A DNA stretch of 64,000 nucleotides, taken from contig NZ_CP048222.1 in the NCBI RefSeq assembly GCF_010119975.1, positions 7,726,501-7,790,500 of the forward strand, given 5' to 3'. The position numbers and the translations under genes were made by a program. A model generated the notes under the pieces. The model was not told the DNA's origin. It saw nothing but the letters and a program-made list of their open reading frames with translations, and searched no databases. How positions within the stretch are numbered: position 1 is the first letter of the stretch; every line of letters begins with the position of its first letter. This stretch comes from Rhodocytophaga rosea (GTDB lineage Bacteria; Bacteroidota; Bacteroidia; Cytophagales; 172606-1). Positions 1 to 64,000 of the stretch are shown piece after piece.

Positions 1-828
1 TTTTTTATCTTTTTCACTGATATAGCGTAAACTATTGCGGATTTGATGCACCACACAAGTCTGCACCTGTGTATAAGGAAAGATACTGGCAATGGCTTCC
101 GGAAAACCTTTCAAGCCATCCACACAGGCAATGAGCATATCCTGCACGCCTCTGCTTTTTATATCAGTCAGCACGGAGAGCCAAAACTTTGCTCCTTCAC
201 TCTCAGATACATACATACCTATCAAATCCTTTTGCCCCTGCAGGTTGACAGCTAAGATATTGTATACGGCTCTTGTTACTACACTGCCACCTTCTCTGAC
301 CTTATAGTGCATACAATCCAGATACACAAAAGCATAGATTGACTCTAATGGACGAGTGCGCCACTCGTTCATGACAGGAATTACTTTATCTGTAATAGCC
401 GATAAAGTAGCTGCCGAGATATCCATTTGATATAACTCTTTGATATGCCTGGTAATATCACGGGTACTTACTCCTAAGCCATACAAGCCAATGACTTTTT
501 CCTCAAGTTCTTCAGTGATGATTACCTGTCGTTTGGGAAGGATGACCGGTTCAAAACTGCTGTTACGATCCCTTCCTGTTTCCAGGTTAAATTCTCCAGA
601 CAGGCTTTTTACTTTTTTAGCGGTTTTACCATTTTTACGATTGGCAACTCCTGAGGCTTTTTCTTCCTGCAGGTGGGACTGCAGTTCGCCTTCTAAAGCT
701 GCTTCCAAAAAATGCTTCAGTAAGGGAGCGAAAATACCTTTTTCGCCATTCAGAGGTTTGCCGGCATACATGCCTTCGATGGCTTGCTTTTTAAAAGCTT
801 CAAAATCAAATTCTTTGTTTGAGTCCAT
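1..828 (-). CDS. IS256 (mutator-type) transposase, C-terminus outside window
   Basis: Reading minus from an ATG at 828, 276 codons stay open to the window edge. The protein begins MDSNKEFDFEAFKKQAIEG and contains the IS256/mutator signatures: a first catalytic Asp in the stretch YLDCMHYKV, the second in CVDGLKGFPEAI, followed by the VVHQIRNSLRY block. The third acidic residue of the DDE triad lies beyond the left edge. The enzyme catalyses cut-and-paste or copy-out transposition of its own element. Family membership is firm; whether the copy is intact cannot be judged here. Confidence 0.9.
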   Translation of the reverse strand, partial: MDSNKEFDFEAFKKQAIEGMYAGKPLNGEKGIFAPLLKHFLEAALEGELQSHLQEEKASGVANRKNGKTAKKVKSLSGEFNLETGRDRNSSFEPVILPKRQVIITEELEEKVIGLYGLGVSTRDITRHIKELYQMDISAATLSAITDKVIPVMNEWRTRPLESIYAFVYLDCMHYKVREGGSVVTRAVYNILAVNLQGQKDLIGMYVSESEGAKFWLSVLTDIKSRGVQDMLIACVDGLKGFPEAIASIFPYTQVQTCVVHQIRNSLRYISEKDKK

Positions 829-833
829 AAAAT

Positions 834-886
834 AACTGTTAGTCAAAGGTAAAAATCATATTATTTTTTACCTTTGACTAACAGTT
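834..886. repeat. 22-bp perfect inverted repeat with 9-nt spacer before the IS256 transposase
   Basis: Arms 834-855 and 865-886 are exact reverse complements (core AGTCAAAGGTAAAAA / TTTTTACCTTTGACT). The repeat sits 6 bp upstream of the transposase ATG. One arm is probably the terminal inverted repeat; together they would fold in RNA and could block read-through transcription from outside the element. Confidence 0.85.
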
Positions 887-1008
887 AAATTTACAATCTC
901 AGTTACCTAAAAGGAGTAAGTTAAATTAACCTCTCCTTTCTTGATACTTCTAATGTGCCTGATTTATTGAGGAGAGATCAAAAGCTTCAAAATATAGTTA
1001 TTTGATGT

Positions 1009-1028
1009 CTAGACTCAACAGAGTCTAG
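1009..1028 (-). terminator. Hairpin 20 nt after the ABC exporter stop codon
   Basis: CTAGACTC at 1009-1016 pairs exactly with GAGTCTAG at 1021-1028 around a 4-nt loop. It lies just downstream of the exporter gene on the minus strand. No long T run follows, so a terminator role is likely rather than certain. Confidence 0.5.
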
Positions 1029-1047
1029 CAATATTATTCTACTCGCT

Positions 1048-3234
1048 TTATGAAGTAAGCATATTGAAAATAGCTTTCTCTTCGGCTGGAAACTGCTCAG
1101 CCCATAGACTGGAATATTTTTTTCCATACAGCTTTAACTGTTGATGTGTTCCTTCCTCTGTTACTTTGCCAGACTCCAATACAATAATCTTATCAGCATG
1201 CATGATGCTGCTCAAGCGGTGCGAAATAATAATAACGGTTTTGTGGGCAGCCCTTAATTTCTCAATGGTTTTCTGAACATACTTTTCTGAAAGGGTATCT
1301 AAGGATGAAGTGGCTTCATCCATAATCAGTATTTCCGGCTCCCGGTATAAGGCTCTGGCAATGGCTATTCTTTGTCTCTGGCCTCCTGATAAGTTAGCTC
1401 CATTCTCTCCCAATTGAGAAAGAAATCCATTAGGTAGTTTTTCTACAAATTGGGTAATACCCAGATCATGGCAAATTCTTAAAATCCGTTTCATATCCGG
1501 CTGAAAAACACCTACTGCAATATTTTCGATAACCGTGCCTGAGAACAAATCAACCTTTTGGGGAACCACACTTACTATTTTTCTTAAACTCTGGTGGCTG
1601 ATGTGTTTAATAGAATGGTTGGCAATACTAATGTTTCCTCCGGTAAGCGGATACATGTTCTGCAGCAAGGACATCAGCGTTGATTTTCCTGAACCACTTT
1701 CTCCCACAATCGCAGTCACTTTTCCTGCTGGAATGCTAAGGGTGAGATTTTCAAAAATAGCAGCCCTGGAACCATAGCGGAAGCAAACATCACTAAACTG
1801 AATATCGCCACTCATCTCCGGGGTCATCTCTATTTTATTTTCCCTTTCCTCTCTTTCCAGGTCCATGATCTCAAACAGCCGGTCAGCGGCTATGAGGGCT
1901 TCCTGAATGGTTTTATTCATGCCTATTAATGAAGTCGCTGGTCCGGTCAGATAGCCAAGCAAGGCATAAAAAGATAATAATTCACCGGCTGTTAATAGGT
2001 TTTCCAGGACAAAGAAAGCACCTGCCCAGAGCAGAATAATGGTAAACAGCCTGGAAATGAATTCAGAAGCCTGGGAAGCAAACAAGCTGTTCAGATTAGA
2101 GCCATATACATTTCTTAGCAAAGCAATAAACTTGGTTTCTGTTTTCAGGTTGGCATAGGATTCTACACCAAATCTTTTGATGGTACCTGCCGCATTTATT
2201 GACTCTACTAACTGTGATTCGAGTTCTGCGGTATGCTCCATCACTTTGCGTTGCTGCTTGCGGTTAATAGCATTAACTATAAAATACACCAGGGTATAGA
2301 GCGGCAGCACACACAGGGTAATTAAGGCCAGCTTCCAGTAATAGGAAAACATCAGCGCAAAGGAAAAAACCACAATACACACATTCACGATCAGATTCAG
2401 GGCTACATCATTGATAAAGAAACGGATTTTTACCGCATCATTCACCCGTGAAATAATTTCTCCGGTGCGCCTGGTATCAAAAAAATGTTGAGGCAATGTC
2501 AGCAGGTGTTTATAATAGCCAAGAATCAACCCTGCGTCAATCTGCTGACCGGTTTTTAAAGCGAAAATTCCCTTAAATGATCCGATGAAAACCTGTATCA
2601 GTAACAAAACAATCATGAGTACCCCCATCAGGTTCATCAGATTATAGTTGCCACTAGGGAGCACATGGTCTACAATCTTCTGTACATACAAAGACGTAGA
2701 AAGCCCCAGTACCGTATAGATCAGCGCTCCGACCAATGCCTGTATAAGTATACTTTTATGGGGACGTATCAGAGAATAAAAGCGGGAGAAGATAGTTTTT
2801 TTCTCATTGCCTTTTTTAAAATCAGAACCCGGCATTAAAATGACCAGCACCCCTGACCATTGTTTCTTAAACTCCTCATGCAGCAGATTATGTTTTTTTC
2901 CATCGGCCGGGTCCATGACAATTATATATTGTTTGGTAACCCCATAGATCACCACAAAATGGTGTAAGCCCCCTTGCATCACTACATGTGCGATGGCAGG
3001 AGTAGGAATTTTGAACAGGCTCTCAAAAGTACCTTTTACCCCTTTTGCCGTAAATCCCAGCCCGGTAGCTGCCTGAACAAGCCCTAATACATTGGTTCCT
3101 TTGGTATCGGTTGAAGTGTATTGCCGGACTCTGGCAATGGGGAGCCGGAGTTTATAATGTGCCGCAATAGAGGTAAGACAAGCAGCACCACAATCGGTAA
3201 TGTCATGCTGCTTTATTTTTACTATGTTTTTCAT
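1048..3234 (-). CDS. Peptidase-containing ABC transporter (C39 peptidase, bacteriocin/RiPP exporter)
   Basis: Start chosen at the ATG at 3234 (728 aa), because the protein then begins MKNIVKIKQHDITDCGAAC, the canonical C39 N-terminus; the longer open frame would overlap the upstream gene. The C39 domain (about 1-130) has oxyanion Gln9, catalytic Cys15, His92 and Asp108. A six-helix membrane domain follows (about 160-450), then an ATPase domain with Walker A GESGSGKST, signature LSGGQRQRIAIARAL, Walker B ILIMDEATSSLD and the switch His in IIISHRLSS. Members cleave leader peptides after a Gly-Gly motif and export the product across the inner membrane. The adaptor gene lies 28 bp upstream and a GG-leader peptide gene lies just beyond it, giving a complete processing/export cassette. 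Confidence 0.95.
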   Translation of the reverse strand: MKNIVKIKQHDITDCGAACLTSIAAHYKLRLPIARVRQYTSTDTKGTNVLGLVQAATGLGFTAKGVKGTFESLFKIPTPAIAHVVMQGGLHHFVVIYGVTKQYIIVMDPADGKKHNLLHEEFKKQWSGVLVILMPGSDFKKGNEKKTIFSRFYSLIRPHKSILIQALVGALIYTVLGLSTSLYVQKIVDHVLPSGNYNLMNLMGVLMIVLLLIQVFIGSFKGIFALKTGQQIDAGLILGYYKHLLTLPQHFFDTRRTGEIISRVNDAVKIRFFINDVALNLIVNVCIVVFSFALMFSYYWKLALITLCVLPLYTLVYFIVNAINRKQQRKVMEHTAELESQLVESINAAGTIKRFGVESYANLKTETKFIALLRNVYGSNLNSLFASQASEFISRLFTIILLWAGAFFVLENLLTAGELLSFYALLGYLTGPATSLIGMNKTIQEALIAADRLFEIMDLEREERENKIEMTPEMSGDIQFSDVCFRYGSRAAIFENLTLSIPAGKVTAIVGESGSGKSTLMSLLQNMYPLTGGNISIANHSIKHISHQSLRKIVSVVPQKVDLFSGTVIENIAVGVFQPDMKRILRICHDLGITQFVEKLPNGFLSQLGENGANLSGGQRQRIAIARALYREPEILIMDEATSSLDTLSEKYVQKTIEKLRAAHKTVIIISHRLSSIMHADKIIVLESGKVTEEGTHQQLKLYGKKYSSLWAEQFPAEEKAIFNMLTS

Positions 3235-3262
3235 TGGATAATCTGATGGGAAGGAGAGAAAT

Positions 3263-4432
3263 TTAGGATTGGGAAGCAACGAGTGGATTGATCCAGTCAT
3301 TGGCCTGATCAAAAATAAGCTGGTATAAGCTTCTTTCGGTAAGAATATATCTGGCCCGTACCGTCATGCCTTTTTTTAATTTTCCCTGATAGCCATTTTT
3401 CAACTGGAGGAAATCTTTATCCAGTTTACATTTTATTTTAAACACCGGCTGATCGTTAATCATTTCTATATCGGAGGCTACCTGCATTACTTTTCCCGAC
3501 ACCAATCCCCATTCATTATAATTAAAGGCATCTACCTGAAAATAGACCTTCATATCTTGTTTGATAAAACCTATATCTTTGGGAGGAATGTAGCATTCTA
3601 CTAGTATATCAGAATCTGGTGAAACGATTCCAAGCACCTGGTTACTGTGAATAGTACTTCCAGGGGAAATACCATAAAATTGCTGCAAAGTGCCTGCAAC
3701 AGGTGATTTAATGGTACAAAGTTCTTTTTCTTTCAGGAGTTGTTTTTCTTCTGCTTGTAGTTCTGAAAGCAGTCGGGTATTAGCAGTTAGGTCCGATTGC
3801 CACCCGCTCAGCTGTCCCTGAATGGCCGACAGATAATAAGCAAGCGCATTCTCATATTCAAACACTTTGTTTTCGTATTCCCGCTGGGCGATCACTTTCT
3901 CGTTATATAGTTTTTTATCAATAAGTAATTCCTTTGCTTTTCTGTTTTTAGTCTGACTGCTCTCCGAAAGGCGGTAGAGGAACTGGTTATATTGCTGGCG
4001 GTACAGGGCAGAAGAAATCCCTTTTACCTGAAAGATGGAGGCGGTATCTATCCTTACTAGTTTTTGCAAATCCTGGATATAGGTCTGTTTTTCGAGTTGT
4101 AGTTCCCCATTGAGTTTGAGTTTGCTATCCAGGGTTTCTGATCCAACCATTAACAAAGGCTGTCCTTGAGCAATGTTCTGATTATCTTTTACAAATACCT
4201 CTTGTACCTTACCGGATAATAAAGATTTTACCTCATTTTTCTCAGCCGTTGGCCGGATAATTCCCGGACTTTGCATAGACACATCTACTGTAATAAAAGG
4301 CAGGGCAACAATAATACAAAGGATGGAAAGTAAAATAGAGGAATAAATGATCTGGCTTCTGGTAGAAATTTCGGCGATATAGGTTTCAGCACTATTCTCA
4401 ATAATCTGAGGAGGATAAATTTGATTCTGCAT
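3263..4432 (-). CDS. HlyD-family secretion adaptor (periplasmic membrane fusion protein)
   Basis: Start set at the ATG at 4432 (389 aa); a TTG two codons earlier is less likely. One N-terminal membrane helix (about residues 30-55) is followed by a biotinyl-lipoyl half-motif (SLLSGKVQEVFVKDNQNIAQG), a long coiled-coil hairpin (about 100-240), a second lipoyl half (CTIKSPVAGTLQQF) and a C-terminal beta domain ending at the extreme C-terminus. Such proteins couple an inner-membrane ABC exporter to an outer-membrane channel. It is cotranscribed with the C39 exporter downstream (28-bp gap). No outer-membrane channel gene accompanies it here, so a TolC-type protein from elsewhere would be needed. 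Confidence 0.93.
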   Translation of the reverse strand: MQNQIYPPQIIENSAETYIAEISTRSQIIYSSILLSILCIIVALPFITVDVSMQSPGIIRPTAEKNEVKSLLSGKVQEVFVKDNQNIAQGQPLLMVGSETLDSKLKLNGELQLEKQTYIQDLQKLVRIDTASIFQVKGISSALYRQQYNQFLYRLSESSQTKNRKAKELLIDKKLYNEKVIAQREYENKVFEYENALAYYLSAIQGQLSGWQSDLTANTRLLSELQAEEKQLLKEKELCTIKSPVAGTLQQFYGISPGSTIHSNQVLGIVSPDSDILVECYIPPKDIGFIKQDMKVYFQVDAFNYNEWGLVSGKVMQVASDIEMINDQPVFKIKCKLDKDFLQLKNGYQGKLKKGMTVRARYILTERSLYQLIFDQANDWINPLVASQS

Positions 4433-4726
4433 ATTCAAGAAAGCAACTCAACTGTTTTTGAAATTTCTGTTATCTAAAAGAGTTATGAGAGGATAGGTAG
4501 CTACAGACAACAATCGCTCTTTATAAATATCTTTTAAATTGACATATGTTTGGAAAAATTAGGATGCGTATGGTTTGTTAAACTAAGAAGGAGGTAGAAA
4601 ATCTGCCTCCTTGATGTATAAATTTGTATTTTTTGTTTAAAAAAAAGTAAGGAGCGTTTTCTCTCCTTACTTCATGTATCAATAAACAAATGGCTACGCT
4701 AAAGGTGGCATTTGGCAGTTTAAAAA
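4433..4726. other. Leader region between the GG-peptide gene and the adaptor gene; two hairpins
   Basis: No convincing gene. It holds the terminator at 4639-4670 and a second hairpin whose arms 4588-4597 and 4603-4612 pair over 10 bp with one G-U. The second hairpin lacks a clean T run and may be a processing or attenuation site between the abundant peptide transcript and the exporter genes. Confidence 0.5.
4639..4670 (-). terminator. Rho-independent terminator after the GG-leader peptide gene
   Basis: On the minus strand an exact 8-bp stem (GTAAGGAG/CTCCTTAC, 4647-4654 with 4663-4670) is followed by eight T residues (4639-4646). It lies about 57 nt past the peptide stop, so the peptide mRNA probably ends here with partial read-through into the exporter genes. 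Confidence 0.85.
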
Positions 4727-4864
4727 TTAGTTTAATGCAATGTATCCCCACAAGCAAGCATCAAATGCAGCTAATGCGATGATTAATGGGATCAATCCAC
4801 CTTCGATTTCTTGCAATTCATTAGAATTTAATTCTACTAAGCCAATTTGATTTAAATTTTCCAT
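4727..4864 (-). CDS. Double-glycine-leader peptide (bacteriocin-like precursor), 45 aa
   Basis: A 45-codon frame from ATG 4864 to TAA 4727-4729. Residues 1-23 form a typical leader: MENLNQIGLVELNSNELQEI followed by Glu and Gly-Gly, with the hydrophobic/acidic pattern L-x3-E-L-x2-I-x-GG read by C39 peptidases. The predicted mature peptide is only 22 residues, strongly hydrophobic, starting LIPLIIALAAF and ending WGYIALN, with one Cys and one Trp. It sits directly upstream of the adaptor and C39 exporter on the same strand, so it is very likely their substrate. Similar leaders are found in class IIb-type bacteriocin candidates of Bacteroidota. Whether the product kills, signals or stays membrane bound cannot be seen. 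No immunity gene is evident next to it. Confidence 0.8.
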   Translation of the reverse strand: MENLNQIGLVELNSNELQEIEGGLIPLIIALAAFDACLWGYIALN

Positions 4865-5169
4865 TGTGTGTAAAAAAATTAAGATTGAAAAGTATTGAAT
4901 AAACCATTCAAAATACCTTTCGTGCGCACGTTACTGATATTGTTGAATTTTGCTTTTTATGGAGGCAATGCTGGAAAGTAAACCCCTGTTGGTAAATATT
5001 TTTTTCTGAAAATAAAAAGCTATGATTATGTTTTAGAACATATGTCTAGGTTAAAAATCATTCCCCTATTAGTTAACTCTGAAAATTGATAATTTTCTAC
5101 TGCTATATTCCCAATAATTAAGGGGTCTGACAAGTTTTCAGGATTAGGATAAACTTTAGACAACAAGGT
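4865..5169. other. Intergenic region upstream of the GG-peptide gene
   Basis: No open frame worth calling on either strand and no further GG-leader peptide. It must hold the promoter for the export cassette. A 10-bp palindrome CGTGCGCACG lies at 4921-4930, about 57 bp upstream of the peptide start; a weak Bacteroidota-like pattern (TTTG then TACTTTTC on the minus strand) lies between them. Confidence 0.4.
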
Positions 5170-5442
5170 TTAATAATTATTGCAGGAAAAATACTTTATA
5201 GCTTTGCTCTCTTGCTTGCTTAGCTCTTTAGCTGTAGAAAGAATGTAATGGTGTATCTCCTTTACCTGTTGCTCACTTAAACGGTCAGAGAAAGCAGGCA
5301 TAAAACAGGTCTTTGCCTTTCCATCCAAACATAGATGACTGGGGTGAAAGGCCTGCTCAAGCATAGAGACATCTCCCTGGCGTACGCCTTCCATATGCAA
5401 GTTCAAAACTTTCCGGACGTTTTCCAGCTCTGTGCTTGGCAC
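5170..5442 (-). pseudogene. Chimeric gene remnant (NTF2/lumazine-binding-like start joined to a cytochrome c-like end)
   Basis: The 90-codon frame opens with GTG at 5442; an in-frame TAA lies just upstream. The first ~36 residues (VRKVLNLHMEGVRQGD, then FHPS) resemble the start of putative lumazine-binding/SnoaL-like proteins, which are normally about 120-150 aa. From residue ~48 the sequence MPAFSDRLSEQQVKEIHHYI resembles the C-terminal helix of c-type cytochrome domains, including the axial Met. The two halves belong to unrelated families, so this is best read as a deletion fusion of two dead genes. No CxxCH haem motif remains. It could still be expressed; recognition of both halves is by eye. 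Confidence 0.45.
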
Positions 5443-5548
5443 ATTGGTTTACAATACGGGCACTTCTTACTCGGGTGATTGGGACTGTGTGTTGCATGAT
5501 TGATAAGTGGTTAACGTAGAAAAAATTAAGTTTGACTCATTCTATATG

Positions 5549-7999
5549 TTAATTACCCAGCCGGTTTCGTTCCTCCTCTGAGGCTGTTTTCCGCTGATTG
5601 GAGACTTTAATATTTTTATTGCCGAAATTGCGTGAATACGTCAGGCGAATTACCCTTGGTTCTCCTACAATGCCTATTCGCTGGTATAAATCAAGCGATG
5701 GCAGGTTATTGACAGCTTCAAAGCGCATATTCCAGAACAGATCACTTATGGTAAAGCTCAGGTTGCCTTTATCCCCTTTTAACTTCTTTTGTAAGCCAAT
5801 ATTTACAAATCCTTGCGGCCTGATCTGTAAAACCCCCATATACGACCGGCTTTTATAGAACCCTGTTAGCTCCATGGAAAAATTCTTTGGCAAAGAGAAC
5901 GTATGGGTTGTATTTAGTTGGGCTGCATATCCTGATATGCGCAGGTTTTCTCCCTGATAGTTTGTCTGGTTTAGCTGGTAGTTGCCCATCAGGTTATTTT
6001 GCATTTGCCACCAGGAAGTAAGCACTACAGGAATACTTAAATTGACCGAATAGGTATGAATACTTTTAATATTGTCTGGGTAGATATAGTGCCTGTTCCT
6101 TCCGGCATCCACCCGCATCAACCATGTAATGGGATTCTTATCAGAACTATACTGGAGGGTAAGGAAATATTTCTTCTGAATCTGATATACCACCTGCAAG
6201 GCATCGGTAATAGCCGGCAATAATGAGGTATTGCCATAAAAGGATGTATACGGATCTAAAAATGTAAACACTGGTGCCAGGTCTTTGTAAGTAGGCCTGG
6301 TAATGCGGCGGCTGTAGGAAAGTTGCAGGGTATGTTTTGTTGAGAGGTCTCTGGACAGAGATACACTTGGAAAAAGATAGTGATAGCGGCGTTTGAGCAG
6401 TTTCTCTCCGGTAGAAGCAGTTAAACCAGTATTGGTAAATTCCCAGCGCAGGCCTGCCTGCAGCCTGGTTTTGACATTGAGCTGCTGCTCCAGACCTGCA
6501 TACGCAGCTCCGATTTGCTCCTGCATCTGTACTTTCTGGGTGAACTCAGGCTCGGTAATCCACTCTTCTCCGGAAAGTTTTTGCACTGCTACATCATTGT
6601 CCAGGCTGGAGAGGGTAGCTTTCATGCCGGTTTTCAGGGCTGTTTTACCTATCTTGAATTCGTAATCGGCTTTCCCTACCCCGATATGGATGGGCGTAAA
6701 TTTGGTGCCGTTCATGAATTCCAATTGTTGGGTGTTTAGCTGCCAGTTCTGAAAATCATTCTCATACCAATGCGGATTGTTATGATGAAAAAGCAGGTAA
6801 TCCAGGTCAAGGTTGAGTTTGCTCTGGTTTTGAAAAGCATGTTGCAGATTCAGGTTACCCATCAGGTGTCGCCACTGGTTGATCTCATGGTCTTTTCCGG
6901 CAATAGTGGTATGCAAATCAGCAGCCTCTACTGTCCGAGTTTGATTCAGGGCAAACTGTTCCTGCCTGTTATTAAAGCCTGCTACCATTCCATTTAAACT
7001 TGTTTGCCCTCCCAGGCTGTATTCAAATCCCATACGGCCATTATAGATCATATGGTGGGTATTGCGGTTAGTTACGTTGCTGCTTTCTACCATCTGGTTC
7101 TGCTCTGTAAAACGCCGGTTCGTATAAAGAGAGAACCAGTAATGATCCCATAAAAAGGAGCCATCGGCAAAGAAATTGAGTTTTGCAGTCCGGTGGTTCA
7201 TATTGAGACTAGCTGCCGGCCTTTCATACCAGCCATAGCCTAAAGTAGCTGAATAAGAGCCATTAGTACCCAGGTCTGTATTTTTCTTCATTACGATATT
7301 GATGAGGCCGGCATTTCCTTCAGCATCCATTCCGGCAGGAGGCGTAGTAATGAGTTCTATTTTTTCAATATTTGAAGCGTTCATCCCGGCAAGCATTTGG
7401 AGCAAAGCATCCTGGGGCAGGCGCGAAAGTTTGCCATTCACCATGATCATCACACCCGCTTTGCCCAGCAGCGAGAGTTTGTTTTGTTGCCGGTTCACCG
7501 ACACTCCTGGAGAGCGTTCCAGTACATCTAAGGCGGTAGCCCCTGCCGAAGTTATGCTGCTTTGTACATTTACCACCATGCGGTCGAGCTGCTGTTCAAA
7601 CATGGGCTTTTCACCAACAATGGTCACTTCTGATAGTTGTTTTGTCTCAGCGGAGGTTTGTAATAAAGGCACCTGTATGGTTTGAGTAGAAGCAGCCACA
7701 AAAAAAGGAGCAGAATACACTTTTTGGTAACCCAGCATGGAAACAGCCATCCGGTAAGAACCTGCCTGTACGCCTTCTATACTATACTCACCGGCTTCGG
7801 TAGTAATAGCTCCTTTTACCAGCAGGGAATCGTTTGCAGAAAGCAATAAGACGGTAGCAAAGGGCAAGGGTTTGCCATTATCTTCCTGCACGATGCCGCC
7901 TACCTGTGATTGCGCCAAACAGGGTAATGAACCGGATAGCAGCAATAGGCACAGGTAATGCCTACTGAAATAGTCTGGAAAGGGTAACAGGTTTTTCAT
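5549..7999 (-). CDS. Outer-membrane beta-barrel receptor (carboxypeptidase-regulatory domain, plug, OMP_b-brl_3 type)
   Basis: Start set at ATG 7999 (816 aa) because a signal peptide follows directly (MKNLLPFPDYFSRHYLCLLL ... SLPCLAQ); the open frame reaches 21 codons further upstream. After the signal comes a carboxypeptidase-D-regulatory-like domain (about 30-115, VGGIVQEDNGKPLPFATV), then a TonB plug-like domain (about 125-240, with MIMVNGKLSRLPQDALL and AEGNAGLINIVMKKN), then a long beta-barrel to the C-terminus. The family sits in the outer membrane of Bacteroidota and probably takes up or binds an unknown ligand with TonB energy; no SusD partner is adjacent. A paralogue of the same architecture lies at 60079-62520. 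Confidence 0.9.
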   Translation of the reverse strand: MKNLLPFPDYFSRHYLCLLLLSGSLPCLAQSQVGGIVQEDNGKPLPFATVLLLSANDSLLVKGAITTEAGEYSIEGVQAGSYRMAVSMLGYQKVYSAPFFVAASTQTIQVPLLQTSAETKQLSEVTIVGEKPMFEQQLDRMVVNVQSSITSAGATALDVLERSPGVSVNRQQNKLSLLGKAGVMIMVNGKLSRLPQDALLQMLAGMNASNIEKIELITTPPAGMDAEGNAGLINIVMKKNTDLGTNGSYSATLGYGWYERPAASLNMNHRTAKLNFFADGSFLWDHYWFSLYTNRRFTEQNQMVESSNVTNRNTHHMIYNGRMGFEYSLGGQTSLNGMVAGFNNRQEQFALNQTRTVEAADLHTTIAGKDHEINQWRHLMGNLNLQHAFQNQSKLNLDLDYLLFHHNNPHWYENDFQNWQLNTQQLEFMNGTKFTPIHIGVGKADYEFKIGKTALKTGMKATLSSLDNDVAVQKLSGEEWITEPEFTQKVQMQEQIGAAYAGLEQQLNVKTRLQAGLRWEFTNTGLTASTGEKLLKRRYHYLFPSVSLSRDLSTKHTLQLSYSRRITRPTYKDLAPVFTFLDPYTSFYGNTSLLPAITDALQVVYQIQKKYFLTLQYSSDKNPITWLMRVDAGRNRHYIYPDNIKSIHTYSVNLSIPVVLTSWWQMQNNLMGNYQLNQTNYQGENLRISGYAAQLNTTHTFSLPKNFSMELTGFYKSRSYMGVLQIRPQGFVNIGLQKKLKGDKGNLSFTISDLFWNMRFEAVNNLPSLDLYQRIGIVGEPRVIRLTYSRNFGNKNIKVSNQRKTASEEERNRLGN

Positions 8000-8376
8000 A
8001 GGGGTAGCTATTGATATACAGCTACCAAGGTATGATGAAAGCTTACTTTTTTGGGAGAACAAAAAGGGCTAAAAATAGCAGAATCCGGGCATGCGCAGTT
8101 TGTGCTAACTTTTGCTCGAATAATGCTATGAGCAAACTATGTTTGAACCTGAGAATGCTGGCACTAGTAAGTATCTGAGCATATCATTCCTCTTCCCCGA
8201 GTTTTGCTATCTACTTCTACAATACCTGAAATTCCCATTATATTCTTTTTGGTACTCTCAATAGATTTGAACCCTGTGGTAATGAGTTAGAAAAGTGGCA
8301 TCAGGTAATGAGCACTTATTTGCACTTTAAATAAACCAATATCCGAAAAAACCCTTTTAATATGTTTCCAATCATT
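8000..8376. other. Intergenic stretch without a recognisable gene
   Basis: No supported ORF. A weak 7-bp inverted pair (TTTGCTC ... GAGCAAA) lies at about 8113-8138. The segment lies between the receptor start and the esterase pseudogene end and may contain the receptor promoter. Confidence 0.4.
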
Positions 8377-9005
8377 TTACAAGCCTTCTCTCCTAGCCAC
8401 TGTTTTCAAGGCATTGGCTGTAGGCCGGGTGGGCGTGGTTTGTTTGATAAAAATAAGACCATCATACCATCGGCTGACCTCTACTTCTTGAATACACGCT
8501 GCAGGAGAAGAATTAAACCAGCCAGTTAAGTATACTTTGTGGGGAGAATGAAGCCATCTGAATACCTCCGTACTGGCTACCGGCGCTCGCAAGTCCAGAA
8601 TCAGATTATCAATATTTGTTTGGGACAAAGACCAGGGAAGTGATACAGTACATACTCATTGATGGGCTGGCAGGCAGCATAACTGGCTTCCAGGGCAATG
8701 GCTGTAAATCCCATTTCAAGGGCCAGAAACTCCAGCAGGCGGTGTTTAAGCTGAAACATTTCCCTGGTGCCATGGGTGCTTTCGCCCAGCCCTACGACCT
8801 GCACCTCTTGTAAGATTGTTTTCAAGGGCTGTAGATCGGCAAAACCCTTTCCGGCTGTCAGGTGTTTCACCGGAAATGAATTTGATTTAAGCCAGGCGAC
8901 AATTTCTTTCTCATGCTTCACATGGGCACTCTGTCCCAGACACACCGATAACAGGAAAAAACTGCTAAAAATGACATAAAAAATATACTTACTTATTGTT
9001 TTCAT
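8377..9005 (-). pseudogene. Erythromycin esterase-like protein, internally deleted and frameshifted
   Basis: The 5' part, from ATG 9005, encodes a signal peptide and then the family hallmark GLGESTHGTREMFQLKHRL and ALEASYAACQPINEYVL. Near 8630 the frame runs into a stop, and the neighbouring frame continues with the family C-terminus (WYDGLIFIKQTTPTRPTANA, ending at 8377). Intact family members are roughly 400 aa or more; only about 130 N-terminal and 80 C-terminal residues remain, so about half the enzyme is missing, including catalytic His/Glu regions. It cannot be a working esterase. Family identification is from recalled motifs. Confidence 0.8.
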
Positions 9006-9177
9006 GGTATATAGTTTATGTTCGATTTGAGGCATTCCCTTTTCAAAGTATATACTGTAGTAAGGAGCCGGCAGTAAATTAATAAACAGAGGTATTTTAG
9101 AAATTAGCTCGTATTACTACATTGACAGCCAACCTTTCATTTGCACATCTACACATTTTTAAAATTAGCACTTATAC

Positions 9178-12100
9178 TCAAGATCCCACTTTTATCGGGT
9201 GAGATTCCCGCAGAAAATCAGAAGGTGTTTTGCCAAAGTGCTCTTTAAAACAGCGGGTGAAATAATTAAGGCTGTTGAAACCTGTCATCAGGGCTACTTC
9301 ACTCACATTGCCTTGCCCACGCTGCAAGAGGTTTGCCGCTTTCTGCAAACGGATTAACCGGATATAATCAGCAGGAGCCTGACCGGTGAGGGCACCTAAC
9401 TTGCGGCGCAACTGCGAACTGCTCATACCTATTTCCCGGCTGAAGATTTCCACATCAAACCCGGTATTGGCCAGGTTGGCTTCCACAATTGATAGGGCTT
9501 TTTGCAGGAATTTGTCTTCGGCAGAAGCCAGGTTTTCATCTTTAGGTTGTAAGAAGAACTGCCGACTGTAATGCTGCTTCAACTGTTGCCTTTGCGTAAT
9601 CAGGTTTTGTATCCGTACCTGCAGTTCTTTTACTTCAAATGGTTTAAAGAGGTAATCATCGGCCTTATTGGTTAAACCAGTCAGTTTAGAAATCATATCG
9701 GCTTTGGCCGTAAGCAAAACTACAGGAATATGAGAAGTGCGCTCATCGGTTTTGAGTTTTTCACACAAGCTGAATCCATCCATTGCCGGCATCATCACAT
9801 CTGATAAAATCAGGTCAGGAATGGTTTCTATGGCCTTTTCTAAGCCGCTTTGCCCGTCAGTGGCTTCCAGGATCGTAAACTCCGCTGATAAGCTCTCCCT
9901 GATAAAAGTCCGCAGGTCTGCATTGTCCTCTACCAGTAAGACTTGGGGTTGCTGTTTGCCCTGTGTTTGTAGCTGGCTGGATAGAGATGGATCTATTGTA
10001 TTCTCTGACACTTGAATCAATTCTTCAGGGCTTGTAAGTGCCTGTGGGGTCTCAGTGAGTTCTAAAGGCAGGCTGATCCTAAATAGTGAGCCTTGCCCTG
10101 GCTGGCTTTCTACCTGAATGGTGCCTGCCAGTAATTCGGTTAGTTCTTTGGCGAGTGCCAGTCCAATACCTGTACCTTCATGTTCCCTGGTGGCCGATGG
10201 GTCCCCCTGGTAAAAACGGTCAAAAATATGGGGCAGGTGCTGCTCAGCAATGCCTATCCCTGTGTCCTGTACTAATAACCTAAGCTCGCCTTTTCCATTC
10301 AGTTCATCCAGGGAAACGCTAAAAATAACTTGTCCGCCTGAAGGAGTGAATTTAATAGCATTGGATAATAGATTACTCACAATTTTCTCTACTTTATCCC
10401 TGTCTGTAAGCGCCCAGACCGGTTGCAGGGGTACAGTATAGCGGTAAGTAATCGCTTTGCTTTGGGCAAGGGATTCAAAAGAAGCAGCCACAGCCCGCAG
10501 CTGGGCGGTAATGTTTTCAGCCTGCAGGTGTAGCGTAAGTTTTCCTGCTTCCAGCCGGGAAAGATCTAAAAGTTGATTGATGAGTTGCAGCAAACGGGAG
10601 GCATTGCGTCCGATCATGCCAAAATCAGCTTTTTGTTCTACACTTATGTTTTCCCTATGGCTCCACTTCTGCACAAGGCCATTAATAACAGCGAGCGGCG
10701 TGCGGAATTCATGGGAAATATTGGCAAAAAAGCGGGATTTTAATGAATCCAGTTCCCGGAGTTTCTCGGCTTCTACCCGTTGCACCCGCAAATTAGCTTG
10801 TAGCCTTTCCCGGTTGACAATCGCTTTACGGGCAAGCACCAGAGCGGATATAAAAAGCAGTGTATAGCTCATATATGCCCATATGGTACGCCACCAGGGT
10901 GGATGAATAATAATGCGAAGGCTTCTTCCTTGCTCATTCCAAATGCCATCGTTATTCGATCCTTTTACCCGGAAGGTATAGGTGCCAGGATCTATATCAG
11001 TATAGACAGCCATCCGGTTACTGCCTGCTTTTACCCAGGTTTTATCAACGCCTTCTAACTGATAGAGGTACTGGTTTTTGCGGCTATTGGTGTAATTGAG
11101 GGCAGCAAACTCAAGTGTGAAGAAGTTTTGGTCATAGTTGAGTTGTATCTGTTTGGCTTCGTGTTTGCCAGGAAGCACTTTATCGAATAATTTAAACTGG
11201 GTGATTACTACCGGTGGGACATACTTGTTTGATTGAAGCTGCCGGGGATGGAAAATATTCAGCCCATTCATGCCGCCAACATACAAAGTGCCATCTTTGC
11301 CTTTAAAACAAGCACCTGTAGACTGGCCATTTTGCAAGCCATCGCCAGCCTCATAATTGGTAAAGGTTTTGGTTTCCGGTGAGAAACGGGAAAGACCAGT
11401 GTTGGTGCCCAGCCACAAATTGCCTGCGTCATCCTCCAGAATCGAATGCACGGTATTGTTAGAAAGGCCATGCCTGGTTGTATAGGTAGTAAAGCGCCCG
11501 GTATCATACTGAAACTGGCAAAGCCCTCCGCCGGCTGTTCCCAGCCAGAGCCTTCCTTTTGCATCCTGATAGATGCTAAACACCCTGTTGGCACTGATGC
11601 TGGTGGTATCCAGGGGGTTGTGTGAATATCTGGTAAACTTGCCTGTTTGCTTATTCAGCCGGCTGGTGCCCACACTGCCATGGCCAATCCACAGATCGCC
11701 TTTGTTATCCTCCAAAAAGCAATAAGTCTGATGATCGGTAAGGCTTTCCGGATCATAAGGATCGTGCCTGTAATAGTTTACCGTGCCTGTTTCCGGATTA
11801 AAACTCCGTATACCCCCCGACATGGTACCTACCCAGATCAGGCCATGCTGATCCTTATATAAGAGTACAGCACCCAGCTTCTGTAAGCTATTATCCAGTT
11901 CTATACTGCCTGAAGAATTGATAAACCTGCTGGTAGCCCGGTCAAATCTGGATATTTTATCTCCATTGCCAATCCATAAAGTGCCTTCGCTATCTTCAAT
12001 TATACTCTTCACCCTGTCACTAGCCAGACTGGCAGGGTCTGATGGATTATGACGGTAACGGGTAAACAGGCCTGTTTTTTTATCATACGCATTTACACCT

Positions 12101-13470
12101 CCGCCCTGCGTGCAAATCCAGAGGATGCCTGTGTGATCTTCAACAATAGCCTCTATAAAATTATGGCTCAGCGAACGGCTGTTATAAGGGTGCTGCTGCT
12201 GCAGTTCAAAAGGCTGCTGATACAGGTTTACTTTATTTATCTCCGCTCCAAAAGTACCCACCCACAAATTTCCTGCCCTATCAACTTTTACGCTGGTAAT
12301 AAAATCACTGTCTAAACTATGTGGATTGGCCGGATCATGAAAATAACGGGTAAAGCCTGTCCGTTCCGGATTCAGTTTGTTAAGCCCGTTACCTGTCCCG
12401 ATCCACAAATTTCCCTGTAAATCCTCTGTGATGCTGTTATGAAAAATACCATTGCTGCTCAGTGAATTGGGATCATTGGGCTGATGCAGGTAGCGCGTAA
12501 AAAGCCCGGTGGCCGGGTCATAACGGTTCAAGCCCTTATCAGTACCAATCCAGAGCATGCCTTTTCGGTCTTCGTAAATTGTTCTGACCACACTATCACT
12601 TAAGGTAGCTGGATTCCCGGCATCGGGATAATAATGGATGAAGCTGACTGAAGAGGCTTTGCCGTCCCCTTGTGGTGTAAGCCTGAGTTGGTGTAAACCA
12701 GTCCTGTTACCAATCCAGGTATCCCCTTTCCGGTCCCTGTAAATGGCATATATCCCATCTATCGTCAGATGACTACCGGGCTTGGTCCGGTAACCCATGT
12801 CGAAAGGCGTTTGTGAAAAAGTTCCGGTGTGTTTATCAAAACGGCGTAATTCTCCCAGCCAGTTTCCTGCCCATAGCATACCCTCTTTATCTTCGCCAAT
12901 CGCAGACACTGCCCGTAAAGCCGGCACCTGTAATCCTTTGGGCTGAGGCGGTTTAAAAGTAGTAAATTTCTCTGTGGAGCGGTCAAACTTACAGATGCCT
13001 CCTTCAATGGTTCCCATCCAGAAGTCTCCTTCCGGATCTTCCCATAAGGCAGAAATGGTATGATGGGCCACAGAGGTAGTGTCGTGGGGCGTAAACTCAT
13101 AATTAGTAAACCCGTAGCCATCGTATTTGTGGAGTCCGTCATTGGTGGCAAACCACATATAGCCCCTTGTGTCCTGTAAAATATTCCAGGTAGCAAGACT
13201 GAAAAAACCTTGCTGAACACCTATATGCTCAAATTTCAAGGAAGCCTGAGCCTGCAGCATCAGCCAGCTGCCTTGCAAAAGCACAAAGAGTAAGGTGCTG
13301 CGTTTATACCTATAAGGCCAACATCTGTTCAGGAATGTATCTGCAGAGCCCATCAACCATCTGAAGGAAAACAGCCAAGAGATATATAGAATACAGGAGA
13401 TTCGTATTGCCCGTTCCACAGACACCCGAGCCATTCGCATGACAGGCAGTGAAGGCTTCATTCGGTTCAT
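9178..13470 (-). CDS. Hybrid two-component system protein (sensor propeller, kinase, receiver, AraC-type regulator)
   Basis: 1430 aa from ATG 13470; ATG 13461 is equally possible, and a signal-like hydrophobic stretch (STLLFVLLQGSWLMLQAQA) appears only at about residue 58. Periplasmic two-component regulator propeller repeats (motifs like LWIGT..GL.R) fill about 80-740, then a Y_Y_Y domain, a transmembrane helix (about 850-870), HisKA (FFANISHEFRTPLAVING), HATPase (NLLSNAIKFTPSGG, DTGIGIAEQ, GTGIGLALAKEL), a receiver domain (VLLVEDN, phospho-Asp in LILSDVMMPAMDG, Lys in FKPFE) and a C-terminal AraC helix-turn-helix (VALMTGFNSLNYFTRCFKEHFG). Such one-protein systems sense sugars or other ligands outside the membrane and directly switch nearby genes. 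Target genes are not evident; the 22-bp palindrome at 13522-13543 may be its own control site. Confidence 0.93.
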   Translation of the reverse strand: MNRMKPSLPVMRMARVSVERAIRISCILYISWLFSFRWLMGSADTFLNRCWPYRYKRSTLLFVLLQGSWLMLQAQASLKFEHIGVQQGFFSLATWNILQDTRGYMWFATNDGLHKYDGYGFTNYEFTPHDTTSVAHHTISALWEDPEGDFWMGTIEGGICKFDRSTEKFTTFKPPQPKGLQVPALRAVSAIGEDKEGMLWAGNWLGELRRFDKHTGTFSQTPFDMGYRTKPGSHLTIDGIYAIYRDRKGDTWIGNRTGLHQLRLTPQGDGKASSVSFIHYYPDAGNPATLSDSVVRTIYEDRKGMLWIGTDKGLNRYDPATGLFTRYLHQPNDPNSLSSNGIFHNSITEDLQGNLWIGTGNGLNKLNPERTGFTRYFHDPANPHSLDSDFITSVKVDRAGNLWVGTFGAEINKVNLYQQPFELQQQHPYNSRSLSHNFIEAIVEDHTGILWICTQGGGVNAYDKKTGLFTRYRHNPSDPASLASDRVKSIIEDSEGTLWIGNGDKISRFDRATSRFINSSGSIELDNSLQKLGAVLLYKDQHGLIWVGTMSGGIRSFNPETGTVNYYRHDPYDPESLTDHQTYCFLEDNKGDLWIGHGSVGTSRLNKQTGKFTRYSHNPLDTTSISANRVFSIYQDAKGRLWLGTAGGGLCQFQYDTGRFTTYTTRHGLSNNTVHSILEDDAGNLWLGTNTGLSRFSPETKTFTNYEAGDGLQNGQSTGACFKGKDGTLYVGGMNGLNIFHPRQLQSNKYVPPVVITQFKLFDKVLPGKHEAKQIQLNYDQNFFTLEFAALNYTNSRKNQYLYQLEGVDKTWVKAGSNRMAVYTDIDPGTYTFRVKGSNNDGIWNEQGRSLRIIIHPPWWRTIWAYMSYTLLFISALVLARKAIVNRERLQANLRVQRVEAEKLRELDSLKSRFFANISHEFRTPLAVINGLVQKWSHRENISVEQKADFGMIGRNASRLLQLINQLLDLSRLEAGKLTLHLQAENITAQLRAVAASFESLAQSKAITYRYTVPLQPVWALTDRDKVEKIVSNLLSNAIKFTPSGGQVIFSVSLDELNGKGELRLLVQDTGIGIAEQHLPHIFDRFYQGDPSATREHEGTGIGLALAKELTELLAGTIQVESQPGQGSLFRISLPLELTETPQALTSPEELIQVSENTIDPSLSSQLQTQGKQQPQVLLVEDNADLRTFIRESLSAEFTILEATDGQSGLEKAIETIPDLILSDVMMPAMDGFSLCEKLKTDERTSHIPVVLLTAKADMISKLTGLTNKADDYLFKPFEVKELQVRIQNLITQRQQLKQHYSRQFFLQPKDENLASAEDKFLQKALSIVEANLANTGFDVEIFSREIGMSSSQLRRKLGALTGQAPADYIRLIRLQKAANLLQRGQGNVSEVALMTGFNSLNYFTRCFKEHFGKTPSDFLRESHPIKVGS

Positions 13471-13521
13471 AGCTCAGGTTTGATGGACAGCAATAAAATT
13501 AAGAACAATCCAAACCAATGT

Positions 13522-13543
13522 AAATACCTAAGTTTAGGTATTT
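13522..13543. promoter_or_regulatory. 22-bp palindrome upstream of the hybrid sensor gene
   Basis: AAATACCTAA and TTAGGTATTT are exact reverse complements separated only by GT. The 2-nt centre makes an RNA hairpin unlikely and points to a dimeric DNA-binding protein. It is centred about 62 bp upstream of the sensor start, in the gap before the IS element. Confidence 0.5.
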
Positions 13544-13570
13544 TCATGTTTTGAGCTTCTACTTTTAATG

Positions 13571-14692
13571 TTGTAAGTTTTAAGTAAGAGTACACAATTA
13601 AGTATAAGATTTTGGCAAATTGTATCTTTGCTTATGCGTTATATCAAGAAGATTACAGACAAGCAAAAACAAGACTTAGAGAAGATTCATAAAGATAGTA
13701 AAAGTTATCAGGAACGTAACCGTTGCCAATGTATACTGTTATCCAATCAAGGCTATCAAGTACAGAAGTTAGCAAGCATTTTTCAAGTAAGTCAGTTAAG
13801 TATTTATAAGTGGTTTGATCGCTTTGAGAAAACAGGTGTGGTAGGGTTAAAGAACCAAAAAGGGAAAGGCAGAAAACCCATCCTTACTACCAGTAATGCT
13901 ACCCATGTTGAAGTAGTGGAAAATAGCATAGAGAAAGAAAAACAACAACTTAAATTAGCTAAGCGAGAGATAGAAGCTAAATTAGGCACGGCTATGAGTG
14001 AGATGACCTTGAAGCGGTTTTTAAAAAAATTGACTGCCGATGGAAACGTTTCCGTAAATGGATAAAGCCATTGCAAAACAAAGAAGCATATGAGCAGAAA
14101 GTCAAGCGATTACATGCTTTGCTTTATTTGGCACAGACAGGCAGTATAGATTTATATTTTGGAGACGAATCAGGGTTTTGCCTTACCCCTTGTGTACCTT
14201 ATGGATGGATCAAAAAAGGCGAACACGCCCCTATTTTATCCCAAAGAAGTACAAGGATAAATGTATTTGGCTTGTTAAGTACAAATAATGAGTTGCTTAC
14301 TTATCAGAAAAGTGGGAGTCTAAACGCTGACTTTATCATTGAATGTGTAGAGGCCTTCTCAACATCTATTTCCAAGTTTACTGTCATAGTCTTAGACAAC
14401 GCCTCCTGGCATACATGTGGCCTATGGGAAGTCAAAAAAGAAGAATGGGAACAGAAAGGATTATACATCTTTTTGCTGCCTAAGTATAGTCCTCATCTTA
14501 ACAGGATCGAACGATTTTGGAAGCAGGTGAAATATCATTGGCTCAAAGCCGAAGACTATCTGTCTGTAGAAGCGCTTAAGGAGGCACTTTATACCATCTT
14601 TTCAGGATTGGGTACTTACTTTAAACTTGATTTTAAAAAACTTGAAGTAGATGAAAATATTATACTTAATTGTGTTTAATTACTTACTACAA
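13571..14692 (+). mobile_element. IS630-family insertion sequence (first copy)
   Basis: The inner inverted repeats are clear: 13592-13613 and 14654-14675 match in reverse complement at 21 of 22 positions (core ACACAATTAAGTATAA). Farther out, AAGTAA (13582-13587) mirrors TTACTT (14680-14685) at the same distance, and TTGTA (13571-13575) mirrors TACAA (14688-14692). The exact ends and the TA target duplication could not be fixed; ends are good to about 10 bp. It carries one transposase gene split by a frameshift and abuts the beheaded ELWxxDGT gene. Confidence 0.85.
13634..14679 (+). CDS. IS630-family transposase, two frames joined by a probable -1 frameshift
   Basis: The first frame (ATG 13634, stop at 14065) encodes an N-terminal helix-turn-helix part (YQVQKLASIFQVSQLSIYKW). 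The second frame continues the family sequence and carries the catalytic triad: Asp in YFGDESGFCLTP, Asp in VLDNASWHTC and Glu in SPHLNRIERFWKQVK, to a stop at 14677-14679. The frames join at the slippery heptamer A-AAA-AAA (14023-14029): slipping back one base changes ...KKLTADG into ...KIDCRWKRFRKWIKPLQ, restoring an uninterrupted protein of about 348 aa. Frameshift expression is known in several IS families; here it is inferred. An alternative is a simple inactivating indel. Confidence 0.85.
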
Positions 14693-17145
14693 TTTACATT
14701 TCAGAATATAAAAGAACCGGAGGATATGAACTCTGGAAAAGCGATGGTACTCCCAATGGTACTGTTAAAATAACGGATGTGTCTCTGGGTTCCTGGAATG
14801 ATTTATATCAAAATCACTATCCTATTACATTAACCAAAGCAGGTAATACCTTATTTTATACTTCTGGTAATAGTGCAAATGGTTTCGAGTTGATGAGTAC
14901 TACAGGAACAGCAGAAAGCATTGTACCATTAGGATTTATTAGCGTGTTAGACACTGACCGGGTTTTCTTTGCAGATAATAAGGGCTTCCTGTTTTTCTCA
15001 GTTTACCCAAATAGTAATAGTCACAAGGGCTTGTGGAAGAGTGATGGAAAAGCCACTGGCACTGTTCCAATCAAAGAGAATGTATCAGCAATCAGTCTAC
15101 TTTCGGTAAATGGCACTGTTTTTTTTGCGTCGGTTGATCCATTAAATAGAGATGAGACCGCTGAATTGTGGAAGAGTGATGGTACTGCCACCGGTACAGT
15201 TTTGGTAAAAGATATTTACCGAGGAAACGCAAGTATTTTCGGCAGTTTTCTAATTGATGTAGATGGTACTTTGTTTTTTCTAGGATATGATTTGCAAAAT
15301 AGTGCACTCTGGAAGAGTGATGGAACTGCCAATGGTACAGTTCTGGTAAAAAAATTCGAAGCAGGAAATATTAATGACATGAACTTAACTGCTGTCAATG
15401 GCACTTTGTATTTCACAGCACGCACCAATACCAATGGAGAAGAACTATGGAAAAGTGATGGAACAGCAGCTGGCACAATGATGGTAAAAGATATTTATCC
15501 TGGCACAAACAGCTCTGTTTTCTTGCCTAAATTAATCAATGTGAATAATATTCTCTTTTTTACTGCCGATGATGGGACACATGGAATGGAACTCTGGAAA
15601 AGTGATGGCACAGAGGCAGGCACTCAATTAGTCAGAGATATTTACCAGGGAAACTCATACTACAGTACTTCAAATTTAACTGCTGTCAATGGTACTTTAT
15701 ATTTTACGAGTTATGATGGAATTAAAAATGAATTATGGAAAAGCGATGGTACAGAAGCAGGCACTTTGAAAGTACTCGATGTAGTTGGACCGGCTGTCAC
15801 TTGTAGTGGTACAGGCTCTATCTTGCGGGAAAAGTGGCTCAATGTCACAGGCTATTCGGTGAGTGCCATTCCCGTTAACACTGCTCCTAGTGCTTCTTCC
15901 CAGCTCACTTCCTTTGAAACTACCCCCAATCAGGGAGATAACTATGGAGAACGAATCCAGGGTTATCTGTGTGCGCCTTATACAGGTAACTATACCTTCT
16001 ATCTTGCAGGTGACGACCAGTGTGAACTTTACCTGTCCTCAGATGAAGATCCTACTAAGAAAACCAGAATTGCCTCTGTTGCTACTTATTCAGGCAACAA
16101 AGAATGGAATAAATTCCCTTCTCAGAAATCTGCTGTTATCTCTTTAGTGGCAGGTAAAAAATACTACATTGAAGCCCTCCACAAAGAAGCTACCGGCAAT
16201 GATCACCTGGCTGTGGGCTGGCAAACGCCTGCTCAATCTGCCATCACCGTGATTGCCGGAAGTAATCTTTCTCCTTTTATTGCTTCCTGCAGCAATGCTG
16301 CGCAAAGCAGCCTGGTGGTCAATCCATCGAGTGGAGGCACTTTAAGCGGAACTAGTTTGTATCTGAAAACCATTCCGGGGGCTTCTTCCTATACCCTGCA
16401 GGTGAGTAGCTCAGCTAACTTTACCACAGGAGTGATCACTAAAACTACCACAAGCCGCTTAAGTACAGGCACCTATTATGCTTCTTTTCCTGAGCTTGCA
16501 CTCAATCAGAAGTATTTTGTAAGGGTCTATACCAACCTTGGCTTGTGCTGGGGACCAGTGACTAGCTTTACCACTGCTTCTGCTGCAGGCAGTGCTTATG
16601 TGGTCAATCCTTCTGATGGAGGCACCACTACCGGCACTTCCCTGTATCTGAACACCGTATCCGGGGCTACTACCTACACCTTGCAAGTGAGTACTACTTC
16701 TGATTTCTCTTCCAATTCTATTACTAGAAGCACGGTAAGCCGCTTAAGCACGGGCACCTATTATGCTGTGTTCCCTGAGCTGGTGTTCAATCAGCGCTAT
16801 TATGTGAGAGTAAAAACTAATTTGTCAGAGACATGGGGCAGAACCACCTCTTTTACCAGAGTCAATGCTACGGCCAGACTAGGTGCAGAAGATGCAACAG
16901 AAAGCCTGGAAAGCAACGTAAGTCTGTATCCCAATCCCTTTGAAGAGCAGCTTACCATTAGTAGTGAGCAAGCAGGCAAACGCTACATCACTATAGCAGA
17001 TAACTTAGGCAGAGTCGTCTATCAAAGCACCACACAAGACCCGCAAACAGAACTCAGCTTAGCTCATCTCAAACAAGGGGTCTATGTAGTGAAAATATCG
17101 ACTGAAGAAGGGCAAACACAAATAGTTAAGGTAGTCAAAAAATAA
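14693..17145 (+). pseudogene. ELWxxDGT-repeat, PA14 and T9SS-sorted surface protein, 5' end lost at the IS element
   Basis: Reading is open from the IS edge, upstream of the first ATG at 14779: a full repeat, GGYELWKSDGTPNGT, is encoded at 14719-14763 before any start codon. The missing part includes the signal peptide and first repeats, and it is not found on the other side of the IS. The remaining protein has about 7-8 ELWKSDGT repeats (predicted beta-propeller), a PA14 domain (from LREKWLNVTGYSVSAIP to HLAVGWQTP), two Fn3-like repeats (each starting VNPS, with ARGs such as SRLSTGTYYA), and a T9SS type-A sorting domain (SLYPNPFEEQLTI to QTQIVKVVKK). Without a signal peptide it could not reach the T9SS, so it is probably non-functional. 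It is the first of three tandem paralogues. Confidence 0.85.
16321..16449 (+). repeat. 129-bp block identical to 20528-20656
   Basis: The start of the first Fn3-like repeat is base-for-base identical between the first and second ELWxxDGT genes over 129 bp as read by eye, while flanking sequence differs. The third gene (from about 23812) is close but has several substitutions. Confidence 0.85.
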
Positions 17146-17171
17146 TAACCAATTTCAATTATATATTTACC

Positions 17172-17206
17172 AAAGCCGGGAGAAATACCGTTTCTCCCGG
17201 CTTTTT
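17172..17206 (+). terminator. Strong terminator after the first ELWxxDGT gene
   Basis: A perfect 14-bp stem (AAAGCCGGGAGAAA at 17172-17185 with its complement at 17191-17204), 5-nt loop, then Ts. The same GCCGGGAG stem core follows the second ELWxxDGT gene. Confidence 0.9.
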
Positions 17207-17500
17207 GAACAAGAGTGGAGTTTCTTACATATGGATTAAAAGTGTTAAAGAATGCACGAGTGCAGATCCAATCGCAAGGTTTATGGCCTGTTGTTTTAAT
17301 AGTTTTTTCTTTTTCTAATTTGCCATGTAAGATTAGCCTGCTGCTACCACTAGTAGTTTATTGTATATAAGGCACTAGACTAAATCTTTGAAAATCAAGC
17401 ACTACAAATTCACTCTTAAAAACATGTAAGATTTACGGCTTACTTTATAAGAAAACCCTGAATTAACCCTATAGTTTATTTCCACAATCTACCCTAACGT
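17207..17500 (+). promoter_or_regulatory. Upstream region of the second ELWxxDGT gene with paired CATGTAAGATT sites
   Basis: No gene. CATGTAAGATT occurs at 17325-17335 and again at 17423-17433, 98 bp apart. The region upstream of the third ELWxxDGT gene has the same pair (21510 and 21609, 99 bp apart) and shares other blocks (GTTAAAGAATGCACGA, CTAATTTGCC, ATTAACCCTATA). Conservation of the pair and of its spacing while the sequence between has diverged suggests binding sites or a promoter pair. Confidence 0.55.
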
Positions 17501-20500
17501 ATGCCATTACTTTTACCTTCTTCTTCAACAATCATCAGAGGAAAATCCAATCAATTTGAATTACTTGGGAGCTGCCTTAAAATTAAAGGCGTTGTCAGCT
17601 TAATTTTTCTTTGCTTTTTCTCAACCTATGCACAGCCTACTCTGGTTAAGGATATCAATACTGACCCGGCATATATTTACAATAATTCTTTATCGCCCGA
17701 AAATTTAACTGCTGTAAATGGAGTAGTATATTTCACCGGCAGCAGTGAAAAAACTGGCCGCGAACTCTGGCGAAGCGATGGTACAGCGGCTGGTACTTAC
17801 CAGGTAAAGGATATTAATCCCGGTATAAGCAGTTCTAATCCAAGCTATTTACTGAATGTAAATGGCACCTTGTTCTTTATCGTTAATTATCGTTTATATT
17901 ATGACTCTGATGAAAGCGGACCTAATCCGGACGCAAGTAAAGGAAGCGGATTTGAGCTATGGAAAAGCGATGGAACTGAAGCAGGCACTATTAAAGTAGG
18001 CGATTTTTCCCTAAAGAATAGGCAATTTGGATGGCTTTACAATATACCTGTCCGTTTTATAAATGTAAATGGAACCCTGTTTTTTACAGCCAATAATTCT
18101 TTTGATGACTATACTCTCTATAAAAGTGATGGTACCATGGCGGGTACTCAGCCTGTTACACAAGTAAAGGTAAGTGACAATTATTATTCTACATATGCTT
18201 TTTTAGAGAGTGCTGGCAAGTATATATATTATAATCAATTAGATCCTGATTCTGAAGATGGACATGAATCTTTATGGCGAACAGATGGCACTCCTGCAGG
18301 TACCATCCGCTTACTTGGACCATCCACAGAGCAAAGCTATTCCTTATTAAGGCAAATATCCAATATAAATGGCACCCTGTTTTTCAGTGCCCCTGGCCCC
18401 TTGGGACAAGAACTCTGGAAGAGCGATGGCACCCCGGAAGGCACTGTGCTTGTAAAAGATATAGTACCTGGCCCGGAAAGTTCTGATCCTATATTCTCGG
18501 GCAGATCAGCTAATTTCCTATACTTTTCAACCAATAATGATACCAGCCTATGGAAATCGGATGGCACTTCGCAAGGTACTGTACTGGTAAAAAATGGATG
18601 GGTTTATCCTACTGTCTTGCCCGGTCCAGGTGAACAGGTTTATTTGTTATTCTCTGATGCTACCTATGGCCGGGAACTCTGGAAATCGGATGGCACCGCG
18701 CAAGGTACCATCCTGTTAAAAGATATTAACCCAGGCGCTACCTCATCCGGCATAAGTGATTTGGTATACATGAATGGTCTGCTGTATTTTACAGCCAATG
18801 ATGGAGTAAATGGCCGGGCCTTATGGAAAAGTGATGGCACTGCTGCCGGAACCCTGATGGTAAAAGACATTAACCCAGGCACTACAAGCTATGCTATTGC
18901 TGGTCTGACTATAGCTCAAAATACTTTATTTTTCAGCGGGCAAACCACACAGGATAAATCTGACCTGTGGAAGAGCGATGGCACTGCGGCAGGCACCGTT
19001 TTGGTAAAGGAACTAAACGAAACAACCGATAGAACCCAAAGTTCTGCTCCTACTCATTTTACTAATGTAAATGGCTTGCTTTATTTTACGACCAGTATCA
19101 CAAATGGCTTTGAGTTATGGAAAAGCGATGGAACTGAAGCAGGCACAATTTTTATCAAACGCAATGGAGGTTCAGGCTATAAGCAAACAGCCAGAGTAAT
19201 GGACCACATTAATAATATGGTGTATTACAGAGTAGATAATTACGATGCAAAGGACAATTTATTAAACATACAAGTCTGGGAAACTGATGGAAGTAATGCC
19301 GGAACCACACTCATTAAAACCATAGATGGCCTTACTAATTATTACTACCAAGGCCAGAACATCATCACTACTTTAAATAATACGATATATTTTTTTATTC
19401 ACAATCAGTTATGGAAAACTGATGGCACAGCGGCAGGAACCCTGCTTCTTAAAAAAGATTTAACCGGTAATAATCATGACAATCTCACTGTAGTAAATAA
19501 CACCTTGTTTTTTCGCAGTGGTCCCTCTATATGGAAAAGCGATGGGTCTGCGGCAGGCACAGTAGAAGTAAAAAATGTAGGCAACTATGGCAGTGCAAAA
19601 TTTACCGCCTATAAAAATCTGCTTTATTTTATTACCCCATCTGGGTTGTGGAACAGTGATGGAACAGCAAAAGGTACAAAAATAGTGAGTGATCTGATGG
19701 GAACAGGTACATTACGAGATATGATACTTACAGATAGCATTTTTTATTTATTAACCCATCGTGAATTATGGAAAAGTGATGGAACACAAGCGGGTACTGT
19801 AATGATAAAAGATCTAAATAACAACGATGTAGATAATCAATTCAATGGTTTAACCTATGTAAATGGTATCCTTTATTTTACTTATTACAATTGGAATGGC
19901 GTTTCTCATGCACTCTGGCGAAGCAATGGCACTGCTACAGGTACACAGCGAATGTTGACACTAGATAATACCCTTTATGGGGTTCAAGCCTTAACAGGTG
20001 TTAATAATACATTGTTGTTTATTACTGATGATGGAGTGCAGTATCAGTTGTGGAAGAGTAATGGTACCACTGAAACCACGGAGCAAGTAACTATACCTGA
20101 CCTGTCTGTAAAGCTTTTCAATAGAGCCATTGTAAATAATGTAATATATTTTTCTGCCGATAATGGACAATTAGGCTTTGAGTTGTGGAAATATAATCCC
20201 ACTACTTGCGTAGCTGTAAATAAAAATCTGCTTGTCCAGGGGAACACTGTTTGCATGAGTGAAAATGGAAAAATCACACTCAAAGCCTCTCAATCAGGTA
20301 TCTCTTATCAGGCCTATTTTCACAATTCTCCGGTAGGCAACCCTGTACAAGGAGGAGGAGATATTACTCTCACCATTCCAACTGTGAGTCTGAGTGTGGG
20401 CAATAACACATTTACCATCAAAGCCAGTGGCTGTACCCTTACTGAACTTACTACCAAAGCGACTATCTCTGTGTACAATTGCCCTACTATTTCTTGTAGT

Positions 20501-21352
20501 AACTCTACTCAAAGCAGCCTTGTGGTTAATCCATCGAGTGGAGGCACTTTAAGCGGAACTAGTTTGTATCTGAAAACCATTCCGGGGGCTTCTTCCTATA
20601 CCCTGCAGGTGAGTAGCTCAGCTAACTTTACCACAGGAGTGATCACTAAAACTACCTCAAGCCGCTTAAGCACCGGCACCTATTATGCTTCCTTCCCTGA
20701 ACTAGCGCTCAATCAAAAATACTATGTCAGGGTCTATACCAACCTTGGTTTATGCTGGGGATCGGTCACTTCCTTTACCACGGCTTCCGCAGCCGGCAGT
20801 GCTTATGTAACGAATCCATCTGATGGAGGCACTACCACCGGCACTTCCCTGTATCTGAACACCGTATCCGGGGCTACTACCTACACCTTGCAAGTGAGTA
20901 CCTCGGCAGATTTTACAAGCAATGTGCTTACCAGAGCTACCGTAAGCCGACTCAGCACCGGTACCTATTATGCCCTTTTCCCTGAACTGATCCTTAATCA
21001 GAAGTATTATGTGAGAGTGAAAACCAACCTGTCAGAACTGTGGGGCAGAACCACTTCCTTTACAAGGGTGAGTGCAGTAGCCAGACTAGCGGCTGAAGCG
21101 TTAACAGAAAGCCTGGAAAACAGAGTGAGTGTTTATCCCAATCCTTTTAAAGATAAGCTTACCATTGTTAGTGCACAAGCAGGCAAGCTCTATATCACTA
21201 TAGCAGATAACTTAGGCAGAATAGTCCATCAAACCACCACCCAAGGAGCACAAACCGAGCTTAACCTGGCTCATCTCAAACAAGGGGTGTATGTGGTGAA
21301 AGTTTCTACCGAAGATGGACAGACTCTAGTATTGAGAGTGGTCAAACAATAA
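17501..21352 (+). CDS. Large ELWxxDGT-repeat protein with Fn3-like domains and T9SS sorting domain
   Basis: 1283 aa. The N-terminus has a late signal peptide (IKGVVSLIFLCFFSTYAQ, ending about residue 45). About 17 ELWKSDGT-type repeats plus a degenerate last one (FELWKYNPTT) fill about 50-905; each unit has a W-x-S-D-G-T..A-G-T turn and a preceding V-N-G-x-L-Y-F strand, as in beta-propellers. An Ig-like linker (about 905-1005), two Fn3-like repeats and a type-A T9SS sorting domain (VYPNPFKDKLTI to the C-terminus) follow. It lacks the PA14 domain found in both neighbours. It is predicted to be secreted or anchored on the cell surface by the type IX system; ligand unknown. It has its own promoter region and terminator, so it is a separate unit of the tandem array. 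Confidence 0.92.
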   Translation: MPLLLPSSSTIIRGKSNQFELLGSCLKIKGVVSLIFLCFFSTYAQPTLVKDINTDPAYIYNNSLSPENLTAVNGVVYFTGSSEKTGRELWRSDGTAAGTYQVKDINPGISSSNPSYLLNVNGTLFFIVNYRLYYDSDESGPNPDASKGSGFELWKSDGTEAGTIKVGDFSLKNRQFGWLYNIPVRFINVNGTLFFTANNSFDDYTLYKSDGTMAGTQPVTQVKVSDNYYSTYAFLESAGKYIYYNQLDPDSEDGHESLWRTDGTPAGTIRLLGPSTEQSYSLLRQISNINGTLFFSAPGPLGQELWKSDGTPEGTVLVKDIVPGPESSDPIFSGRSANFLYFSTNNDTSLWKSDGTSQGTVLVKNGWVYPTVLPGPGEQVYLLFSDATYGRELWKSDGTAQGTILLKDINPGATSSGISDLVYMNGLLYFTANDGVNGRALWKSDGTAAGTLMVKDINPGTTSYAIAGLTIAQNTLFFSGQTTQDKSDLWKSDGTAAGTVLVKELNETTDRTQSSAPTHFTNVNGLLYFTTSITNGFELWKSDGTEAGTIFIKRNGGSGYKQTARVMDHINNMVYYRVDNYDAKDNLLNIQVWETDGSNAGTTLIKTIDGLTNYYYQGQNIITTLNNTIYFFIHNQLWKTDGTAAGTLLLKKDLTGNNHDNLTVVNNTLFFRSGPSIWKSDGSAAGTVEVKNVGNYGSAKFTAYKNLLYFITPSGLWNSDGTAKGTKIVSDLMGTGTLRDMILTDSIFYLLTHRELWKSDGTQAGTVMIKDLNNNDVDNQFNGLTYVNGILYFTYYNWNGVSHALWRSNGTATGTQRMLTLDNTLYGVQALTGVNNTLLFITDDGVQYQLWKSNGTTETTEQVTIPDLSVKLFNRAIVNNVIYFSADNGQLGFELWKYNPTTCVAVNKNLLVQGNTVCMSENGKITLKASQSGISYQAYFHNSPVGNPVQGGGDITLTIPTVSLSVGNNTFTIKASGCTLTELTTKATISVYNCPTISCSNSTQSSLVVNPSSGGTLSGTSLYLKTIPGASSYTLQVSSSANFTTGVITKTTSSRLSTGTYYASFPELALNQKYYVRVYTNLGLCWGSVTSFTTASAAGSAYVTNPSDGGTTTGTSLYLNTVSGATTYTLQVSTSADFTSNVLTRATVSRLSTGTYYALFPELILNQKYYVRVKTNLSELWGRTTSFTRVSAVARLAAEALTESLENRVSVYPNPFKDKLTIVSAQAGKLYITIADNLGRIVHQTTTQGAQTELNLAHLKQGVYVVKVSTEDGQTLVLRVVKQ
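20861..21288 (+). repeat. 428-bp block identical to 24144-24571
   Basis: By eye the second and third ELWxxDGT genes are identical over 428 bp covering the second Fn3-like repeat and nearly the whole T9SS sorting domain, then diverge immediately (C/T at 20860/24143; G/A at 21289/24572). The first gene has many differences in the same region, so this points to recent gene conversion rather than the original duplication. Confidence 0.88.
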
Positions 21353-21370
21353 GCATACTTTCTTCATCCA

Positions 21371-21419
21371 TTCACAGCACAGCCGGGAGGAAACTATCTT
21401 CTCCCGGCTGTGCTGTGAA
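21371..21419 (+). terminator. Very stable terminator-like hairpin after the second ELWxxDGT gene
   Basis: A perfect 19-bp stem (21371-21389 with 21401-21419, core CAGCCGGGAG) and an 11-nt loop. It shares the GCCGGGAG core with the terminator of the first gene, showing that the terminators were duplicated with the genes. No T run follows. Confidence 0.85.
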
Positions 21420-21860
21420 AAAGAGCAGATTTCCTCCAAAATGGTCTAAATGAGTTAAAGAATGCACGATTTGTGTTAACAGTTTTCCTTTCTCATTACC
21501 TAATTTGCCCATGTAAGATTCGCCCATTGCTGTAGATAGTATTAAATAAGATACTACGCAGTACGCTAACTCTTTCATTGTGAAGCGATATAAATGAGCT
21601 TACAAAAACATGTAAGATTTATGCTTACCTGATTCATAAATCAGGCATTAACCCTATACCATTTTTATTTCTTATCCTAACTTATGCGAATACATTTACT
21701 ACTTTTCCAAGTATTTTTTATCGATTTTATAAGTTTTCCTGATCTGGCTTAAATCAAGCTTCTTTTTAGTATACATATAAAATATCTTTTGTTGAAAGTA
21801 TATTCCTACACGCCATACTTAAACATAAACCAAATTTAATTATCAAACTAAAGTCTTATT
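21420..21860 (+). promoter_or_regulatory. Upstream region of the third ELWxxDGT gene
   Basis: About 440 bp without a supported gene. The first 270 bp are homologous to the region upstream of the second gene, including CATGTAAGATT at 21510-21520 and 21609-21619. An ATG at 21684 sits where the second gene has its start but opens a frame of only 22 codons (MRIHLLLF...), and the real start is 177 bp further on. The leader has thus changed since duplication. Confidence 0.55.
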
Positions 21861-24635
21861 ATGTACAAGTTTTTATTATCTGAATCTGGCTTACAACGGA
21901 TAATAGCCAGTTTTTGTAACCCACTGAAAGTTTTTTTCAGCACCTGTCTGAGTGGTTTACTTATTCTAATTACTTCCACTATTTCTGCCAGTCAGGCACC
22001 AGATATACCCGCTTATTCTTACGATAACTTCACGAGTATAGGAAGTACCTTATACTTTACTGCGTCAAAGTTAAGCGGTAAAGAAGGAGGTATTTTATGG
22101 AAAAGCGATGGTACTGCTGCCGGGACGGTGCGATTAAAAACAGTTGCTGCCCATCGGTTAACGGTTGTCAATGGAACGCTTTATTTTACTGCCAATGAAA
22201 CTAATACCGGGTATGAACTGTGGAAAAGCAACGGGACACCAGAAGGAACGATCAAGATAAAAGAGGTGCCCCTGCAAATACCTGATTATTATGAAGGTTA
22301 TCATCGTATGCCCATACAATTAATAACTACCAATAATTTGTTATATTTTACATCCAATAATGGCTTACATGAGTATGAACTCTGGAGAACCGATGGAACC
22401 CCGGCAGGCACCATTAAAGTAACATCTGTAGGTTTAATTACCTATGATACAGCTATAGCAACCAATTTTACTAGTGTAGGCGATGTATTGTATTTTGATG
22501 CATTAGGTGGTATCCGGAAAACAGATGGCACACCTGAGGGAACAGTTGTTCTAATAAATGCTCAGTCTGACCCGTATTATCAATCAATTGAACTACTCGA
22601 GCAAGCTAATGGTACGGTATATCTAAATAATGGACAAAATGGTTTATGGAAAACGGATGGTACGGCAGCAGGAACCCTACCTGTTTATAAATGGCCTTAT
22701 GGGACGATTATTCTTACAAATATTCCCTTTGAGAAAGCCTCTATTGGTATAGAGAATACCTTTTATTTTCTTACTGTAACTATCAAGCAGTATCCGCTTC
22801 CAGAGGATTATGCACTTTGGAAAAGCGATGGTACGGAAGCAGGAACTGTAAAGCTTAAAGAATTTAAAAGCCTTATTGCCTCTATAACGACTGTAGGAAG
22901 TAGATTATATTTTACAGCTATCGAGGGAGGCAATGGTGAGGAACTTTGGACAAGTGATGGCACTACAGCAGGCACTATCAAATTAAAATCGATTAATTCT
23001 TATCTTGGTTCCGCTTCTCCAACTGCTGGGAATGGCACCCTGTTTTTTCGTGTACATAATGATTTTCCGGATGACATATGGAAGAGCGATGGCACGGAGG
23101 CAGGTACTGTATTAGTAAAAGACATCCATCCTGGTAATACTTCGCAGGTAAACAATCTTACTAATGTTAAAGGCACCTTATACTTTAGTGCAAAAGCCTA
23201 CCCTAATTCTACGATTGAAAGTTTATGGAAAAGCGATGGCACGGAGGCAGGCACCCAAAGGGTGTTTGATGTGATTGGTCCCGCTGTTAGTTGCAGCGGT
23301 ACCGGCAGTATATTGCAGGAAAAATGGCTCAAAGTAGCAGGCCATTCAGTGAGTGCCATTCCTTTAAATACTTCTCCTACTTCTTCTGCCCAACTCACTT
23401 CCTTCGAAACTAAACTTAATCAGGGCGATAATTATGGGGAGAGAATCAGAGGCTATCTGTGTGCTCCTTATACCGGCTCCTACCTTTTCTACCTTGCAGG
23501 TGATGATCAGGCTGAACTCTACCTGTCCTCAGATGAAGATCCGGCAAAGAAAACCAGGATTGCCTCTCTTACTTCCTATACAGGCAACAAAGAATGGAGA
23601 AAGTATCCCTCTCAGCAGTCTACTCTTATTTCTTTGATTGCTGGTAAAAAGTACTACATCGAAGCTTTACACAAAGAAGCAGCAGGGGGAGATCACTTGG
23701 CCATAGGCTGGCAAACGCCTGCATCTTATCTATTAGAAGTAATACCTGGTTCTTTTCTTTCGCCTTTTATTGCTTCCTGCCCTACTACCGCCCAAAGCAG
23801 TCAGGTAATCAATCCATCGAGTGGAAGCATCTTAAGCGGAACTAGTTTGTATCTGAAAACCATTCCGGGGGCTTCTTCCTATACCCTGCAGGTGAGTACC
23901 TCAGCTGATTTTACCACAGGAGTGATCACCAAAACCACCTCAAGCCGTTTAAGCACAGGTACCTATTATGCTTCTTTCCCTGAACTTGCACTCAATCAAC
24001 GCTACTATGTGAGAGTCTATACCAACCTTGGCTTGTGCTGGGGACCTGTGACTTCCTTTACCACGGCTTCTGCTGCAGGTAGTGCTTATGTGGTCAATCC
24101 ATCTGATGGAGGCACCACTACTAGCACTTCCCTGTATCTGAATACCGTATCCGGGGCTACTACCTACACCTTGCAAGTGAGTACCTCGGCAGATTTTACA
24201 AGCAATGTGCTTACCAGAGCTACCGTAAGCCGACTCAGCACCGGTACCTATTATGCCCTTTTCCCTGAACTGATCCTTAATCAGAAGTATTATGTGAGAG
24301 TGAAAACCAACCTGTCAGAACTGTGGGGCAGAACCACTTCCTTTACAAGGGTGAGTGCAGTAGCCAGACTAGCGGCTGAAGCGTTAACAGAAAGCCTGGA
24401 AAACAGAGTGAGTGTTTATCCCAATCCTTTTAAAGATAAGCTTACCATTGTTAGTGCACAAGCAGGCAAGCTCTATATCACTATAGCAGATAACTTAGGC
24501 AGAATAGTCCATCAAACCACCACCCAAGGAGCACAAACCGAGCTTAACCTGGCTCATCTCAAACAAGGGGTATATGTGGTGAAAGTATTAACGGAGGATG
24601 GCTCCACACAGGTATTAAGAGCAATCAAACAATAA
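21861..24635 (+). CDS. ELWxxDGT-repeat, PA14, Fn3-like protein with T9SS sorting domain
   Basis: 924 aa with an N-terminal signal peptide (about residues 25-49, VFFSTCLSGLLILITSTISA). About nine ELWKSDGT-type repeats (50-470) are followed by a PA14 domain (about 475-635: LQEKWLKVAGHSVSAIP ... HLAIGWQTP), two Fn3-like repeats and a type-A T9SS sorting domain ending QVLRAIKQ. PA14 domains usually bind carbohydrate. The layout matches the beheaded first gene, so this is probably its intact counterpart. Export through Sec and then T9SS to the cell surface is predicted. The 3' end carries a 428-bp block identical to the second gene. Confidence 0.92.
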   Translation: MYKFLLSESGLQRIIASFCNPLKVFFSTCLSGLLILITSTISASQAPDIPAYSYDNFTSIGSTLYFTASKLSGKEGGILWKSDGTAAGTVRLKTVAAHRLTVVNGTLYFTANETNTGYELWKSNGTPEGTIKIKEVPLQIPDYYEGYHRMPIQLITTNNLLYFTSNNGLHEYELWRTDGTPAGTIKVTSVGLITYDTAIATNFTSVGDVLYFDALGGIRKTDGTPEGTVVLINAQSDPYYQSIELLEQANGTVYLNNGQNGLWKTDGTAAGTLPVYKWPYGTIILTNIPFEKASIGIENTFYFLTVTIKQYPLPEDYALWKSDGTEAGTVKLKEFKSLIASITTVGSRLYFTAIEGGNGEELWTSDGTTAGTIKLKSINSYLGSASPTAGNGTLFFRVHNDFPDDIWKSDGTEAGTVLVKDIHPGNTSQVNNLTNVKGTLYFSAKAYPNSTIESLWKSDGTEAGTQRVFDVIGPAVSCSGTGSILQEKWLKVAGHSVSAIPLNTSPTSSAQLTSFETKLNQGDNYGERIRGYLCAPYTGSYLFYLAGDDQAELYLSSDEDPAKKTRIASLTSYTGNKEWRKYPSQQSTLISLIAGKKYYIEALHKEAAGGDHLAIGWQTPASYLLEVIPGSFLSPFIASCPTTAQSSQVINPSSGSILSGTSLYLKTIPGASSYTLQVSTSADFTTGVITKTTSSRLSTGTYYASFPELALNQRYYVRVYTNLGLCWGPVTSFTTASAAGSAYVVNPSDGGTTTSTSLYLNTVSGATTYTLQVSTSADFTSNVLTRATVSRLSTGTYYALFPELILNQKYYVRVKTNLSELWGRTTSFTRVSAVARLAAEALTESLENRVSVYPNPFKDKLTIVSAQAGKLYITIADNLGRIVHQTTTQGAQTELNLAHLKQGVYVVKVLTEDGSTQVLRAIKQ
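24144..24571 (+). repeat. 428-bp block, partner copy of 20861-21288
   Basis: Second copy of the identical segment, in the 3' part of the third ELWxxDGT gene. Confidence 0.88.
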
Positions 24636-24660
24636 ACCTTAATCCTTCATTCAATAGATC

Positions 24661-24694
24661 AAATCCGGGAGAAGCTTTCTTCTTCCGGATTTTT
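24661..24694. terminator. Terminator between convergent genes
   Basis: AAATCCGGGAGAAG (24661-24674) pairs with CTTCTTCCGGATTT (24679-24692) with one G-U, followed by Ts. It serves the third ELWxxDGT gene. Confidence 0.8.
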
Positions 24695-24817
24695 ACGTAC
24701 ATACAAGAATATCATAGATAGAAACTGGCAGCATTTGCATTTTATAGCCTTTTAGTCATTGTTCTGTAAATTATATCTAAAACACAAAGTCTAATCAGCA
24801 TCAATTTAAAGGGTAGT

Positions 24818-25852
24818 TTATTCCTTATCAATTCCGAATTTCTGCACCAGCGCCTCATATTCCTTTCTTGATATGGTGATCATACACCCATGTCTGACTT
24901 TTTCAGGAAGGGTATATTTATCCCAGTCACTAAAAAAAGTATAGCCCGACGCCTGAAACCAGGGGCCATTTAAATTATCAGAAACCGATAATCCGTAGGA
25001 AACGCCAGGATATTGTTCATAGTACAGATACCATATTTTTCCATCAGGCGATGGTATTAAGGCAGGGGCTTCTCTGAAATTAGGGCTTACCGGAGCCGAT
25101 GGTTCTGAGTAAGGACCCAATAAAGAGGGGGCTTTTGCAATTCTGATGGTTTTGCCTGTCACCCAGTACAAGGTAGGATAGGTCTCATCTTTTATGATCG
25201 CATAGTAGCTATTCTCTACTTTTCTGATCATTACATCAATGGTAGCAAAATCCCAGGTAAACAACTTTGCCGGATGGCTGGAAAAGGTTTTCAGATCTTT
25301 AGATAACACATATAATGTCCGCTGGCTTGCCCAGTAACGCTCGGGATCTTCTTTGCTTCCTTCCAGATGTGGTGTGTGCCAGGTGAGTATGTATTGAGAA
25401 GTGCTTGCATCATAAAATAATTTAGGCGCTCCGATTCTCTGAAGGGCATTGGCATATCCGGGTGTGCTTTTCAGATCAGGGGTATAAATGGCGTGTTTTG
25501 ACCAGGAAAGTAAATTATCAGAAACCCAGATGTTTATGTCGGGCGATGCATCGCTGGTATTTCCTGCCAGATAATATTTTCCATCATGCCCCTTGCAAAT
25601 ATCCGGGTGGCCCTGATATTCTTCAAACACCCTTTTGCCTTTGTTTAAGGATACCCAATGCAGGCCATCCAGGCTCACTGAATAATATAACCTGCCATAA
25701 TCCTGATGGGTCATGTGGGCAAATAAATATGCTTCACGAATAGCCTTTTCAGACCCTTTTACTTGTCCCGGAGGATTGGGTTGCTGGCCGTTCACATAAA
25801 AAGGTGCGCCTGATAGGATAAAGAAAATTAACAGTTTCCTGAGCGTATGCAT
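24818..25852 (-). CDS. GH43-like five-bladed propeller protein, secreted
   Basis: Start set at ATG 25852 (344 aa), which places a signal peptide at the very N-terminus (MHTLRKLLIFFILSGAPFYV, then NGQ). The rest has the repeating blade pattern of glycosyl hydrolase family 43/32/62 propellers: YYSVSLDGLHWV, HPDICKGHDGKYYLAGN, APKLFYDASTSQYILTWH, EAPALIPSPDGKIWYLYYEQY. These enzymes release arabinose or xylose from plant polysaccharides. The catalytic triad cannot be assigned confidently here, so an exact activity is not claimed. It converges on the third ELWxxDGT gene. Confidence 0.75.
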   Translation of the reverse strand: MHTLRKLLIFFILSGAPFYVNGQQPNPPGQVKGSEKAIREAYLFAHMTHQDYGRLYYSVSLDGLHWVSLNKGKRVFEEYQGHPDICKGHDGKYYLAGNTSDASPDINIWVSDNLLSWSKHAIYTPDLKSTPGYANALQRIGAPKLFYDASTSQYILTWHTPHLEGSKEDPERYWASQRTLYVLSKDLKTFSSHPAKLFTWDFATIDVMIRKVENSYYAIIKDETYPTLYWVTGKTIRIAKAPSLLGPYSEPSAPVSPNFREAPALIPSPDGKIWYLYYEQYPGVSYGLSVSDNLNGPWFQASGYTFFSDWDKYTLPEKVRHGCMITISRKEYEALVQKFGIDKE

Positions 25853-26161
25853 AGTGGTGATGGAAAATAATGTTGACAATGTTGCAAGTTTTCAATCTTA
25901 TTAATTCTGTAACCTTTTTAAATCTTCAACTATTGTCCGGAAGGCTTCCTGAAATTAAATTTTCGAAAATGAAATAGGGGTAGACGCTGCATTTTTTGTC
26001 TTATAATTAACAAAGATGGCATATCATCTATTGGCTTTATAAAAAGCTAATGGCCTATCCATATCAGTTCGTTTCCAAAGAATAAACTACTCTTGCGGCA
26101 AATTAAACTCCCATGAGTAAAGCTTAATAATATACCAAAAACTTAATTAATTGTAGCGCAT
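25853..26161. other. Divergent intergenic region
   Basis: About 309 bp between the minus-strand GH43-like gene and the plus-strand lipoprotein gene; must contain both promoters. No gene or strong repeat was seen. Confidence 0.4.
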
Positions 26162-26650
26162 ATGTATTTAAAAACTATTTTAAAGATTGTTTACAGTTTC
26201 CTGCTTATTACGGGTATAGGCTTGCTTTCTTCTTGTGTTAGTTCCGTTTTTATCGGGACTGCTCCATCAGAATCTGAAGGGTATCCAGTTTCTGATCAAT
26301 CCGCTACGGATCAGCCATATACTGCCATGACGAGCTATCTTGTGTTTCAGGAAGCATCCACCCAGACAATTTACGATCATAGAAAAGGATTCAGCGCAAA
26401 TCAGCAGGAATACCTGACAGATTCTAAAGCAGGAATGCATCAAAATCCGAAAGTGAATAAACGCATCAACCGCTTAGAAAAGAAAGTGAGCAAAAGAGTG
26501 AAGCAGCATTTAAAAGCGGATTTGAAAGAAATGCGGACACAGGCAAAGCTAGACAGAGCGCTGAGAAGAGCAGGCATACACACAATCCCTGCCTTTCCTT
26601 ATTACAATCGGCACACACACGGACATAGGAGCCATCTTAGGAATCAATAG
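26162..26650 (+). CDS. Small lipoprotein of unknown function
   Basis: 162 aa. A signal peptide with lipobox (LLSSC, lipidated Cys at residue 25) is followed by a low-complexity linker and a very basic, helix-prone stretch (about 95-145; RINRLEKKVSKRVKQHLKAD) likely to form a coiled coil, ending in a His-rich tail. No family was recognised. The IS630 element at 26703 lies 52 bp after its stop and separates it from the barrel protein at 27912; the two may once have been neighbours in one operon. Confidence 0.7.
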   Translation: MYLKTILKIVYSFLLITGIGLLSSCVSSVFIGTAPSESEGYPVSDQSATDQPYTAMTSYLVFQEASTQTIYDHRKGFSANQQEYLTDSKAGMHQNPKVNKRINRLEKKVSKRVKQHLKADLKEMRTQAKLDRALRRAGIHTIPAFPYYNRHTHGHRSHLRNQ

Positions 26651-26702
26651 CCAAGCTATTCCTTATTGAGCGCGACTAATTTTTTACACCAGATATTAAC
26701 TA

Positions 26703-27880
26703 GTAGTGCATAAAGTTTAAGTTGTCTTGTTGTTTGTGTATCTTGGTCAGAAAAGCCATGACTCTTTATCGACTTACCCTCAGCCAGCAAGAAAGAGATA
26801 CATTAACCGATTGGCTCAGTAAAGGCAGCCGAAAGGCTAAAGATATTCAGAAAGCCTATGTACTGTTGGCAAGCGATGAGACTACGGGCAGGGAAAGTGA
26901 AACAGAGTTAGCTGCTCATTATAAGCTATCTACTAAAAGTGTAGAAAGAATCAGAAAGGCATTCTGTGAGCAAGGTATGGCTATGTTTGACAAGAAGCAG
27001 AGAAAAACCAGGAGTGATAAAAAGATAGATGGGAAGGTAGAAGCGCATCTACTGGCTTTAGTCTGCAGTGAGCCGCCACAAGGTCAGTCAAAGTGGAAAC
27101 TGCAGATGCTGGCAGACAAATTAGTGGAATTGCAGGTGATTGACTCAATTTCTCATACGAGTGTGGCAGGGATATTAAAAAAAATGAGATTAAGCCTTGG
27201 CTAAGGCCCATGTGGGTGATTCCACCCAAACAAAACGCAGGCTTTGTGTATGGAATGGAAAAAGTGATCTCAGTCTATGAAAGATTATTCAATGAAAAGC
27301 AGCCGGTTGTCACTTTAGATGAATCACCCAAACAACTCATCGAAAGTAAACACTTTATTGGCAGGGATGGGAAGAAGTATCAGGACAGTATTTATACAAG
27401 ACAGGGTGTAAGGGATATTTACATGGTCTTTGAGCCTTTAGCCGGTAAGCGGTTTTGTTTTGTGGAAGAAAATCACAACCGCTTTACCTGGGTAAAGATT
27501 GTCAGTCACCTGCTGGATACTACTTATAAGGAATGTGAGAAGATTACTTTAGTAGAGGATAACTTGTCAGCTCATAAGCCAAGTGCTTTTTACGAAGTCT
27601 ATGAGCCTGAAAAAGCAAAAGCCTATCTAGACAGGGTAGAGTTTGTTTTTACACCTGCTCATGGCAGCTGGCTGAATATGGCAGAAATAGAGTTATCTGT
27701 ACTGCAAAGGGATTGCCTTGACAGGCATATAGCTACCCAAGCAGAATTAACAAGAGAGGTAAAAGCCTGGCAGGAAAACAGAAATGCAAAAGCAGTGAAA
27801 GCTAATTGGCATTTCGCCAATCAAGATGCCAGAGTTAAACTCAAAAAACTCTACCCGACTATTTAAAATTTATGTACTAC
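26703..27880 (+). mobile_element. IS630-family insertion sequence (second copy, different from the first)
   Basis: A 1178-bp element bounded by a TA duplication (26701-26702 and 27881-27882), the target rule of the IS630/Tc1 superfamily. Terminal repeats match: GTAGTGCATAAAGTTTAA at the left and GTAGTACATAAATTTTAA (reverse complement) at the right, 16 of 18. The transposase is only distantly related to that of the element at 13571, so the two arrived independently. Confidence 0.93.
26758..27866 (+). CDS. IS630-family transposase, two frames joined by a probable -1 frameshift
   Basis: The first frame (ATG 26758 to stop at 27204) holds the DNA-binding part (ELAAHYKLSTKSVERIRKAF). The second frame carries the catalytic residues: Asp in VTLDESPKQL, Asp in LVEDNLSAHKP and Glu in HGSWLNMAEIELSVL. 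The frames meet at eight As; in the first frame the codons read TTA AAA AAA, giving the slippery heptamer A-AAA-AAA at 27177-27183. A -1 slip yields LKKNEIKPWLRPMWVIPP, the usual IS630 linker, and a full protein of about 369 aa. This is the same mechanism and heptamer as in the other IS630 element. Confidence 0.88.
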
Positions 27881-27911
27881 TAGCACAAAAAGTATATTTT
27901 ATTATTAAACG

Positions 27912-28499
27912 ATGAGAACTTTATTATTACTGATATTTACTTATATATCTTTCTCAGCCATCGGACAAGAGTATAAGCCCTTCAAAGTGAACATCTCCTT
28001 AGGCTATGCTAAACCCATTCAATCCGGAATATCAGGGGGAGTTTCACTATCTCTAGAACCCAAATATGGGCTCACCAATGCAATTGATCTGGGTTTACGC
28101 CTGGAAGGGGCATTAATGGCCAGGGGTATTGTTGTCAATGGGGATAATTCCATTGGTGAAGTGGGATATACTGGCTCATACCTGGTTACCGGTAATTACC
28201 TTTTTGGAAAAGCGAATGCACGGCCATTTCTGGGGCTTGGTGGAGGACTCTACAATGTTACTTCCAGTGGCACTATTACAATTACGGATGGCCAGTCATG
28301 GGAAGATATTACCCTGGTGGGAGATACTAAGTGGGGTGCTATGCTGCGGGGTGGTATAAAAGCCGGGCATTTCCTCGTCAGCCTTGAATATAACTTTGTT
28401 GGCGCTTCGATAGTAAATCTCTCGGATAGTTCAGTTAAAAGCAGAAATGATTATTTGGGTATCAAGCTAGGCTTTGATATTGGTGGAGGCAGGTTGTAA
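27912..28499 (+). CDS. Small outer-membrane beta-barrel protein
   Basis: 195 aa with an N-terminal signal peptide (MRTLLLLIFTYISFSAIGQ) and alternating hydrophobic strands rich in Gly and aromatics (KVNISLGYAKPI, IDLGLRLEGALM, ARPFLGLGGGLYNV), ending in a strand (NDYLGIKLGFDIGG). This fits the 8-stranded OMP-like barrel class of Bacteroidota. The IS630 element ends only 31 bp before the start codon, so its native promoter has been displaced or replaced. Confidence 0.8.
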   Translation: MRTLLLLIFTYISFSAIGQEYKPFKVNISLGYAKPIQSGISGGVSLSLEPKYGLTNAIDLGLRLEGALMARGIVVNGDNSIGEVGYTGSYLVTGNYLFGKANARPFLGLGGGLYNVTSSGTITITDGQSWEDITLVGDTKWGAMLRGGIKAGHFLVSLEYNFVGASIVNLSDSSVKSRNDYLGIKLGFDIGGGRL

Positions 28500-28711
28500 T
28501 ATTAAATCGTTGTCGGTTGTTCGTTTTTAGTCGTTAGTAAAATATTGATTCATACTCATTTAATTCTACACTTACGGGTAATGTCAAATTCAACTTACTA
28601 AATGCAGCCAGGTTCTGTTTTTTCGGACAAGTGTTAAAAGCTGAGTGTGATACAGGAAAATAAGCAGTTGAGCAGGCATGAATAGATAATAATAGGGCAC
28701 GACTTAGGACT

Positions 28712-29992
28712 TTATCTACTTAACACTGGCTCTCCGGCTACATATACCTGGGACATCTTCCTTACATTCCGGATATCTGCTAATGGATCTGCCTCCAGGA
28801 TAATAAAATCGGCCCAATGAAAGGCGGATAAGGTGCCTACTTCTTTTAATCCCAGATACTGGGCCGCATTTTTGGTAGCCGATAAGATAATTTGCATCGG
28901 GGTAAGACCAGCTTGTGCCATCATTTCCATTTCCAGGTGTTCAAAATAGCCCATAAATCTGGCTGGCATGCCACTATCTGTACCAAAAACTATGGGAATG
29001 CCCTGGTCTGAGAGGGTTTTCAGGTTTGCCATTGCTATGGGGAGTTGCTGTTTGTTTTTCTGGGCACTTTTACTGTTGCGCATCTGCGCTTGTTTAGCAG
29101 GGTCTAACAAAGGCTGGATAGTTTCCCTATTGTATTCCTTCAGAAAGAAGGCATCTGAAAAGAAGGCGGCGGTATCTTCATACACAAAGGTGGATAGTTC
29201 ACGGGTCAGGGTCGCACAATAACTCACCTTTTTTTCTTTCAGCAGCCCAATGAATGATTCATCTACAGGCACATCCCGTATGCTATGCGCGAGCATATCG
29301 GTTCCAGCCTCCAGCAACTTCCGGGCATCTTCCAGGTAATACATATGGGTGGCAATCTTGTAGCCAAGCTCATGCGATCTTTTGATAACAGCCTGGTACA
29401 CTTCTTCTGCCATTTTAGGGCTGGTTCCCAGGTTATCATCCACCCGGATCTTCATAAAATCAACGCCCATCTTGTGATTATTTTCCAGAACAGCCAGCGC
29501 CTCCTGAGGCGTATTTCCGCTGATTACTTCACCTGCAATATATAAACGGGCTCTTTTTGAGAAGGAAGTATCATTGACTACCCGGAAGCTTTCCGCTTCT
29601 TTTTTGTCGCCGCCCAGGCTCACTACTGTGGTAATGCCATAACGGGCATAGATTGCTAAGTTGTCGAGGATATTTTCTTTCGAATAATGGCCTGCCTGAA
29701 TGCCTTTTACATCGCCCACATGTCCATGTCCATTGATCAAGCCAGGGATAATGGTTTTGCCTGAAACATCCTGGATGGTCGTATTTTCGGGGATGGTGAT
29801 CTTTTCCTTTGGCCCAACCGCCACCACCCGTCCATTTTGTATGAGCAACACCCCATTTTGAATGGGAGCATCACCACTTCCATCGATAATAGTGGCTCCG
29901 GTAAAAGCTATATAGGATTTCTCCGTCTTCTTTGCAGTTGAACAGGCAAATAAGATTAGGAGCAGGAAAGGTAAAAGTTTAAGGCGGTTCAT
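28712..29992 (-). CDS. Amidohydrolase-family lipoprotein (imidazolonepropionase-like)
   Basis: 426 aa with a lipobox (LLILFAC, Cys17). The metal-dependent hydrolase fold is shown by His89 and His91 in GLINGHGHVGD, a possible carbamylated Lys180 in VDFMKIRVDD, His215 in KIATHMYY, His235 in MLAHSIRDV and the final Asp in VFGTDSGMP. A C-terminal AADFI-like beta strand region (HWADFIILEADPLADIRN) closes the composite sandwich domain. The enzyme probably hydrolyses a cyclic amide or dipeptide in the periplasm; the substrate is unknown. It stands alone. Confidence 0.88.
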   Translation of the reverse strand: MNRLKLLPFLLLILFACSTAKKTEKSYIAFTGATIIDGSGDAPIQNGVLLIQNGRVVAVGPKEKITIPENTTIQDVSGKTIIPGLINGHGHVGDVKGIQAGHYSKENILDNLAIYARYGITTVVSLGGDKKEAESFRVVNDTSFSKRARLYIAGEVISGNTPQEALAVLENNHKMGVDFMKIRVDDNLGTSPKMAEEVYQAVIKRSHELGYKIATHMYYLEDARKLLEAGTDMLAHSIRDVPVDESFIGLLKEKKVSYCATLTRELSTFVYEDTAAFFSDAFFLKEYNRETIQPLLDPAKQAQMRNSKSAQKNKQQLPIAMANLKTLSDQGIPIVFGTDSGMPARFMGYFEHLEMEMMAQAGLTPMQIILSATKNAAQYLGLKEVGTLSAFHWADFIILEADPLADIRNVRKMSQVYVAGEPVLSR

Positions 29993-30188
29993 GCGATGAA
30001 AGTACTAAATTTCTGGCAAACAGGGGAAAAAAGGCAAGGGTAAAAAGTTTTCGCTGCTTGCTTTATTGAATATGCATATTGGCCCGAAATGCGTCAATGT
30101 ATAACATATTTGTGTCAACAGAAACTGCACTTAGCTTTCCTTTTATGACAGATACCCTATTCAATTAAATATTTCCGGGAATATATTA

Positions 30189-31052
30189 GAGAATGTTTTG
30201 AAAGGATAGAAATAGGGTAAAAGAAAGAATCAGTGAGTAAACTTGTGGTGTCCAACCAAAAAGTTTTATGCAAGAAAGATTCTTCGAACTCACTGATTGT
30301 GAGTGGGAAATTATCAAGGAAGTAGTAGATAACCAAAGAAAAATCAAACATGACAAACGTGTTATTCTTAATGCTATTCTATGGCTACTTACTACAGGTA
30401 GTCAATGGCGCAACATGGAAAGTAAATACCCACCCTGGCAAACCATTTATTACCATTACAGGCAGTGGAAGAAGCGAGGCATCATCGAAGAGCTGTTGGC
30501 TTTTTTAGCAATCAGAGAAAGAAAAAAAGCAGGCCGACAAGCCTTGCCAAGCGTGTTAGCTATTGATAGTCAAAGTGTAAAGATTGTACAGTTTACTTCC
30601 CAAGACAAGGGCATAGATGGCAACAAAAAGGTGAATGGCAGAAAAAGACATCTAGCAGTGGATTGTTTAGGTATTCCTTGGGCTGTGCATGTAACAGCCG
30701 CCCATGTGTCAGACACTACAGCCGGTTATGAGTTAGCAGCTAAGCTGAAGGGTAAGTCTTGCCGCCTACATACACTAAAAGCAGATAATGGCTACAAAGA
30801 TACCTTTGTAGAAGAGATAGAAAGAGACTATGGATGGAAGGTAGAAATTGTACAAAAGCCTGAAAGCGTAAAGGGCTTTGTGCCGGCAGGAGGCCGTTGG
30901 GTGGTAGAACGCAGTTACGGATGGCTCAATTTTAAGCGTAGATTGAGCCGTGACTTTGAGAAAAGCACAGAAAGTTCGGAAGCTATGCTACAATTAGCCT
31001 TTATTGACACACTGCTTAAAAGAAAACCAGTATAATATTTCAAAACGTTCTC
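30189..31052 (+). mobile_element. IS5-family insertion sequence (IS1031-like group)
   Basis: An 864-bp element with 15-bp terminal inverted repeats (GAGAATGTTTTGAAA at 30189-30203; TTTCAAAACGTTCTC at 31038-31052, one mismatch) and a 3-bp TTA duplication on each side (30186-30188, 31053-31055). Size and the TNA-type duplication fit the IS1031 group of IS5. Confidence 0.9.
30268..31035 (+). CDS. IS5-family transposase
   Basis: 255 aa in a single frame. The N-terminus has the IS5 helix-turn-helix block (LTDCEWEIIKEVV ... GSQWRNMESKYPPWQTIYYHY). Catalytic residues are the Asp in VLAIDSQSVKI, the Asp in TLKADNGYKD and the Glu in RWVVERSYGWLNFKRRL. Both ends of the IS are intact, so it is probably active. 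It points toward the RND efflux operon 110 bp away. Confidence 0.93.
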   Translation: MQERFFELTDCEWEIIKEVVDNQRKIKHDKRVILNAILWLLTTGSQWRNMESKYPPWQTIYYHYRQWKKRGIIEELLAFLAIRERKKAGRQALPSVLAIDSQSVKIVQFTSQDKGIDGNKKVNGRKRHLAVDCLGIPWAVHVTAAHVSDTTAGYELAAKLKGKSCRLHTLKADNGYKDTFVEEIERDYGWKVEIVQKPESVKGFVPAGGRWVVERSYGWLNFKRRLSRDFEKSTESSEAMLQLAFIDTLLKRKPV

Positions 31053-31161
31053 TTATAATCTATGCAGGGAAAAGCTTAAATAGGTGTCCGTAATGCGTTT
31101 GTATGACGTATAATTCTTCGTAGTCTGTGTTTAGTAAGCCAGGTTATCAATTCGTACCATT

Positions 31162-32331
31162 ATGGCTAAAACAGCTTATCTTTTGTCAGCCGCATCACTA
31201 GCGGCACTATTATTCTTCTCTTCATGCGGCGGAAATAATCAACAGGCAGCTGGTACACAAGCTGGTGCAGTAAAGGATTATCCGGTTATCACCATTCAGC
31301 AACGCTCTGCCACCTTAAACAACGAATATCCGGCTACCATCGAAGGGCAGCAGAATATAGAAATACGCCCCAAGATTGACGGCTATATTGAGCGGATTTA
31401 TGTAGATGAAGGAGCCACTGTAAAAACAGGGCAACTCCTTTTTCAGATCAGTGCTCCTCAGTACGAGCAGCAGGTGAGAACGGCAGAAGCTACCATTAAA
31501 ATTGCCCGGGCAGATGTAAATTCAGCACAGATGCAGGTAAATAAAGTGCGTCCGCTGGTAGAAAAAAACATTATCAGTAAGTATGAACTGGAATCTGCAC
31601 AGTTTACACTGGAAGCTAAACAGGCTGCTCTGGCACAGGCGCAAGCTACATTTGCCAATGCCCGGACGAATCTGGGATATACACAGGTTACCAGTCCGGT
31701 AAATGGCGTAGTAGGAACCATTCCGTATAAAATCGGCAGCCTTGTCAGCAGTACCACCGCTCAGCCTCTGACTACGGTATCCAACATCGGAAAAATTTAT
31801 GCTTACTTTTCGATCAACGAAAAACAGGCACTGGCTTTTTCCCGGAATACAAAAGGCACGACCACTGAAGAAAGGCTGGCCAGTATTCCACCGGTTTCCC
31901 TGATTCTGGCGGATAGAACAGAATTTCCACAAAAAGGCCGGGTTGAAACGGCAAGCGGGATGATCAATACACAAACTGGTTCTATACGGGTACGGGCTAC
32001 TTTTCCAAATCCAGGTAATATAGTACGCAGTGGCAGCAGTGGAGCCGTACGTATTCCTGTACAAGTGGATTCAGCTATGCTTATTCCTCAGAAAGCTACT
32101 TATGAGATTCAAGGTAAGTTATTTGTATACCTGGTTGAAAATACCGGAACGGTACGAAGTACAGAGATACAGGTGATGGGTAATAACAATGGACAGTATT
32201 ATGTAGTACAGCGGGGTTTACAGCCAGGCAACAAGATTGTAGTGGAAGGGGTGGCTACCTTGCGTGAAGGAGCAGCCATCAAGCCACGGGAAGTAAGCGC
32301 CGATAGTCTGTACCGGCAGGTATTACAATAA
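31162..32331 (+). CDS. RND efflux periplasmic adaptor (AcrA/MexA-like)
   Basis: 389 aa lipoprotein (lipobox LLFFSSC). It has two lipoyl half motifs (IDGYIERIYVDEGATVKTGQ and YTQVTSPVNGVVGTIPYKIG) flanking a coiled-coil hairpin (about 95-150), then beta-barrel and membrane-proximal domains (TGSIRVRATFPNPGNIVRSG). It links the inner-membrane pump encoded 45 bp downstream to the outer-membrane channel. First gene of a three-gene efflux operon. Its promoter lies in the ~100 bp after the IS5 element. Confidence 0.93.
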   Translation: MAKTAYLLSAASLAALLFFSSCGGNNQQAAGTQAGAVKDYPVITIQQRSATLNNEYPATIEGQQNIEIRPKIDGYIERIYVDEGATVKTGQLLFQISAPQYEQQVRTAEATIKIARADVNSAQMQVNKVRPLVEKNIISKYELESAQFTLEAKQAALAQAQATFANARTNLGYTQVTSPVNGVVGTIPYKIGSLVSSTTAQPLTTVSNIGKIYAYFSINEKQALAFSRNTKGTTTEERLASIPPVSLILADRTEFPQKGRVETASGMINTQTGSIRVRATFPNPGNIVRSGSSGAVRIPVQVDSAMLIPQKATYEIQGKLFVYLVENTGTVRSTEIQVMGNNNGQYYVVQRGLQPGNKIVVEGVATLREGAAIKPREVSADSLYRQVLQ

Positions 32332-32376
32332 AGATAGCCATAAGGTAAGCTTTGTGAGGTCCTTAATAAAAGATAT

Positions 32377-35300
32377 ATGTTTAACCGCTTTATAGAACAG
32401 CCGGTATTATCTACCGTTATTTCAATTATCATTGTAATACTCGGTGTACTTGGCCTTGTTTCCTTGCCTATTGCCCAGTATCCCGAAATTGCGCCGCCAA
32501 CAGTGGTGGTTTCTGCCTCATACCAGGGAGCCAATGCTGATGTGGTGCTTAATAGTGTGGTAGTGCCTTTGGAAGAGCAAATCAATGGGGTGGAAGGAAT
32601 GACCTATATGACTTCTTCTGCTGGAAATGACGGAAGTGCGAGAATAACTGTCAATTTTAAATTAGGAATCAATCCGGATCTGGCTTCTGTAAATGTACAA
32701 AACAGGGTATCACGTGCTACCAGCCTCCTGCCTCAGGAAGTAACCCGTGCCGGGGTAACCACCGCCAAAAGCCAGAGCAGTAACCTGGTGATTTTTTCTC
32801 TCTATAGCGATAATCCGGCCTATGACCAGACCTTTCTTCAGAACTATGCCGAAATTAATCTGGTCCCGCTGATTAAACGGGTGGCAGGCGTAGGAGAAGC
32901 AAGCGCCTTTGGGCGGATGGAATATTCCATGCGGATCTGGCTCAAACCCGATGTAATGGCTACTTATGGACTGGTTCCGGCTGATATAAGTGCCGCGCTG
33001 GCGGAACAAAATATTGAAGCAGCACCTGGCCAGTTTGGAGAACAAGGGTTGCAGTCATTTCAATACGTAATTAAGTACACAGGTAGGCTGAAAAATACAG
33101 CAGCCTTTGGTGATGTGGTCATCCGGTCTACTGGAAGCGGGCAGCTATTACGGCTGAAAGATATTGCCAGAATAGAGCTGGGAGCCCTTAGTTATGCCAG
33201 CACCACTACTACTAATGGCAATCCGTCAGTGGGGGTAGCCATCAGCCAGACGGCAGGCTCTAATGCCAAAGAAGTAATTGAAGGTAGTTTACAGGTATTA
33301 GATGATGCCTCTAAATCCTTTCCCAAAGGCATCCGCTATGTTACCCTGGTAAATGCCAACGACTTTCTGGATGCTTCTATTGAGAAAGTAATCAGTACGC
33401 TGATTGAGGCATTTGTGCTGGTATTTCTGGTCGTATTTATCTTCCTACAGGATTTTCGTTCTACCCTGATTCCGGCGATTGCTGTGCCGGTAGCGATTGT
33501 GGGTACGTTCTTTTTTCTCAGCTTATTTGGATTCACGATTAACCTTCTTACCTTATTTGCGCTCGTACTGGCCATTGGTATTGTGGTCGATGATGCGATT
33601 GTGGTGGTGGAAGCCGTCCATGCCAAGCTCGATCAGGGCTATACTTCTGCCCGGAAAGCTACTGTGGATGCCATGGGTGAAATTTCAGGAGCGATCATTT
33701 CAATTACCCTGGTAATGGCAGCGGTATTTGTTCCGGTGAGTTTTATTACTGGTTCTGCCGGTGTATTTTATAAACAATTTGGTCTTACCCTGGCCATTGC
33801 CATTATTTTGTCAGCTGTCAATGCCTTAACCTTAAGTCCGGCTTTATGTGCGATATTTCTAAAACCACATACGAAAGATCATACAAAGAAAAACCTGCTT
33901 CAGCGGTTTTATGCCTGGTTTAACAGAACATTTGAAGCCACTACCCAAAAATATAAACAGGCGGTTGCCTTCCTGATCCGGAAAAAATGGGTAGCCTGGG
34001 CATTAATACTTGTCTTTGGTGGGGTGTTTTACTATTTAATGGCCACTACACCCAGCACGTTTGTTCCCAGTGAAGATATGGGTTCTGTCATGTCCGACAT
34101 CGCCTTGCCACCTTCTGCTTCGCTGGAACGGACCGAGGAAATAACCAGGCAGATAGAAAGTATTGCCAAAACGGTTCCGGAGGTAGATAATATATTACGC
34201 ATTACCGGACGGGGAATGATCAGCGGCGCAGGAAGCAACTATGGAATGGTCATTATGCGGCTCAAACCCTGGGATCAGCGGAAAGGAAAAGGGCAGGATG
34301 TACAGTCCATTATCGGCCAGATGTTTGCAAAAACGGCAGGTATCCGGGATGCCAGGGTTATTTTTTTTGGATCGCCTACTATTCAAGGTTTTGGTACCTC
34401 GAGTGGATTTGAGTTTCAGTTGCAGAACCGAAGCGGACAGGATATTGCCAGTTTTTATAAAGTAGCCATGGATTTTCTCTCAGCTTTGGGCGAACGTCCG
34501 GAAATTCAATATGCTTCTACTGCCTTTAATCCCAACTTCCCGCAATACCAGATTGATGTAAATGTTGCCAAAGTGAAAGAAGCCGGACTTTCGGTAAGTG
34601 ATATTTTGGGAACCATACAGGGCTATTATGGAGGCGTATATGCCTCTAATTTTAACCAGTTCGGCAAACAATACCGGGTGATGTACCAGGCAGATCCTGC
34701 GTTCCGGGCAAATCCTGAAAGCCTTAATAATGTATATGTGAGAAATGTCAATGGAACCATGGCTCCGATTACCGGATTTATCACCTTAACCCGTGTATAT
34801 GGACCGCAGGCTATTTCCAGGTTCAATCTGTTTACTTCCATCGGCATAACAGGTTCGCCTAAACCCGGCTATAGTTCTGGGGATGCGATTGCTGCTATTG
34901 AGCAGGTGGCCGCCCAAACCTTACCATTAGGGTATGGATACGAGTTTTCAGGTTTAACCAGAGAAGAATTATCAGCCGGCGGACAAACGGTATTTATTTT
35001 CCTGCTGGTGATTCTGTTTGTATATCTGCTGCTGAGCGCCCAGTATGGAAGTTATATCCTTCCTTTTGCCGTTTTGTTTTCCTTGCCTGTCGGACTTGCC
35101 GGTACCTTTATATTTGCAAGCTTGTTTGGCATTACCAATAACATTTATCTGCAAATTACCTTAATTATGCTGATCGGATTGCTGGCAAAAAATGCCATTC
35201 TGATTGTAGAATTTGCTTTAGAGCGCAGGCGGAATGGGATGCCCCTGGTACAGGCTGCGCTGGAAGGTGCAGAAGCCCGGTTGCGGCCTATATTAATGAC

Positions 35301-35523
35301 TTCTTTTGCCTTTATTCTGGGTCTGGTTCCATTGATGCTGGCTTCCGGGGCCGGTGCTATCGGTAACCGTTCTATTGGTACCGGAGCAGTAGGAGGAATG
35401 TTGATCGGAACTGTTATTGGGGTATTTGTTATTCCAGTGTTATTTGTCGTATTCCAGGCCATACAGGAGCGCATCAGTGGACGGCCTACAGAACATCTGG
35501 TAGAAGAAAAACAACAGGTTTGA
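32377..35523 (+). CDS. RND efflux pump, HAE1 type (AcrB-like)
   Basis: 1048 aa, the usual length. N-terminal MFNRFIEQPVLSTVISIIIV helix, two large periplasmic loops and twelve helices. The proton-relay Asp pair is intact in LAIGIVVDDAIVVVEAV, and the second-half motif GLLAKNAILIVEFA is present. Family members expel hydrophobic and amphiphilic compounds using the proton gradient. Substrate range cannot be read from sequence. It lies between the adaptor gene and the channel gene, all on the plus strand. Confidence 0.95.
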   Translation: MFNRFIEQPVLSTVISIIIVILGVLGLVSLPIAQYPEIAPPTVVVSASYQGANADVVLNSVVVPLEEQINGVEGMTYMTSSAGNDGSARITVNFKLGINPDLASVNVQNRVSRATSLLPQEVTRAGVTTAKSQSSNLVIFSLYSDNPAYDQTFLQNYAEINLVPLIKRVAGVGEASAFGRMEYSMRIWLKPDVMATYGLVPADISAALAEQNIEAAPGQFGEQGLQSFQYVIKYTGRLKNTAAFGDVVIRSTGSGQLLRLKDIARIELGALSYASTTTTNGNPSVGVAISQTAGSNAKEVIEGSLQVLDDASKSFPKGIRYVTLVNANDFLDASIEKVISTLIEAFVLVFLVVFIFLQDFRSTLIPAIAVPVAIVGTFFFLSLFGFTINLLTLFALVLAIGIVVDDAIVVVEAVHAKLDQGYTSARKATVDAMGEISGAIISITLVMAAVFVPVSFITGSAGVFYKQFGLTLAIAIILSAVNALTLSPALCAIFLKPHTKDHTKKNLLQRFYAWFNRTFEATTQKYKQAVAFLIRKKWVAWALILVFGGVFYYLMATTPSTFVPSEDMGSVMSDIALPPSASLERTEEITRQIESIAKTVPEVDNILRITGRGMISGAGSNYGMVIMRLKPWDQRKGKGQDVQSIIGQMFAKTAGIRDARVIFFGSPTIQGFGTSSGFEFQLQNRSGQDIASFYKVAMDFLSALGERPEIQYASTAFNPNFPQYQIDVNVAKVKEAGLSVSDILGTIQGYYGGVYASNFNQFGKQYRVMYQADPAFRANPESLNNVYVRNVNGTMAPITGFITLTRVYGPQAISRFNLFTSIGITGSPKPGYSSGDAIAAIEQVAAQTLPLGYGYEFSGLTREELSAGGQTVFIFLLVILFVYLLLSAQYGSYILPFAVLFSLPVGLAGTFIFASLFGITNNIYLQITLIMLIGLLAKNAILIVEFALERRRNGMPLVQAALEGAEARLRPILMTSFAFILGLVPLMLASGAGAIGNRSIGTGAVGGMLIGTVIGVFVIPVLFVVFQAIQERISGRPTEHLVEEKQQV

Positions 35524-35539
35524 AAACCGGGTCGTGCCT

Positions 35540-36928
35540 ATGAACAAATACATAAAATATACCCTTCTCGTTTTTTTTACAGGCCTGCTGACAGTCTCCT
35601 GCCGGGTAACAGACCGCTACCGGACTCCTCCGCTAACTACTGATGGATTGTACCGCGATATTACATCCGGCGATACCGCCACCATTGCCAGCCTGACCTG
35701 GAATGAACTGTTTACCGATCCTTTATTACAAAATCTGATCAGAGAAGGCATTGCCCAGAATTTGAATTTAAAAACCGCCTACACCCGTATCGAGCAGGCG
35801 CAGGCCTATTATTTACAGACCGGAGCCGCACTACTCCCTACCCTGAATGCCAACCTGGGCTATACTACTTCCAAACTCTCAGAAGCCGAAGGTTTTGGCA
35901 TTCGTACCAGAGCCCAGCAATACCAGATCGGCTTGTCTTCCAGCTGGGAAGTGGATATCTGGGGAAAATTACGCAGCAACCGGAGAGCCAATCTGGCTAA
36001 TTTATTGCAATCGCAGGCTGCTGCCAGAACGGTTCAAACGAGTTTAGTAGCCAGTATTGCCAGTTATTATTACCAGCTCCTCGCCTTAGACCAGCAACTA
36101 ATGATCACCCAGCAAACCGTTTCCAACTGGGATACAACGGTGCAAACCATGCGGGAATTAAAAAATGCTGCCCTGGTTACCGAAGCGGCTGTGGTACAAA
36201 GCGAAGCCCAGCGGTATGCCGCTGAAGTAACCATTCCTGATCTGAAACAAAGAATCCGGGAAACTGAAAATGTGCTAAGCACCCTGCTGGGATTGCCTCC
36301 TGCTGCCATTAACCGCAGTACTTTAGCAGACCAACAATCCATCGAAAATCTCCAGACCGGTGTGCCAGCGCAATTACTGGCCAACCGGCCGGATGTACAA
36401 CAGGCAGAATACAACTTCCGGTATTATTATGAACTCACCAATGTAGCCAGGACGTATTTCTATCCCTCGCTGGTCATTACAAGCTCAGCAGGTCTCAACA
36501 GCCTTACCTTTGCCCACTGGATTGATCCGGTTTCTTTAGCAGCCAGAATCGGGGGCAGTTTAGTGCAGCCTATTTTTAACCAGCGGGCCAACCGGACCAG
36601 GCTAGAGGTGGCTCGTGCCCAGCAACAGGGTGCGTTATTTAACTTTCAACAAACATTGTTAACTGCCGGACAGGAAGTATCGAATGCCTTGTTTCTCCAT
36701 CAGACAGCCCTCGAAAAAATGAGTATCCGCTCTAACCAGCTTACCGCCCTGCAACGGTCCGTGGAATACTCAAATGAACTCTTGCGTAACGGATTTGCGA
36801 TTTATCCTGAAGTGATCACGGCCCGCCAGAGTTTATTACAGGCAGAACTGGGGGCTGTAAACGACCGTTTGCAACAACTTCAGGCCATTGTCAATTTGTA
36901 CCGTTCGTTAGGCGGAGGATGGAAATAA
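35540..36928 (+). CDS. Outer-membrane efflux channel (NodT/OprM-type TolC-family lipoprotein)
   Basis: 462 aa from ATG 35540 (a GTG two codons earlier is less likely), 16 bp after the pump stop. It begins with a lipoprotein signal (LLTVSC) and contains two OEP repeats of long alpha-helices with the NodT-type motifs (SSWEVDIWGKLRSNRRANLA, LLANRPDVQQAEYNFRY, GGSLVQPIFNQRANRTRLE). Forms the trimeric channel that completes the tripartite pump. Confidence 0.93.
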   Translation: MNKYIKYTLLVFFTGLLTVSCRVTDRYRTPPLTTDGLYRDITSGDTATIASLTWNELFTDPLLQNLIREGIAQNLNLKTAYTRIEQAQAYYLQTGAALLPTLNANLGYTTSKLSEAEGFGIRTRAQQYQIGLSSSWEVDIWGKLRSNRRANLANLLQSQAAARTVQTSLVASIASYYYQLLALDQQLMITQQTVSNWDTTVQTMRELKNAALVTEAAVVQSEAQRYAAEVTIPDLKQRIRETENVLSTLLGLPPAAINRSTLADQQSIENLQTGVPAQLLANRPDVQQAEYNFRYYYELTNVARTYFYPSLVITSSAGLNSLTFAHWIDPVSLAARIGGSLVQPIFNQRANRTRLEVARAQQQGALFNFQQTLLTAGQEVSNALFLHQTALEKMSIRSNQLTALQRSVEYSNELLRNGFAIYPEVITARQSLLQAELGAVNDRLQQLQAIVNLYRSLGGGWK

Positions 36929-37098
36929 TACTTTCGCTTCCTATCAGCACTTTGCTTGTCAGCGGAGAGAAAAGCCGGGATAAATCAGCGTATGAAATAT
37001 GTGTTAATCAGAAAAGAAACTGAACGGAAGTGTACAGAGCTTTTTAAGTCAAAGAAAACCGGGTGCTTAGGGGATACTTTATTAGCTATTATTTGTCA

Positions 37099-37132
37099 TG
37101 GGTGGTTTTACTCTTCCATTTAAAACCACCCA
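37099..37132. terminator. Hairpin between the efflux operon and the DUF1080 gene
   Basis: A perfect 12-bp stem (TGGGTGGTTTTA at 37099-37110; TAAAACCACCCA at 37121-37132) with a 10-nt loop between convergent genes. A weak T run limits certainty. Confidence 0.6.
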
Positions 37133-37179
37133 GTCATTCCTTTAAGGAGTATTGATTCAGTACCTGGATTAAAGCAGTT

Positions 37180-37821
37180 TTATTGAGAAAGAGGTTTTAC
37201 CATGATTTCTTTATAATACACTTTACTTTTCGGATCGTGGCCTTGCAGGGCAAATGTTCCAGATGAAATTTTTCGGGCGTTTGTTGTACTTCTACTCACA
37301 CTGTCAGGTTCTGTATACTCAACCAGGGTTTTGTCATTCACCTTGATGGTTACTTTCTTTCCCTTAACAATAATATGCTCGGTAAACCACTCATTGTCTT
37401 TCGCAGGAATTTCTTTCACATCCTGAATGGCATATAAACTTCCGGTCTTTCTCCAGTCCGTATGGGTATTATTTACCTGTACCTCATAGCCTTTAGATGG
37501 CCAGCCATCCTCCTGGTAATCGGTGTGAAAGTATATACCTGAATTAGATCCTGGGGTAGTCATTACCTGTGCTTTAAATTCAAAATCCGTAAACGTATGA
37601 TTGAGAACCGGACCTTGATAAAATAAGTGTGCTCTGGGACCTTCAACGACAATCATTCCCTTTTCAACTTTGAAGGTGGCTGCATTTTCACCCACTTTCC
37701 ATCCTTTCAGCGATTTTCCATCAAACAGGCTAATCCATTCATCTTTTTTGTTCTTTTCCTTCATATTACTGAAAATCAGCCCAAGCAATAAGGCTAAAGC
37801 CCATATACTATTTTTTCTCAT
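37180..37821 (-). CDS. DUF1080 (3-keto-disaccharide hydrolase-like) secreted protein
   Basis: 213 aa with an N-terminal signal/anchor (MRKNSIWALALLLGLIFSN). The rest is a single concanavalin-like DUF1080 domain: EWISLFDGKSLKGWKVGE, FTDFEFKAQVMTTPGSNSGIYFHT, GYEVQVNNTH and EHIIVKGKKVTIKVNDKTL, ending with PKSKVYYKEIMVKPL. Some members hydrolyse 3-keto-glycosides produced by a glycoside oxidoreductase. No such partner is next to it. A second DUF1080 protein is at 56404. Confidence 0.88.
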   Translation of the reverse strand: MRKNSIWALALLLGLIFSNMKEKNKKDEWISLFDGKSLKGWKVGENAATFKVEKGMIVVEGPRAHLFYQGPVLNHTFTDFEFKAQVMTTPGSNSGIYFHTDYQEDGWPSKGYEVQVNNTHTDWRKTGSLYAIQDVKEIPAKDNEWFTEHIIVKGKKVTIKVNDKTLVEYTEPDSVSRSTTNARKISSGTFALQGHDPKSKVYYKEIMVKPLSQ

Positions 37822-38700
37822 GATTTAGTTATTGTTTTAAAAGTGTGTCTGTTTTACTGGAAAATTTCCATAACCTAAGAAATATTTTCTTTAAAGAAAA
37901 ACAGGCAGGTATATTCTCTACAGCTAAATACAATTTTTATGAAATGAATATTACAACCCAGTATTTCCGGATATGTCTGTTGCTTTAAAAAAAAGTACTT
38001 ATCGATAACAGGGATTGAGATTTGGCTTGGTGTTTATTTGAAATTGATGAGCAGCCAGAATAGGGAAACACCCCAAAATTTGCATAAAGTTGTTACCGGA
38101 ACGTTTTAAGCCCGCCCTATGAATCAAATAAAAAAATGATTTTTCCATAAATAGATTCAACTCTTGCAGTGTTCTAAACATCCTTTTTCCTGAATAAAAG
38201 ATCCTGCTACGAATACCATCTGAATTAATTGTAAGCTTGCTTTACTCAGTTGGTTAACTGGTACCCGAATGTTTAAAAATAAAGTAGGTATACCTTGATT
38301 TTTAACAGTAAGATTATTACTATTACCATCATATTTAGGTTCGCTTGTAGTATAAGGATTCAATTGAGCAGTTCAGATGCTGCAATTTTTATTAAGAGGA
38401 TCAAGGCAAGCCGGCGATTTTTCTACTCCAATCCTGAGGAGGTGTTTTACAGTAAGTGTCCGAATTTATTGTAGATTTTACTAAACCATACCCGCAAATT
38501 TATAAACCTTCTTACAGCTTGTATAGGCTGTAGATCACTAAGTAGGTTCAGTTATTTTTTTCGATCTGAGCCTCATTTCCTATCCTATTCAGGTAAAGCA
38601 GATACAAGTCAGTAATACGCTGACCTGATTGGGCCTGTCTTATCCCATACTTCCCTTTTAATAAATTTCTCTCCTTTTCTTCACCAAACCATCGTATGTT
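37822..38700. other. Long intergenic region without a supported gene
   Basis: About 880 bp. Two overlapping minus-strand frames of 60-68 codons (37999-38363) were examined and rejected: one starts with TTG, neither has a recognisable domain or signal. The area may be a decayed locus or hold long leaders; no strong repeat was found. Confidence 0.4.
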
Positions 38701-40041
38701 ATGAGAACACCACCCGTTTTTCCAAAACCCAAGAGAAGTCTTGTATTCATGCTTTTACTTTTCAGCTTTCTGTTTAGTTGCGATGAATTAGAGCAATGGT
38801 GGCCCAAAGACACCCAGAAACAGGAACCGGCCGATGTAGTACATGACTGGTATAAATTATTAGCAAAAGTTCAATTTGGGGCAAGTCCACAACCAGTTCC
38901 AATACTAAATTTCAGAAATTTTGGGTATATAGGGGTAGGAGTGTATGAAGCTGTCCATCCCGGTATTAAAGGCTCACTTAGTTTATCTACTCAGCTCTAC
39001 CAGATGCCAGCCATGCCCACACCGGAAAAACACAAGGAGTATCTGTGGGGTGCCTCTGCCAATGCAGCCCTGGCTAGTTTGGCAAAACAGCTTTTGTCTG
39101 GGCTGTCCGATGCTGATAAAGCCAGGATAGATTCGATGGAAAATGCTTATAATATCAAATTTAAATCAAACACAACTCATGAGGTGATTGCCCGTTCTCA
39201 AGCCTTTGGCCGCTCCATTGCTAATGCGATTTACAACTGGTCGACTACTGATAATTTTAACCTTTCCAGTGTGGGATATACAATTCCTGTATTTCCAGGC
39301 TCATGGGAGCTTACCCCACCAGCTTTTCCTAATCCGGTAGGCCCTTATTTAAAGAATCAAAGGCCCTTTCTGGCATCAACCCTCAATTTCAAAGTACGTT
39401 CATTTCCTTATACTTATTCGGAAGACAAGGAATCTAACTTCTATAAAGCCAATAAGCACGTATATGACATTGGAAAATCATTGACGGATGAGCAAAAAGC
39501 AATTGCCAACTGGTGGGCTGATGCAGGTGGGACAGGCGTAGGCATTCCAGCACCTTATCATGCTCTTTCTCTTATAACAGGAGTATTGGAAGGCAAAAAA
39601 TTAAACCTGGGACAAGCTGCAGAAATGTATGCCAGAACTGGAATTTGTTTTAAGGAAGCTACGCTTATCATATGGAAGGTAAAATATCAGCTTCCCCTTC
39701 TCCGGCCCATTACCTATATTCGAAAACATATTGATCCAGCCTGGTTATCCTATTTACCTACTCCTCCTTACCCGGAATATCCTTCCGGGCTTGTTGGGTT
39801 TTATGCTCCTGCAATGCAGGTATTGAAAAGAGAATTTGGTGATCTTCCAATAAAGGACAATGCATATGGTTGGAGGGGAGATGCGCCCAGAGAATATGCC
39901 TCTATCAGCAAACTGGTAGAAGAAGCAGCCAAATCCAGAGTATATGCAGGCATTCACTACCAAATCACCCAGAATATTACTATTGAAATAGGCAATGAAT
40001 TAGGTGATAATATTTCTAAAATCAATTTAAACACACCCTGA
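38701..40041 (+). CDS. Vanadium-haloperoxidase/PAP2-like lipoprotein lacking the PSGH histidine
   Basis: 446 aa with a lipobox (FLFSC, Cys27). The fold is that of vanadium-dependent haloperoxidase-related proteins: motif 1 K328-x6-R335-P (KYQLPLLRP) and motif 3 SR-x4-GIH (Ser412, His419, in SRVYAGIHYQ) are both present and correctly spaced. In motif 2 the usual PSGH reads PSGL (residues 361-364), so the acid-base His is a Leu. The vanadate/phosphate pocket residues otherwise seem kept. It may bind an anion without haloperoxidase activity or use another residue. Monocistronic, with a terminator after it. Confidence 0.8.
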   Translation: MRTPPVFPKPKRSLVFMLLLFSFLFSCDELEQWWPKDTQKQEPADVVHDWYKLLAKVQFGASPQPVPILNFRNFGYIGVGVYEAVHPGIKGSLSLSTQLYQMPAMPTPEKHKEYLWGASANAALASLAKQLLSGLSDADKARIDSMENAYNIKFKSNTTHEVIARSQAFGRSIANAIYNWSTTDNFNLSSVGYTIPVFPGSWELTPPAFPNPVGPYLKNQRPFLASTLNFKVRSFPYTYSEDKESNFYKANKHVYDIGKSLTDEQKAIANWWADAGGTGVGIPAPYHALSLITGVLEGKKLNLGQAAEMYARTGICFKEATLIIWKVKYQLPLLRPITYIRKHIDPAWLSYLPTPPYPEYPSGLVGFYAPAMQVLKREFGDLPIKDNAYGWRGDAPREYASISKLVEEAAKSRVYAGIHYQITQNITIEIGNELGDNISKINLNTP

Positions 40042-40071
40042 GATCTTAGTAGGTATTGTGTTACTTAAGTG

Positions 40072-40116
40072 ATAAGGTGGATATTTCGGGCCTGAGTGCC
40101 TGGGAATCCACCTTAT
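40072..40116 (+). terminator. Hairpin after the haloperoxidase-like gene
   Basis: ATAAGGTGGAT (40072-40082) pairs exactly with ATCCACCTTAT (40106-40116), with extra pairing possible inside the loop (CGGG with CCTG). It lies 31 bp past the stop codon. Confidence 0.65.
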
Positions 40117-40444
40117 GGTTTATAGTGCAATAATAATTGGATTATTTGTACTTTTATGACTGATGATAATTCAACCAGGATGAACGCATACTAGAATTTA
40201 TCTGGCTGTCTAACCTGATTTTGGCATCTTTTGAAACTGACCAGACAGGCACGAAGCAAACATAATTATATTATCTTTATTATTTTCTGCCTTGAACCCC
40301 TGTTACTTTATGAATATCAGAGCTGTAATTCAGGCGTTGTTGTTTTACCAGAATAATAATCCCAAGAAAGCTTTTGAAGCAGTTGTTCAATTTTAGAATT
40401 ATCTCCATATTACTGACATCACACTTAATAATTCTCTATTCCCA
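40117..40444 (+). other. Intergenic region upstream of the GH43 gene
   Basis: About 328 bp. A 28-codon frame at 40310-40396 (MNIRAVIQALLFYQNNNPKK...) has coding-like composition but no known family and is not called. Otherwise nothing beyond the expected promoter. Confidence 0.4.
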
Positions 40445-41581
40445 ATGAGTAAATATCCATCTGTCAAACAAATTGTTGTAGGGCTGAATGCTATCGTTGT
40501 ACAAGTAGTTATTGTTGTACTAATAAGTGGATGCGAGAGCCGCAAATCAGAATCGCAACAGGCTACTGTAGAAACCGAAACGAAAGACACCATAACTACC
40601 CCTCAGAAGCCAACGCCGGTTTCCCAGCCATTGGTATCGCACATGTATACAGCTGATCCTTCAGCGCATGTATTTGAAGGAAAAATTTATATCTATCCTT
40701 CGCATGATATTGAAGCTGGCATTCCTCAAAATGACAATGGCGATCATTTTGCCATGCGGGATTATCATGTTCTTTCGATGGATAGTGTGGGTGGTAAAGT
40801 AACGGATCATGGCGTAGCACTGGATGTAAAAGATGTTCCCTGGGCAGGCCGGCAAATGTGGGCACCAGATGCTGCCTATGCAAACAATCAGTATTACTTA
40901 TATTTTCCGGTAAAGGACAAACAAAATATATTCCGGATTGGCGTTGCTACAAGTACTTCTCCAAGCGGCCCTTTCAAAGCTGAAAAGGAACCTATCAAAG
41001 GCAGTTACAGCATTGATCCGGCAGTGTTTAAAGATACCGATGGATCGTTTTATATGTATTTCGGAGGCATCTGGGGCGGACAATTACAACGCTGGCAAAC
41101 CGGAAAATATGATTCTACCGCTGCCCAGGAACCTGCAGATGGGATGCCATTAGGAGCGAAGGTAGCCAGATTGAATAAAAATATGTTGCAATTTGCCGAA
41201 CCAGTTAAAGAGATTCAGATAGTGGATTCCACAGGCAAATCATTATCAGCCAAAGACCATGACCGCCGCTTTTTTGAGGCTGCCTGGGTACACAAGTATA
41301 ATAACAAATATTATTTTTCCTACTCTACCGGAGATACACATTATATCGCTTATGCCACCGGAGACAGCCCTTATGGCCCGTTTACTTACAAAGGAGTTAT
41401 TTTAAATCCGGTAGAAGGCTGGACAAATCATCATTCAATCGTAGAATATAAAGAAAAATGGTATTTGTTCTATCATGATACCCAACTCTCCGGCCAGACG
41501 CATCTCCGCAATATTAAAGTAACAGAATTAACCCATCAACAGGATGGCAGCATCGCAACAGTGAATGCATACATACAATAG
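40445..41581 (+). CDS. GH43 glycoside hydrolase, lipoprotein
   Basis: 378 aa; signal peptide with lipobox (VLISGC, Cys30). A five-bladed GH43 propeller with all three expected catalytic acids: general base Asp71 (YTADPSAHVF), pKa-modulating Asp191 (SYSIDPAVFKD) and general acid Glu278 (DRRFFEAAWVHKY). The HH pair near the end (GWTNHHSIVEY) often holds a structural metal. Enzymes of this type are usually beta-xylosidases or arabinofuranosidases trimming oligosaccharides at the cell surface. Convergent with the concanavalin-like gene; a terminator lies between. Confidence 0.9.
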   Translation: MSKYPSVKQIVVGLNAIVVQVVIVVLISGCESRKSESQQATVETETKDTITTPQKPTPVSQPLVSHMYTADPSAHVFEGKIYIYPSHDIEAGIPQNDNGDHFAMRDYHVLSMDSVGGKVTDHGVALDVKDVPWAGRQMWAPDAAYANNQYYLYFPVKDKQNIFRIGVATSTSPSGPFKAEKEPIKGSYSIDPAVFKDTDGSFYMYFGGIWGGQLQRWQTGKYDSTAAQEPADGMPLGAKVARLNKNMLQFAEPVKEIQIVDSTGKSLSAKDHDRRFFEAAWVHKYNNKYYFSYSTGDTHYIAYATGDSPYGPFTYKGVILNPVEGWTNHHSIVEYKEKWYLFYHDTQLSGQTHLRNIKVTELTHQQDGSIATVNAYIQ

Positions 41582-41603
41582 CACCCAATCCTTTTATAGA
41601 AAA

Positions 41604-41640
41604 CCTGAAGATGATAGATCATAAATCAATCATCTTCAGG
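41604..41640. terminator. Bidirectional terminator between convergent genes
   Basis: A 12-bp perfect stem (CCTGAAGATGAT 41604-41615, ATCATCTTCAGG 41629-41640), 13-nt loop. Located 23 bp after the GH43 stop. Confidence 0.75.
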
Positions 41641-41745
41641 TAAAGAATTAATTCATTGTTAGCCTTTATTACTCTTTATACTATTTCTTATTAGGGTTTA
41701 TTAAATACAACTTTGTTATAGTACACTGCTAAATAAACACAGGAT

Positions 41746-42441
41746 TTACTCACTGTTATCAGTGCGAACTTTAAATAGGAGAGGCTGTACTTCGATGTTA
41801 TCGAAATAGGTTTGCGCATCGGCTTTTGTCCATATTCCAACATATCCTTCTTTCGTAAAAGCCTTGTCAGTTTCCCTGAAAAGCTCTTTCCCATCTATAA
41901 AAAAGATATATTCATCCTCTATCACCTGCAACTCTATCTGATACCACTTATGTAATGCTATTTTAAAAGGCACATCCGGAAGCCTGGTTCTGCCATAAAT
42001 AGGTAATTCGACCCGGTGTCCGTTTTTAATCCGGTATTCCGTGATACAATTATTAAATGGGTTGATCCACAGGAGATAGTAATTCTTTGTATCCTGGTAT
42101 CGCCAGACAATGCCGCCTCCCCGTTCTTTTTTGCCGCCAGTAAATTTCATTCTGGCAGAAATCCGGATATTTTTTTCTTGCAGCGTGTCTATGATAGCGA
42201 TGTTGCAATAGCTTTTTGGCTTTGGGGCAACTTGAGAAATGACTTTATTTTCCTCATCATCTGTCACTTTCCATTCTCCGGAAATATTTTTCCAGCCATG
42301 AGGAAGTTCATTTACCGAATCCTTCTCAAAAGTAAATGCATGGTTTAAATCTAAAGTTTGTTTGCTTTTTATGTCTGATATACGATCTGCCGTATTTCCT
42401 AATAGGCTTACAATCAGAAAACTAATTATGTAAGTATGCAT
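41746..42441 (-). CDS. Secreted concanavalin-like (DUF1080/LamG-type) domain protein
   Basis: 231 aa with a signal peptide (MHTYIISFLIVSLLGNTA). The body is a beta-sandwich: FEKDSVNELPHGWKNISGEW, ISARMKFTGGKKERGGGIVW, NYYLLWINPFNNCITEYRI, WYQIELQVIEDEYIFFIDGK and YVGIWTKADAQTYFDNIEV. These patterns match DUF1080 or laminin-G-like domains that bind or cleave glycans; exact family not settled. It lies 64 bp downstream of an RND operon on the same strand, but the function suggests an independent gene. Confidence 0.75.
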   Translation of the reverse strand: MHTYIISFLIVSLLGNTADRISDIKSKQTLDLNHAFTFEKDSVNELPHGWKNISGEWKVTDDEENKVISQVAPKPKSYCNIAIIDTLQEKNIRISARMKFTGGKKERGGGIVWRYQDTKNYYLLWINPFNNCITEYRIKNGHRVELPIYGRTRLPDVPFKIALHKWYQIELQVIEDEYIFFIDGKELFRETDKAFTKEGYVGIWTKADAQTYFDNIEVQPLLFKVRTDNSE

Positions 42442-42504
42442 AATTACCGATGAGATTATTTATTAAACAGATAATTTCTGTGTAGTTACAGGAAGGTTTT
42501 GATA

Positions 42505-43647
42505 TTATTGCCTTACCTGCAAAGCTTGCCCGTTTCTTAGCTCTTCGGAAGCGGAGCGCACAATTACATCCCCTGGCTGTACTTCCCCAAACACTTCTAC
42601 CAGCGTATCCACCACATTGCCTTTCTGCACCGTTACCCATTCGGCTACATTATTATTCACCCGGATAATAAACATGCGCTCACTGGAACTTACCAGTGAT
42701 TTTATGGGCACAAACAAGGTAGGAGCAGAGCGTGTAATAGGTAAATTAACTTCAGCATACATGCCGGCTTTCAACTCATTGGATGTATTGTCTACATCAA
42801 ACTCAGCCATCATCGAGCGGTTTTCTTCCTGTACACTGCGGGCACTGCGGGCATATTGGGCGCTAAACTGCTTTTCCGGAATGGCATTTACTGCGAAACT
42901 TACTTCGCTCTTCTGCGGAATCTGGTTGGCATACATTTCCGGAATGGCAATAGTCAGGCGCAAGGTTTTATTTTCCTCCAATACAAATAATGGACTGGCT
43001 TTTCCATCTCCAGGTCCTACCAGTGCACCAGGACTGATTGAGCGTTCGGTAATGAGGCCATCAAAAGGAGCCGTAATGGTTAAGTAGTTGACTAATTGTG
43101 CTTTGGTCTGATAATAAGACTGAGCAGCTTGTACATTTCCCTGGGCAACCGTTACAGTAGCGCTATCAGCCAGTATTCTGGCCCGGGATTGTTCCAGTTC
43201 ATTTACCGATACGGCACCTTGTGTCGCGTTGGTTTGCAGCAATCGTTGATAGGTAGATTTATTTGCCTCAAATTTGGCCCTTTGTTCATGCAAAGCGGCT
43301 TCTGCGGCCAGTAACTGCGCTTTCGACTGACTTAATTCGGCTACTGTTTCCGGTGCATCCAACTGGGCTAATATCTGGCCTTTTTTCACAACCGAACCAC
43401 GGTCTACATTGATTGTTTTCACAAAGCCTTTCACTTTGGGAAAAATTAAAACTTTGTTCCAGGGTTTGAGTTCACCGGGTAAAGTAATCTGCTTGGCAGG
43501 CTGTAATTGCTGCACCTGTGTAACTTCTACTAACTGGGTTTGGGGTGCATCAGCCAGGTTTTTATGTTCTGTTTCTGCGGCTGAATGGCAGGCAGCTACC
43601 CCTATCATGAAAGGGAAAACTTGCCATAAAGATTTTACTATGTTCAT
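42505..43647 (-). CDS. RND efflux periplasmic adaptor, second operon
   Basis: 380 aa lipoprotein (MIGVAAC). Lipoyl halves (FPKVKGFVKTINVDRGSVVKKG and YLTITAPFDGLITERSISPG) flank a short coiled coil; a beta-barrel (MYANQIPQKSEVSFAVNAIP) and C-terminal domain follow. Its ATG overlaps the pump stop by four bases (ATGA at 43644-43647), so the two are translationally coupled. Last gene of the channel-pump-adaptor operon. Confidence 0.92.
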   Translation of the reverse strand: MNIVKSLWQVFPFMIGVAACHSAAETEHKNLADAPQTQLVEVTQVQQLQPAKQITLPGELKPWNKVLIFPKVKGFVKTINVDRGSVVKKGQILAQLDAPETVAELSQSKAQLLAAEAALHEQRAKFEANKSTYQRLLQTNATQGAVSVNELEQSRARILADSATVTVAQGNVQAAQSYYQTKAQLVNYLTITAPFDGLITERSISPGALVGPGDGKASPLFVLEENKTLRLTIAIPEMYANQIPQKSEVSFAVNAIPEKQFSAQYARSARSVQEENRSMMAEFDVDNTSNELKAGMYAEVNLPITRSAPTLFVPIKSLVSSSERMFIIRVNNNVAEWVTVQKGNVVDTLVEVFGEVQPGDVIVRSASEELRNGQALQVRQ

Positions 43648-46600
43648 AAAGTTGTTTGCGGATTAGATTGGGTATAAAAATTACTTTGTGGATCTTCAGG
43701 ATCGAGAGAAACGGATTGTAAGGAAGCTTTCTGCTGGATCAGAATAAATACAGCCGGGAGAATCAGCAGTGAAGCCAGGGTAGAGGCAATCAGTCCACCG
43801 ATTACGGCTTGTCCTAAGGGAGCAATCTGGTCGCCGCCTTCTCCTAAGCCAGACGCCATCGGAATCATACCGGCAATCATGGCAATACTGGTCATCAGAA
43901 TAGGACGGATACGGCTGTTGGCCGCCATCACTACGGCTTTCCGGGCATCTTTCAGCTGGAGCCTTAGGTTTTCGGCATTGGTTACCATCAGAATGGCATT
44001 GGCTACTGATACACCTACCGACATGATTAAGCCCATATAGGATTGCAGATTCAGGGTTGCTCCGGTTAGTAAAAGCATTCCTATGGAACCGAGTACTACA
44101 GCCGGAATGGTAGAAAGCACCACCCAGGATAATTTGAAGGATTGAAAGGTAGCACTCAGCAGCAGAAAAATAATCACAATGGCGATCATCAGCCCGGTCT
44201 GTAAACTGCTCAAGGTTTCGGTTAACAGATTCGTCTGTCCTTTTTGCTCTATAATTACCCCACGAGGTGGTGTTCCTGCGTCTGCAATGGCTTGTTGTAC
44301 GGATTTGTTGGCGGCACCCAGGTCTTTTTCATGCAGGTTAGCATTAATAGTAACCAGCCTGTTAGGTCCTGAACGATCATATTGACCTGGAGCGGTTTCT
44401 TCCCAGAAGGTGGCCACATCCGATAGTACCGGGTGCATGTCACCTGAATGTAAAGGAATATTACCGATGGCATCCACACTCGACATCTGGCTTTCCGGAA
44501 TCTGCACCTGAACCTGATAGGCCAGACCTTTGGAATTATCAAGCCACAAGTTTTTATCGGTAAAGCGGCTGGAAGAAGTAGCCGCTACCATCGAACGGGC
44601 TACCTGGGTAGAAGTTATGCCCAGTTGACCAGCTCTTTCGCGGTTCATTTCTACCCGCAATACCGGATAGGAGAGGGGCTGGGCAATTTGTACATCGCGT
44701 AAGAACGGTATCTGCTGCATTCTCTCCTGAATCTTTCTGGCAAAACGCCCGGCTTCTTCTACATCTTTGGCGGCAACGGTTACTTCAATGGGCGTTGCTG
44801 CACCCTGGCTCATGATCTTATCTACTAATTCAATGGGCTCGAATGTGATTCGCAGGCCAGGTATTTTCCGGGTGATCTGATCCCGCAATTGCTCTTTTAA
44901 TTCATCTATCTGTACCGGAAAATCTTCGTGAAGGGAGACTTGTAACACCGCTTCATGTGGACCGCTGTTGAATACGAAGATGTTAGAAGTTCCATAGCTG
45001 GAAGGTACCGTACCTACATAGGCAGAACTAATGGCTACATTCTCAGCCCCTACTTGCGACTTAATAATGTCTAACACTTTAAGCGTCGCTTCTTCTGTGC
45101 GTTCTACTCGCATACCGTCCTGTGCCCGTAAACGCAACTGAAACTGGCGGCTATTGGCTTTAGGTAAAATATCAGTTCCAATGAAATAAAAACCCAGGCC
45201 AATTAAGGCGATACTGGCCACCAGATATAGTGTTACCGTGCGTGATCTACGGTGCACCACTTTTTCTAATAGCTGAGTATACTTCAGCTTAAATTTATCA
45301 AATCCGGAAAGTCTGGCTGGTGGATGATTCGTTTCATCAATCAGGGTAGTTACTTCCTGTGTATCCAGGGCCAGAGTAGCTGGTTCATGGGTAGGATACG
45401 TTTTCAGCAGCCAGTTGGCCAGTACCGGAACAAAAGTTTGCGACAGCAGAAAAGAAGCAATCATGGCAAAACCTACCGATAAGGACAAAGGCAAAAACAT
45501 AGACCTGGGCACTCCATTCATCACGAAAGCTGGGGCAAAAACCGCCAGAATCGCCAGCAAAATCAGGAATTCGGGGAAGGCTATTTCTTTACAGGCATCC
45601 CAGATCGCCTGGGCTTTCGGCTTGCCCATTTCCAGGTGCTGGTGAATATTTTCAATCGTAACCGTCGCCTGGTCAACCAGTACACCTATGGCCAGTGCCA
45701 GTCCGCTTAAGGTCATGATGTTGATGGTCTGGCCAACCAGGTTCAGGAGAATCACCGCTGAAAAAATAGAAATAGGAATGGTGATCACTACAATAATCAC
45801 ACTGCGCCAGTCACGCAGGAAAAGCAGTACCATAATCCCGGTTAGTACAGCACCCAATACTCCTTCTGTTACCAGGCTTTTTAAGGCATTGGTTACATAT
45901 ACCGACTGGTCAAACTCATAGGAGATTTTTACATCTTCAGGTACGGCATTCTGTAATTCTGGCAGCGCCGCTTTAATCTTACTCACCACATCCAGCGTAG
46001 AAGCATCTGATTTTTTTACGACCGGAATGTATACCGCCCGTCTTCCATTGACCAGGGCATAACTTACCGTGATATCAGCGGCATCTTCTACGGTGCCAAT
46101 ATCCCTTACAAACACCGTAGGTCCGGCACCCACTCGGATAGGAATGTTGAGAAAATCTTCCGGTTTGTTGACCAGCGAATTTACCGGCGTCATTAAGGTG
46201 CGATTGCCGATGCGGATATTTCCTGCCGGAGAAGGCTGGTTATTGCTGACAATGGCTTTAATGATTTCTTCTGGGGTAAGCTGGTAACTCCGTATTAACC
46301 TGGGATCTACCCGAACCACAATGGTCCGCTGATTGCCACCAAAGGGCGGAGGTGAAGATACCCCTTCAATTCTGGAGAACATGGGCCGGACCCGGGAGGA
46401 AGCAAAATCCTGGATTTCATTGAGTGATCTGGTTTTGCTTTCAAACACTAATTGCCCAACCGGGACTGAACTGGCATCAAAGCGCACAACCTGCGGAGGT
46501 ACGGTTCCTTCGGGCATATAGGCTTTAGCCCTGGAAACATTATTGGCTACTTCTGCTGCTGCCTGGGCCATATCCGTTCCTGGATAAAATTGCAGTTTGA

Positions 46601-46874
46601 TCAAACAAAGCCCTTGTATGGTTTTTACGTCTACATCCCGGATACCGGAAACATATAAAAAGTGATCCTGGTACTTGGTTGCAATAAAGCCATCCATTTG
46701 ATCCGGCGCCATTCCACCATAGGGTTGCACCACATAAATAGTTGGCAGATCCAGGTTTGGGAAAATATCTACCGGAATGGTGAATAGAGAAAGAATTGAA
46801 AAAAATAGAATTCCCAGAACGGCTACGACGACCAGTATAGGTTTTCGCAGGGCGTTTCTAATTAATTGATACAT
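43644..46874 (-). CDS. RND efflux pump, second operon, with altered Asp pair
   Basis: 1076 aa. Begins MYQLIRNALRKPILVVVAVL and has the twelve-helix, two-loop RND layout. The fourth-helix motif, normally VDDA..ENI, reads LAIGVLVDQATVTIENIHQ: the first Asp is kept but the second is Gln. The helix-10 region reads GVSVANAILMVTNAENL, with Asn instead of the Lys-Asn of HAE1 pumps. Both suggest a subfamily with a different proton-relay arrangement. The C-terminus (DPQSNFYTQSNPQ) overlaps the adaptor start. It lies 29 bp downstream of the TolC-family gene. Confidence 0.93.
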   Translation of the reverse strand: MYQLIRNALRKPILVVVAVLGILFFSILSLFTIPVDIFPNLDLPTIYVVQPYGGMAPDQMDGFIATKYQDHFLYVSGIRDVDVKTIQGLCLIKLQFYPGTDMAQAAAEVANNVSRAKAYMPEGTVPPQVVRFDASSVPVGQLVFESKTRSLNEIQDFASSRVRPMFSRIEGVSSPPPFGGNQRTIVVRVDPRLIRSYQLTPEEIIKAIVSNNQPSPAGNIRIGNRTLMTPVNSLVNKPEDFLNIPIRVGAGPTVFVRDIGTVEDAADITVSYALVNGRRAVYIPVVKKSDASTLDVVSKIKAALPELQNAVPEDVKISYEFDQSVYVTNALKSLVTEGVLGAVLTGIMVLLFLRDWRSVIIVVITIPISIFSAVILLNLVGQTINIMTLSGLALAIGVLVDQATVTIENIHQHLEMGKPKAQAIWDACKEIAFPEFLILLAILAVFAPAFVMNGVPRSMFLPLSLSVGFAMIASFLLSQTFVPVLANWLLKTYPTHEPATLALDTQEVTTLIDETNHPPARLSGFDKFKLKYTQLLEKVVHRRSRTVTLYLVASIALIGLGFYFIGTDILPKANSRQFQLRLRAQDGMRVERTEEATLKVLDIIKSQVGAENVAISSAYVGTVPSSYGTSNIFVFNSGPHEAVLQVSLHEDFPVQIDELKEQLRDQITRKIPGLRITFEPIELVDKIMSQGAATPIEVTVAAKDVEEAGRFARKIQERMQQIPFLRDVQIAQPLSYPVLRVEMNRERAGQLGITSTQVARSMVAATSSSRFTDKNLWLDNSKGLAYQVQVQIPESQMSSVDAIGNIPLHSGDMHPVLSDVATFWEETAPGQYDRSGPNRLVTINANLHEKDLGAANKSVQQAIADAGTPPRGVIIEQKGQTNLLTETLSSLQTGLMIAIVIIFLLLSATFQSFKLSWVVLSTIPAVVLGSIGMLLLTGATLNLQSYMGLIMSVGVSVANAILMVTNAENLRLQLKDARKAVVMAANSRIRPILMTSIAMIAGMIPMASGLGEGGDQIAPLGQAVIGGLIASTLASLLILPAVFILIQQKASLQSVSLDPEDPQSNFYTQSNPQTTL

Positions 46875-46903
46875 AGCAATACTTGTTTATATACTAGAAA
46901 TAA

Positions 46904-48367
46904 TTATTTGACTTGGTTGAGGAAAAGAGACAGATCGCCGGCTGCTGCCGCTTGTAGTAATACAGAGCGCCAGGCGCTACTATTGGCTACGATGCGGTCT
47001 ACTTCTGCCCGGTTGAGGGCAAAAAAACTTTGGATGAACGTAGGCAGGTCGGCTAAGCCACTCTGGTACCTGGAACGGGATTGATTATACGCTGCCCTGG
47101 CAGCTTCTAACTGCACAGGTGCCAGCCTGGCTTGTTCCAGGGAGAGTTGTACCTGCATCTGTGCTTCTTTGAGTTGCCGGCTTATGGCCAGAGACTGCTG
47201 ATTGTAAAGTTCTTTGTAACGTTGCGCCTGAAATTGTTCACTACGGAAATCGTTGTGGATGCGGAAAAAACTGGTCAGGTTCCACCGGGTAGAAATACCA
47301 AACATATAATTATACACCTGATACTTAAATCCGCTCGCCATGTCTGTATGATAACTATCGTCCTGATTAGAGATGCCCGAACCTCTGGCCCATCCGGCGG
47401 CGATCAGGGAAACGGAAGGCAGAAACGAGCGGCGGATGGCTACACTTCTGGCTTCTGAAACCCGTATTTGAGAATTATATAAGCGTAAAACCGGATTGTT
47501 CTCATTGGCCTGTACAGACAAAAGCTGGGCAGGCAACTGGGTATAAAAGGCCATGCTGTCCACCTGAATGCTATCCTGTAAAATACCAGTTAGCTCAGAT
47601 AAACGCAGCCGCTGGGCTTTTTCATTGCGTTCGCTTTCCAGCAGAAGCAGTTGCGCTTTGGTATATTCCGCATTGGCCAGTGAACTATCTACCCCAGGCC
47701 GCATACCTGAAACAACTCCGGCTTCTACTACTCCCTTCACCGTTCGTGTACGCTCAACATTATTGCGCTGTATATCTACCAGTTTCTGGCTGATCAGGGT
47801 AAGCAGGTAGGCATCGGCCACACGAACCTGGTGCTGAAAGAGTTCGTTTTCGTAATCGGCCTGGGTTTTGTTCCGCTCATTTCTGGCGGTTTGTACATTG
47901 GCTGCTACTTTTCCAAAGTTAATCACTTTCCACTCCATTAAAGCAGAGGTAAAACTTCCGAAGGTAGCCTGATAAATATTGTCAGGACGTATACCACCGG
48001 AAGGGGAGAGCGCCGTACCTTCGTTGGGAAAATAGGCTCCGGTTACACTGTTACTGGTTCCATAGGTGTACTGGTCTTGTACGGTTAAGTTGGGCAAATA
48101 CTCACTTTTGGCAGACTGTACTTTCCGTTCGGCGCTATGCACTTCAGCTTGTTTAGCCTTAATAAGTGGATAATTATGCTTGCTCTGCTCGAGTATCTGA
48201 AACAAATCCTGCTGTTGGGCAAGCGAGGGTTGAGAACTCAATGCTGTTACTACAATTGCTATTAGCAGAATTATTACCCATTGGATTAAACCAGTTTTTC
48301 CGGTTTCGGAAGAATTGCTTCTTATACTGGTTGAGTTGGGTTTATTTAAAATAGTCTGGCGTTTCAT
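46904..48367 (-). CDS. TolC-family outer-membrane efflux protein, second operon
   Basis: 487 aa from ATG 48367; a GTG six codons earlier is possible. A signal region at about 35-57 (WVIILLIAIVVTALSSQPSLAQ) is followed by two long helical OEP repeats (EQSKHNYPLIKAKQAEVHSAE ... FFALNRAEVDRIVANSSAW). First gene of a channel-pump-adaptor operon, divergent from the response-regulator gene. The shared 167-bp gap holds an inverted repeat that may be the operator. Confidence 0.9.
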   Translation of the reverse strand: MKRQTILNKPNSTSIRSNSSETGKTGLIQWVIILLIAIVVTALSSQPSLAQQQDLFQILEQSKHNYPLIKAKQAEVHSAERKVQSAKSEYLPNLTVQDQYTYGTSNSVTGAYFPNEGTALSPSGGIRPDNIYQATFGSFTSALMEWKVINFGKVAANVQTARNERNKTQADYENELFQHQVRVADAYLLTLISQKLVDIQRNNVERTRTVKGVVEAGVVSGMRPGVDSSLANAEYTKAQLLLLESERNEKAQRLRLSELTGILQDSIQVDSMAFYTQLPAQLLSVQANENNPVLRLYNSQIRVSEARSVAIRRSFLPSVSLIAAGWARGSGISNQDDSYHTDMASGFKYQVYNYMFGISTRWNLTSFFRIHNDFRSEQFQAQRYKELYNQQSLAISRQLKEAQMQVQLSLEQARLAPVQLEAARAAYNQSRSRYQSGLADLPTFIQSFFALNRAEVDRIVANSSAWRSVLLQAAAAGDLSLFLNQVK

Positions 48368-48424
48368 TGGAATAATTTTGTTCACTTTTCAAAGATTTTA
48401 GCCAAAACTACAGGTGAATGTTGG

Positions 48425-48489
48425 AAACATTTGGGAATCGAACCATTCTTCTGATTTTTTTATTTAAAAGGTATAATTCCCAAATGTTT
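48425..48489. promoter_or_regulatory. 14-bp perfect inverted repeat between the efflux operon and the response-regulator gene
   Basis: AAACATTTGGGAAT (48425-48438) and ATTCCCAAATGTTT (48476-48489) are exact reverse complements 37 bp apart. A third half-site, ATTCCCAAAC, starts at 48517, 41 bp (about four helical turns) after the second. The arrangement fits cooperative binding by an OmpR-type regulator controlling both divergent units. Confidence 0.6.
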
Positions 48490-48534
48490 ACAGAATTGGC
48501 TCCTATTTTTGGTGTTATTCCCAAACTATGTAGT

Positions 48535-49212
48535 ATGAAAATTCTAATAATTGAAGATGAAAAAGGCTTAGCGGAGAGCATAGTTGACTACCTGAATAAA
48601 GAAGGATTCATCTGTGAAGTGGCTTCCACTTACTGGCAGGCCCATGAAAAAGTAAACGTGTACAATTACGATTGTATCATCGCCGACCTCACCTTGCCTG
48701 ATGGGGAAGGATTTGGCATTATTGAAACGCTCAAGAAAATATCAGCTACTACTGGTGTCATTATTATTTCGGCACGCAATGCACTGGAAGATAAAATCAA
48801 AGGCCTTACTATCGGTTCAGACGATTACCTGACCAAACCTTTTCATTTATCTGAGCTCAATGCCAGGTTAAAATCGCTGATCAGAAGGTTAAATTTCGGA
48901 GGCAGCAACGAAATCAACTTTGATGCCATTCAGGTACAAACTGCTGCCCGGAAAGTATTTGTAGCTGGCAAAGAAACCACGCTTTCCCGGAAGGAATACG
49001 ATCTGCTGATGTATTTTCTCTCTAATATAGAAGTAGCCTTAACTAAAGTTTCCATTGCTGAACACCTCTGGGGGGATAATATTGATTCAGCCGATTCGCT
49101 TGATATAGTATATTCCCATATTAAAAATCTGCGGCGGAAACTCTTGGAAAAAAGTAATAAAGATTATATACAATCAATTTATGGTATCGGGTATAAATTT
49201 GTAAATCCTTGA
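48535..49212 (+). CDS. OmpR-family response regulator
   Basis: 225 aa from ATG 48535 (MKILIIEDEKGLAES); the frame is open 39 codons upstream, but that part covers the putative operator and reads unlike a protein. Receiver domain with acidic pocket (IIEDE), phospho-Asp in CIIADLTLPDGEG and Lys in YLTKPFHLSEL; winged-helix DNA-binding domain with TLSRKEYDLLMYFLSN and IQSIYGIGYKFV. Its stop overlaps the sensor kinase start. Divergent from the RND operon, which it probably controls. Confidence 0.93.
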   Translation: MKILIIEDEKGLAESIVDYLNKEGFICEVASTYWQAHEKVNVYNYDCIIADLTLPDGEGFGIIETLKKISATTGVIIISARNALEDKIKGLTIGSDDYLTKPFHLSELNARLKSLIRRLNFGGSNEINFDAIQVQTAARKVFVAGKETTLSRKEYDLLMYFLSNIEVALTKVSIAEHLWGDNIDSADSLDIVYSHIKNLRRKLLEKSNKDYIQSIYGIGYKFVNP

Positions 49213-50498
49213 AATTACTCACCAAAACCAGCCGGATCTACCTGCTTTTTTCCTTAGCCATTTATTTAATAACCGGTTTTGCCTTTTACTGGATCATCCG
49301 GTCAGTAATTTACGACGAAGTGGAAAGCCGTTTGCAGGTGGAAAGGCAGGATTTTGAAGCCTTTATGAAAGACCAGGAAAGCTGGTCGGGGAGTTGCTAT
49401 TTTGTAGAAAACAAAATTGATGTATTGCCTGTCAGGCAACGTGCGCCTATTACTGAAGAATTTAAAGATACACTCATTTATAACCGCTATGAAGCGAACA
49501 GCGATCCTTTCCGCCAGCTCACCTTTTATACTACTATTGGCAAGCTTGATTACCGGGTTTCGATACGTAAATCACTCATTGAGTCGTATAAACTGATTGA
49601 AGTGATCACCCTGGCGATGCTTACTTTTCTGGGCTTGCTGCTGGGATCAATGTTCTGGTTTCAACGGACCTTATCTGGGAATTTATGGCGGCCTTTTTAC
49701 GATACTTTAGCTAAAATCAAGGGATTTGACCTGACCAGCAGTAAGAAGATAGAATTAGCCCCGGAGAAAATTACTGAATTCAATGAACTTAATGAGGTGC
49801 TGAAAAAGATGTCTGACAAGATGCAGCATGATTACCGGAGCCTGAAGGAATTTACAGAAAATGCCTCCCATGAGATTCAAACGCCTCTTTCGCTGATTAA
49901 TGCCAGGGTCGAACAACTCATTCAATCCCCTGAACTAACTTCTGCTCAAACCTACTGGATCGATGAAATTTACCAGGCTTCGAGGCGCATGTCGCGCCTG
50001 CACCAGGGTTTGCTCTTACTGGCTAAAATAGAAAACAAACAATTTACCGATGTTGAAAAACTTAACTTTACAGAACTGGCCATTAGTAAGCTCATTGATT
50101 TTGAGGAAATATTGACGATACGTCAATTGAAAACGTTTGTAGTAAATGAGGGGCCTTTTATTGCTACTATTTCGCCGTCCTTGGCAGATATTCTGCTCAG
50201 TAACTTATTAAATAATGCCATCCGGCATAACCAGCCAGGCGGGCAAATCCAGATAAAGTCTACCTCTGGTCAGTTGTGTGTCAGCAATACAGGTGACAAA
50301 CTTAAAACCGAACCAGAACGCCTTTTTGAACGCTTTAAGAAAGAATCTACCAGTGCCGATTCGCTGGGCTTAGGCCTGGCGATTGTTAAACAGATCTGCG
50401 ACAATAATCAATTACAGATTCAATACACGTATGTAGAAGGTATGCATCAGATGTGTCTGCTAAAAACAGAACTGGTACCAGAGCCTAAATCGCATTGA
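49209..50498 (+). CDS. Sensor histidine kinase (CpxA/QseC-like)
   Basis: 429 aa with a TTG start at 49209 that overlaps the regulator stop by four bases (TTGA); no ATG precedes the first membrane helix, so the TTG is well supported. Two helices (about 10-31, 133-155) enclose a periplasmic sensor of about 100 aa. Cytoplasmic part: HisKA with phospho-His in ENASHEIQTPLSLINA, HATPase with NLLNNAIRHNQPGG and GLGLAIVKQIC. Translationally coupled partner of the OmpR-type regulator; likely senses envelope stress or a pump substrate. Confidence 0.92.
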   Translation: MKLLTKTSRIYLLFSLAIYLITGFAFYWIIRSVIYDEVESRLQVERQDFEAFMKDQESWSGSCYFVENKIDVLPVRQRAPITEEFKDTLIYNRYEANSDPFRQLTFYTTIGKLDYRVSIRKSLIESYKLIEVITLAMLTFLGLLLGSMFWFQRTLSGNLWRPFYDTLAKIKGFDLTSSKKIELAPEKITEFNELNEVLKKMSDKMQHDYRSLKEFTENASHEIQTPLSLINARVEQLIQSPELTSAQTYWIDEIYQASRRMSRLHQGLLLLAKIENKQFTDVEKLNFTELAISKLIDFEEILTIRQLKTFVVNEGPFIATISPSLADILLSNLLNNAIRHNQPGGQIQIKSTSGQLCVSNTGDKLKTEPERLFERFKKESTSADSLGLGLAIVKQICDNNQLQIQYTYVEGMHQMCLLKTELVPEPKSH

Positions 50499-50536
50499 CC
50501 CATGGTTGTAAGGCATGATATCGGCAATCAAGCGGT

Positions 50537-51061
50537 TTATCGGCTGATATAGGCAGCATATAAGTTAGCTCTTCCATACAAAGATGGTTTTTCACGCAGT
50601 TTATTCACTTTGGTGTATCCCAGTGTTGCGAACATATCCTTCAGCGTCTCAAAACGAATCGGATAGGGAACCCATCTGTTTGCTGTTTCGGTATTATACT
50701 CCACAATAATATAAGCACCATTTTCTTTCAGATAAGTACTCAGTTTAGTAAGGCATGAAATCTTATCTTTCACATAATGCAAAGAGTTAGCCATGAGTAT
50801 ACCATCCAGGGGAGGCAATGAAAGTTCCTGGGTTACGAAATCTGCCTGTTGTGGTTGAATAATGGTCTGTGCCGGTTTAGAATGTTTATTCAGGCTCACC
50901 GGATTCTTATCGATGGCATAAATGTGGCTTCCTTCCGGCAATAGGGCTGCTAAGGCAAAGGAAAATAACCCGCTTCCGCATCCCAGATCTGCCCATATAC
51001 TCCGGCTTACGTTTCCTGATTCCGGATGCCGGATAAGCTCAATAGCGTCTGAAAATTCCAT
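50537..51061 (-). CDS. Class I SAM-dependent methyltransferase
   Basis: 174 aa. SAM-binding glycine loop WADLGCGSGLFSFALA, acidic residue at the end of strand 2 (IYAIDKNPVSL), then QADFVTQEL and the post-IV motif LDGILMANSLHYVKD. Length is that of small Methyltransf_11/25-type enzymes. Substrate unknown. Convergent with the kinase gene (38-bp gap). Confidence 0.85.
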   Translation of the reverse strand: MEFSDAIELIRHPESGNVSRSIWADLGCGSGLFSFALAALLPEGSHIYAIDKNPVSLNKHSKPAQTIIQPQQADFVTQELSLPPLDGILMANSLHYVKDKISCLTKLSTYLKENGAYIIVEYNTETANRWVPYPIRFETLKDMFATLGYTKVNKLREKPSLYGRANLYAAYISR

Positions 51062-51180
51062 AGTAAATATTTGTGAATGAATACTCTATACTTTCCTGCG
51101 TTTTTGTTTTTTCATTTCTCTTTTTTTTGTACCTTCCTAATGACTAGTCTTACTTTATTATTCATCAAACTCCTAAAGCT

Positions 51181-51894
51181 ATGTTCAGTGTAAATTTAAA
51201 AAAGGAACTGGAAGCCGCTGCCGCCTATTCAGTTTCAGCAGTAGCGGAACACTTATTAGTAGACGATCCGGAGGCAAGTGTATGGTTTGTTAATACTTGT
51301 CTCTTACAAGAAAGGCAAATAAAAAAGCAGAAGCAATTTTTGAAGCAGACGTATTCTGAAGAACAAGTGCGTGCCATCTGTATTAAATACAGATTAAGAT
51401 GTTTACCTGTCAACTTATTCAGGGGTGTAATGGATGCACAGGTGCCTGCAAAGAAGGTATCTTTTGAAAGTGAATATAAGGAGATACTGGAAGAAAAAAT
51501 AGATCCCAGAAATTACAGGATAGTAGCGCCCAGTGAGCTTTTCAGTGTAGCATATGGAAATTTAGACCCCTTATTACTCTACAGATTTACCCACCAGGGC
51601 AATATATATTACAAGTTTGTACATCAGTGGGGAGGGGATTTAAACAGGTGGCGGGCACTTGCAAATTATCCACTCCGTTCTATGAATTATCTAAGTATGT
51701 GTACCTTTCTGGTTTGGCTGGCTGTTATCTTCCCGCTATGCCTGATCCTTCCCGGACTTTCAATGTCTTCGGCAATTTTTGTAAGTATATTCCTGCTGAC
51801 TGGCAGTTTGCTTTGTGTCCATTCTTTCTTTACAAACCGGCATGGGCAAAGCCAGACTTCCGACAGAATATGGGATTCCCAGCCAGTAATATAA
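51181..51894 (+). CDS. Unknown protein with two C-terminal membrane helices
   Basis: 237 aa, family not recognised. Residues 1-160 are soluble and charged, with a YKEILEEKIDPRNYRIVAP segment and an aromatic stretch YKFVHQWGGDLNRWRAL. Two hydrophobic helices follow at about 172-192 and 196-215 (STCTFLVWLAVIFPLCL-like and SAIFVSIFLLTGSLLCV), then a short polar tail. No signal peptide, so the N-terminal domain is probably cytoplasmic. Codon use looks genuine across the frame. Confidence 0.7.
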   Translation: MFSVNLKKELEAAAAYSVSAVAEHLLVDDPEASVWFVNTCLLQERQIKKQKQFLKQTYSEEQVRAICIKYRLRCLPVNLFRGVMDAQVPAKKVSFESEYKEILEEKIDPRNYRIVAPSELFSVAYGNLDPLLLYRFTHQGNIYYKFVHQWGGDLNRWRALANYPLRSMNYLSMCTFLVWLAVIFPLCLILPGLSMSSAIFVSIFLLTGSLLCVHSFFTNRHGQSQTSDRIWDSQPVI

Positions 51895-52147
51895 GAAGTT
51901 CCAGTCATAATGGTAGTGCAGAGCGTATAGGGAGACTGTTTACCTGGTTTGTAATTGCTTATTGACTCATTCAGGTATTCCTTAATTAGGAAAGATAAAA
52001 TTCCTTCTATCTCTTTTCTGAATAGCAGAAGGATCGTAAATTAGTATACTTTTCATTTACACATGGCATGAACAGTATGGCTCATGCTTATCGTTGCAAT
52101 ATTTAGTAATTATGTAATAAGTTGTTGTACAATTTAACATAGGCTAT

Positions 52148-52339
52148 ATGGTAACTCGTAAAGCAAAGTTTTTATCTAAAGATGAAAGTAAAGGCTTTCA
52201 TACCAATGCCATCTATGATATCGACACCCAGGTAGATGGTCAAAAAATAATTGTTGTGTCAAATAATGACAGCCGCCAGGCCAGGCTTGAATACCACTCT
52301 AAACTAGAGTTTCTCAAGGACTGGCTCGTCATTGATTAA
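52148..52339 (+). CDS. Small conserved-looking protein, 63 aa
   Basis: 63 aa, basic N-terminus (MVTRKAKFLSKDESKGFHTN) then alternating strands (AIYDIDTQVDGQKIIVVS ... ARLEYHSKLEFLKDWLVID) suggesting a small SH3-like or OB-like barrel. No family recognised. A strong terminator overlaps its stop codon, which supports a real transcription unit. Confidence 0.65.
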   Translation: MVTRKAKFLSKDESKGFHTNAIYDIDTQVDGQKIIVVSNNDSRQARLEYHSKLEFLKDWLVID

Positions 52340-52387
52340 AAACTGATTCTGTGGGTTTCTTTATGTAAAGCTCACAGAATCAGTTTT
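52339..52387 (+). terminator. Strong terminator after the 63-aa protein gene
   Basis: A perfect 15-bp stem (AAAACTGATTCTGTG at 52339-52353; CACAGAATCAGTTTT at 52373-52387) with a 19-nt loop; its descending arm ends in TTTT. Confidence 0.85.
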
Positions 52388-52564
52388 ATGTATAAAAAGT
52401 TACCTATGCCACTTGCAACATTTGGTGCCTATGAAGTTTGTTTAGCAATAAGCCTAATCCTGGTGATTATAACCTGCTATGTGAAAGGATCTGGTTTTAT
52501 TACCGAACTTATTTTCTACCTCTTAGCTGTTGCCAGCTTTCTTTCCGGTGAAAATTTTGCATGA
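52388..52564 (+). CDS. Small two-helix membrane protein, 58 aa
   Basis: A 58-codon frame from ATG 52388 to TGA 52562-52564. It encodes two hydrophobic helices (VCLAISLILVIITCYV and ITELIFYLLAVASFL) separated by KGSG, with a short basic start MYKKLPMP. No family recognised. Its stop overlaps the ATG of another small membrane-protein frame (ATGA at 52561-52564), as in coupled gene pairs. The start abuts the preceding terminator, so a promoter is not obvious. Confidence 0.5.
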   Translation: MYKKLPMPLATFGAYEVCLAISLILVIITCYVKGSGFITELIFYLLAVASFLSGENFA

Positions 52565-52710
52565 ACCGATGATGGCGGAGGCAAAAGGGTATCTTTTTCT
52601 ATCTGATGATTTTTCTTGTACCCCTGCTGGCCCTTATGAGTGTGGCTGCTATCTTATTTGGTATGTATTTACTGGCCGGTTACCTGGTACTTCATACAGT
52701 GGCAACCTGA
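52561..52710 (+). pseudogene. Second small membrane-protein frame with an early stop codon
   Basis: The ATG overlaps the preceding stop (ATGA). The frame reads M-N-R, then TGA at 52570-52572, then WRRQKGIFFYLMIFLVPLLA and a second helix (SVAAILFGMYLLAGYLVL) to a stop at 52708-52710. A single C-to-T change (CGA to TGA) would explain the stop. Restart at the internal ATG 52606 would give a 34-aa helix. Either a recent nonsense mutation or an uncalled small gene. Confidence 0.4.
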
Positions 52711-52941
52711 AGCTTTTCCAGGCAGGCAAAGTACCCCATTTTACTACTCAGCAATCCATCCTGATTTGGCATTTTTTTCAAGCAAGCAGTATCGCACACT
52801 TCTCTTAAACAACATTTACTTCTTACAGTAAAATCTGTTTGTCAGTTTACTTCACCTTTCAAATAAATCACTAGAAATAAAAATTAGAAACCATTTTATT
52901 TGATATGAATTTTTCGAGTATTTTCCCGAAATAATGATCCT

Positions 52942-53868
52942 ATGCGAAATTTTAACACCTCAGTAAGCATACTCCTTTTATTTTGTTTGATCTTTTTTGT
53001 GGGAGCCACCACATTCTGTGCCGCACAAATCCCTGACCGTATCAAAAGCATTTTTCCTGCCTCTACTGTCTTTCACCAGAATATACCCTATGCTGGCGAT
53101 ACCTTAAAAAAACACCTGCTGGATATATACCTCCCATCACAGTCCAAGGGTAAATTGCCATTAGTGATATGGGTACATGGCGGCGGCTGGATGACCAATG
53201 ATAAATATGCCGATATGGGGTATATGAAACAGACGGTCAAAGATTTTCTGGATAATGGGTATGCCTTTGCCTCTATCGATTACCGTTTCAGCACAACTGC
53301 ACCCTTTCCTGCCCAAATGCATGACTGCAACCAGGCCATAGAATTTCTTTACCAGCAAGCGTCGAAATATAATATCGACCGGGAACGAATAGCACTTATT
53401 GGTTTTTCGGCAGGCGGCCATCTGGCTTCTGTACTGGGCTTATCCAATAATAATTCAGTCACAGGATTTTATCCGGCTCAGAAGAAACCTTCCTTTAAAA
53501 TCAAAGCCGTAGTAGACTTTTACGGGCCATCAGATTTACTGGCATTCTCCAGCGATCCTGAAATACTGGCAGCCGAAAATCCCATCTCATTATTATTGGG
53601 TGCTTCCCCCATAAAAAGACCTGATCTGGCAAAAGCTGCCAGCCCGGTTAGTTATGTAGATAAAAATGATCCTCCGTTTCTGATCATTCATGGGGAGAAA
53701 GATGAGTCAGTACCCTATACCCAGTCCTTGTTGCTGCAATCTTATTTAGATCAGGTAAAAGTTAAAAATGAAGTAATTATTGTAGATGGTGCGCCACATT
53801 TCGGCGAAAAGTTCGATAGTGAATCCATCCGGACAAAAATCTTCGAGTTCCTGAAAGCCAATTTATAA
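52942..53868 (+). CDS. Secreted alpha/beta hydrolase (BD-FAE/carboxylesterase-like)
   Basis: 308 aa with a signal peptide (LLLFCLIFFVGATTFCAAQ). Oxyanion-hole motif HGGGW (79-83), nucleophile Ser156 in GFSAGGHLASV, Asp254 in HGEKDESVPY and His286 in GAPHFGEK form the catalytic triad. This set matches the BD-FAE/esterase-lipase family that removes acetyl or feruloyl groups from plant polysaccharides, consistent with the GH43 enzymes nearby. Monocistronic. Confidence 0.9.
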   Translation: MRNFNTSVSILLLFCLIFFVGATTFCAAQIPDRIKSIFPASTVFHQNIPYAGDTLKKHLLDIYLPSQSKGKLPLVIWVHGGGWMTNDKYADMGYMKQTVKDFLDNGYAFASIDYRFSTTAPFPAQMHDCNQAIEFLYQQASKYNIDRERIALIGFSAGGHLASVLGLSNNNSVTGFYPAQKKPSFKIKAVVDFYGPSDLLAFSSDPEILAAENPISLLLGASPIKRPDLAKAASPVSYVDKNDPPFLIIHGEKDESVPYTQSLLLQSYLDQVKVKNEVIIVDGAPHFGEKFDSESIRTKIFEFLKANL

Positions 53869-54185
53869 GAATGTAGGACAGCAAACTTAGCAAATCAGAA
53901 ATAGAGAGATAGTGTATAGTAGTCTTATCTGTTTTTATCATCTATATAGGCTACAATGGTAAAGTATTGCTATAGGCAGGTAAGGATCTGCATGCCTGTT
54001 TTGACATTTTGCAACTTAATTCTCAAGGAATATTGCCCGGAAATGAACATAATCCTGTCCGATAATGAACAGCAAATCAGCTAATTATTTACCCAAAAGT
54101 TCCTTCTTAGCATAATAGGAGAGTTTTTAAAGACTGGCGAAAGGATTGTTCTGTCATTTACTTGAACAAACGCCACTCATCAACT
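53869..54185. other. Intergenic region without a supported gene
   Basis: About 317 bp between two plus-strand genes; no ORF, repeat or clear terminator seen. Probably contains the S41 peptidase promoter. Confidence 0.4.
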
Positions 54186-55523
54186 ATGAAAACACTGCTC
54201 CTTTGTTTCCTGATCTGCTTTGCCGGTTTATTACAATCGTTCCAGGCATTATCTCAAACTGCTTTGCCTAAGCCAGTTATAACCCCTGCAGTTACAAGAA
54301 AGCTGATTGATACGATCAGCCAGACTTTAGAGCGGTATTATATTTTTCCAGACAAAGCCGTACAGATGGGTCAGCACCTGCAACAGCAACGCAAGAAAGG
54401 GATATATCGGACAATTAAAGATGCGCACCAATTGGCTGGGCAACTTACCAGGGATATGGAAAGTATTTATGCAGATGGCCATTTATACATGAGCTATGAT
54501 CCTGATCTTTCGAAAGCCATTCTGGAAGTAAATCCTGATAAGCGAAGAAGAGAAGATTCACTGGCTTTGCTTTCTGCCAGAGAATCGAATTTTGGGTTGA
54601 ACCGGGTAGAAATATTAGATGGTAATATAGGTTATCTGCCTGTTTATAGCTTTACCCGGTTTGTTTCCCTGGCCAAACCCAGTTTTTCTTCGGCATTACG
54701 CTTTTTATCTCATACACAAGCCTTGATATTAGATCTCCGATACAATGGGGGAGGCAGTCCGGAAATGGTAGGTCAGCTTGGCAGCTATTTTTTCTCCGTT
54801 TCCACGCCATTTACCAGTATTTATAACCGGCGTATCGACAGTAGCAGTGTATATTGGGCTGACCCGGCTCGTGCCGAAGGAGTAACCTTATCCATGCCAG
54901 TATATATTCTGACCAGTAGCAGCACTTTCTCTGCCGGAGAAGATTTTGCTTACAGCATGCAACAGTCTAAACGGGCTACAGTAGTAGGGGATACGACAGG
55001 TGGTGGTGCTCATCCGGCTGGTCCATTTGTGCTGGGTGATGGCTTTATTCTGCATCTTCCCTTTGCCCAATCTATAAATCCCTATTCAAAAACCAATTGG
55101 GAAGGCACCGGCGTTATTCCCGATATGGCTGCTTCAGCAGAAGAGGCTTTGCAAATGGCGCATAAATTAATTTTACAGCAATTCATTCAGCAAGCAACCG
55201 ATGATAAACAGAAACGCAAACTATTATGGGCAGTACATGCACTAGACGCAACAAGTAATACTCATACGATAGATCAACAAGCGCTTGCCCATTATACAGG
55301 AGATTACAATGGTTTAATTGTTTATTTGCAGGAGGAAAAGCTCTATTGTAAAAATACCGGCAGGGGCAACCAAATTACCCAATTGCAGGAAATCAAAAAA
55401 GACTGGTTTGTATTGAATGAGCAGGTGCATGTAGAATTTATAAAAGAGGATGGCAAGAATTTTTCGCTGCTCAAATTACACTGGCGGGATGGCCGGGAAA
55501 TTCCGGTATACAAATCCAAATAA
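54186..55523 (+). CDS. S41-family (C-terminal-processing-like) peptidase, secreted
   Basis: 445 aa from ATG 54186; a TTG eight codons upstream is less likely. A signal peptide (MKTLLLCFLICFAGLLQSF) is followed by an IRBP-like helical domain and the S41 core: LILDLRYNGGGSPEMV, nucleophile Ser in LTSSSTFSAGEDFAYSM, and GDTTGGGAHPAGPF. The last ~110 residues form an extra beta-rich domain (HYTGDYNGLIVYLQEEKLYC). There is no PDZ domain. Family members cleave C-termini of peptides; a periplasmic or outer-membrane role is likely. Confidence 0.88.
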   Translation: MKTLLLCFLICFAGLLQSFQALSQTALPKPVITPAVTRKLIDTISQTLERYYIFPDKAVQMGQHLQQQRKKGIYRTIKDAHQLAGQLTRDMESIYADGHLYMSYDPDLSKAILEVNPDKRRREDSLALLSARESNFGLNRVEILDGNIGYLPVYSFTRFVSLAKPSFSSALRFLSHTQALILDLRYNGGGSPEMVGQLGSYFFSVSTPFTSIYNRRIDSSSVYWADPARAEGVTLSMPVYILTSSSTFSAGEDFAYSMQQSKRATVVGDTTGGGAHPAGPFVLGDGFILHLPFAQSINPYSKTNWEGTGVIPDMAASAEEALQMAHKLILQQFIQQATDDKQKRKLLWAVHALDATSNTHTIDQQALAHYTGDYNGLIVYLQEEKLYCKNTGRGNQITQLQEIKKDWFVLNEQVHVEFIKEDGKNFSLLKLHWRDGREIPVYKSK

Positions 55524-55643
55524 AAATTTAAAACCAATCAAAACATGGATTATAGTTGATGAATCCGGTTTCTTTTTCGATGAATAGCCCATATATAGCT
55601 ATCAATTTAGGATGAATATCCTTCAACAGCTATGTGTGTAAAG

Positions 55644-55668
55644 AGCCTTTCAGTTTGGAAGGCTTTTT
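55644..55668 (+). terminator. Terminator about 120 bp after the S41 peptidase gene
   Basis: AGCCTT (55644-55649) pairs with AAGGCT (55659-55664), followed by a T run. The remaining intergenic bases to 55955 show no gene or strong repeat. Confidence 0.65.
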
Positions 55669-55955
55669 ATTTTATACACTACAAGTAAAAGATTTGATGA
55701 CTATCAGTTCTGTAAGGGTGCTTGTCAATATCTGATTTAAAATATACAGTAAACTGAATTATAAGGTGCGTATTTATACGGATATTGGTATAAATACATA
55801 ATATCTTTAAACTTTTTTTCTGATTTTCGTATATGTATATGTATTAGTCCGAATTTATCAGACATGAGTGCTACTCCGATATTCTGCCTTTTCCAGGTAA
55901 GTATTAAATAATTTGACCGTACTGCCACCATTCCCATAGCTGATAAACCTGCCTT

Positions 55956-56384
55956 ATGAAACAATTTAATAAAGTATTGTTAGTAGAAGATGAGGAAATA
56001 GATGCTTTTTTGAGTAAAACGATTCTATTGCAAATGGGTATTGCCAAAGAGATTGTTCTTTGTAAAAATGCAGAGCAAGCCTTGTCATATATTAATAGCT
56101 TGCCTAAAGAAAATGCTTCCACCCAGGAGGATGTTGATTTGATTTTGCTTGATATCAGGATGCCTGGCATGGATGGGTTTGAATTTCTCCAGGAACTGAG
56201 AGAAACCTATCAGCAAAACTATACGGTAATCATGTTATCTTCCTCCGAAGATACCAGCGACATTACGAAGGCAGCCCAGTTCCAGGCGGGATATTACCTG
56301 GTTAAACCACTTACTATTGATAAGGTAAGAAAGATGGTCACCCGCTGCTTTGCCCCGCTTACTTCCTCAAAAAAACAGGCTTAA
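55956..56384 (+). CDS. Single-domain response regulator
   Basis: 142 aa, receiver domain only. Acidic pocket VLLVEDEEIDAFLS, phospho-Asp in LILLDIRMPGMDGFEF, switch Ser in VIMLSSSEDTSD and Lys in YYLVKPLTIDKV. No output domain, so it probably acts in a phosphorelay or by protein contact. No kinase gene is adjacent. Convergent with the DUF1080 gene (19-bp gap). Confidence 0.92.
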   Translation: MKQFNKVLLVEDEEIDAFLSKTILLQMGIAKEIVLCKNAEQALSYINSLPKENASTQEDVDLILLDIRMPGMDGFEFLQELRETYQQNYTVIMLSSSEDTSDITKAAQFQAGYYLVKPLTIDKVRKMVTRCFAPLTSSKKQA

Positions 56385-56403
56385 TACAGATATTGTACGG
56401 ATG

Positions 56404-57300
56404 TTATTTCTTCTTACAATTACATGGCCCTGGTACTACATAATATGATTTGTAGTTCGGGCAGTTTTTATTCATGCAACCTTTCAAATTGAGGAGTTCA
56501 ACGTTACGGAAATCAATGGGATGACTTTCCGCCTGCAAAGCAATATAACCTTCTTTGAGTGCTTGCCCATTTTTGCTTTTCCATATTGCTGAATATGCAT
56601 CTTCTTTCCCCTGTGCCCAGTTTGCTTCTCCAATCTGCGGCTGCTGATAGCTAAGGACTGTATCGCCCTCCACGATATGCGAAATAAGTGAATCGCCCAG
56701 AACAAGAATCTGTCCTTTTACCCAGCCATCGCCATTATACGTTTTAGAATCTGAATCAATACAATGGTTAGGATTGAGTTTGCCATCCATATGCACAATA
56801 GTGCCGGGTGTACATAAATTGCCTGTATGCCGTTCACCTTTATCTAAACCTCCTAAAGTCTGATATTCCAGAGATACCGGAAACTCCTGGCCCAGAGTAA
56901 GGCTTTTGGCTGACTGCGAATGAAACATGATTCCACTGTTGCGTACGTTCCAGCTGGCGCCGCCGGGTGTTTGTTTGCCGGTGAAACGGTATTCAAAGCG
57001 CAGGATATAGTGCGAAAAAGGCTCTTTGTAATACATATGGCCATATTTGTCATTAAAACGGTCATATTCATCGTAGGAGATCCGGACCATGCCATTTTCA
57101 AACCTGAACGTATTTTTGTAATTTTCATTTAAAGGATGCCCGGCAATTTTTATGTCCCAACCCTCCAGATTTTTTCCGTTAAACAATGGCTTCCATTCTT
57201 TTTTATCAGGGTCAGCTTTAGGCTGTATCCATAAATAACCTGTGGTGAAGAGGATGAGAAACAGAGAGGTAAAAACAATAAAAAAGTTACTTTTTTTCAT
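56404..57300 (-). CDS. DUF1080 (3-keto-disaccharide hydrolase-like) protein, secreted
   Basis: 298 aa with an N-terminal signal (MKKSNFFIVFTSLFLILFTT). DUF1080 domain: EWKPLFNGKNLEGWDIKIAG, HYILRFEYRFTGKQTPGGAS, NSGIMFHSQSAKSL, PVSLEYQTLGGLDKG and GQILVLGDSLISHIVEGDTV. The C-terminus has a Cys-rich tail (NLKGCMNKNCPNYKSYYV, then PGPCNCKKK) with four or five Cys, possibly metal binding or disulfide linked. Longer than the paralogue at 37180 (213 aa). Confidence 0.88.
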   Translation of the reverse strand: MKKSNFFIVFTSLFLILFTTGYLWIQPKADPDKKEWKPLFNGKNLEGWDIKIAGHPLNENYKNTFRFENGMVRISYDEYDRFNDKYGHMYYKEPFSHYILRFEYRFTGKQTPGGASWNVRNSGIMFHSQSAKSLTLGQEFPVSLEYQTLGGLDKGERHTGNLCTPGTIVHMDGKLNPNHCIDSDSKTYNGDGWVKGQILVLGDSLISHIVEGDTVLSYQQPQIGEANWAQGKEDAYSAIWKSKNGQALKEGYIALQAESHPIDFRNVELLNLKGCMNKNCPNYKSYYVVPGPCNCKKK

Positions 57301-57544
57301 GGCTTAGGTGTACAATAATGCTGTCAATCCCCGAATATACAGATTTAATTGAGTGTGCGTAAACATTCTCCTATTTTTGAATTAAAGTGAGGAATAAAAC
57401 AAAATTCACCTGTTTTGGCAGAAACGAAATATAGGTTGGAGAGTGTTCTATAAATGAAAAAATATCAGCCTGGAATTGCTTTTTGAATCAATTCTTTATA
57501 AATCAAATTACACTTACAGTCTCCATTATTGAATAATTCTTTGC

Positions 57545-58459
57545 ATGTCTAAAGAGGAATCAGCCCAAAATAAAGTCATTCTTCGCCGGAGGGAAAGCCA
57601 GCACCAGGAAGCGCAGCAAAATAAGCAGCAAGTAAGCTATGGTAACGAGAATGCTACATTCCATACCAATGGATACGGTGCGGAGGTAATGCAGGCGATG
57701 TATGGATATAAGCAGGGAATTCCTCTGCAAACCAAACCTGCTGACCAGACAACTCAGATTCATTCAACCCCTTCTCCTGTGATTCAGCGGGAAGGCTGGA
57801 AAGACTTGGATGTAATAGGTGGGCTTCTCCATCAGGGGGCTAAATTCAATTTTTCGGTGCAACTCCCCAAAACCCTGCTTGATCATTACCGGGATGGAAA
57901 TGGAACTGAATTCGGGCTTACTTCTCTCGGTATGACTCAATGTAATGCCCTGATTGATTTTGGAAACGATAAACGTTCGCCTCAATTTCTCAGGTTTGTG
58001 AATCAGATGGGAGCAGAGATTGCAAGAAATGCAGGAAGCGATCCGACCCGTTTGAAAGAATCTATCGAAAGCGATGTAAGCTTTAGTATGCTGGGGGCAT
58101 GTAATACCAGTGGCACGCTCGGTAACTTTACAGTATATGCGTGGGGCAAACTCAAAGTATGGAATCCTGATGCAGATGGAACCAATGCTGACTGGAGTTT
58201 TGATGGGTCTATGTGGTGGTATGACCTATGGGATTTTGACCACAGGGCTGCTTCCGGAAAAGGTGAACCCGGACGAACTTCTACTGGCTCCTGGCGGACA
58301 GATGTAGGAAGCCTGCTGGTGGGAACTCCTTTCGAAATTAAGTCTGCAACTGTTGCGGTGCATCAGGCGCGGGCAGAAGCCAAAGGTGGAAATAATTATG
58401 CCAAGTGGGAAGGCAATCCGGAAGGTAAACTGATGCCAGTCGTTTCCGGAATTCTTTAA
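57545..58459 (+). CDS. Unknown protein with a toxin-like C-terminal domain (candidate secreted effector)
   Basis: 304 aa without a signal peptide. Residues 1-80 are polar, Gln-rich and probably disordered; an IQRE motif at 80-83 resembles the VQRE/IQRK motifs that precede effector cores in DUF4157-type, contractile-injection-associated proteins of Bacteroidota. The C-terminal part has DVSFSMLGACNTSGTLGNFT and then WWYDLWDFDHR (224-234), followed by a Gly/Arg loop and GTPFEI. The D-x-(Y/W)-D-F...H-R pattern recalls colicin-M-like lipid II phosphatase toxins, but the His spacing differs. Function is therefore an inference. No immunity gene was recognised next to it. Confidence 0.55.
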   Translation: MSKEESAQNKVILRRRESQHQEAQQNKQQVSYGNENATFHTNGYGAEVMQAMYGYKQGIPLQTKPADQTTQIHSTPSPVIQREGWKDLDVIGGLLHQGAKFNFSVQLPKTLLDHYRDGNGTEFGLTSLGMTQCNALIDFGNDKRSPQFLRFVNQMGAEIARNAGSDPTRLKESIESDVSFSMLGACNTSGTLGNFTVYAWGKLKVWNPDADGTNADWSFDGSMWWYDLWDFDHRAASGKGEPGRTSTGSWRTDVGSLLVGTPFEIKSATVAVHQARAEAKGGNNYAKWEGNPEGKLMPVVSGIL

Positions 58460-58701
58460 AACCTGAATGCATTAAACACACCTGTTCTGTTACCAATTCC
58501 TGCTTTGGATTTCTTCTAAAAAGCCAGTTATAATTCGATTCAGATAAATACGCTTGTCTTCTATCCTGATCAATAAACATATAGAATAAAAATATTTTAG
58601 TTTAGCCTGTAACCTTCCTGTATTGCTGAGGTTTCCCCAACAGTTTATTTCCGGTTTAATTCCCTCCGGTAATTCTTGTATGGCTAAATTAAAATATACC
58701 C

Positions 58702-59871
58702 ATGATTCACCCAACCCCTTTCCTTTCTGCCTTCTTTACAAAAACTGTTGGTCTGGCTTTTTTTATCTTAGGTATCATTTGTATTACGGCAAACCCTGCT
58801 TCAAACATGACTTTGTTTGACGATGTGTACGGACCTAAAGACAGGCAGCCATTTTCAGAAGTGGAACAAGTGCAAGCTGCTGCGCCAGTGCATCTTAAAA
58901 AGAGCCGTGACCGGGATATGTCCAAAGGCTACTGGATTAGCCATAAAACAAAAATGTATTACTGCATTGAATTTAAAGAAGACCTTGACTCCAGGAGCTG
59001 GAACATGAGCAGATGCTTTGAACATGCCCTATTTACCAAAAAGCAGCCAGATGTATATCAATTGACCCGTGAAGCAGGTACACTTACATTAAACGGAAAA
59101 CTGGAAACACCGGAAAGCGACGGAAGTTATGAGTTTACAGAAGATGCCGCTTTTAAAAATTACCTGGCAGACAATGCCATCATAAGTCAAGATGAGAATT
59201 TACTGTTTCACCTTTTTATGGGAGACATGACAAAAGACTATGTAGCCTATCTGAAGAAAACCTATACTCAGCTAGACGGCGACCGTCTGCTGGAACTGGC
59301 CATTCATGGTGTTACCCAGAGGCGCTTTCAGGAATATGTAGGCTTATTTGAGAAATACAGCAATAAAATGCCCTCCATCCAGGAGGTTATAGAAGCCAGA
59401 ATTCATGGGCTCACTAGTGAATACATTGAGGATATCAGATCCGGTGGTTTTACCAATCTGAGTATGAAAAAAATGATGGAAGCCAGAATTCATGGCGTAA
59501 ATTCCGCCTATATCGAAAGTTTAAATAAAGCTGGCTTTACTAACCTGAGCATAGATAAAATTCTGGAAGCAAAAATACACGGCATTGATCCGGTAAGCAT
59601 CAAACAAATTGAGTCGCTGGGATATACCAATCTGGGCCTGGATAAAATTATTGAGGTAAAAATTCATGGCGTGAATTCAACCTATATTCAGGAATTGAAA
59701 GAGGCTGGCTTTACCAATCTTACAATCAATAAATTGATAGAAGCTAAAATTCATGGCGTGAATGCCGACTTTATTGCAGAAGCCAAAAACAAAGGCTATA
59801 CCTACGAAAGTATTAATAACTACATCGACCTGAAAATCCACGGATTTGACAGAAAACGCAACAGGGATTAA
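58702..59871 (+). CDS. Protein with 29-residue IHG repeats, one N-terminal membrane helix
   Basis: 389 aa. One hydrophobic helix at about 13-30 (VGLAFFILGIICITA) anchors or exports the protein. Residues 40-200 are a charged domain of unknown type. From 201 the tripeptide IHG recurs at 201, 234, 263, 292, 321, 350 and 379, the last five gaps each being 29 residues, with consensus (K/R)IHGVNSxYIxxLxxxGFTNLxxxKxIEA. Similar repeats occur after the peptidase part of BlaR1/M56-type proteins; here they stand without a peptidase. Likely a helical solenoid for protein contact. Confidence 0.75.
   Translation: MIHPTPFLSAFFTKTVGLAFFILGIICITANPASNMTLFDDVYGPKDRQPFSEVEQVQAAAPVHLKKSRDRDMSKGYWISHKTKMYYCIEFKEDLDSRSWNMSRCFEHALFTKKQPDVYQLTREAGTLTLNGKLETPESDGSYEFTEDAAFKNYLADNAIISQDENLLFHLFMGDMTKDYVAYLKKTYTQLDGDRLLELAIHGVTQRRFQEYVGLFEKYSNKMPSIQEVIEARIHGLTSEYIEDIRSGGFTNLSMKKMMEARIHGVNSAYIESLNKAGFTNLSIDKILEAKIHGIDPVSIKQIESLGYTNLGLDKIIEVKIHGVNSTYIQELKEAGFTNLTINKLIEAKIHGVNADFIAEAKNKGYTYESINNYIDLKIHGFDRKRNRD
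59302..59844 (+). repeat. Tandem 87-bp (29-codon) coding repeats
   Basis: Seven IHG-starting units, five gaps of exactly 29 codons after a first gap of 33, read in frame within the gene at 58702-59871. Units differ at the DNA level, so the array is old and under protein-level selection. Confidence 0.85.
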
Positions 59872-60006
59872 AATTTCGCAATACTGGTATATACCCCGCA
59901 ATATGGGTGATTTTGTAAAATGCTGAAAACCATATATCCGGGCAGTACGGCCGTTTAACACAAATCCCTATCTCCGCATAGTATTTTAAGTATAATATTG
60001 TTAGAA

Positions 60007-60038
60007 ACCAGATAAAAAGAGGCTTTCTTTTATCTGGT
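60007..60038 (+). terminator. Hairpin between the IHG-repeat gene and the outer-membrane receptor gene
   Basis: ACCAGATAAAA (60007-60017) pairs exactly with TTTTATCTGGT (60028-60038) around a 10-nt loop. It could terminate the IHG-repeat transcript or lie in the receptor leader, whose ATG is 41 bp further on. Confidence 0.6.
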
Positions 60039-60078
60039 GCTGGAATTGTATGTTCATTTTAAAAGTAAATAATTTACA

Positions 60079-62520
60079 ATGAAAAAACTTTATCTCCTAC
60101 TTTCTTTGTGTCTCCTGTTGCTCCCCTCACAGGTAGGGTTTGCCCAGAATACAGGCAAACTTTCAGGGGTGGTGCAGGATGATACCGGGATTGCGCTACC
60201 TTTTGCTACCGTTGCTATTCTGCAAACGGCAGATAATAAAATGGTAACCGGAGCGGTAACAGACGATGCTGGAAAGTTTGAGTTAAAAACACCTGCTGCC
60301 GGAAAATATAAGTTACGGGTAAGTGTAATTGGATATGCCCAGCTCGATACACCGCCCTTTGACGTAAGCGGAACAGAGTTTTCAAAGAATTTTGGTAAAC
60401 TTTCCCTCAAGCAAGATACCAAAGTATTGCAGGAAGTAACCGTACAATCTATGCGGCCTACCATTACGAGTCATGCTGATAAACTGGTGGTGAGTGTAGA
60501 AGGAACCGCTTTAGCTGCCGGAAATACGGCTTATGAAGTACTGGCCAAATCTCCCGGCGTTTTTATCGACCAGGATGGTAATATCCAGCTGAATGGAAAA
60601 GGCGGCATCCGGATCATGATTGATGGCAAACTCACGTATCTAACTGGCAAGGAATTACAGAATTTCCTGCAAGGGATGTCTGCCGAAAACCTGAAAGACA
60701 TTGAAATCATCACCAATCCTTCTTCCAAATACGATGCAGAAGGAACAGCAGGTATTCTGAATATCAATCTGAAAAAAAATACCCTGACCGGCATGAATGG
60801 AAGTGTAAATATAGGCGGGCAATATAACGGCATGACAAGTTACTCATCCGGAGCTAATATCAATTATAAAAAAGGCAAGTGGAGTTCATTTGTGAATGCC
60901 GATCTGTCCAGGCGTGTTTTTTTCCGAAATGCTGCCTTCAACAGGGAATTTAACACCCCTGAAACCAGTGTCAGGTTCAATATGAATGGCCGCCAGGAAG
61001 ATATCCGGCTGGCACCTTCTGTGCGGTTGGGAACAGATTATGATATTTCAGATAAACACAGTGTAGGTATTAGTGCCAATTTATATTACCAGACTTTTGA
61101 CAGCCAGTTTAAAACATCTACTTTTCAGGGAAATGGTGATCCTGCCTTAGATTCACTGATTACAGCCACTAACCTGATAGATGGCGAGTTTTCAAACAGT
61201 ACCTTTAATGCCCATTACATAGGCAAACTCGATACAACGGGTACTACCTTAACTGGCGATATCGATTATGTCCGGATAACTAATAATGCAGATTCCAGGT
61301 TTATTAACCAGTACGCTCAAATCAATGGCGATGCCCTTCCCCGGCTGGTGTTGTTAAGCAGTGATAACCCAAGCAATTTTGATATATTTTCAGCCAAAAC
61401 AGATTTTGCAAAACCATTTTCTAAGGATACTAAACTGGAACTGGGGGCTAAAGCCAGTCATGTAGTTTCGGATAATAACCTGATGTTTTTTACCGACGCC
61501 GAAAACCTGCGCATTCCCGATGTAAGGCGTACTTCTCATTTTATTTACAAGGAAAATATTTATGCCGGGTATGTAAATTTTAATACCAAGCTCGCCAAGA
61601 AATGGAGTTTGCAAAGTGGCTTACGGGCGGAACAGACCGTAGGAAAAGGCAATCTGCTCACGACAGGTACAGTTTTTACCCGTAATTACCTGGACTGGTT
61701 TCCAAGTATATTCCTGCTCAATAACATTACTAAGAATTACCAGATCGCCTACAAATACAGCCGTCGGATCAGCCGGCCGAGATATGAGGCTATGAACCCT
61801 TTTGTATTCTACCTCGATCCCTATACCTATGCCCAGGGAAATCCTAATTTACGTCCGGCCTATACCAATTCTTTTGAACTGACCCAGACCCTGAAAAACA
61901 GCTATATCCTTACCCTTGGCTATTCGCTGACAAAAAACTTTATTGCAGAAATTCCCGAGCAGTTTACTGAAACCAGGACTACCATTTTCCAGCAGACCAA
62001 CGTGAAGATGTTCAAAAATATGAATGCGAACCTGGTGATTCCTGTTAAAGTGGCTAAAAAATGGGAAATCAATAATAACCTGACAGCTGCCTATCAAGAT
62101 TATAGTGTAGAACAACAGGGAAATACGCTCCGCAACCAGCAGTTCTTTTTCTATGCGCAGTCAACGAGTACCATACAATTACCCAAAAAGCTTAGCTTAG
62201 AACTGAATGGTGTATACCAGGGGCCGCTTGCCTATGGCTTGTACAGAATTTCAGGAATGTGGTGGGTAGATGCCGGCCTGAAACGTTCCTTCATGGAGGA
62301 CAAACTGGAATTAGCTCTGAATGTTACCGATATATTTAAAACCAGGCAAGTAGTAGGAGCCGCCAATTACAATGGCAATGTAAATGAGTTTGACCAGTAT
62401 TTTGGCTCACGGGGTATTCGCCTGAACCTGCGCTACCGCTTTACCAAGGGTGCTTCATTTGAAATGAAAAAACGCAATACCAATCTGGATGAACTAAACC
62501 GGGCTGGAGGTAATAATTAA
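60079..62520 (+). CDS. Outer-membrane beta-barrel receptor (carboxypeptidase-regulatory domain, plug, OMP_b-brl_3 type)
   Basis: 813 aa. Signal peptide (MKKLYLLLSLCLLLLPSQVG, then FAQ), carboxypeptidase-regulatory-like domain (about 27-115, LSGVVQDDTGIALPFATVAI), plug-like domain (about 120-230, YEVLAKSPGVFIDQDGNI, IRIMIDGKLTYLTGKEL, AEGTAGILNINLKKN) and a beta-barrel to the end (GSRGIRLNLRYRF). Same architecture as the receptor at 5549. It lies 137 bp upstream of the putative RiPP precursor on the same strand, with a terminator in between; receptors of this kind often accompany secreted or imported metallophore-like peptides, so a link is possible but unproven. Confidence 0.9.
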   Translation: MKKLYLLLSLCLLLLPSQVGFAQNTGKLSGVVQDDTGIALPFATVAILQTADNKMVTGAVTDDAGKFELKTPAAGKYKLRVSVIGYAQLDTPPFDVSGTEFSKNFGKLSLKQDTKVLQEVTVQSMRPTITSHADKLVVSVEGTALAAGNTAYEVLAKSPGVFIDQDGNIQLNGKGGIRIMIDGKLTYLTGKELQNFLQGMSAENLKDIEIITNPSSKYDAEGTAGILNINLKKNTLTGMNGSVNIGGQYNGMTSYSSGANINYKKGKWSSFVNADLSRRVFFRNAAFNREFNTPETSVRFNMNGRQEDIRLAPSVRLGTDYDISDKHSVGISANLYYQTFDSQFKTSTFQGNGDPALDSLITATNLIDGEFSNSTFNAHYIGKLDTTGTTLTGDIDYVRITNNADSRFINQYAQINGDALPRLVLLSSDNPSNFDIFSAKTDFAKPFSKDTKLELGAKASHVVSDNNLMFFTDAENLRIPDVRRTSHFIYKENIYAGYVNFNTKLAKKWSLQSGLRAEQTVGKGNLLTTGTVFTRNYLDWFPSIFLLNNITKNYQIAYKYSRRISRPRYEAMNPFVFYLDPYTYAQGNPNLRPAYTNSFELTQTLKNSYILTLGYSLTKNFIAEIPEQFTETRTTIFQQTNVKMFKNMNANLVIPVKVAKKWEINNNLTAAYQDYSVEQQGNTLRNQQFFFYAQSTSTIQLPKKLSLELNGVYQGPLAYGLYRISGMWWVDAGLKRSFMEDKLELALNVTDIFKTRQVVGAANYNGNVNEFDQYFGSRGIRLNLRYRFTKGASFEMKKRNTNLDELNRAGGNN

Positions 62521-62548
62521 TTTCTAAACTGGTAATTTTCTGAACAGG

Positions 62549-62574
62549 TTCCCGGCCCATAACCGGGAATTTTT
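62549..62574 (+). terminator. Rho-independent terminator after the receptor gene
   Basis: TTCCCGG (62549-62555) pairs with CCGGGAA (62563-62569), followed by five Ts. It separates the receptor from the precursor-peptide gene. Confidence 0.85.
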
Positions 62575-62657
62575 ATTGACGTCTGATCGTAGTTTGTTGC
62601 AACTATTAGGCATATAGCAGGGTCATAAGAGGGAAGAGAACCTAAACGTACCCATCT

Positions 62658-62825
62658 ATGAAACTCTCAAAAACGCTGCTTGGCGCCATTCTGCTGGGCA
62701 TTGCCCTTGAAACCACATCTTGTTTAACCGCTGAAGAAGCTCCACAGCCAGAGTCAGAACAAGGATCCAAAAATGAACCAGAAGGTACTATACCTGACAG
62801 TTGTCCGGGTTGTGGCATGGGTTAA
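62658..62825 (+). CDS. Putative MNIO-modified precursor peptide with lipoprotein-like leader, 55 aa
   Basis: A 55-codon frame from ATG 62658 to TAA 62823-62825. It starts with a signal peptide of lipoprotein type (MKLSKTLLGAILLGIALETT, then SC at residues 21-22), continues with a polar Glu/Pro-rich linker and ends DSCPGCGMG. The terminal Cys-X-X-Cys-Gly-Met-Gly motif resembles substrates of DUF692/MNIO enzymes such as the chr system of Chryseobacterium (recalled; not checked). The MNIO gene starts 25 bp downstream on the same strand. The two Cys are the expected modification sites. Leader type suggests the product might be exported by Sec and even lipidated. The gene is too short for usual gene finders. 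Confidence 0.75.
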   Translation: MKLSKTLLGAILLGIALETTSCLTAEEAPQPESEQGSKNEPEGTIPDSCPGCGMG

Positions 62826-62850
62826 ATTGTTCACTATACTTCTATAACTA

Positions 62851-63975
62851 TTGGCTAAGATTCTATCATCGGTTGCCTGTAATCTGGATGTTCATATACT
62901 TTCGGCCAGCATTCCTTTGCTGGAAGAGTCCCAGGTAGATGCCATTGAATGGTCATTTGACACCCTGTTTAATATCTGGCATACCCCAGGCTGGTTTGCC
63001 AGGCTGCTTACTGCCTTCAGCAAAGAAGAAAGGCTGATTGGCCATGGCGTATTTTTCTCCCTTTTGTCAGGCAAATGGTCTAAGGAGCAGTATCAGTGGC
63101 TTTCGCAGCTAAAACAGTTATCTGCAGAATTTCACTTTGACCATATTACCGAACATTTTGGCTTTATGACCGGACAGAGTTTTCATCAGGGAGCTCCTAT
63201 GTGCGTACCGTATTCACCTGCTACTTTAGCTATTGGCAGGGATCGTCTGGCCAGAATACAGGAGGCTTGCTCTTGTCCGGTTGGGCTGGAAAATCTGGCG
63301 TTTGCTGCTTCACTGGAACAAGTAAAACAGCAGGGAGAATTTCTCGAAAGGCTGATTGAACCGGTGAACGGCTTTATTATACTTGATCTGCATAACCTGT
63401 TTTGCCAGATGCATAATTTCTTCATGGATTTTGAGCAACTTCTTTCATCTTATCCGCTGGAACGGGTTAGAGAAATTCATATTTCGGGAGGCAGCTGGGA
63501 AAAATCAGGGAAACAATCTGAACGGATCATCCGCAGGGATACCCATGATCAGGCTGTACCACCCGAAGTATTTCATCTATTAGAAAAAACTATACCGGTA
63601 TGTCCCAATCTGAAATATGTGGTGCTGGAACAATTAGGTATTGCCTTAAAAACGCAGGAAAGTAAAGCTGCTTTTTATCAGAATTTTGTGCAAATGAAAC
63701 AAATTGTGGAGGATAACAATCAAACGATTGCAAACTCTTCAGAAAACCCATTTATCCCACCATCCATTACTCTCCCGGAAACTTTTGTAGAAAACCAGGA
63801 ACTCTATGCACAACAACGGGAATTGTCGGAAATTTTAGAAACCTCTTCTTCCTATGAAGAGACAAACAGGCTATTGAAAGCATCCAGTTTAGCGCATACT
63901 GCCTGGAATATCGAAAGCTGGGACCCGGCCATGATTGAAACTGCCATTCATATTGCCCGGAAATGGAAGAAATAG
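62851..63975 (+). CDS. DUF692-family multinuclear non-heme iron oxidase (MNIO), RiPP-modifying
   Basis: 374 aa with a TTG start at 62851; an in-frame TAA at 62845 excludes a longer form and the next Met (106) is inside the core. TIM-barrel ligands expected for the family are visible: His65 (IGHGVFFSL), His98/Glu101/His102 (DHITEHFGF), Glu147-Asn148 (VGLENLAFA), Asp179 and His181 (ILDLHNLF), His210 (EIHISGG), Asp230 and His232 (DTHDQAVPP) and Glu260 (VVLEQLG). Known members (MbnB, TglH, ChrH) oxidise peptide cysteines. A C-terminal helical extension of about 85 residues (290-374) goes beyond the typical ~280-aa enzyme and might act as a partner or peptide-binding domain. The end of the window hides any further pathway genes. 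Confidence 0.88.
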   Translation: MAKILSSVACNLDVHILSASIPLLEESQVDAIEWSFDTLFNIWHTPGWFARLLTAFSKEERLIGHGVFFSLLSGKWSKEQYQWLSQLKQLSAEFHFDHITEHFGFMTGQSFHQGAPMCVPYSPATLAIGRDRLARIQEACSCPVGLENLAFAASLEQVKQQGEFLERLIEPVNGFIILDLHNLFCQMHNFFMDFEQLLSSYPLERVREIHISGGSWEKSGKQSERIIRRDTHDQAVPPEVFHLLEKTIPVCPNLKYVVLEQLGIALKTQESKAAFYQNFVQMKQIVEDNNQTIANSSENPFIPPSITLPETFVENQELYAQQRELSEILETSSSYEETNRLLKASSLAHTAWNIESWDPAMIETAIHIARKWKK

Positions 63976-64000
63976 TGAGTGGTAACCATCCTTGAAATGT

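What the first reader, a model, noticed from the sequence alone, without database searches (positions are those of the whole stretch)
62658..63975. Candidate RiPP pathway: CPGCGMG precursor beside a DUF692/MNIO enzyme
A 55-aa gene encoding a lipoprotein-type leader and a C-terminal Cys-Pro-Gly-Cys-Gly-Met-Gly tail sits 25 bp upstream of a full-length MNIO enzyme with all expected metal ligands. MNIO enzymes rework cysteines in short peptides. The combination of a lipobox leader and a Cys-X-X-Cys tail would give a modified, possibly surface-tethered peptide, an unusual product class.
Basis: partly seen in the sequence, partly recalled or inferred. Interest (0 to 1): 0.88.

Follow-up and report, generated by a model that had tools for sequence, protein, structure and literature searches.

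The report
Known-type lipopeptide RiPP gene pair
Two neighbouring bacterial genes look set to make a short lipid-anchored peptide whose cysteine-rich tail is remodelled by an iron enzyme; this matches a peptide class published in 2025, although its unusually conserved signal sequence is still unexplained.

Summary
Window 62658-62825 encodes a 55-aa peptide with a lipoprotein-type signal, Cys22 and a CPGCGMG tail. It lies 25 bp upstream of a 374-aa MNIO/DUF692 enzyme (62851-63975, TTG start) that keeps all nine iron-ligand positions of TglH.

The peptide passes NCBIfam NF050125 "chryseobasin-related MNIO class RiPP peptide" (72 bits; cut-off 40). The layout equals dybA-dybH of Dyadobacter, published as DAG-RiPPs (PMC12636315): the MNIO oxidises CPxCGxG (-4 Da, macrocycle plus hydantoin) and the lipoprotein pathway lipidates the internal Cys.

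One result goes against the published account. The signal peptide is far more conserved than those of two control lipoproteins in the same genomes, and its motif was found on these precursors in 12 of 13 genome-wide pattern hits. The leader may have a job beyond generic export; this is untested. Chemistry, location and function here are inferred.

The parts
62658..62825 (+). 55-aa precursor peptide, chryseobasin-related (DybA type)
   Evidence: NF050125 72.3 bits, cut-off 40, model positions 1-56 of 56
62658..62720 (+). signal/leader region, residues 1-21, with the family motif MK[LI][SP]Kx[LV]L[GQS]A[IV]xx[GA]
   Evidence: more conserved than two control lipoprotein signals and held in register from the N-terminus; 12 of 13 genome-wide hits of a DNA pattern for it are such precursors
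62721..62723 (+). Cys22, predicted lipid-bearing N-terminus of a 34-aa mature peptide
   Evidence: a Cys at 20-27 is present in 88 of 89 peptides examined, the window's included; lipidation shown for DybA in PMC12636315
62802..62822 (+). C-terminal core CPGCGMG, predicted MNIO target
   Evidence: 14 of 88 peptides, the window's included, end CPGCGMG and 57 end CPACGMG; DybH acts on CPACGMG and HymH on CPGCGLG in PMC12636315
62851..63975 (+). MNIO (DUF692) enzyme, 374 aa, on the DybH side of the ChrH subfamily, with a three-helix C-terminal extension (residues 316-371) after the barrel and a linker
   Evidence: PF05114 2.3e-32 over residues 43-260; NF050165 393 bits over 12-373; tree; nine Fe ligands; AlphaFold2 model pLDDT 87.4, pTM 0.89

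Best explanation
This is a minimal two-gene cassette for a lipidated, MNIO-modified peptide (dyb-type DAG-RiPP, chryseobasin relative). The peptide is made in the cytosol. The MNIO, using two or three irons and O2 and no partner protein, removes four hydrogens from the C-terminal CPGCGMG, closing a macrocycle between Cys49 and former Cys52 and a hydantoin with the following backbone, without S-methylation (-4 Da). The signal then sends the peptide through Sec; Lgt, LspA and Lnt lipidate and trim it at Cys22, leaving a 34-residue lipopeptide that is probably moved to the outer membrane, possibly its outer face or vesicles. Shown here: gene pair, motif, ligands, family membership, conserved association. 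Taken from published homologues: the reaction, the product and the lipidation. Inferred: location. The authors of PMC12636315 state that the role is unknown; my best guess, with low confidence, is a membrane-anchored thiol-bearing ring acting in the envelope on metals or on a neighbour's cell wall.
For: NF050125 match over cut-off. MNIO aligns to NF050165 MNIO_ChrH over residues 12-373; 58% identity to the D. crusticola DSM 16708 locus L100 and 40% to two ChrH-type enzymes. Nine iron ligands kept. The model shows the barrel followed by a linker and three C-terminal helices, the extra domain described for this subfamily. 79 of 80 relatives have the upstream peptide with CxxCG[ML]G (76, 3 more). 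The quick tree places it on the Bacteroidota side of a starred (98) branch away from ChrH; DybH lies on that side, and the characterised DybH, ChsH and HymH all give the -4 Da product (PMC12636315; ChsH and HymH are not in my tree). The largest neighbour cluster other than the MNIO, SusC-like, occurs in 20 of 81 loci.
Against: No chemistry was measured for this pair. The MNIO scores 393 bits against NF050165, under its 600-bit equivalog cut-off, so it is not ChrH itself. The lipobox is relaxed. The one other genome searched from the same genus lacks the enzyme and the peptide, so the trait is dispensable. One of the 80 relatives (L070) shows no peptide upstream. The tree was the quick kind with long outgroup branches. 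A fold search of the model could not be run.
Confidence: 0.88

Rival explanations
1. The enzyme gives the S-methylated (+10 Da) chryseobasin product like ChrH rather than the unmethylated one.
For: Same type of core motif; ChrH is the best-scoring NCBIfam model; ArlH from Archangium makes a mixture (PMC12636315).
Against: The tree puts it on the far side of a starred branch from two ChrH-type enzymes; 40% identity to those versus 58% to the DybH locus; DybH, ChsH and HymH gave the -4 Da product.
Confidence: 0.08
2. The peptide is an ordinary small lipoprotein and the MNIO next door acts on something else.
For: No other conserved gene; lipoproteins judged not to be RiPPs are also found in or beside MNIO clusters (PMC12636315 Fig. 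6 legend).
Against: 79 of 80 relatives keep the pair, and in 66 of the 76 found by the first pattern the nearest peptide frame ends within 50 bp of the enzyme match; core pairwise identity is 88.0% while the linker falls to 18.2%.
Confidence: 0.03
3. On function, compatible with the best explanation: the product handles metal ions, like bufferins or oxazolins, rather than acting on other cells or as a structural part.
For: Bufferins, two large MNIO-modified families, act in copper stress (PMC12452194 abstract); the DybA product keeps a free thiol (PMC12636315); the 34-aa mature peptide has seven acidic residues and one Lys by inspection.
Against: None of the 10 clusters other than the MNIO found in six or more of 81 loci was read as metal-related (named by reading, not scanned); the DybA product has no UV band of the bufferin or methanobactin kind (PMC12636315); I saw no copper link for chryseobasins in the passages read.
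Confidence: 0.3

Closest known systems
dyb cluster of Dyadobacter crusticola DSM 16708 (DybA/DybH), DAG-RiPP; PMC12636315
   Same: Precursor just upstream of the MNIO; SPII-type signal with an internal Cys; C-terminal CPxCGMG; MNIO with C-terminal helical extension; no obvious partner gene. The locus itself was recovered as L100 (58% identity).
   Different: Core is CPGCGMG instead of CPACGMG; TTG start for the MNIO here; the upstream barrel gene belongs to a cluster seen in only 6 of 81 loci.
HymA/HymH of Hymenobacter gelipurpurascens; PMC12636315
   Same: Core CPGCGLG with Gly in the ring, -4 Da product shown; in my tree the window enzyme sits in a set (support 94, not starred) with Hymenobacteraceae enzymes.
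   Different: Met instead of Leu in the core; H. gelipurpurascens itself is not among my loci.
chr cluster of Chryseobacterium (ChrA/ChrH/ChrI), chryseobasin; PMC10214503
   Same: CPACGMG-type tail and an MNIO alignable over nearly its whole length (NF050165).
   Different: ChrA has a signal-peptidase-I type signal and no internal Cys, the cluster carries ChrI, ChrE and ChrP, and the product is S-methylated. The window pair shows none of these genes next to it and misses the ChrH cut-off (393 of 600 bits).
Bufferins (BufA/BufB) and oxazolins (HvfA/HvfB)
   Same: MNIO-modified exported peptides, some predicted or shown to be lipidated.
   Different: Other core motifs and DUF2063 partners; the window enzyme scores 93 bits against BufB (cut-off 310) and 78 against HvfB (cut-off 360).

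Membership tests
DybA-type chryseobasin-related precursor (NF050125) | score over the curated cut-off | tested here: met
   72.3 bits against 40, whole model
DybA-type chryseobasin-related precursor (NF050125) | C-terminal CPxCGxG | tested here: met
   CPGCGMG as the last seven residues
DybA-type chryseobasin-related precursor (NF050125) | internal Cys preceded by a hydrophobic stretch (lipobox) | tested here: met
   Cys22 after 21 residues, T-T-S-C, a relaxed form; SignalP was not available
DybH-type MNIO | MNIO with the Fe ligands | tested here: met
   nine of nine positions
DybH-type MNIO | C-terminal helical extension after the barrel, joined by a linker | tested here: met
   AlphaFold2 model: helices 316-331, 335-344 and 359-371 after an irregular stretch from 291; sequence aligns to the ChrH model to residue 373. 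No fold comparison could be run
DybH-type MNIO | no obvious partner-protein gene nearby | tested here: met
   next gene downstream is DUF218; no neighbour cluster in more than 20 of 81 loci; ORFs further downstream were read, not scanned
DybH-type MNIO | -4 Da unmethylated macrocycle/hydantoin product | not testable with these tools
   needs co-expression and mass spectrometry
DAG-RiPP | acylated, diacylglyceryl N-terminal Cys on the modified peptide | not testable with these tools
   needs lipopeptide isolation
Chryseobasin sensu stricto (ChrA/ChrH) | ChrH equivalog cut-off (NF050165, 600 bits) | tested here: not met
   393 bits; two genomes of the phylum sample score 707 and 686
Chryseobasin sensu stricto (ChrA/ChrH) | ChrI, ChrE and ChrP genes in the cluster | tested here: not met
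   downstream ORFs listed are not these by reading; only the first was scanned with Pfam (DUF218)
Bufferin / oxazolin | BufB or HvfB equivalog score | tested here: not met
   93 of 310 and 78 of 360 bits; no EGKCG motif in the peptide

The most novel reading that the evidence does not exclude
The 'signal peptide' of these lipopeptides is a true, family-specific leader with a second job. It is held in register from the N-terminus (K5, L8, A10, G14) while its distance to the lipid Cys varies. It is nearly as conserved as the modifying enzyme, and its motif was hardly found on other genes of the same genomes. It might dock the MNIO so that modification wins the race against export, hand the peptide to a dedicated route, or be released by signal peptidase as a second peptide signal. 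This runs against the published view that recognition of the C-terminal motif alone relaxes selection on the N-terminus.
Probability: 0.35. Interest if true: 0.55.

Novelty: new member of a known kind. Interest (0 to 1): 0.32.

Why it matters
The gene pair adds one more genome, a single 8.98-Mb contig, to the DAG-RiPP class, whose biological role its discoverers state is unknown. The comparative result is the more useful part: the leader is constrained nearly as tightly as the enzyme and looks nearly specific to these precursors. That makes a directly testable question of why a peptide whose C-terminal seven residues suffice for modification in E. coli keeps a special N-terminus. The two-gene, patchily distributed layout, with one copy on a Hymenobacter plasmid, also suggests a transferable module.

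Tried and rejected
Conserved neighbours as a clue to function: ORFs of 90 aa or more in up to 10 kb on each side of 81 MNIO loci were clustered. After the MNIO itself (80 of 81 loci) the largest clusters were SusC-like (20 loci), sigma factor (13) and SusD-like (10), named by reading the sequences, on either side and either strand, so they look like general Bacteroidota neighbours. The TonB-type barrel gene upstream of the window pair (60079-62520) belongs to a cluster seen in 6 of 81 loci and is not a fixed partner.

A dedicated promoter or terminator: the sigma-70 scan gave 6 sites against 3.7 expected and no terminator-like site; the Bacteroidota -7 pattern TAnnTTTG (recalled) has no match between the upstream gene and the pair. 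Nothing firm.

Surface-export signal: the strict C-X-K-(D/E)2 form is met by 14 of 88 peptides and not by the window's own, so surface location stays a suggestion.

Errors made and replaced: one search read minus-strand loci from the genome search on the wrong strand and used 14 genomes; one search replaces it. The GldJ control misplaced the lipid Cys in two of its 16 proteins; repairs one (G452) and still miscalls the other (G442). GldJ was used in 16 of 30 genomes, those with long matches; only 1 of 30 genomes had a match over the family's cut-off, so these are GldJ-like proteins.

A literature search for signal-peptide-derived pheromones with four terms found nothing and was not pursued. 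Fold search of the model: machine busy each time.

Full report
What is there. The window lies at 7,726,501-7,790,500 of a single 8,983,451-base contig. At its right end, 62658-62825 encodes a 55-aa peptide and, after 25 bp, 62851-63975 a 374-aa MNIO enzyme starting with TTG. The peptide has a charged start, a hydrophobic stretch, Cys22 in T-T-S-C, an acidic Pro/Glu-rich linker and the tail CPGCGMG. A PF05114 search of the genome finds this one MNIO, and a DNA pattern for CP[A/G]CGMG-stop one site.

Family tests. The peptide passes NCBIfam NF050125, 'chryseobasin-related MNIO class RiPP peptide', with 72.3 bits against a cut-off of 40. The enzyme matches NF050165 MNIO_ChrH with 393 bits (cut-off 600) from residue 12 to 373 and Pfam PF05114 over 43-260. 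The two solved relatives found by sequence at E 0.01 or better are TglH (8hci) and 3bww. The nine iron ligands reported for TglH (PMC10880893, passages seen) all have their counterpart in the window enzyme: E147, D179, N182, H210, D230, H232 and E260 by alignment to TglH, H65 and H102 through 3bww. All are invariant in 29 aligned enzymes. The AlphaFold2 model (27 sequences, mean pLDDT 87.4, pTM 0.89) shows the strand-helix order of a barrel to about residue 290, an irregular stretch, and three helices at 316-331, 335-344 and 359-371, as expected from the C-terminal helical bundle described for the ChrH subfamily. A fold search could not be run.

What is known. Ayikpoe et al. 2023 (PMC10214503; abstract, one section and passages seen) showed that ChrH remodels CPACGMG. 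Chen et al. 2025 (PMC12636315, preprint; abstract, Results, Discussion and the first part of the legends read) described the present type: Bacteroidota pairs of precursor and MNIO without an obvious partner gene, a third Cys that is the lipidation site, a -4 Da product for DybA, ChsA and HymA (HymA ends in CPGCGLG; the macrocycle/hydantoin structure was solved for DybA), and triacylation of DybA in E. coli. They call such products DAG-RiPPs and state that the function is unclear. The finding is therefore a new member of a known kind.

Conserved association. One scan of genome contigs with an alignment of four family enzymes gave 266 relatives, of which the best 80 were kept, including D. crusticola DSM 16708 itself (L100); the tree labels all 80 Bacteroidota. 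A same-strand upstream frame ending in CPxCG plus up to six residues was found in 76 of 80. In 66 of these 76 the nearest one ends within 50 bp of the start of the enzyme match, which is not always the true start codon; the other ten lie 65 to 636 bp away. Three of the remaining four have Pro-less variants CLSCGMG, CQGCGMG and CIACGMG; one (L070) shows none. Eight loci carry two or three precursors. Of 89 peptides including the window's, 88 have a Cys at positions 20-27; the exception, in Taibaiella chishuiensis (L068), looks like a signal-peptidase-I type. Of the 88, 75 fit my loose lipobox pattern. Tails of the 88: CPACGMG 57, CPGCGMG 14, CPACGLG 6, CPGCGLG 5, CPVCGMG 2, four others once each.

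Distribution. In an even sample of 395 genomes of the phylum, seven have an NF050125 match at E 0.001, three of them over the cut-off; three sub-threshold hits (G112, G290, G368) were not examined. Six have an NF050165 match above 300 bits. Of those six, G000, G055 and G101 have the over-cut-off peptide adjacent, G298 has a sub-threshold one, G244 has a CPACGMG peptide found by reading the locus, and G083 (one TGA inside the match) shows none in its short locus. In the window's own family 3 of 8 genomes have the peptide, the window's among them, and the one other genome of the genus has neither gene. In the quick tree the two copies in family member G006 fall with Spirosoma fluviale (support 86) inside a set that also holds Dyadobacter, while the window and G004 (the same contig as L022, by its length and position) fall in a set with Hymenobacteraceae (94); neither is starred. 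A plasmid of Hymenobacter volaticus carries the pair beside replication and ParA genes; its precursor is not in the feature table shown, which is known to be incomplete. Patchy presence, weakly supported family-incongruent placement and one plasmid copy fit a transferable module (inference).

No partner genes seen. Beyond 64 kb the next gene is a DUF218 protein, followed by genes that read as general metabolism and signalling (not scanned). Clustering of neighbours in 81 loci found no family other than the enzyme in more than 20 loci.

The leader. The peptides were picked by their tail and position, not by their N-terminus, yet residues 1-20 follow MK[LI][SP]Kx[LV]L[GQS]A[IV]xx[GA]: L8 in 86, A10 in 84, G14 in 77 and K5 in 74 of 88. 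The start Met was chosen by a rule that favours M[KNEH][LIVFP], so positions 2-3 are biased; later ones are not. In 29 genomes (32 loci named, 31 held, 30 with a BamD locus, one without a readable start) mean pairwise identity is 50.7% for the precursor signal, 25.0% for the BamD signal, 18.2% for the precursor linker, 88.0% for the core, 60.8% for the MNIO and 38.8% for mature BamD; the precursor signal is the more alike in 371 of 406 pairs.

With GldJ-like proteins in 16 genomes the signals are 30.5% alike against 54.9% for the precursors (100 of 120 pairs). Among pairs with 52-70% identity in the mature protein, GldJ signals are 27.4% alike (41 pairs), while for MNIO pairs of 52-70% the precursor signals are 52.7% alike (108 pairs) (which repairs; there the GldJ values were 27.2% and 23.3%).

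For 115 pairs with MNIO 70-80% identical, uncorrected pN/pS is 0.27 for the signal, 0.24 for the MNIO and 0.51 for the linker; for 41 pairs at 80-90% it is 0.12, 0.13 and 0.26. Against a pure protein-level reading: for the 12 closest pairs signal and linker do not differ (0.15 each), and synonymous differences are also fewer in the signal than in the linker in all three bins (0.61 against 0.76, 0.43 against 0.76, 0.20 against 0.53), so part of the constraint may sit in the RNA around the start codon, or the linker alignment may inflate its counts.

One sequence per genus (21, the window's included) gives 47.2% identity over positions 4-20 counted from the N-terminus but 23.4% counted back from the Cys, against 11.7% for shuffled signals. 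A degenerate DNA pattern for the motif occurs once in the window's genome, on this gene. In 31 other genomes it occurs 12 times in 12 genomes: 11 are the precursors and one a 510-aa lipoprotein-like frame that reads like an M13 peptidase. The pattern is strict, so 19 genomes have no match although they hold the peptide. The two Chryseobacterium-type precursors have another signal (MKIPA[IL]LMASLLAV).

Reading of the leader result. A generic Sec/SPII signal should drift like the controls. [quoted passage not shown] I do not claim that the conservation is unnoticed: their Fig. 1c logo was not visible to me and supplements were not read.

Location. Two or more acidic residues at +3 to +7 occur in 13 of 29 precursors and 0 of 29 BamD controls; that BamD faces the periplasm is recalled. 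The C. canimorsus export signal is C-X-K-(D/E)2-X (PMC5080379, passages); 14 of 88 precursors meet C-X-K-(D/E)2, 4 of the 29 against 0 of 29 BamD. The window peptide (C-L-T-A-E-E) does not. The terms 'surface' and 'export signal' were not found in the main text of PMC12636315. Outer-surface display is therefore suggested for part of the family, not shown.

Mechanism and confidence. The most likely course is translation, cytosolic four-electron oxidation of CPGCGMG by the MNIO alone, Sec export, lipidation at Cys22, and transfer to the outer membrane. Gene content and motif are shown here, reaction and lipidation are carried over from DybA/DybH, and location and role are inferred. Confidence 0.88 for the class, much lower for any role.

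Noticed in passing
window 1048-4438 (-): A peptidase-C39 ABC exporter (Pfam PF03412, PF00664, PF00005) beside an HlyD-type adaptor (PF13437): a bacteriocin/RiPP-style export pair about 58 kb from the finding, with no visible link to it.
   Followed up: partly
window 58702-59871 (+): 389-aa protein with seven IHG motifs, the first two 33 residues apart and the rest 29 apart, in repeats of the type EARIHGVNSAYIESLNKAGFTNLS; only a sub-cut-off Pfam hit (SAM_DprA).
   Followed up: partly
window 57545-58459 (+): 304-aa protein with no Pfam match at 0.01.
   Followed up: no
window 17501-21352 (+): 1,283-aa protein with a type IX secretion sorting tail (Por_Secre_tail) as its only Pfam match at 0.01.
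   Followed up: no
L057, L064, L098: Precursors with the conserved Pro of CPxCGxG replaced (CLSCGMG, CQGCGMG, CIACGMG), each still upstream of an MNIO match.
   Followed up: partly
L068 8990-9382: An extra precursor-like frame of Taibaiella chishuiensis that keeps the LLQAI leader but lacks the lipobox Cys and ends CPPCGRG.
   Followed up: no
L191 (NZ_CP095062.1 265231-276343): Plasmid-borne copy of the pair beside replication and ParA genes in Hymenobacter volaticus; precursor frame at L191:4755-4955 not in the feature table shown.
   Followed up: partly
plasmid search: 56 of 204 plasmid records with a match are Escherichia; those listed are distant DUF692 relatives (about 25% identity), several with a 'DNA-binding domain-containing protein' under the match.
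   Followed up: no
L010 and L011: G006 holds two similar copies of the pair on two contigs, each with a similar gene upstream that reads like a serine hydrolase; the assembly is listed with contamination 7, so they may be strain variants.
   Followed up: no
L107 (G083:C41): A ChrH-like MNIO frame with one TGA inside the match and no CxxCG-ending peptide seen in the short locus.
   Followed up: no
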